IMG/VR virus record: IMGVR_UViG_3300030012_001963
Span: 1 to 21,560 of that record
Strand: one strand, 5' to 3'
Source of the DNA: a virus
DNA length: 21,560 nt
Shown here: positions 1 through 21,560 of the stretch, one piece after another
Layout: every line of letters begins with the position of its first letter
Numbering within the stretch: position 1 is the stretch's first letter
Notes under the pieces: generated by a model
Databases searched by the model: none
What the model was told of the DNA's origin: nothing
Seen by the model: only the letters and a program-made list of their open reading frames with translations
Translations under genes and position numbers: made by a program

Positions 1-2
1 GG

Positions 3-191
3 ATTGTTGAATTACTTAGTCATGGATTAAGTGAAGAAGAAACCTATCATCAAATGTGCGAAGAACTTTGGCAAATAACCATTCCAACCATCAAGCAGAA
101 GCAAGCACTAGCAGATGGCATAGCACAGATAAATCAAAGAAATGTCTTTGCTATAGGAACAATACCAACAGGAGAATACAATGACCAATAA
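3..191 (+). CDS. Small phage protein, 5'-truncated by the window edge
   Basis: An open frame enters from the left edge and reads 62 residues to a TAA at 189-191. The visible start is IVELLSHGLSEEETYHQMCE and the end is PTGEYNDQ. Its last 11 bases overlap the start of the next gene, as elsewhere in this rightward cluster, which supports it being real. The LSHGLSEEETYHQ stretch could be a helix-turn-helix-like segment of the kind found in small phage proteins, but I do not recognise a family. The true start is outside the window. Function unknown. Confidence 0.6.
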   Translation: MVELLSHGLSEEETYHQMCEELWQITIPTIKQKQALADGIAQINQRNVFAIGTIPTGEYNDQ

Positions 192-369
192 AAAACTAGA
201 AGACCAACTCAACAAACTTGAACAGTCTGTTGGCAAAGTTAAACGAAGAACCAAAGACTTTGTTGACAATGTTGAATGGGCAAACAAAAGAGTTATAGAT
301 AACCCAATATTTATAGCAAGACTTAAAGCGGAGAACGAGAGAGCAAGAAACAAAAAGGAGGAAGCATGA
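181..369 (+). CDS. Small charged helical phage protein, unknown function
   Basis: This gene encodes 62 residues rich in Lys, Glu, Asn and Arg. It starts MTNKKLEDQLNKLEQSVGKV and ends with ERARNKKEEA. The spacing of Leu and Val suggests an amphipathic helix or short coiled coil over roughly residues 5-25. The ATG is preceded by GGAG about 6 bases upstream and overlaps the previous frame by 11 bases. Its TGA overlaps the ATG of the next gene as ATGA, indicating translational coupling. No signal peptide, cysteine or enzymatic motif is seen and no family is recognised. A small accessory or host-takeover protein is only a guess. Confidence 0.7.
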   Translation: MTNKKLEDQLNKLEQSVGKVKRRTKDFVDNVEWANKRVIDNPIFIARLKAENERARNKKEEA

Positions 370-536
370 TATTCACAATTAAAACAAATAACTTAACTAA
401 AACTATTGATACAGATGATTTTATAGAAAAAGATATTGACGTAATTTTAGACAACGAGATTTATTATCTTAGAAAAGAAGAAGGAAATATGTTTGGCACA
501 ACATCAACTGTTGTAGAAGTGGAGGAGGAAGCATGA
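366..536 (+). CDS. Small acidic phage protein, unknown function
   Basis: This is a 56-residue frame, MIFTIKTNNLTKT... ending in TVVEVEEEA. The start is supported by a very strong Shine-Dalgarno AGGAGG at 356-361 and by a 4-base ATGA overlap with the gene before; the same overlap recurs at its own end with the next gene. The protein is acidic, with alternating hydrophobic residues suggesting a small beta-rich fold. No family is recognised. The 15 bases around its start are repeated exactly around the start of the next gene (523-537), so this cassette may have arisen by duplication or shuffling. Confidence 0.7.
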   Translation: MIFTIKTNNLTKTIDTDDFIEKDIDVILDNEIYYLRKEEGNMFGTTSTVVEVEEEA

Positions 537-673
537 TTATCTGGAATGAATTCACCATCACAATAAAACCATGCAAAGTTTGTGGGAGTAAAGTTGAGTA
601 TGTTAATGATGAAACTTGTGGCTGTGAAGTATGCCATGAAGCTTATATGAACATGGAGGAAGAATGGAAATAA
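533..673 (+). CDS. Zinc-ribbon mini-protein
   Basis: This 46-residue frame has a clear metal-binding pattern: C14-x2-C17, then C31-x2-C34, with an additional Cys at 29. Two CxxC knuckles separated by 13 residues are the signature of a small zinc ribbon. The start has the strong Shine-Dalgarno AGGAGG and a 4-base overlap with the upstream gene. The 3' end (MEEEWK) overlaps the following start by 10 bases and carries that gene's ribosome-binding site. Zinc ribbons of this size in phages often bind nucleic acid or a host protein such as RNA polymerase, but the target cannot be read from the sequence. Confidence 0.75.
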   Translation: MIIWNEFTITIKPCKVCGSKVEYVNDETCGCEVCHEAYMNMEEEWK

Positions 674-945
674 AACTCAATTCGTGGGATATATATGAAG
701 CTTTTCAAGATTATTTAGAAAAGAAATATTCATTAGAAATAGATATGTATGATTTAGATGATTACCCATATTTAGAATATTACAAAGTTAAATATGAATA
801 TGAAAAACACAAGAATGGCAAGATCAAAAAAGATAAAAATGGTTTACCAATTACTAAAGATCAAAAATATATAAAAAAACACGCTCCAATGCCTGATGAT
901 TGTAGCATTTCTTTTTACATTGATAATTTAGGGAGTAGCCAATGA
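664..945 (+). CDS. Phage hypothetical protein, Tyr/Lys/Asp-rich
   Basis: This gene encodes 93 residues beginning MEIKLNSWDIYEAFQDYLEK. It is strikingly rich in Tyr, Asp and Lys, with a run of aromatic and acidic residues at about 27-50, and has a basic linker KNGKIKKDKNG before the C-terminal part. The start is preceded by GGAGG within the end of the upstream gene. The TGA overlaps the next ATG. I see no catalytic motif, membrane segment or known domain. Charge and composition would fit a small soluble protein that binds another protein. Function not assigned. Confidence 0.75.
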   Translation: MEIKLNSWDIYEAFQDYLEKKYSLEIDMYDLDDYPYLEYYKVKYEYEKHKNGKIKKDKNGLPITKDQKYIKKHAPMPDDCSISFYIDNLGSSQ

Positions 946-1253
946 CTAGAACCATAGAAGAGTGCATAGACATAATAGAAAATGCTTTATTTGAAGAAGG
1001 TAGACCAGAGATATATTCAGTCCACGAGCAAGAAATAGATGATGCATGGAATCTAACAAAAGAATCTTTAAACGTCCTTGAGCAACTAACCAACAAGCTA
1101 GTTTCAGTAGGTCGAACCATGCACAAAAAAAACAATAGAGAACGAATAGGGTACAACGAAGAACCCATAGAAAGCATTAACGAGTATTGGGAACACAACG
1201 AAGATTTAATTTTAGAAAAACTTATGGATTACGTACTAGGAGAAGACAAATGA
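942..1253 (+). CDS. Phage hypothetical protein, helical, unknown function
   Basis: This gene encodes 103 residues starting MTRTIEECIDIIENALFEEG. The pattern is mostly helical and acidic, with a basic patch around MHKKNNRERIG. A GGGAG Shine-Dalgarno lies in the end of the preceding gene, and both ends use 4-base ATGA overlaps, so it is translated as part of the same polycistronic message. No conserved motif is recognised. Confidence 0.75.
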   Translation: MTRTIEECIDIIENALFEEGRPEIYSVHEQEIDDAWNLTKESLNVLEQLTNKLVSVGRTMHKKNNRERIGYNEEPIESINEYWEHNEDLILEKLMDYVLGEDK

Positions 1254-1576
1254 ATACAGATAAACAAAGACAAGACGCTTATTGGAAGAAAACCAAAGAG
1301 TTAAGCAACAGAATAGAAGAAAAGAAATATACTCCTAACATACGGAGAAAACATATGAAAGATAGAGTAAGTTTTTCGATTGAAAGAAAAGAACATGAAA
1401 CATTAGACCATATAGGAAAATTTTTAAACTTAAAAGAAAAAAGACCCGCACATAAAGCACTAATAATATTGATTAACAAATTTATTGAAGATAACCAAAA
1501 AGAGTTTACCGAATTTACAAACCTACAAAACAAGCTAAAACAACTAACAAACAAAATAAACAAAAAATACATATGA
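1250..1576 (+). CDS. Possible ribbon-helix-helix DNA-binding protein with coiled-coil tail
   Basis: I choose the ATG at 1250 (108 residues, MNTDKQRQDAYWKKTKELSN...) over an in-frame ATG at 1187. It has an AGGAG site 8-12 bases upstream and gives the same 4-base ATGA overlap as the other genes of the cluster. After a basic N-terminus, the segment DRVSFSIERKEHETLDHIG and the following helix resemble a strand-helix-helix (RHH/CopG) layout, which is tentative. The C-terminal 40 residues have regularly spaced Leu/Ile and many Lys, Asn and Gln, suggesting a coiled coil. A DNA-binding regulator is plausible but unproven. Confidence 0.65.
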   Translation: MNTDKQRQDAYWKKTKELSNRIEEKKYTPNIRRKHMKDRVSFSIERKEHETLDHIGKFLNLKEKRPAHKALIILINKFIEDNQKEFTEFTNLQNKLKQLTNKINKKYI

Positions 1577-1707
1577 ACACGGACGAACGCCTGTACATAA
1601 AAAAACGCACACTCGAACTAGAAGGCGATATAATGTCTCCACGTTCACGTAGGCGATTAATTAGACAAATACAAATACTTGAAGACAAGCAAGAACGCAC
1701 GAACTAA
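1573..1707 (+). CDS. Arginine-rich mini-protein, last gene of the rightward cluster
   Basis: This is a 44-residue frame (MNTDERLYIKKRTLELEGDI... to a TAA at 1705-1707). The start overlaps the stop of the preceding gene as ATGA, matching the cluster's spacing, although no good Shine-Dalgarno is visible. It is strongly basic, with SPRSRRRLIRQ in the middle, so nucleic-acid binding is possible. It is the last rightward gene before the convergent junction. The small size and lack of an identifiable family keep confidence moderate. Confidence 0.55.
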   Translation: MNTDERLYIKKRTLELEGDIMSPRSRRRLIRQIQILEDKQERTN

Positions 1708-1717
1708 CGAATCCCCC

Positions 1718-1767
1718 GAGTACGCTTCTTAAATCCATTGTTTACTCACTCTCCAAGAAGCGTACTC
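1718..1767. repeat. 13-bp perfect inverted repeat at a convergent gene junction
   Basis: GAGTACGCTTCTT (1718-1730) is the exact reverse complement of AAGAAGCGTACTC (1755-1767), with a 24-base loop. The left arm is in the 38-base gap after the rightward cluster; the right arm lies inside the last codons of the leftward gene at 1746-2165. Placement between convergent genes suggests a bidirectional transcription barrier or mRNA 3'-end stabiliser. Neither strand has the T-run of a classical intrinsic terminator, so this role is inferred from position only. Confidence 0.6.
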
Positions 1768-2165
1768 ACTTGTCTCAATAACAAATGCTTACGTACGCCC
1801 GATCGAGCTTTCTTCAATAATTTATGTTCCCCTTCTACTGCAATAACCAATATCTTATCCGCCACTAACTCATCTACGCACCGCCCAACTGTCTTCGGTG
1901 TCAACCCTGTCATCTTTGCATAATACCTATACGCATCATGCGAAGACCAAGTTTCCCATCTAAACCTTTCCACGACCGCATATAAAACTAACTTAGCACT
2001 CGCACTCAAATGCTTATACCCCGCACGTACTCGATACCACTTCCAGAGAACTCTCCGTAAATCATTATAACTTTTATACCGTTCACGTACGGACGTACGC
2101 ACGAGAAAGTCCGTGTCTTCGTCCTCATTAAAACTATCCTGTATCCACCAAAAATCTTCTAACAT
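1746..2165 (-). CDS. Winged-helix/HTH protein, candidate replication initiator or regulator
   Basis: This gene encodes 139 residues. The core, residues about 53-110, reads as a winged helix-turn-helix: LSASAKLVLYAVVERFRW, then a helix with AKMTGLTPKTVGRCVDELVA as the turn-recognition-helix pair, then a short wing (DKILVIAVEGEHKLL). This arrangement is typical of the helix-turn-helix domain in phage replication protein O and plasmid Rep relatives, and of DnaD-like proteins. The N-terminus is acidic and tryptophan-rich (DFWWIQDSFNEDEDTD). It is the last gene of the leftward set, with an unusually structured region directly upstream. The ATG at 2165 has no strong Shine-Dalgarno (only AGAG close by), and the frame is open further upstream without another ATG. 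The choice between initiator and repressor is inference. Confidence 0.75.
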   Translation of the reverse strand: MLEDFWWIQDSFNEDEDTDFLVRTSVRERYKSYNDLRRVLWKWYRVRAGYKHLSASAKLVLYAVVERFRWETWSSHDAYRYYAKMTGLTPKTVGRCVDELVADKILVIAVEGEHKLLKKARSGVRKHLLLRQVSTLLGE

Positions 2166-2176
2166 AACTCTATTTT

Positions 2177-2203
2177 GAGAGAAGGTTTTTTTAACCTTCT
2201 CTC
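2177..2203. repeat. Hairpin: 11-bp inverted repeat in the leader of the winged-helix gene
   Basis: GAGAGAAGGTT (2177-2187) and AACCTTCTCTC (2193-2203) are perfect inverted arms around a 5-T loop. The stem ends 11 bases before the ATG of the leftward winged-helix gene. No T-run follows on either strand, so a terminator is unlikely. Each arm contains the heptamer AACCTTC or its complement, which is also the core of the repeats at 2255-2313. It could be a protein-binding site or an RNA structure that limits access to the start codon. Confidence 0.65.
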
Positions 2204-2225
2204 TATACGTATAAGTATACGTATA
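2204..2225. repeat. Twin 10-bp palindromes TATACGTATA
   Basis: TATACGTATA occurs at 2204-2213 and again at 2216-2225, separated by AG. Each copy is its own reverse complement. They sit between the hairpin and the 22-bp repeats. Two adjacent palindromes 12 bp apart look like a dimer-binding operator, or an easily melted AT-rich element beside an origin. On the minus strand, TATACT within this stretch could serve as a -10 box for the winged-helix gene, without a convincing -35. Confidence 0.6.
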
Positions 2226-2233
2226 CGGATATA

Positions 2234-2313
2234 GTGGAAGGTTTTACTACTCTATATGGAAGAACCTTCTACTTAGTATGGAAGAACCTTCCACACTATA
2301 TGGAAGAACCTTC
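2234..2313. repeat. Iteron-like array: three 22-bp direct repeats plus one inverted half-site
   Basis: The 15-mer TATGGAAGAACCTTC occurs exactly at 2255-2269, 2277-2291 and 2299-2313, a period of exactly 22 bp or about two helical turns. Each copy contains the small inverted repeat GGAAG-AAC-CTTC(C). An inverted half-site, GTGGAAGGTT, lies at 2234-2243. The heptamer AACCTTC occurs six times in 2181-2313: four in the plus orientation and two inverted. Period and regular phasing match plasmid and phage iterons or operator arrays. The proximal copy abuts and overlaps the end of the 43-residue gene. The likely binder is the adjacent winged-helix protein (inference). Confidence 0.75.
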
Positions 2314-2427
2314 CATATCCTTCGGCTTTTTTTCCTCCTGTTTTGCCTTCTTTTTTCCGAAAATCTTGTCAAAGTTTTCGTTAAATTTATCTCTATCATA
2401 CGGTCTTGGTTTATCGCCTTTGCCCAC
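2296..2427 (-). CDS. Short conserved phage protein starting MGKGDKPRP (GTG start)
   Basis: A GTG at 2427-2425 opens a 43-residue frame beginning (V/M)GKGDKPRPYDRDKFNENF, followed by a KIFGKKK stretch and a basic/acidic tail ending MEGSSI. I recognise the pattern 'GKGDxPRPxDxxKFxxNFDxIFGK' as a short conserved phage protein of unknown function. The start is secured by a perfect AAGGAGG at 2434-2440, six bases upstream. It overlaps the end of the DUF3310 gene by 17 bases. Its last codons and TAG are embedded in the iteron-like array. A longer 73-residue frame on the same strand (2247-2468) lacks both the ribosome-binding site and the conserved sequence. Confidence 0.8.
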   Translation of the reverse strand: MGKGDKPRPYDRDKFNENFDKIFGKKKAKQEEKKPKDMEGSSI

Positions 2428-2653
2428 GTGTTACCTCCTTCAATAATATCAATCTGGTTAAATACCAATTTGCCTTTTTTAAATCGTCATTTGGTTTGCC
2501 TTTGTTTTTAAATTTATATCTATGCAAATATTTCAAGACATTCCCCTCTAAATACGCATCAAACTTATCGCCTAATTGTTGCTCTATGTAATCAATGGAT
2601 TCAATCTCGCCTTGGTTATAGTGTGGCGGTTTATTTATCTTATCTATTCCCAT
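2411..2653 (-). CDS. DUF3310 family phage protein
   Basis: This gene encodes 80 residues. The sequence PPHYNQGEIESIDYIEQQLG, followed by YLEGNVLKYLHRYKFKNK and a DDLKKANWYLTRLI helix, matches DUF3310. That is a small family common in T4-, T7- and siphovirus-type phages, usually within nucleotide-metabolism or replication regions; sometimes it is fused to such enzymes. Its biochemical role is not established. The start has AAGGAGGT at 2661-2668, about seven bases upstream, and overlaps the primase-helicase stop by 10 bases. The full length of the family domain is present. Confidence 0.9.
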   Translation of the reverse strand: MGIDKINKPPHYNQGEIESIDYIEQQLGDKFDAYLEGNVLKYLHRYKFKNKGKPNDDLKKANWYLTRLILLKEVTRGQRR

Positions 2654-4494
2654 GTAAACGACCTCCTTTCGTATAATTCTAAAAATGCTTTGCGTCTGAT
2701 TAAAGTTTTCATGTTGGTATCTACTTCGCTACTGTTAGCTTTAACTACTTGCGACCTAACCACACGGAAGCGATCATAGTCTAACCCTTCTTCCGCACAA
2801 ATAGATTTAACTCGCTCTTCTTTCTCCGGTGCTAAAATCCACGCTAGCCTGTGCCCATCGACAAGGGCTGAACTTCCTCTGATTGCCGATCTTAAATCTA
2901 AATCTGATAAATCCGCCCCTTGTAGACCGAGCTTAGACATATGATGCACACTTAAACAAACTACGTTTAACTTACTAGCAATCGAAGCTACGAACTGAGT
3001 ATACAACTGAGCTGCTTCCTGACTCGTGGTAATCGGTGCTTGTACCAACGATTGAATCGGGTCTAACACCACCATACGTAAGTTATCAAAGCTGTTAAGT
3101 TCATCTAAGAACTCGTATGCCTGATCGCTCAAACGTAGACCTTGACTATCATCTTGTAAAAAGATCAATGGCTTGGGTTTATCTGGCACGGTATACACAA
3201 ATACGTCATGGTCTGACTTAAATCTTTTACCTTCTGGGTCGATACTTGCTATTCTTCGCCAAATTTCCTGAGAATCATCTTCACAACTAACGATCAAGCA
3301 ATCGCCATGTGAGTTAATTTTTTTACCTAAAAACTCCCCAGAACCACAACCGGCTATCTCTAAGGCACTTGAGATAACTGTTCCTGACTTACCAATACCA
3401 CCGATACTAGCTAAGACTGCCGGCTTACCTAATTCTAGTAACCCTTCTATCAACCATTCTCTTGGTGGCGGGTCTTCGGTAAAAGTTTTAATACTTAGAT
3501 TGCGTAAACCTAAACCTTTGTTGAGTATGTCTAACCTAACTTGATCTAAACCTTTAGCTAGGTGTAAGTCGTTGTAGTCGCCAACTTCTGAAGGCAACCT
3601 TACTTTGATGTTAAAAAAATCGTTTTGTATGTGTTGAGCTTTCTTTGCTCCTAGTCCTGATTCGTCATTGTCTAAAGCTAGTACGATTTCGCAATCGGTT
3701 TTCTTACGTAAGTTTTTAACTACATCATAAGCAAAGTTAGCAGAAAAGCAGATGGCTACTGGAGAGTTAGTAGCCATCCTAACGGAAGCTGACGTTGCGT
3801 ATCCTTCGCAGATAACGATTTGGCTGAGTTGCTTAAGAGACGCAAAGTCAGTTCCGATTAAATGTAAATTACCTTTTATTTCGCCACCAGACACGAATCT
3901 TTTTTCGCCTTTCTTACCACGAATGTACTGCAGAGAACGAAGCTCTCCTTCTATGTTGTAAATTGGTACGATTAAAGCCCCAGAAAGCTCACGTAAGCCA
4001 TAATTTTTAATACCTTTATGGTCTAGGTATGGATGGTCAAAAATCTCCTCAGAACGCTCGTATCTAGATTGCACATCTTTGGCAACTTCGTTCTGTTTTA
4101 TACGTTTATTTTCTTCTTGTTCTAGTCTGTTCTTATCTAACAGATCACGTAACTCTTGTTGTTGTGTTACCGACAAACTTTCTGAATTGTATGAAGTCCA
4201 TTTATGTTCTTCACCTGTCCGCCAGTTACCATACAAAGCAACGTATTGTCCGTTGGCTAATTGATTACAACAATACCAACCGCTACGTTCTTGTGATCTA
4301 TCTCCTCTTGCTTGCCCGCTTGACAACACCGGCACACGAACTAAAGAACCAGTCGTGTCTAAGTAATTGACACGCAGTCCCGCTTCGTTCATTTCTTTTA
4401 TTAAATCATCAGTAGACCTTTGCTCATTGGCATGAACAAAAGATGAGATTGATTTCTTGTCAAAGTTTCTAAAAAACTCAGTCAGATCGCTCAT
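2644..4494 (-). CDS. TOPRIM primase-helicase fusion (RepA/AAA_25-type helicase)
   Basis: This 616-residue protein has two halves. The N-terminal part (about 1-330) includes WYCCNQLANGQYVALYGNW at 73-91 and a TOPRIM domain at about 174-300, with the conserved Glu at VICEGYATS (E230) and the DxD pair in ALDNDESG (D275, D277) that bind metal for primer synthesis. The C-terminal part (about 345-616) is a RecA-fold helicase of the RepA/AAA_25 kind. It has Walker A GGIGKSG at 365-371, Walker B MVVLDP ending at 479, the SVHHMSK motif near 515 and IRGSSALVDGHR near 538, suitable for the sensor and arginine finger. It should prime and unwind DNA at the phage fork. It overlaps both neighbours by 10-17 bases. 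No separate DnaB or DnaG is present. Confidence 0.9.
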   Translation of the reverse strand: MSDLTEFFRNFDKKSISSFVHANEQRSTDDLIKEMNEAGLRVNYLDTTGSLVRVPVLSSGQARGDRSQERSGWYCCNQLANGQYVALYGNWRTGEEHKWTSYNSESLSVTQQQELRDLLDKNRLEQEENKRIKQNEVAKDVQSRYERSEEIFDHPYLDHKGIKNYGLRELSGALIVPIYNIEGELRSLQYIRGKKGEKRFVSGGEIKGNLHLIGTDFASLKQLSQIVICEGYATSASVRMATNSPVAICFSANFAYDVVKNLRKKTDCEIVLALDNDESGLGAKKAQHIQNDFFNIKVRLPSEVGDYNDLHLAKGLDQVRLDILNKGLGLRNLSIKTFTEDPPPREWLIEGLLELGKPAVLASIGGIGKSGTVISSALEIAGCGSGEFLGKKINSHGDCLIVSCEDDSQEIWRRIASIDPEGKRFKSDHDVFVYTVPDKPKPLIFLQDDSQGLRLSDQAYEFLDELNSFDNLRMVVLDPIQSLVQAPITTSQEAAQLYTQFVASIASKLNVVCLSVHHMSKLGLQGADLSDLDLRSAIRGSSALVDGHRLAWILAPEKEERVKSICAEEGLDYDRFRVVRSQVVKANSSEVDTNMKTLIRRKAFLELYERRSFTWE

Positions 4495-4882
4495 TAATTA
4501 TCTTCGTTATCTTATCTAAATTACCAGTTTTAGCCTGCTCGTTAGCATAATCTAAAAAATTTAAAATTACCTCAGCAAATAATTTTTCCCTATCTTTTTG
4601 TGTCCATTCATGCAACACAAAAGAATCGTTATCTTTACTCAGAGTGACGTAAGTATCCTTTGATTGTTTGACAGCATACTTAACGCCCTCTTCGTTTGCA
4701 TAAGCTACTCTTGGTAGCCTTTCTCCTTTCAAAATTTTATCACTATGTTCCATAGAACAAGCCCCGTATACACTTCCTCCGACAGCAACAAACAAACCCT
4801 GTATTGGTGCTCTACAGTAAGCACATAAAGATTGTCTGTTGTGTCTTAAAAAATAATCTAGCCTAAAAAGGGATTTCGTCAT
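4478..4882 (-). CDS. Zinc-finger-containing phage protein, unknown function
   Basis: This gene encodes 134 residues from ATG 4882 (MTKSLFRLDYFLRHN...). An upstream TTG at 4888 is an alternative, but the ATG has GGA at a fitting distance and is the simpler choice. The N-terminal third has a likely zinc site: C20-x2-C23, then C42-x3-H46 (SLCAYCRAP ... YGACSMEH). The C-terminal half is helical and charged. It overlaps the SSB gene by 20 bases and the primase-helicase start by 17 bases, so it is translationally coupled between two replication proteins. A DNA-binding or replication-accessory role is inferred from position and the zinc site only. Confidence 0.75.
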   Translation of the reverse strand: MTKSLFRLDYFLRHNRQSLCAYCRAPIQGLFVAVGGSVYGACSMEHSDKILKGERLPRVAYANEEGVKYAVKQSKDTYVTLSKDNDSFVLHEWTQKDREKLFAEVILNFLDYANEQAKTGNLDKITKIINERSD

Positions 4883-5405
4883 CAACAATTCCAGTTGACT
4901 CTTCCTTTACAGGAGTTGACTCTTCCTTTTCTACGACCGCTTGTTTTACTTCACCTGTACCGTTGGTTGCTTTTTCAAAAGTTTTAAAATCTTTATCAAC
5001 AATATTAAAGTAAGAACCATCGTGTTCTATCTCAGCACTTACTTGTTTACCAACTAGATAATCAGTTTGCATAGAATCAAAAAAACTTTTTCTATCTAAA
5101 CCCGCAGCTTCAAATAGCGTACTCATCTTTTTGATGTTGACCGAAGCCCAAGCTTGTGAACCTGCTTGATTCTCAGAACCAATCACGTATTCAAACTTAG
5201 TCTTCATATTGGTGTCACCAATCTTGAACTTAAATACTTGTTTAGTTAGATAGCTTCCATACTTTTCTTGATTATTATTTATTGATTGCTCAACTATACT
5301 TTCTTCAACGCACGTAAGATTGTGCATCCCCTCTTCGATATTTTCATTAGCCGGCATGTTGTCGGTTAAATCTAAATCGCCTGTAAATTGTTTTAAGTCG
5401 CTCAT
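4863..5405 (-). CDS. ssb: DUF669-type single-stranded DNA-binding protein
   Basis: This gene encodes 180 residues. The central region (about 25-150) has the beta-rich pattern of DUF669 proteins, which act as phage single-strand DNA-binding proteins and are often encoded beside Sak4-type ATPases. After a disordered Glu/Lys/Thr linker (about 150-172) the protein ends in DDEIPF, the acidic-Pro-Phe tip that bacterial SSBs use to recruit partner enzymes. The ATG at 5405 has AGGAAA about seven bases upstream. It would coat ssDNA for the primase-helicase and for recombination. The family assignment is from pattern recognition; the C-terminal tip is directly visible. Confidence 0.85.
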   Translation of the reverse strand: MSDLKQFTGDLDLTDNMPANENIEEGMHNLTCVEESIVEQSINNNQEKYGSYLTKQVFKFKIGDTNMKTKFEYVIGSENQAGSQAWASVNIKKMSTLFEAAGLDRKSFFDSMQTDYLVGKQVSAEIEHDGSYFNIVDKDFKTFEKATNGTGEVKQAVVEKEESTPVKEESTGIVDDEIPF

Positions 5406-5414
5406 AATATTTTC

Positions 5415-5606
5415 CTATTGCATTTTGTAGCGTGAATAACTAGGTTGTAAGTCTTCTTTAACTTCTTTCAATGCGATAAGAAACGCATGAAAACTATACT
5501 CCCCACCAATCGGAAGGTTGATTACAAATTCATTGTTATCTAATAACTTTTTGTAGTATTTGTAATCAGCTTCCATTTTTTTTAAAGCTTGTTCTACCTC
5601 TTCCAT
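5415..5606 (-). CDS. Small phage protein between recombinase and SSB
   Basis: This gene encodes 63 residues from ATG 5606 (MEEVEQALKKMEADYKYYKK... to YSRYKMQ). A longer reading from a TTG at 5660 would add 18 residues and overlap the upstream ATPase gene by 44 bases; the ATG instead starts 10 bases after that gene's TAG, so I prefer it. The first 25 residues form a heptad-like amphipathic helix and the rest is a short mixed domain. It is nine bases from the SSB gene and certainly co-transcribed. No family is recognised. Confidence 0.65.
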   Translation of the reverse strand: MEEVEQALKKMEADYKYYKKLLDNNEFVINLPIGGEYSFHAFLIALKEVKEDLQPSYSRYKMQ

Positions 5607-5616
5607 GTTAGCCGTT

Positions 5617-6354
5617 CTACTTTTTAACAATGCCTTCACGGACGGTATCCCAAGAATCAAATTTAAGTTCTGCTTCCAGACCGTATCTATTCTTTGCTAA
5701 GAACGCAGGTCTTTCAATGGTATACAGAACTCGCTCACCTTGAACAGCTTTAGTTGTCATCTTGCCACCTTTACCCTGTACTTGTGCAGTACCAAGTTTA
5801 AAGTTAGCAAAGAAACAACAATCACTATGCTCAAGAATTAAATCAGAAGCTTTGCGATGAAGCTTGAGAGTAAATCTATCAAAGGCTTCTATCTCTGGGC
5901 TTTCAAATTTAATAATGTGTGAGTGTGCTATTTGTAAGACCATCATATTCTTTTTATCTCTAAGCTGATTAAGAATGTCTATGTATTCTCTGAAGTATCT
6001 AAGAACTTCTACATAGCCTTTACCATAACCGGGCTGTTCAATAGAACGCCAGTTATTATCTTCACAAGCTTTGTTCCAGATCAATGGCTCTAACCAGTCA
6101 ATAGAATCAATGACTACGGTAGAATAATTGTGGTCTTCATTGAGTAATGTTTTTAAGTTCTCAATAACTTTGTCAAACGATGTAGCTAATGGAAAGTGAG
6201 GTGCTTCAACCTTACCCATACCATCTTCTGTAAGGATGAAGATAGGGTTCTTTGTTGTTGCAGCCCACGTAGTTTTTCCTACGCCCGCACCTCCGTACAA
6301 CACTATACGAGGACTCTTTAACTTACTCTTTTCTCTAATGTCAGCTAGACTCAT
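5617..6354 (-). CDS. Sak4-like RecA-fold ATPase (AAA_24 type), recombination
   Basis: This gene encodes 245 residues. It has Walker A GGAGVGKTT at 21-29 directly after the first beta strand (RIVLY) and Walker B TVVID at 79-83, within the short single-domain RecA layout of AAA_24 proteins. Phage members such as Sak4 are single-strand annealing or recombination ATPases. The neighbourhood supports this: a Cas4-like nuclease two genes upstream and a DUF669 SSB two genes downstream. A GAGGT ribosome-binding site lies five bases before the ATG and the gene overlaps the upstream one by 14 bases. It probably loads on ssDNA exposed by the nuclease and helps repair or circularise phage DNA; that role is known for relatives and inferred here. 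Confidence 0.85.
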   Translation of the reverse strand: MSLADIREKSKLKSPRIVLYGGAGVGKTTWAATTKNPIFILTEDGMGKVEAPHFPLATSFDKVIENLKTLLNEDHNYSTVVIDSIDWLEPLIWNKACEDNNWRSIEQPGYGKGYVEVLRYFREYIDILNQLRDKKNMMVLQIAHSHIIKFESPEIEAFDRFTLKLHRKASDLILEHSDCCFFANFKLGTAQVQGKGGKMTTKAVQGERVLYTIERPAFLAKNRYGLEAELKFDSWDTVREGIVKK

Positions 6355-6607
6355 CAGGCACCTCTACTTTTGGCTCAACAGCTTCTTTAAGTTTTTCACT
6401 TAACGCTTGAGCCAAAACTTGATTCGCTTCAATCCTAAGATTAGTTTCAGCAACCTCTTGATTAAGCTTGGCATTTTGATTGTTAAGAAAATTTACCTTT
6501 GCAAAAACTAATTTGTCTTCTTCAGATAAATCATCCACCTTGTATTCCGGACCATCATCCGAAAACCTAAAGGTATCGCCTTCAGGTGACTTATTTTCTT
6601 CAGTCAT
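6341..6607 (-). CDS. DUF6447-like coiled-coil phage protein
   Basis: This gene encodes 88 residues. The segment EYKVDDLSEEDKLVFAKVNF followed by a long heptad-rich helix (about 35-75, LNNQNAKLNQEVAETNLRIE and onward) matches the layout of small phage proteins I associate with DUF6447: a short 'x-G-x-EYxxDxLSEEAK' strand then a coiled coil. The function of that family is unknown. Both ends are acidic. The start has AGGAG a few bases upstream, and it overlaps the nuclease and ATPase genes by 8 and 14 bases. Oligomerisation through the coiled coil is likely; a link to the recombination proteins is inferred from coupling. Confidence 0.75.
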   Translation of the reverse strand: MTEENKSPEGDTFRFSDDGPEYKVDDLSEEDKLVFAKVNFLNNQNAKLNQEVAETNLRIEANQVLAQALSEKLKEAVEPKVEVPDESS

Positions 6608-7334
6608 TTTTTACTCCTGTATTAAATTTATAAGTATTACAAATATCCCTTGCATTACAAAAGCGACAATGATCGCCATATACATACTCAGGTTCCTCTT
6701 CCTCACACCTTACTATTGCCGGTGTTAGAAACTCGTCAGCCCAGTTCACTAAGTTCTCTGCACTATATTCTGTTGACCGTATTTTGCCATTTCTATGTTT
6801 TGCTCTCGGTTGTACGATTGTTGATTCAACTAAAGTATTTTCATCTCCGTAACGAGCTAATGCCCCTAAAGCATATATCTTTAACTGCATGTTGTTATCA
6901 ACTTCTACTGGATATTTACCAGACTTTAAATCTATAACTGCTATTTTTTCTTTGGTTAATATGATGGCATCGGCAGTACCCCATAGGTCAGGGCTTATCT
7001 CTGATAGATAAACTTTTTCTTCTATTAATAATTTACCGTCAAGTTCTTCTGTTCTTTTATTTATGTAATCTACATACATTTCCGCACAATCAATCATGTC
7101 TTCATCTACTTCTATTTCAAAGTCTTCAACTACGTGCTTTGTGCCTAACCAGTAATCGTTAAGCGTTGCATTGTCTAATCTCTCTTTTAAAACCATTTCT
7201 GTCATTTGGTGTATCAATGTACCTGTGGCAGCAGGTACACCAACTTTGTAATCCGCCTGTCTTACAAGTGTTGGCATAGCTGGACACTTGGTCCATTTCT
7301 CTGCTGCCGAAGGTCCATATTTAGCGTGACTCAT
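6600..7334 (-). CDS. DUF2800 / Cas4-like PD-(D/E)XK exonuclease with Fe-S cysteines
   Basis: I choose the ATG at 7334 (244 residues) because DUF2800 proteins begin with the pattern MSHAKYGPSAAEKWxxCP, seen exactly here; an in-frame ATG at 7376 would add 14 unrelated residues. The nuclease core has H42 (TGTLIHQM), D122 (GTADAI), D135-x-K137 (VIDLKSGK) and Q150 (MQLKIYALGA), the order expected of a PD-(D/E)XK exonuclease of the Cas4/RecB type. Four cysteines, C17 and C223, C226, C232 (CRFCNARDIC), match the N- plus C-terminal Fe-S cluster of Cas4 and AddB. It probably resects DNA ends to give ssDNA for the Sak4-like ATPase and SSB. No CRISPR array is present. Confidence 0.88.
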   Translation of the reverse strand: MSHAKYGPSAAEKWTKCPAMPTLVRQADYKVGVPAATGTLIHQMTEMVLKERLDNATLNDYWLGTKHVVEDFEIEVDEDMIDCAEMYVDYINKRTEELDGKLLIEEKVYLSEISPDLWGTADAIILTKEKIAVIDLKSGKYPVEVDNNMQLKIYALGALARYGDENTLVESTIVQPRAKHRNGKIRSTEYSAENLVNWADEFLTPAIVRCEEEEPEYVYGDHCRFCNARDICNTYKFNTGVKND

Positions 7335-7539
7335 CGAAAGAAACAAAAGATTCGTTTTCCATTCTGATAACGTCATCTAAATCATACAAAACCGTATTAC
7401 CGTTAGGTCGCCAGAAATTAGGACAATTTCTTTTATATCTTCTATTTTGTAGAGTTCTTTTAGTAATGCCCCATCTATCGGCTAAGTCCTCTTCAGTAAT
7501 ACATTTTTGTGGATCAAACTGTTTTACATTTGTTTCCAT
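7321..7539 (-). CDS. Excisionase-like HTH DNA-binding protein
   Basis: This gene encodes 72 residues. The segment CITEEDLADRWGITKRTLQN, followed by a basic RRYKRNCPNFWRPNG turn and a VLYDLDDVIRMEN end, is the compact winged-helix HTH_17 layout of excisionases and MerR-like fragments: helix-turn-helix, wing, then 'xYxxxDVxxxxE'. The start has AAGGGG seven bases upstream and lies 30 bases from a good -10 box, so it is the first gene of the leftward replication operon. It overlaps the nuclease start by 14 bases. No integrase is visible, so a regulator or DNA architecture role is as likely as excision. Confidence 0.82.
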   Translation of the reverse strand: METNVKQFDPQKCITEEDLADRWGITKRTLQNRRYKRNCPNFWRPNGNTVLYDLDDVIRMENESFVSFDESR

Positions 7540-7567
7540 ATATTTCCCCTTTTGAACTAATATGTTC

Positions 7568-7573
7568 TATAAT
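7568..7573 (+). promoter_or_regulatory. Possible -10 box for the rightward gene
   Basis: A perfect TATAAT on the plus strand lies 36 bases before the ATG of the small gene at 7610. No -35 box at a normal distance is evident: TTGAAC at 7552-7557 is only 10 bases away. It would have to act as an extended or activator-dependent promoter. It is part of the 11-mer TCTATAATAAA that recurs before the fibre gene at 16255. Confidence 0.4.
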
Positions 7574-7597
7574 AAACATACTTGTTCATAAAAACAA
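7569..7597 (-). promoter_or_regulatory. Promoter of the leftward replication operon
   Basis: Read on the minus strand there is TTGTTT (7597-7592), a 17-base spacer, then TATTAT (7574-7569), a good sigma-70 pattern. The predicted start of transcription is near 7562, about 20 bases before the ATG of the excisionase-like gene, with its AAGGGG site in between. Every gene from 7539 to 2296, and probably 1746, is on this strand with overlaps or tiny gaps, so this promoter could drive the whole module. Confidence 0.6.
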
Positions 7598-7600
7598 GTA
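7579..7600. repeat. Inverted repeat overlapping the operon promoter, candidate operator
   Basis: TACTTGTT (7579-7586) and AACAAGTA (7593-7600) are perfect 8-bp arms with a 6-base loop. The repeat covers the -35 box and part of the spacer of the leftward promoter, and would be in the leader of the rightward transcript. TTTTT follows at 7601-7605, so it might also fold as a weak terminator-like hairpin ahead of the 7610 gene. A binding site for the ribbon-helix-helix-like or excisionase-like protein is the simplest reading. Confidence 0.55.
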
Positions 7601-7609
7601 TTTTTAACA

Positions 7610-7819
7610 ATGTTATTAAAAGATTTTAATGATCCTATCTATAACAAGCGAAACAACCGTAAAGCTGTTTGGCTGAATAGATATATCGTGAATCAATTAA
7701 ATGAGTTTGCTGTTAAAAATGATAAGAGCCCAGAAGAAGTTGCCGAGTATTTATTACAAGTAGGCATAAATACTAAGGACCAAGAAGCTAATATCACTTT
7801 TGACGTAAAGTCTATTTAG
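7610..7819 (+). CDS. Small ribbon-helix-helix-like regulator
   Basis: This gene encodes 69 residues, the only rightward gene between 1707 and the right edge. The region RKAVWLNRYIVNQLNEFAVK, followed by NDKSPEEVAEYLLQVGIN, reads as strand, helix, turn, helix, like CopG/Arc-type DNA-binding proteins. It is divergent from the replication operon and shares a 70-base control region with it. No Shine-Dalgarno precedes the ATG, only T/A-rich sequence, so initiation is weak or unusual. It ends eight bases from the convergent endonuclease gene. A repressor of the shared region is a reasonable inference. Confidence 0.7.
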   Translation: MLLKDFNDPIYNKRNNRKAVWLNRYIVNQLNEFAVKNDKSPEEVAEYLLQVGINTKDQEANITFDVKSI

Positions 7820-7827
7820 TTTGATTC

Positions 7828-8226
7828 TTAGCTAACTAATTTCATAGCTTCGTGGAAGGACTTAATAGACTCTTTTTCTTTCATGTCTTCCTCTTTTATA
7901 TAAAGACTGCCTTTCTTTTGATAGGGAAAAAACAAAACATTCATATACTCTAAAGAAACCAAAGCAAATAAATCTATACTGTTTTTTTTAAAAGCCCGTG
8001 ACTTACTATGTGAACCTCTGCGTAAATCAAAACGCCAAGAACTTTTGTACTTTCCTTTTTTTGACTTTGTTTTGACTTGGCATTTATATATTTTGTTTTT
8101 GTAATCAAACACAATATCTGCTTCTGCTCCGTGCGGAACAATCATAACTGTGTCTGAAATTAGGGAAAGGATGCTGGCAGTAAAGTATTCTCCGCTTCTT
8201 CCTATACGTTCGGTTGAACGTCCCAT
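7828..8226 (-). CDS. PD-(D/E)XK endonuclease
   Basis: This gene encodes 132 residues. It has the motif series of PF11645-type and Holliday-resolvase-like PD-(D/E)XK enzymes: E13 in IGRSGEYFTASILS, D37 in GAEADIVFDY, and Q50-x-K52 in KCQVKTKSKKG. The basic stretch SWRFDLRRGSHSKSRAFKK could contact DNA. It begins three bases after the stop of the 1007-residue virion gene and is the last gene of the structural transcript, facing the small rightward gene. Junction resolution, DNA debranching before packaging, or cutting of foreign DNA are all possible; the fold is well supported, the substrate is not. Confidence 0.82.
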   Translation of the reverse strand: MGRSTERIGRSGEYFTASILSLISDTVMIVPHGAEADIVFDYKNKIYKCQVKTKSKKGKYKSSWRFDLRRGSHSKSRAFKKNSIDLFALVSLEYMNVLFFPYQKKGSLYIKEEDMKEKESIKSFHEAMKLVS

Positions 8227-8229
8227 AGT

Positions 8230-11200
8230 TTAGTAGATTAATTTTTCTTGAATTGCTTCAATATCTATAAGTTTTCTTTGTGCTTTAGGTAATCTATTTA
8301 AATAAATTCCTATAAATCTTGCTGGATTTTCAAGCACGGAATATTCTTTTGCTGTCTTTCTTAACTCTGTAAGTACCTTTCTCATAAGAATTTCTTTTTC
8401 AGGATTTCTTAACTTTTTGTATTTTTCTGTTTCTACTATTGAAGAAACAACTGTTTCTACTAAAGGTCCTAAATATCTTGCATTAGATTGATCTACTATT
8501 GGATCACCTGTGTATGGAAGTATTTCTCTTCTTTTGAAACCAAGCCTATCTAATTCTTTTTCCGCAGGATTTTTAGCTTCTCTAACAGTAATACCTGTAA
8601 GTTGTCTTGCTAAAGGTCCGGGAACTTCTATGTCAGTAAAAGGTATTTTTACTGTTTCTGGTCTTCCCGGAGCTGCAGCTCTCGTTGGTGATTCTACTTC
8701 TGGTAAAGTTTCCCTAAGTCCCGGTATGCTAGTTTTAAATTGTTCTAAAACATTTTGAGGAATATCTTCATATGAAAATCTTTCTGGTAAAGCAGTTCTA
8801 AAAGTTTGTTCTTGATTAAAAAAATCACCCAACATCCTGAAAGGTGTTAAATAACCACCTAAAACATCTGATACAAACCTTGACACTTTTCTTGATATTT
8901 TTTGTTCACTATCAACACCAGCTAAATCATTAACAAAATCATCTACCAAAGCTAATCCTGCCCCTGCTCTAAATTGTGCACCTGTTAATCCTTGTAAAAT
9001 ATCTTTTGAGTCAAGAGGTATTCTTCCTTCTTCTGCTCTAACAATAATATCTGCAACTAAAAGATACGGTGTCATTGGAAAATAAGGTCTAGCATCTATA
9101 GTTGTCCCATCTTCTCCTTTTAATTCATACCATTTTTCACCACCAAACCCTCTTCTTTTAGCTTCTACTGCAGACATTAACAAGGCACTACCAATCATAG
9201 ATTTACTAAATACGCTCATATCTCCTTTAGCAACTTTAGCTCTTTCTGCTTTAGTTAATAAAGAAAGCGGTCCTAAAGGACTGTGCTCAAATTGAAACTT
9301 CATAGCATTTGCCATAAATCTAGCAAATGGAACAACACCAGTTGTTATAAAAGGTATTGAATTAGATAAATCTACAAAAGCTTTACCTAATTTATTGTCA
9401 GGTGTTTTTGCATAAGTAAACTCAAGAGCATCATCAACAGCTTTTTCAACGTCTGCTTTTGTAATTTTTGAAATATCATTATTTTCTACAGCTTCTTTTA
9501 AAGATACACCTTTTTTTCTAAGAGTTTCTTCTAAGGAAGAAGCAAACATACCTCTTCTATAATAAAATTCTTGCATACGGTTTACTATATTTAAACCATC
9601 AACTACTTTTTGTGCACCTTTCATAACTCCTTTATCAGAAGCTACTGCTACATCTGATGCGTAACGGTTAAAGAGCCTATCTTTTTCATTTACAAAATAT
9701 TTTGTTGTAAACTCTGTTGCATCTTTAGCAAATTTTGTATTTTTGGTTAAATTTAATAACAACCCAAAAGTGTTTGTATGGTCTACCGGAGCTGCTTCTG
9801 CTCCAAAAAGTTTTCTTAATGGGTTGAAAGTTGCATTTAAAGCATTGTCCATACCTTTAACTAAAGTATGCACACCAACTCTACCTATTTGTGCGGTAAA
9901 GTTACGCATTGAAGTTGCAATTTGACTTACTAATAAACCCCTTCTTACATTATCTAAAGCATAAGCAGAATCACCAAACTTTCTTAATAAACCATCTGCC
10001 ATTCCTTCTTTTGGTGCTAATCCAGATAATTCATCGCCAATATCTTTCATAGACTTTCTTGCAACACTTAATTGAGCTAATTTTTTAGCAGCATCAGAAG
10101 CGCCTAATTTAAATAACTGTGCAAACTCAACCAGATCAATTTTATTTTTTTGTAAAATATTTAAAAATGCTTCTTTATACCCTGAATCTCTATTTACTAA
10201 CTGTAAAGCTTGGAAAATTTGATCTGATACTTGTATGGATGGGTCTCTTGGAATGTTTAGCTCATCTAAAATTTGTATTCCTACATCTATACCTTTTTGA
10301 CTTAACTCTAAATCAATATCTGCTTGTAAACCTTCACCCAAAGTTGCTTTTTCTTCTCTAATTTCTTCAGCCGTTTCTCTATTAAATTTTTCAACATCTT
10401 GTTCAACTTCTTGACTAACTTCTTCTACAGTTTGTTTTTGATCTGCTTTTTGTAAAGACTCTTCTTCAATATTAGTTATCTTTTCTTGAGCTTTTCTTGC
10501 AGAAACCCTTCCTCCTATTGCTCCAAGTGTACCACCAAGAACTGAACCTGCTGCTGCACCTATACCAGCAGTTTTAGCTGTTTGTCCAAAATCAAAATTA
10601 TCTTGCTGACCTGCTGTTATTCTTGTGGATTGTCTTAAAGCATTGTCAGCAGCAGTATAAGCAGCACCCTCTAAAGCACCTACTTTTGCACCTCTTGATA
10701 ACCCTGCTTTTGTAGCTTGTTTTACACCCTCTTTAATTCCTACTTTTAATGCTTGAGACCCCGCAGTAGCAGCACCAAAAGTAGCTGCTCCCACATATGT
10801 TGATGGATCAAATAGAATACCTTTAACTGCTCTTCCAAAACCTGCAACGCTTGGAGCTTTTTCATCATACATATCCATTAAAGTAACAAAATCTTTTTTT
10901 TGTTCGTCTGTTGCAGAAGTAAGTTGAGTTGCTTCAAGACCCATCTTAGGAAGGTTATAGTTAAACCAGCCCATATACCTTAGACCATATTTTGCATATT
11001 GGTCATCTGAATCTAACTCAGGAGCATCTTGCCCTTCATTCATTTTGTAAACAGATTTTGATGCAGATATCCAGTTAGGGTCTTGAATAATAGTTGCTTC
11101 AGTAAGTTTTTCAGGTTCTTCTTGCTCAATTACAGGTTTTTGTTTTTTATTGTATTCTGAAAAAATTTGATTTAATTCTTCTTCAGTAGGTGGTTTTTCA

Positions 11201-11253
11201 CCAGTTATTTTAAGAGTTTGACCTTTTGGACTAGTAACTGTGTAAGTAGGCAT
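8230..11253 (-). CDS. Large virion protein, candidate internal/ejection protein
   Basis: This gene encodes 1007 residues. It begins with a short module, YTVTSPKGQTLKITGEKPPT then EEELNQIF, which I have seen at the N-terminus of large phage virion proteins. Residues about 137-250 are Gly/Ala-rich with amphipathic and near-membrane segments (AATFGAATAGSQ; IGAAAGSVLGGTLGAIGG). Next come an acidic coiled coil (about 255-310) and a long helical remainder. No lysozyme or transglycosylase motif is evident. Such composition and size, as the last of three genes after the tail hub, suit a protein ejected with the DNA to cross the host envelope, comparable by position to P22 gp16 or T7 internal core proteins. 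This is inference, not sequence identity. Confidence 0.65.
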   Translation of the reverse strand: MPTYTVTSPKGQTLKITGEKPPTEEELNQIFSEYNKKQKPVIEQEEPEKLTEATIIQDPNWISASKSVYKMNEGQDAPELDSDDQYAKYGLRYMGWFNYNLPKMGLEATQLTSATDEQKKDFVTLMDMYDEKAPSVAGFGRAVKGILFDPSTYVGAATFGAATAGSQALKVGIKEGVKQATKAGLSRGAKVGALEGAAYTAADNALRQSTRITAGQQDNFDFGQTAKTAGIGAAAGSVLGGTLGAIGGRVSARKAQEKITNIEEESLQKADQKQTVEEVSQEVEQDVEKFNRETAEEIREEKATLGEGLQADIDLELSQKGIDVGIQILDELNIPRDPSIQVSDQIFQALQLVNRDSGYKEAFLNILQKNKIDLVEFAQLFKLGASDAAKKLAQLSVARKSMKDIGDELSGLAPKEGMADGLLRKFGDSAYALDNVRRGLLVSQIATSMRNFTAQIGRVGVHTLVKGMDNALNATFNPLRKLFGAEAAPVDHTNTFGLLLNLTKNTKFAKDATEFTTKYFVNEKDRLFNRYASDVAVASDKGVMKGAQKVVDGLNIVNRMQEFYYRRGMFASSLEETLRKKGVSLKEAVENNDISKITKADVEKAVDDALEFTYAKTPDNKLGKAFVDLSNSIPFITTGVVPFARFMANAMKFQFEHSPLGPLSLLTKAERAKVAKGDMSVFSKSMIGSALLMSAVEAKRRGFGGEKWYELKGEDGTTIDARPYFPMTPYLLVADIIVRAEEGRIPLDSKDILQGLTGAQFRAGAGLALVDDFVNDLAGVDSEQKISRKVSRFVSDVLGGYLTPFRMLGDFFNQEQTFRTALPERFSYEDIPQNVLEQFKTSIPGLRETLPEVESPTRAAAPGRPETVKIPFTDIEVPGPLARQLTGITVREAKNPAEKELDRLGFKRREILPYTGDPIVDQSNARYLGPLVETVVSSIVETEKYKKLRNPEKEILMRKVLTELRKTAKEYSVLENPARFIGIYLNRLPKAQRKLIDIEAIQEKLIY

Positions 11254-11254
11254 T

Positions 11255-12217
11255 TTAACCGCCAGTTGAAATTGTGTAATTTCCTATTGTTACCTCATCG
11301 CGACTATTAGCATTATTATTGCTTGACGCAAGCATTTGAAAAATCTCGTCCAATGTTCCTCCAGATTTTTTGACGTAGTTGTTGTAAACATCTTGTTGAT
11401 AAGGCGACAAAGATTGTAATTTTTCTTGTATATTTTTTCCCGGTGCAGCTTGTAAAGCTTGTAAAACTTGTGCTTCTTGTAATCTTATAAATTCACCTGC
11501 ATCTATATCATCAGGTTGTGCTTCTACTCTTGCTAACTCTCTTGCTTCTATACCAGCTTGCACTCCTCTGTCGCCAAAAAAAGCATCGCTAATAATAGAT
11601 GCAAACTCTTTAAGACCTTGATTGACTCCGCCTGTACCGCCAAGTCTAACTAAGCCTTTGTAAAAAGCACCTCGTTCTTTTTCAGGTTTTTTACCTTCCT
11701 CTTTAGCTGCAGAAGAAATAGTTTCCATAAACGGTTGTTTCATTAAGGTTTCTGCGTTCATCTTTAAATTAGGATTGAAACCAGATGATTGATCGTTTAC
11801 ATCAAAAATTGATTTTGTGTCGTATGAAGGTAAATTTGCTGCCATGCTGTTAGCCGCCTCTTTGGTTGCAGGCAACGGAGCCATTGGAGAAGCGGGAGCA
11901 GTCAAATCATCTTGGCTTGGTAAAGGTTTTCCCTCTGAAATAGTTCTAGCAAGGTTTCTTAAACCTATAGCTTGACCTATAAAATTTTCTGGAAAACGTC
12001 CGACTTGTAAAGGTGAGTATTGTCCTATTGTTTCTGAAGGTGAAAACTTTTTAATTATATCTATAGGATCAGTTCTAAAAGGTCTTTGTATGTCTGGACT
12101 AGTGCTCTGACCTAATGATTGAACTAAATTAGAAGCTATTTCTGGAGCGTCCGGTCTATTACCTATGCCTAGTAAATCTATAACTTCATCTTGTGTAAAA
12201 GGTATTCTAGTAGCCAT
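11255..12217 (-). CDS. Virion-associated protein, unknown family
   Basis: This gene encodes 320 residues (MATRIPFTQDEVIDLLGIGN...). It has a Pro/Ala-rich, probably disordered stretch around 97-125 (PLPSQDDLTAPASPMAPLP) and Gln/Ala-rich helices towards the end. The stop is one base from the start of the 1007-residue gene and its start is 11 bases after the preceding gene, so the three are one transcriptional unit. By position it could be a second ejection-type protein. No catalytic or membrane motif is seen. Confidence 0.65.
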   Translation of the reverse strand: MATRIPFTQDEVIDLLGIGNRPDAPEIASNLVQSLGQSTSPDIQRPFRTDPIDIIKKFSPSETIGQYSPLQVGRFPENFIGQAIGLRNLARTISEGKPLPSQDDLTAPASPMAPLPATKEAANSMAANLPSYDTKSIFDVNDQSSGFNPNLKMNAETLMKQPFMETISSAAKEEGKKPEKERGAFYKGLVRLGGTGGVNQGLKEFASIISDAFFGDRGVQAGIEARELARVEAQPDDIDAGEFIRLQEAQVLQALQAAPGKNIQEKLQSLSPYQQDVYNNYVKKSGGTLDEIFQMLASSNNNANSRDEVTIGNYTISTGG

Positions 12218-12228
12218 AATTATTATCC

Positions 12229-13275
12229 TTAAGTACTAAACCCTTGAAATATACCTGAGCCGGTACCTAAAGCACCTCCAGTTGGAGCTCCAAAGAAACC
12301 TGATCCTAATAAACCTAATCCTGCTTGTGCTGTGCCAGCTAGTATGTCTCCAATACCAGTAGTTTGACTAGTTCTTTGACCAATAACGCTAGGAGATATA
12401 CCTGATAAAGCACTACCTAATAAACTAATTTGTTCTGCTGGGTAGCCTTGTTCTCTCATAAACTCTGAAAAAGCAATGTCTCTTCTTTGCTGTTCTAATC
12501 CTCTTTGTTGTTCGCCTACGCCACCTAAAGCTGTTATAGCACCAGTTTGTAAATCGTAAAGATCACCAAACAAACCGGCTTGTTCAGCTCTTTGTCTGCC
12601 GGCAATATCGGCACCTGCTATATCTCTTCTTAATTGTAATTCTGGTTCTAACAAACCAACTTGTTGAGCCATTCTAGCTCTTTCTAATTCAGCTTGCTGC
12701 TGTCTGGCTACATCGGCTTCTGCTAATCTTGCAGCTTGCTCAAAACCTGTTTGCCTTAATCCTGCTGCAGTTCTAGCTCTTTGCTCAACAAAAGGTCTAG
12801 TTGCTTCTGTTTCTAATAATGCAGACCTAGAACCACCGAAAGCACCAGCACCGATAGCTCTATCTTGTGCTGCTCCTCTAGCAATATCCTCTTCTCTGCG
12901 GATATCTTCCATTGCTAAATCAATCACTTGTTGTTGAAAAGGTGATTGATATGCAGATATGTCAGTTTGAAGTAAAGATGCGGGAGTTACAGATACAGGA
13001 GAAATAGAAGGTGTAGCCCCCGCAAACTGAAACTGTGGTGTGCCAGCTAATTGCTGCAAGCTAGTTAGCGGTGATGTACCCATAGCTTGACCAAATAAAC
13101 CTTGTATGGCTTGTTGTGCTTGTAATTCTTGTGGTGAAAACCCAGCTATCCTATCGCCTTCGTAACCCATGAACGGACGTGCTGCTGCTTCTTGTCCTAA
13201 TTCTGATAAAGCTTCAAATCCTGATTTTAAATACTCAGGTACTATTGCTTCTTGTTTTGTTGCTCCTTTTGCCAT
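12229..13275 (-). CDS. Gln/Ala-rich helical virion protein, candidate DNA-ejection protein
   Basis: This gene encodes 348 residues. The N-terminal third is Gly/Gln-rich. Residues about 112-235 form a long helical, very Gln/Ala/Arg/Glu-rich region (QQVIDLAMEDIRREEDIARG; FGGSRSALLETEATRPFVEQ). The C-terminus (about 305-345) is Gly-rich and hydrophobic. I associate this composition, including GAFGGSR, with DNA-transfer or ejection proteins of podovirus-like phages. It overlaps the upstream gene by one base (TAATG). It lies between a small assembly-type gene and two other large virion genes, as P22 gp7 and gp20 do. Confidence 0.65.
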   Translation of the reverse strand: MAKGATKQEAIVPEYLKSGFEALSELGQEAAARPFMGYEGDRIAGFSPQELQAQQAIQGLFGQAMGTSPLTSLQQLAGTPQFQFAGATPSISPVSVTPASLLQTDISAYQSPFQQQVIDLAMEDIRREEDIARGAAQDRAIGAGAFGGSRSALLETEATRPFVEQRARTAAGLRQTGFEQAARLAEADVARQQQAELERARMAQQVGLLEPELQLRRDIAGADIAGRQRAEQAGLFGDLYDLQTGAITALGGVGEQQRGLEQQRRDIAFSEFMREQGYPAEQISLLGSALSGISPSVIGQRTSQTTGIGDILAGTAQAGLGLLGSGFFGAPTGGALGTGSGIFQGFST

Positions 13276-13655
13276 TATATATCTTTACTTATTATGTTCT
13301 CTGTTTTGAAACCAAGATGTTTTAGTTTTCTTTTCCAGCCGGGTCTACCTCCACCGTAAAGTTTTGTTGCTCCAGCACCTTTAGCAAAAACGATTATAGA
13401 ATCTAACATTTCCTCTAGTTCTTCGTATTTACCACCACAAAACAGCAAATTCATCGCTATTTCTTGCGGAAAGGTTATAAACTCAGTTATAAAAGCTGAT
13501 TGTTTACCAGCCCATAACAGGAATATACCCTCCCTTATTTTATCTTCTATATCGTCTATTGTATATGCTGATTGATGTTTTATAGCTTTTTCAATGATTG
13601 GCTTACAACGCTGCCATTGTACTTGCCATTCAGGAAGTTTAGTCACCTTTTGCAT
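13275..13655 (-). CDS. Small virion-region protein, possible GNAT-like fold
   Basis: This gene encodes 126 residues. The C-terminal part has a pattern often seen in phage acetyltransferase-like proteins next to tail genes: a strand and helix ending in AKGAGATKLYGGGRPGWKRK, then LKHLGFKTE. That resembles the end of a GNAT fold without the complete acetyl-CoA loop. It overlaps both neighbours (1 base and 17 bases). By order (tail hub, small protein, this gene, ejection candidates) it occupies the P22 gp14 position, so an assembly role is conceivable. The assignment is tentative. Confidence 0.55.
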   Translation of the reverse strand: MQKVTKLPEWQVQWQRCKPIIEKAIKHQSAYTIDDIEDKIREGIFLLWAGKQSAFITEFITFPQEIAMNLLFCGGKYEELEEMLDSIIVFAKGAGATKLYGGGRPGWKRKLKHLGFKTENIISKDI

Positions 13656-14004
13656 ATTCTATAACGCTAAAAACCAAATCTATGTTTGCGTGATTAACTT
13701 GTGCTTTGATAATTTCGCCTTGTTTTAAAATGAGACCTGAGTTTGTAATTAATTCTAGAGTGTTATGTGCGGTTATGTTTTTTTGTTTAAATAAAAAAAA
13801 CTCAACAGAACTCGTATCTGTTATTGATATATCTAGGTTTGTTTGTTGATTGCCATGATCGCAAGCAAATATGCCTTCAACTATAGCAAAAGTAAAATCA
13901 TCGCCTGCTGGTGCTGTGTAAATAGTTTGTTGCGTAGTAGCTGAAAAAGAATGTTTTACGTTGATAGCTCTTTGTATATATTGAGGTTTTGCAGATAAAT
14001 CCAT
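13639..14004 (-). CDS. Small beta-rich virion protein
   Basis: This gene encodes 121 residues with strands throughout: TTQQTIYTAPAGDDFTFAIV, LDISITDTSSVEFFLFKQ, then ITAHNTLELITNSGLILKQG. The plan 'x-xxIYTAPAG..xxIxxIxxxN..xxLxITD..xxxLF..xIxAxxTLEL..xLxLxxGDxIKA' is that of small beta-sandwich proteins found beside phage head or tail genes. It overlaps the upstream tail-hub-like gene by one base (TAATG). A structural or decorating role is likely; no precise family is assigned. Confidence 0.65.
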   Translation of the reverse strand: MDLSAKPQYIQRAINVKHSFSATTQQTIYTAPAGDDFTFAIVEGIFACDHGNQQTNLDISITDTSSVEFFLFKQKNITAHNTLELITNSGLILKQGEIIKAQVNHANIDLVFSVIEYAKGD

Positions 14005-15515
14005 TATCTTCTACCTCTTTGTTTTATATCAGCTCTAACATTACCTAATTGAAATACTTGGTCTGTATCACCGGTAACTTTCATTTGTATTTGTCTAGCT
14101 GTAAATCTAGCATCAGTATATCCATCAGTTGCAAAACTAAAAGAACCAAAGTCTGTTTCTGCACCTAAAGGTGTATTTCTACCTTTAAAACTTAAAGTAA
14201 CAGCAGGTAAAGTAGTAGTCTTTTCATCAGGTAATATCTGATTTACTTGTGCAAGTCTGTCGCCTTGTCCTATTTCTAATGGTCCTGTTTCACAAAACGG
14301 TTGTGTTGTACCTAAATCTGGCGAGTTAAATAAAGTACCAAAGTCATGTTGTAAGATTTGATTATTATTATCAGCAGCTAGTGAAAAATCAAAAGCACCT
14401 TCATCAATCCAACAATTTCTTGATAGTTCACCAACAGACCAAACATTGTCTAAATAGTTCCAAATAACATATTTGTTTGGTGTTTGTGACGTGCCAGATG
14501 GAAAGAACCACCATACTTCGTTGTGTTTTTGGTTATGCCCACCGCAAGTTGTTAATCTGTATAAGGTATGTAAATCATCAAATACAAAATCATGCACGTC
14601 TGATTTTATTTCTCTAACTGAACCGTCATAAATGTAGAATGAGTTCTCTCCCATCCATGTTAAAAATTCACCTGCTTGAACGATACATCTTCTACTAATC
14701 GCTTTACAGTTTGTACCTGCTTCGGCTATACCATATGTAAAAGGTGCCCCGACATAATACAAACGGTTGATACCAACGTCAGTAAAAATAATAATATCTC
14801 CTCTATATTTAACCGCATAATGAGCCTGTCCTCCTGTTGCTATTTGTAAATCTCCTGCAGTATTGTTAGCTGCAGCCGTCCATGATGTACTGTTTTCTCT
14901 TTCACTCCATTGTATTTTTCTAGGATCGCCGCCTGCACCAATACAAACAACGTGCCTTTCGTTAGTTACTATCACGCCTATATTATTTATTGGTGCGTTA
15001 GAAAGGGTTGTGACTGAGCTAGGAGATGATGGGTTCCATTCAAAAACTCTGCCATCACTAGCAGAACATATAAGTAAGTTTTGTCCAAAATTATCAAAAG
15101 AAAATGATTTAGTTTCAAAATCTAAACCAGATGGTCCTGCATCTCCGTTACCCTCTCTTGCTTCTCCCCATTCTTCTTTGCCGTATAGCCCAGCTCCGTA
15201 ACCTAACGGATTGTTATTTTTATCGCTAACAAAATTTACTGGTTGTACTTCGTAATTAACATTGTTATAAAAAACGTAGATTTTTTCTCTAGTACCGATA
15301 CCTAAAACTTTCTTACCGCTATTATCGTTGTAGGAATACATGCCTATTGGTGTACCAGTTAAAGATGAAGAAAGTAAATTTTCCCAACCACCTATGGGTC
15401 TTAGGAAGCCGTTTTCAAAACGCACTAAATTACCGTCAACCCAACGAGTTTTGTTAGCGTATTCAGTTCCGTTTTTTACTATGCCTGCTGGCGGAGTTAT
15501 GTTTACCAAAGCCAT
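14004..15515 (-). CDS. P22 gp10-like tail hub / DNA-stabilisation protein
   Basis: This gene encodes 503 residues. The start, PPAGIVKNGTEYANKTRWVD, then GNLVRFENGFLRPIGGWENL, is characteristic of the large phage 'stabilisation' or tail-hub proteins related to P22 gp10, followed by a series of beta repeats with 'xxIGTxxKIYVFxN' and 'NxVWWFFPSG' segments typical of a beta-propeller-like fold. In P22 this protein closes the portal after packaging and joins the tail. Here it directly precedes the block of small and ejection-type genes, as in P22. It is two bases from the fibre gene upstream. The family call is moderately strong; the propeller is inference. Confidence 0.7.
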   Translation of the reverse strand: MALVNITPPAGIVKNGTEYANKTRWVDGNLVRFENGFLRPIGGWENLLSSSLTGTPIGMYSYNDNSGKKVLGIGTREKIYVFYNNVNYEVQPVNFVSDKNNNPLGYGAGLYGKEEWGEAREGNGDAGPSGLDFETKSFSFDNFGQNLLICSASDGRVFEWNPSSPSSVTTLSNAPINNIGVIVTNERHVVCIGAGGDPRKIQWSERENSTSWTAAANNTAGDLQIATGGQAHYAVKYRGDIIIFTDVGINRLYYVGAPFTYGIAEAGTNCKAISRRCIVQAGEFLTWMGENSFYIYDGSVREIKSDVHDFVFDDLHTLYRLTTCGGHNQKHNEVWWFFPSGTSQTPNKYVIWNYLDNVWSVGELSRNCWIDEGAFDFSLAADNNNQILQHDFGTLFNSPDLGTTQPFCETGPLEIGQGDRLAQVNQILPDEKTTTLPAVTLSFKGRNTPLGAETDFGSFSFATDGYTDARFTARQIQMKVTGDTDQVFQLGNVRADIKQRGRR

Positions 15516-15517
15516 AT

Positions 15518-16255
15518 TTAAGCATTTTCTAAAGTTTTAACTTTTTCTTCTAATTCTTTTACTGCACCTATTAATAAAGCAACTAAACTGTTGTAATCAA
15601 TTTTTTTGACGTTCTCTCCCCCTAAAGATTCTGCTCCATCAAAAATAGCTTCTGGTACATAATTTTCTACTTGTTGTGCAATTAAACCTATTTGAGTATC
15701 GGTAGTGTTTCTAACTCCCTCTATTTCATTTTTCCAATTAAAACTAACTGGCTGTAAATTTTTTATTTTATCAAGGCTATTAGATGAGGATATATTGGCA
15801 ATGTTAGTTTTTAAATTTTCATCGGAAGCATCTGTACTAGCCGCAGTTAATCTCCCTTGAGCATCTACAGTAATAGATGCTATACCTCCGCTTAAAGTTG
15901 TAGCAAATGCAACAGTTGGTAGACCTAATGTATGACCTATGCCTTCTCCAGTTGTCGCTCCTGTTGTCGTTAAATGACCAGATGTAACGGCAATAGTGCC
16001 AACGTAATTACCAGTCGTTTTAGTACCTAAAGCAATGCTGTTATCTGGAACAGTTAAAGTTCCTGATATTGTAGCCGTGCCAGCTACAGTTAAGGTTTTG
16101 CCAGAACCAACATTTAAACCAACGGATGTGCCGTTACCTGCTCCTGCAAATATGGCATCAACAGAATCTAAGTTATTGTTTAAAGTTCCACCCCAAGTAT
16201 TATCAGACCCACCTACGGTTGGCTTGGTTAATCCTAAGTTAGTTGTCGTTGTCAT
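15518..16255 (-). CDS. Short tail fibre with S74 intramolecular chaperone
   Basis: This gene encodes 245 residues. The N-terminus LGLTKPTVGGSDNTWGGTLN then NNLDSVDAIF is an attachment-type module shared with the long fibre at the right edge. The middle is Gly/Thr-rich beta sequence (about 45-140). The S74 peptidase/chaperone domain starts at S144-D145 (DASDENLKTN), the self-cleavage position, and contains IGLIAQQVENYVPEAIF and a final coiled coil (ALLIGAVKELEEKVKTLENA). In relatives this domain trimerises the fibre and is then cut off. It lies two bases before the gp10-like gene. The exposed part is very short, so it may be a base or adaptor fibre. Confidence 0.85.
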   Translation of the reverse strand: MTTTTNLGLTKPTVGGSDNTWGGTLNNNLDSVDAIFAGAGNGTSVGLNVGSGKTLTVAGTATISGTLTVPDNSIALGTKTTGNYVGTIAVTSGHLTTTGATTGEGIGHTLGLPTVAFATTLSGGIASITVDAQGRLTAASTDASDENLKTNIANISSSNSLDKIKNLQPVSFNWKNEIEGVRNTTDTQIGLIAQQVENYVPEAIFDGAESLGGENVKKIDYNSLVALLIGAVKELEEKVKTLENA

Positions 16256-16263
16256 AGCTTTTT

Positions 16264-16269
16264 ATTATA
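16264..16269 (-). promoter_or_regulatory. Possible -10 box before the short fibre gene
   Basis: A perfect TATAAT on the minus strand ends nine bases before the ATG at 16255. A weak TCTCAA sits 17 bases further upstream. It lies in the only gap of any size (45 bases) among the fibre genes and shares the 11-mer TCTATAATAAA with the control region at 7566-7576. A start of transcription here would give an almost leaderless message. Evidence is limited to sequence and position. Confidence 0.35.
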
Positions 16270-16300
16270 GACTATTCAGGCAGTTCTTGAGAATCAATTA

Positions 16301-17233
16301 TTAACCACCCTCTAATGTTTCTATCCTTGCTTTTAAATCGTCTATTATAGTTTGTTGTTCTTGTATTGCTTTGACAAGTATAGGAGTTATATTTCCATAA
16401 TCCATGCCTAAAGTATCGTCACTCTCATCTGTTGGCATAAGTTCTTTTACATACTGACCCAATCCGATATCTTGAAAATTTTGTGCAATAAAACCATACT
16501 CTTTACTAGGTCTTGAGTCGTCTTTTGTATCTCCATTGAGTTCTGTTCGCCAGTCAAAATCTTTAACAGTAATTTGTTTAACTTTGTCTAAAACATCTGC
16601 TGAATCTGTAATGTTCATTTTCATTCTTTCATCAGATAAAAAGTTTAAATCAATAGAATCGCTATCACTTGTCATACTGAATATATTTGTACCGTTTGTC
16701 ATTTTGCCGATATACCAATATCCTGTTGTCGTATTTGTATAATTACGAGCAGATATTCCCCAACCACCTGCCGTAGAGTGAGTTCTCAACTGTAAAATAC
16801 CTGAAGAATCATCTCCAATATATCCTGCATCCGCAGCTAGAGTCAGTTTCCCTGTTGACTCCAATCTCATTTTTTCTGTTAAAGTAAAAGAATTACCATC
16901 AGTTAAACTTGTATTGTTATAAAAAAATGTTGCTCCATTATCAAAAGATACACCTGATGCCGAAGTAGAAGCGGCTATAAAATTGCTTCCGTTATAATAA
17001 AATCCACCAGAAACTATTAATTGATTATTGTCTGTTGATGTTAAAAATCCACCGTCTTGAGACGCAGCACCTACTTTCATTTGGGTATTACTGCCTTCAA
17101 CATCTAAAAGAAAATCAGGACTCGTAGTTCCTATCCCAACTTGTTCTGAACTATTAATAGTTATAGCAGTAGCGTTACTACTATCTGATATTCCGGGAGT
17201 GCTTGATAATTCTGCTGGTATTTTAGTTGTCAT
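16301..17233 (-). CDS. Tail fibre with S74 chaperone (second N-terminal family)
   Basis: This gene encodes 310 residues. The first 45 residues (ISDSSNATAITINSSEQVGI then GTTSPDFLLDV) closely match the start of the fibre at 17569-18561, defining a shared anchoring module. A beta-rich shaft or tip with many Asn, Tyr and Gly follows (about 50-195). The S74 domain begins at S200-D201 (NFLSDERMKMNITD), includes KEYGFIAQNFQDIGLGQYVK, and ends in a coiled coil with IEQ-type heptads (AIQEQQTIIDDLKARIETLE). The matching N-terminus and different middle suggest it recognises another receptor than its paralogue or forms a mixed fibre. Confidence 0.85.
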   Translation of the reverse strand: MTTKIPAELSSTPGISDSSNATAITINSSEQVGIGTTSPDFLLDVEGSNTQMKVGAASQDGGFLTSTDNNQLIVSGGFYYNGSNFIAASTSASGVSFDNGATFFYNNTSLTDGNSFTLTEKMRLESTGKLTLAADAGYIGDDSSGILQLRTHSTAGGWGISARNYTNTTTGYWYIGKMTNGTNIFSMTSDSDSIDLNFLSDERMKMNITDSADVLDKVKQITVKDFDWRTELNGDTKDDSRPSKEYGFIAQNFQDIGLGQYVKELMPTDESDDTLGMDYGNITPILVKAIQEQQTIIDDLKARIETLEGG

Positions 17234-17234
17234 A

Positions 17235-17576
17235 TTAACCTATAGTTTTAGTAACTGATGTTGGTGTAACTTTTTCAGCTATCTGAGCATCCAAATCAGC
17301 TTTGTAATTAGTTACAGCTTCTTCACCCATAGCTGCTTCAACCCAGCCTTGCACATCACTTGCTGTTAAGTCTGCAAAGGCTGTAAAGCTAGATAAATCA
17401 GAAACATCTAAAGGCTGACTGCCATATACACTTGCAGTTTGCGGATTACCGTCTGCATCGTTATTAGCATCGTCGGTTGCTAAGAGTCGCCAATGGACGT
17501 TGTAAACCACATCGTCCTTTTCTTCGTGTGTTGGGTAAGTATCAACTGTACTTACGTTCCATTCATAATTAACCAT
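17235..17576 (-). CDS. DUF7936-like phage protein
   Basis: This gene encodes 113 residues. The pattern MVNYEWNVSTVDTYPTHEEK, then DVVYNVHWRLLATDD, ASVYGSQPLDV and a WVEAAMGEEAVTNYKADLDA helix, is that of a small family I know from cyanophage and other marine phage fibre regions and associate with DUF7936. Its function is not established. It sits between two fibre genes, one base from the next and overlapping the previous by eight bases, so it is made together with them and may be a fibre chaperone or connector. That role is inferred only from position. Confidence 0.75.
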   Translation of the reverse strand: MVNYEWNVSTVDTYPTHEEKDDVVYNVHWRLLATDDANNDADGNPQTASVYGSQPLDVSDLSSFTAFADLTASDVQGWVEAAMGEEAVTNYKADLDAQIAEKVTPTSVTKTIG

Positions 17577-18561
17577 TTTTTAGTGCCTCAATTTCTTGTT
17601 GTAGTGATTCGATTTGTTCTTGTTGTTCTTGCATTGCTTTGGTTAAAACAGAAGTAAAGGCTGCATAATCAATTTTCATATCGCCCTGCCCATCTGTACC
17701 AGATACAATTTCTGGAACTTCTTCAACCATTTCTTGTGCTATAAATCCTATATTGTAATCACCCTCTAAAGTTCTTTTTTCTCCGTCAATTTCAAACATT
17801 TCAACAACATCTTTAAACTTAAACTTCTTAGGTTTTAATTTTTTTACAGTTTCTAAACCGTATGCTATATCAGTAATGTTTTCTTTTTGGTCTTTATCTG
17901 AAATAAATCCAGCAGATGTAAGCGAAACTTCAAATCTTCCTGTACCACTTGCATCATATACAACCAATGTATTACTTGCTGTTGTGCCTAAATACCAACC
18001 GTAATTTGTACCACTTGCTTGGTCTCTATCTATACCTAAAGCATAAGTACCCCCACTTATATAAGCAGCAGTAGAATCATCTGGTGATTTAACATGAAGG
18101 TCTGAATTTGGCGAAGTTGTGCCAATCCCGACATGTCCCGCAGATGTAAAACGCATTACCTCATTTGCGTTTGTATCAAATTTCATAAAATCATTAGCAT
18201 GGTTATAAGAAACAGAACCTCTCCAAGAATCACTAGCTCCCTTACCGTCTGCAAAAGATAATTGACCATTTCCAGAAGTAGAATCTGAAAAAATAATAAG
18301 CCCTGTATAAGTTGAAAGACTTGGACCACCAATAATTACTTGGTGAGCTGAGTTTGCCCAGCCGCCTGAACCACTAGTTCCAAAGCTTGCTATTGAATCA
18401 CCAGTATTAGCTGTTATTGTGTGTGTAACATCTAATTTGCTTACTGGGCTTGTGTTTGCAATCCCAACATTTTCAGAACTATCTATAGTTATAGCAGTAG
18501 CATCAGAGCTATCAGAAACTCCTGTGTCTAATAAGCTTCTTGATATTTTTGTAAGTGCCAT
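17569..18561 (-). CDS. Tail fibre with S74 chaperone (second N-terminal family)
   Basis: This gene encodes 330 residues. The N-terminus (SDSSDATAITIDSSENVGIA) is a close relative of that of the fibre at 16301-17233. The shaft holds another VGIGTTSP motif (about 144-151), and a diverse beta-rich region lies at about 155-215. The S74 domain starts at S221-D222 (GFISDKDQKENITD), has YNIGFIAQEMVEEVPEIVSG, and ends in a Gln/Glu-rich coiled coil (AMQEQQEQIESLQQEIEALK). It begins one base after the stop of the long fibre gene. Self-cleavage at S221 would release the last 110 residues. Receptor unknown. Confidence 0.87.
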   Translation of the reverse strand: MALTKISRSLLDTGVSDSSDATAITIDSSENVGIANTSPVSKLDVTHTITANTGDSIASFGTSGSGGWANSAHQVIIGGPSLSTYTGLIIFSDSTSGNGQLSFADGKGASDSWRGSVSYNHANDFMKFDTNANEVMRFTSAGHVGIGTTSPNSDLHVKSPDDSTAAYISGGTYALGIDRDQASGTNYGWYLGTTASNTLVVYDASGTGRFEVSLTSAGFISDKDQKENITDIAYGLETVKKLKPKKFKFKDVVEMFEIDGEKRTLEGDYNIGFIAQEMVEEVPEIVSGTDGQGDMKIDYAAFTSVLTKAMQEQQEQIESLQQEIEALKNG

Positions 18562-18562
18562 A

Positions 18563-21560
18563 TTATTCTCCTCCCTCTAAAGTTTCTATTCGGGCAGTAA
18601 GAGCTTCTATTTTATCATCTGCCTCTTGTAATGCTTTTATCAATGGTGCAATAAATTCTGTATATCTCAAACCATATCTAGTTTCTGTTACAGGGTTATC
18701 CTTATCATGTTTAGGCGGTTCAGTTGGTTCATCTTTACAAAATCCTGCAAAGTCCTGTCCTGTCTTGCTTATATCAGATAAAACATCTTCTACATCCTGT
18801 GCTATTAACCCATAATGTGTTCTTCCACTTGTACCATCATTAAATTTATAAGATTTTGGTGCTAGTCTTTTTACAAAATCTAAACCTAAATCACTATCAA
18901 CAATAGTATTTTTTTCATTTCTATCAGAACTATAAGTAGTTCCAGAAAGATACATATTTCTCCATCTGTAAGAACTATGACCTAAATCATAAGTAGCATC
19001 TGAAAGTGGCATAGTTGTATGAAAGTAAACTGAACCTCTACCAATCTGTGCACCTTCAACTTCTAAAGCATAGTTTATTGTTGTCGGATTACCAATACCA
19101 ACTCCACCATCAGATTCAATTCTTAAATCATAACTTCCTGAACTTACATGACCTATTGCTCCAAAACCTCCGTCATTACCATAAATTCTTAGTCCATGTG
19201 GACCTGATTCTCCTAAAAATTCTGCTACTGTTCCACTAGCACTTGTTACTGAAAGTGTTTGACCCGGACTACTAGTTCCTATGCCAACATTTCCAGAAGA
19301 ATCAATTCGCATTGCTTCTGTAAAAGAACCTGCTCTTGTTGTACTAAATGTTAAAGTACCATCTTCACTACCATCACTTACATCAGAAGCTAAACATCTT
19401 ATACCACCATAAGTAGTATGATTACCACCATCATCTGTACCTTGAAAAGCTAATGCTCCTACTCTATCTCCATCAGCAGGAGAGCTAGAGTTATGATATA
19501 AAAGTAATTGTGCTCCTGTTGTTCCTGCATCAGTATTTTCAAATGTCACAGTATCTGTAAGTGAACTTGTGACATGAAGTGCTCCTAAAGTTGGAGCTGC
19601 TCCGATTCCTACTTTTAAGTTTTCATCAATAACTACAGCAGGTGTTGTACCTACAGTAGAACCTTTACCAATAATTAAATCGTCAGCAGAATCATCTAGT
19701 CCTACATAAAAGTCTTGGGCATTACCGTCAAAAACAATCTTTGTATCTTCTGCACCTGCGTCACCTATCGTTAGAGTAGGTGTAGTGCCTTTAAGTGTCA
19801 TAGCACTATTAGTTAGAGTTAGTACCTCAGTCCCCGCTACGTCCATTCTAATGGTGTCCTCGTCTGTACTTTCTTCTACTTGTATCTTAGTATCGCCATC
19901 AGCGTCTTCAAAAGTAGTTACAGCTACATTACTAAATGTTACACATTCTACTTTTGTACCTGTAGGAGGAGCAGCACTAAATGTTAGTGTGCTGCCTGAT
20001 ATTGAATAAGTGTCTTTATGTTGAACAACACCATCAATAGTTACGAATGTTTGATTCTCAGATGAAGGAGTTGTGCTTAATGCTAGAGTAGTATCTGAAC
20101 CATCACCAGTCATTGTGTCAATTGAAGGTGCAGTACCTACAATACCGCCCTCTAATTGAAAGACTTCTATAACTCTACCGTTGACAGGTGCAGTTGCAAA
20201 AGTAAGGGTAGTTCCTGAAACTGTATAAACATTATCTGCCTGATAAACACCGTCTATAAATACAATAAGACCATCTTCGTTAGTCATGCTTGTAGATAGC
20301 GTGAAGGCTGTGGTTGAACCATCGCCTGCAAAAGTATTCTTAGCAAAAGAAGAAGAACTGCCGCCAGAACCAGATGCACTAGAAGCTATGGTTATTGAGT
20401 CACTACTAGCATCTGTAGTCAGAGTGATATTGCTACCAGCAACCAAAGTAAGTGTATCTGTGGTTGCATCTGCAACTACGTCAGATTGACCCGATACTGA
20501 AATCGTTGAGAATAAGTTTTGTGAGCCACCACCAGAACTAGCAAATGTAATTTCATCGCCACTAGCATTGGTAGTAATCGTCATGTTTGAGCCAGCTACT
20601 AAAGTAAGTGTGTCTGCTGCTGCATCTGCGACTATATCGCTTTGACCAGATACAGATATTGTTTTAAATGCTTCACTTACTGAACCACCGCCTGTAACAC
20701 TAAAGTCTAATGTACCGTCAGAATCTTCGTAGGTAACAGTTATGTTACTTTCTGTGTTACCAGAAACCATAGCACCTACGGTATCTTGTATAACCTCTGT
20801 TAAGTCTATGTTTGCAGTACCGTCAAAAGATACACCATGAATAGTTCTTGCAGTTGCTAAGGCTGTAGCTGTAGCTGCATTACCTGTAATGTCGCCAGAT
20901 GTTAAAGCAATCGTACCTGCTGATGCAGGTAAAACTACAGTAGGATTACCGCTAAAGCTTGCATGAGCAGGTGCTTGTAATCTTAAATAATGTGCGTTAT
21001 TGCTTTCGCAATAAAAGTCTATATGTGATTGTGTGCCACCGTTTTTAATTTTTATTGCACCTTGTTCTATAACAACACCGTTTGTAGAACCACCGCCAAC
21101 ACCTAAAGAAGTTGTAATCTCTGTAGCTGATGGCAGACCTATCGTTATTGTTCCTGAACTTTCTGCGACTTCTACTTCGTTAGAAGTACCTGCAAAATTA
21201 ATCGTTCCGCCTAAAGATATAGCAGTTGAATTTAAACCAGCACCAACCGTAATAGATGAATTACTTAATTTAGAGTTAGCTATAGAACCAGCTAACATTG
21301 AGTTTTCTACAGATGTGGCTGCTATGGTAGCTGTTAGTGTGCCACTAGCTAAATTAGTAAGTGTGACATTACCTGTAAGATCACCACCTAATGTGATGAC
21401 AGGTGATTTATTAATCGTAACAGCAGATGCAATATCCCCACCATCTATGTTGAGTGAAACACCTGTACCAGTACCACTAAATATTGCATCGATAGCATCT
21501 AAGTTAGCGTTTAACTTTTGTCCCCAGTTGGTAGAAACATCTAGCTCTGGTTTAGTTAAT
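18563..21560 (-). CDS. Long tail fibre with S74 chaperone, N-terminus cut by window edge
   Basis: The frame stays open from the stop at 18563 to the right edge, so the internal ATG at 21298 is not the start. The 87 extra residues begin LTKPELDVSTNWGQKLNANL and match the N-terminal module of the short fibre at 15518-16255; by that alignment only a few residues are missing. The visible protein is 998 residues. It contains tandem repeats of about 52 and 73 residues, several VGIG(T)(S)SP-type motifs, and an S74 domain starting at S878-D879 (TTYSSDRNEKNTI) with HYGLIAQDVEDVL and a coiled-coil end. C-terminal cleavage would release 121 residues. It is the longest receptor-binding candidate here. 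Confidence 0.9.
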   Translation of the reverse strand, partial: LTKPELDVSTNWGQKLNANLDAIDAIFSGTGTGVSLNIDGGDIASAVTINKSPVITLGGDLTGNVTLTNLASGTLTATIAATSVENSMLAGSIANSKLSNSSITVGAGLNSTAISLGGTINFAGTSNEVEVAESSGTITIGLPSATEITTSLGVGGGSTNGVVIEQGAIKIKNGGTQSHIDFYCESNNAHYLRLQAPAHASFSGNPTVVLPASAGTIALTSGDITGNAATATALATARTIHGVSFDGTANIDLTEVIQDTVGAMVSGNTESNITVTYEDSDGTLDFSVTGGGSVSEAFKTISVSGQSDIVADAAADTLTLVAGSNMTITTNASGDEITFASSGGGSQNLFSTISVSGQSDVVADATTDTLTLVAGSNITLTTDASSDSITIASSASGSGGSSSSFAKNTFAGDGSTTAFTLSTSMTNEDGLIVFIDGVYQADNVYTVSGTTLTFATAPVNGRVIEVFQLEGGIVGTAPSIDTMTGDGSDTTLALSTTPSSENQTFVTIDGVVQHKDTYSISGSTLTFSAAPPTGTKVECVTFSNVAVTTFEDADGDTKIQVEESTDEDTIRMDVAGTEVLTLTNSAMTLKGTTPTLTIGDAGAEDTKIVFDGNAQDFYVGLDDSADDLIIGKGSTVGTTPAVVIDENLKVGIGAAPTLGALHVTSSLTDTVTFENTDAGTTGAQLLLYHNSSSPADGDRVGALAFQGTDDGGNHTTYGGIRCLASDVSDGSEDGTLTFSTTRAGSFTEAMRIDSSGNVGIGTSSPGQTLSVTSASGTVAEFLGESGPHGLRIYGNDGGFGAIGHVSSGSYDLRIESDGGVGIGNPTTINYALEVEGAQIGRGSVYFHTTMPLSDATYDLGHSSYRWRNMYLSGTTYSSDRNEKNTIVDSDLGLDFVKRLAPKSYKFNDGTSGRTHYGLIAQDVEDVLSDISKTGQDFAGFCKDEPTEPPKHDKDNPVTETRYGLRYTEFIAPLIKALQEADDKIEALTARIETLEGGE
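19934..20329 (-). repeat. Two ~58-residue imperfect repeats in the long fibre
   Basis: Coding bases 20159-20329 and 19934-20110 encode two related units about 73 residues apart. Shared features are GDGS-T, VFIDGVYQ versus VTIDGVVQ, Y(T/S)(V/I)SG(T/S)TLTF, then AP--G--(I/V)E(V/C). They look like a duplicated beta domain. They are imperfect at DNA level, so the duplication is not recent. Confidence 0.75.
20378..20662 (-). repeat. Two ~43-residue tandem repeats in the long fibre
   Basis: Coding bases 20534-20662 and 20378-20506 encode units with a period of 52 residues (156 bp). Both contain TISVSGQSD(I/V)VADA, then DTLTLVAGSN and an xITxAS ending. Identity is high in the first 28 residues. They probably form repeated shaft segments of the trimeric fibre. 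Confidence 0.8.

Follow-up and report, generated by a model that had tools for sequence, protein, structure and literature searches.

When a viral genome carries evenly spaced short repeats just upstream of a winged-helix (wH) gene, the question is whether the repeats mark the place where replication begins or the place where the gene is regulated. We addressed this question for positions 1 to 21,560 of the IMG/VR record IMGVR_UViG_3300030012_001963, a stretch of 21,560 nucleotides that we refer to as the window. The reading we favor, with a probability of roughly 0.73, is that the region would be an iteron-type replication origin of a phage that has no DNA polymerase of its own and whose near relatives carry P22-type packaging genes. 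A pure operator of the wH gene is the main rival to this reading.

A sequence-only reading of this DNA had reported a 15-mer repeated three times at 22-bp spacing and a core, AACCTTC, present six times in both orientations. Both counts held: TATGGAAGAACCTTC occurs at 2255, 2277 and 2299, at a spacing of exactly 22 bp (its inner 13-mer was confirmed separately), and the AACCTTC/GAAGGTT core has six copies within 2180-2313, four on the plus strand and two on the minus strand. Viewed as binding sites, 2235-2315 contains four sites in one 22-bp register, namely three copies of T[GA]GAAGGTTCTTCCA on the minus strand and one inverted half-site. Reading the minus strand 5' to 3', TGGAAGGTTCTTCCA, TGGAAGGTTCTTCCA, TAGAAGGTTCTTCCA and TAGTAAAACCTTCCA follow each other in 22-bp steps and lead to ATATCCGTA, the AT-rich palindrome, the hairpin and the wH start codon. 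The twin palindromes, hairpin and wH gene described by the sequence-only reading were all found (Table 1); the boundaries it gave, 2181-2313, were slightly too narrow, the full extent being about 2177-2315. Allowing up to three mismatches, no further copy of the 15-mer occurs in the window, and the shuffled window contains none. Tandem self-matching of the sequence ahead of the wH gene peaked at 0.82, at period 22, compared to a median of 0.52 and a 95th percentile of 0.61 in control windows. The 22-bp array in the window is real and not a product of chance. A small ORF (MGKGDKPRPYDRDKFNENFDKIFGKK..., 2296-2427, minus strand) terminates within iteron 1, so that array and coding sequence overlap.

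Table 1. Positions of the array, its flanking elements and the replication genes in the window.
Feature	Position	Strand	Sequence or remark
Winged-helix protein, 139 aa	1746-2165	-	Candidate initiator
Strong hairpin	2177-2203	-	GAGAGAAGGTT-AAAAA-AACCTTCTCTC; no T-run
AT-rich palindrome	2204-2225	.	TATACGTATA-CT-TATACGTATA; candidate unwinding element
Conserved motif	2224-2232	-	ATATCCGTA; between array and palindrome
Iteron 4	2235-2249	+	TGGAAGGTTTTACTA; inverted half-site, shares the 22-bp register
Iteron 3	2257-2271	-	TAGAAGGTTCTTCCA; 1 mismatch
Iteron 2	2279-2293	-	TGGAAGGTTCTTCCA
Iteron 1	2301-2315	-	TGGAAGGTTCTTCCA; semi-palindrome
Toprim primase/RSF1010-RepA-like helicase fusion	2644-4494	-	Helicase half AAA_25
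180-aa protein	4863-5405	-	SSB-like acidic C-tail DDEIPF; candidate SSB (putative role)
Sak4-like ssDNA-annealing ATPase	5617-6354	-	Same replication/recombination module

Is the array a peculiarity of this genome? Scanning viral contigs with the wH protein returned two near-identical loci and two that are 43% identical; in the latter pair the layout is kept and the repeat is unrelated (GATGCATAACGCAACA at 21 bp). With profiles we obtained 73 loci and, in a second scan, 291 matches, of which we retained 80; the family is present in many uncultured phage contigs. Dropping similar upstream regions left 30 dissimilar loci, for which periods of 15-40 were scored. Of these 30 loci, 28 have a 21- or 22-bp array ahead of the gene, with a best period of 22 for 22 of them and 21 for 6; the other two scored 24 and 30. 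Among 660 control windows taken from these genomes, 21 or 22 came out best in 10%. A search of the locus scored at 30 (L095, record G006) with its own core shows sites spaced 22, 21 and 22 bp. With the method now fixed, all 13 further dissimilar loci taken from the second scan gave 21 or 22. The period is therefore kept together with the wH gene in related genomes even where the repeat sequence is unrelated, the opposite of relatives keeping the gene and losing the repeats.

Across lineages, then, the spacing is shared and little of the repeat sequence is: repeats have been replaced between lineages. Elsewhere in the genomes checked, the iteron core occurs at about chance level and the array is its only cluster, which argues against a general regulator. 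All loci examined have the array ahead of the wH gene or of a short operon containing it. Several loci have peculiarities of their own. The outlier L100 has a 21-bp array and no ATATCC motif, and its GC-rich hairpin TTTTTCCAGGCCGCTGGCGCGCCTGGAAAA is still visible. Within L018-L027, an extra short gene (~70 aa, MKIFITEFEWDG...) stands between array/hairpin and wH gene in L018, L020-L023, L025 and L027, which puts the array at the head of an operon of two genes in these loci. Between hairpin and gene, the wH leader of L069 and L071-L074 contains microsatellite-like AAGC/GCGTGCGT repeats, and L006/L007 carry two exact 19-bp direct repeats, TTAAGAAAGAACATTAGAA, at 9889-9926.

If the wH protein reads the iterons, its recognition helix should change with them. 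Iteron similarity between lineages is 8/14, the chance level, when recognition-helix identity is below 55%, and 13/14 when it is at least 85% (rho 0.44 between the two). The partial Mantel correlation was 0.35 (p 0.001) for the recognition helix when the remainder of the domain was controlled for and 0.015 (p 0.38) for that remainder when the helix was controlled for; shared ancestry inflates both values, and the contrast between them is the informative part. This contrast is as expected if the wH recognition helix recognizes the repeat DNA.

What kind of protein is it? AlphaFold predicts a wHTH fold with confidence (pLDDT 90), and the protein is a single wH domain with no evident helicase-loading domain. 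Its PDB matches are generic wHTH structures with Z below 8 and do not discriminate: the RepA_N N-terminal domains of a plasmid initiator (4pt7/4pql) score Z 6.3-6.5, not above other wHTH proteins. Viral fold matches include the N-terminal part of lambda gpO and Min27 O proteins. At the family level, PHROG 'replication initiation protein' families were matched by 20, 18, 11 and 10 of 36 wH members, weakly (best E 7.6e-5) and consistently. Pfam HTH_36 was found in 28 of the 36 at E<=1; Phage_rep_O (PF04492) is absent among the Pfam matches at this threshold, yet 5 of the 36 match the PHROG 'replication initiation O-like'. Neither RepA_N (PF06970) nor RepC families are among the Pfam matches at E<=1. 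We found no relatives in cultured phages, plasmids or GTDB species genomes, using narrow patterns for GTDB and with one plasmid match at E 0.8. At the convergent junction beyond the gene, a perfect 13-bp inverted repeat, GAGTACGCTTCTT/AAGAAGCGTACTC, with a 24-nt spacer (1718-1767) spans the wH stop codon; it could be a bidirectional transcription end, though it has no T-run.

The array also keeps company with replication genes. The sequence-only reading had placed it at the end of a primase-helicase operon with no visible polymerase, and we agree: the fusion gene is in place, and neither the window proteins that we scanned nor 14 related records of 26-37 kb gave a DNA polymerase of family A, B or C. 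Most of these records may be fragments, so that the absence of a polymerase is not proven. The helicase half has a single PDB sequence match, RSF1010 RepA (1g8y, E 1.3e-4, residues 335-587). Family scans gave no significant match for the 180-aa protein, whose acidic tail resembles that with which SSB contacts proteins of the host replisome and makes it a candidate link to this replisome; its homologue in L006 ends in GDKIPF. The neighboring operon also encodes a DUF2800/PD-(D/E)XK nuclease. A P22-like podovirus is suggested by the terminase and portal of a close relative and by the two phages nearest in terminase, which are annotated as P22-type. Both of these phages encode a DNA polymerase and have no array above threshold. 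The scanned stretches of Idiomarinaceae phage 1N2-2, Alteromonas phage XX1924 and Roseobacter phage CRP-406, which have distantly related primase-helicases, were likewise without an array above threshold. At the other end of the window, four genes with matches to tail-fibre C-terminal families lie in a row on the minus strand (15518-16255, 16301-17233, 17569-18561 and 18563-21298); they appear to be several side-by-side receptor-binding paralogues.

The strongest alternative casts the wH protein as a transcription factor that occupies the phased sites ahead of the promoter of its gene, with replication starting elsewhere. The array invariably precedes the gene or its short operon, which suits an operator as well as an origin, but three to five sites in a fixed 21-22-bp phase in nearly every lineage are more than a simple operator needs. 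The wHTH fold resembles MarR, CRP and Fur regulators in structure matches too; the best family matches of the protein, weak as the PHROG hits are, are replication initiators, and the array co-occurs with the polymerase-less replication module. While the AT-rich block could be a -10 region and the hairpin a stabilizer of the 5' leader, a sigma-70 scan found no promoter at the array on the wH strand (host promoters may differ). We regard a purely regulatory role as unlikely, without being far-fetched. Regulation may well accompany replication: given that the array, AT-rich block and hairpin sit directly upstream of the initiator gene, the same sites probably autoregulate it.

The elements between array and gene are conserved in a different manner. 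Of 71 distinct upstream regions, 62 contain ATATCCNTA, where shuffling predicts 0.6, and ATATCC[AG]TA is near-invariant family-wide, whereas the adjacent iterons vary. Compared to the DnaA-box consensus TTATCCACA, to which the resemblance is distant, ATATCCGTA agrees at 6/9 positions and the commoner variant ATATCCATA at 7/9. The motif may be a site for a host protein, weakly DnaA-box-like, or part of a promoter. In stability the AT-rich block ranks below 91-99.9% of each genome, within the lowest 0.1-9% of its 30-bp windows. In most of 36 distinct regions the palindrome forms a perfect inverted repeat; its arms come in 26 sequences, without a single G-T pair. A few clades lack it, among them the ones closest to the window (L011, L014, L015).

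Among relatives the hairpin preserves its position and shape as its sequence changes, and its 3' arm often has one unpaired base. In all but one of 30 loci it is far more stable than shuffled sequences, with a median z of -5; related sequences have 12 G-U pairs in the sense direction versus 4 in the antisense, and energies are equal for both strands. In the window, the hairpin arms contain AAGGTT. We considered whether a hairpin carrying the repeat core, as in plasmid Rep operators, is a general trait; it is seen in the window and perhaps L006, not in most relatives. The hairpin may be a start site for primase, an entry signal for the helicase or a 5'-leader structure. Its stability and the excess of sense G-U pairs would also suit a structured RNA formed by palindrome and hairpin, with the array incidental. 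We consider this very improbable, given that the palindrome lacks G-T pairs in all 36 regions, that Rfam gives only a sub-threshold PyrR match and that the 22-bp array and the helix-iteron covariation are left unexplained. Still less probable is a centromere-like partition site of the TubR/tubC or ParR/parC type bound by the wH protein as adaptor. TubR structures are among the weak fold matches (6tey, E 0.15; 3m8e, E 0.20), but a ParA-type ATPase is found in 0 of 14 records, no NTPase gene adjoins the wH gene, and an integrase match in only 2 of 14 gives little sign of a plasmid-like state.

We return to the iteron origin. In its favor are the phased direct repeats, kept at 21 or 22 bp in relatives, the adjacent AT-rich, easily melted block, the adjacent wH gene with its weak initiator matches, the helix-iteron covariation and the lack of a detected polymerase, so the proposal of the sequence-only reading gains support. 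GC skew, tried as an origin marker, tracks gene strand and carries no origin signal. Some features tell against an origin: the lone wH domain has no evident part for helicase loading, the PHROG matches are weak and the fold matches generic, and the clades closest to the window lack the AT-rich palindrome. From the anatomy, the conservation, the covariation, the helicase homology and the weak initiator homology, all of them read from DNA and protein sequences, we infer how such an origin would act. Spaced by two helical turns, the iterons share one face of the DNA, and the wH protein would bind and wrap them. Strain from wrapping would open the adjacent AT-rich palindrome block, and the phage Toprim-primase/RepA-type helicase would be loaded onto the opened strands, possibly with the hairpin as a signal. 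Host Pol III would then extend the primers, perhaps recruited through the SSB-like acidic tail.

An iteron origin with its initiator is a known kind of replicon, and phased iterons with an AT-rich region are a plan common to lambda and iteron plasmids (PMC5043065). The lambda ori consists of four iterons and an AT-rich tract (PMC7466680); similarly, about four semi-palindromic iterons lie here beside an AT-rich tract with a phage-encoded initiator. However, the lambda ori is inside the O gene and not upstream of it, and O acts via P and host DnaB, in contrast to a single-domain wH protein with a phage-encoded primase-helicase. In R6K and pPS10 the iterons are 22 bp, and plasmid initiators use a wH DNA-binding domain (PMC4980987). 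With R6K, pPS10, F and P1 the region shares an iteron length and spacing of ~22 bp, helical phasing, an AT-rich neighbor, an adjacent wH initiator gene and probable autoregulation; unlike here, a plasmid Rep such as RepE has two wH domains and uses host DnaA/DnaB, and sequence comparison gives no plasmid relative for the phage wH protein.

RSF1010 encodes the helicase, primase and initiator that it needs and relies on host Pol III (PMC4538821). This IncQ plasmid resembles our region in its self-supplied RepA-type helicase, its own primase activity, a separate initiator, iterons and presumed use of host Pol III, and the hairpin near the origin is reminiscent of ssi primase sites. However, the primase half here is Toprim and fused to the helicase, whereas RSF1010 RepB' is an AEP primase; there is one hairpin versus two ssi sites, and RepC is not among the Pfam matches of the wH protein. 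RSF1010 iterons are 20 bp, compared to 21-22 bp here. PLE RepA and RepA_N initiators offer a further likeness, combining a wH initiator (4pql/4pt7 are among the structural matches), semi-palindromic iterons and a polymerase taken from elsewhere, but Pfam lists no RepA_N match here and PLE replication relies on a helper phage. On our best reading, the region works like the lambda ori, iteron plasmids or RSF1010 while being a proven member of none.

In the open-licence literature searched we found no description of the wH/array family, with its combination of a single-domain wH initiator, a Toprim-RepA-type primase-helicase, a conserved hairpin and exchangeable iterons in uncultured P22-type phages. 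It is tempting to go further and propose an undescribed replicon family of polymerase-less tailed phages, in which a single-domain wH initiator reads fast-diverging 22-bp iterons and loads a primase-RSF1010-type helicase fusion, the hairpin is the priming or loading signal, host Pol III carries out synthesis, and coupled change of helix and iteron switches origin specificity. We hold this fuller proposal tentatively, at slightly less than even odds; if it is true, coupled switching would create replication 'incompatibility groups' among phages. The natural pairings of recognition helix and iteron make initiator-origin specificity directly testable, and the module links phage replication to the RSF1010-type strategy of providing helicase and primase and borrowing the host polymerase. 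Origins of uncultured phages are seldom located, and the signature of a wH gene, a 21-22 bp array, ATATCC and a hairpin marks a candidate origin in dozens of genomes.
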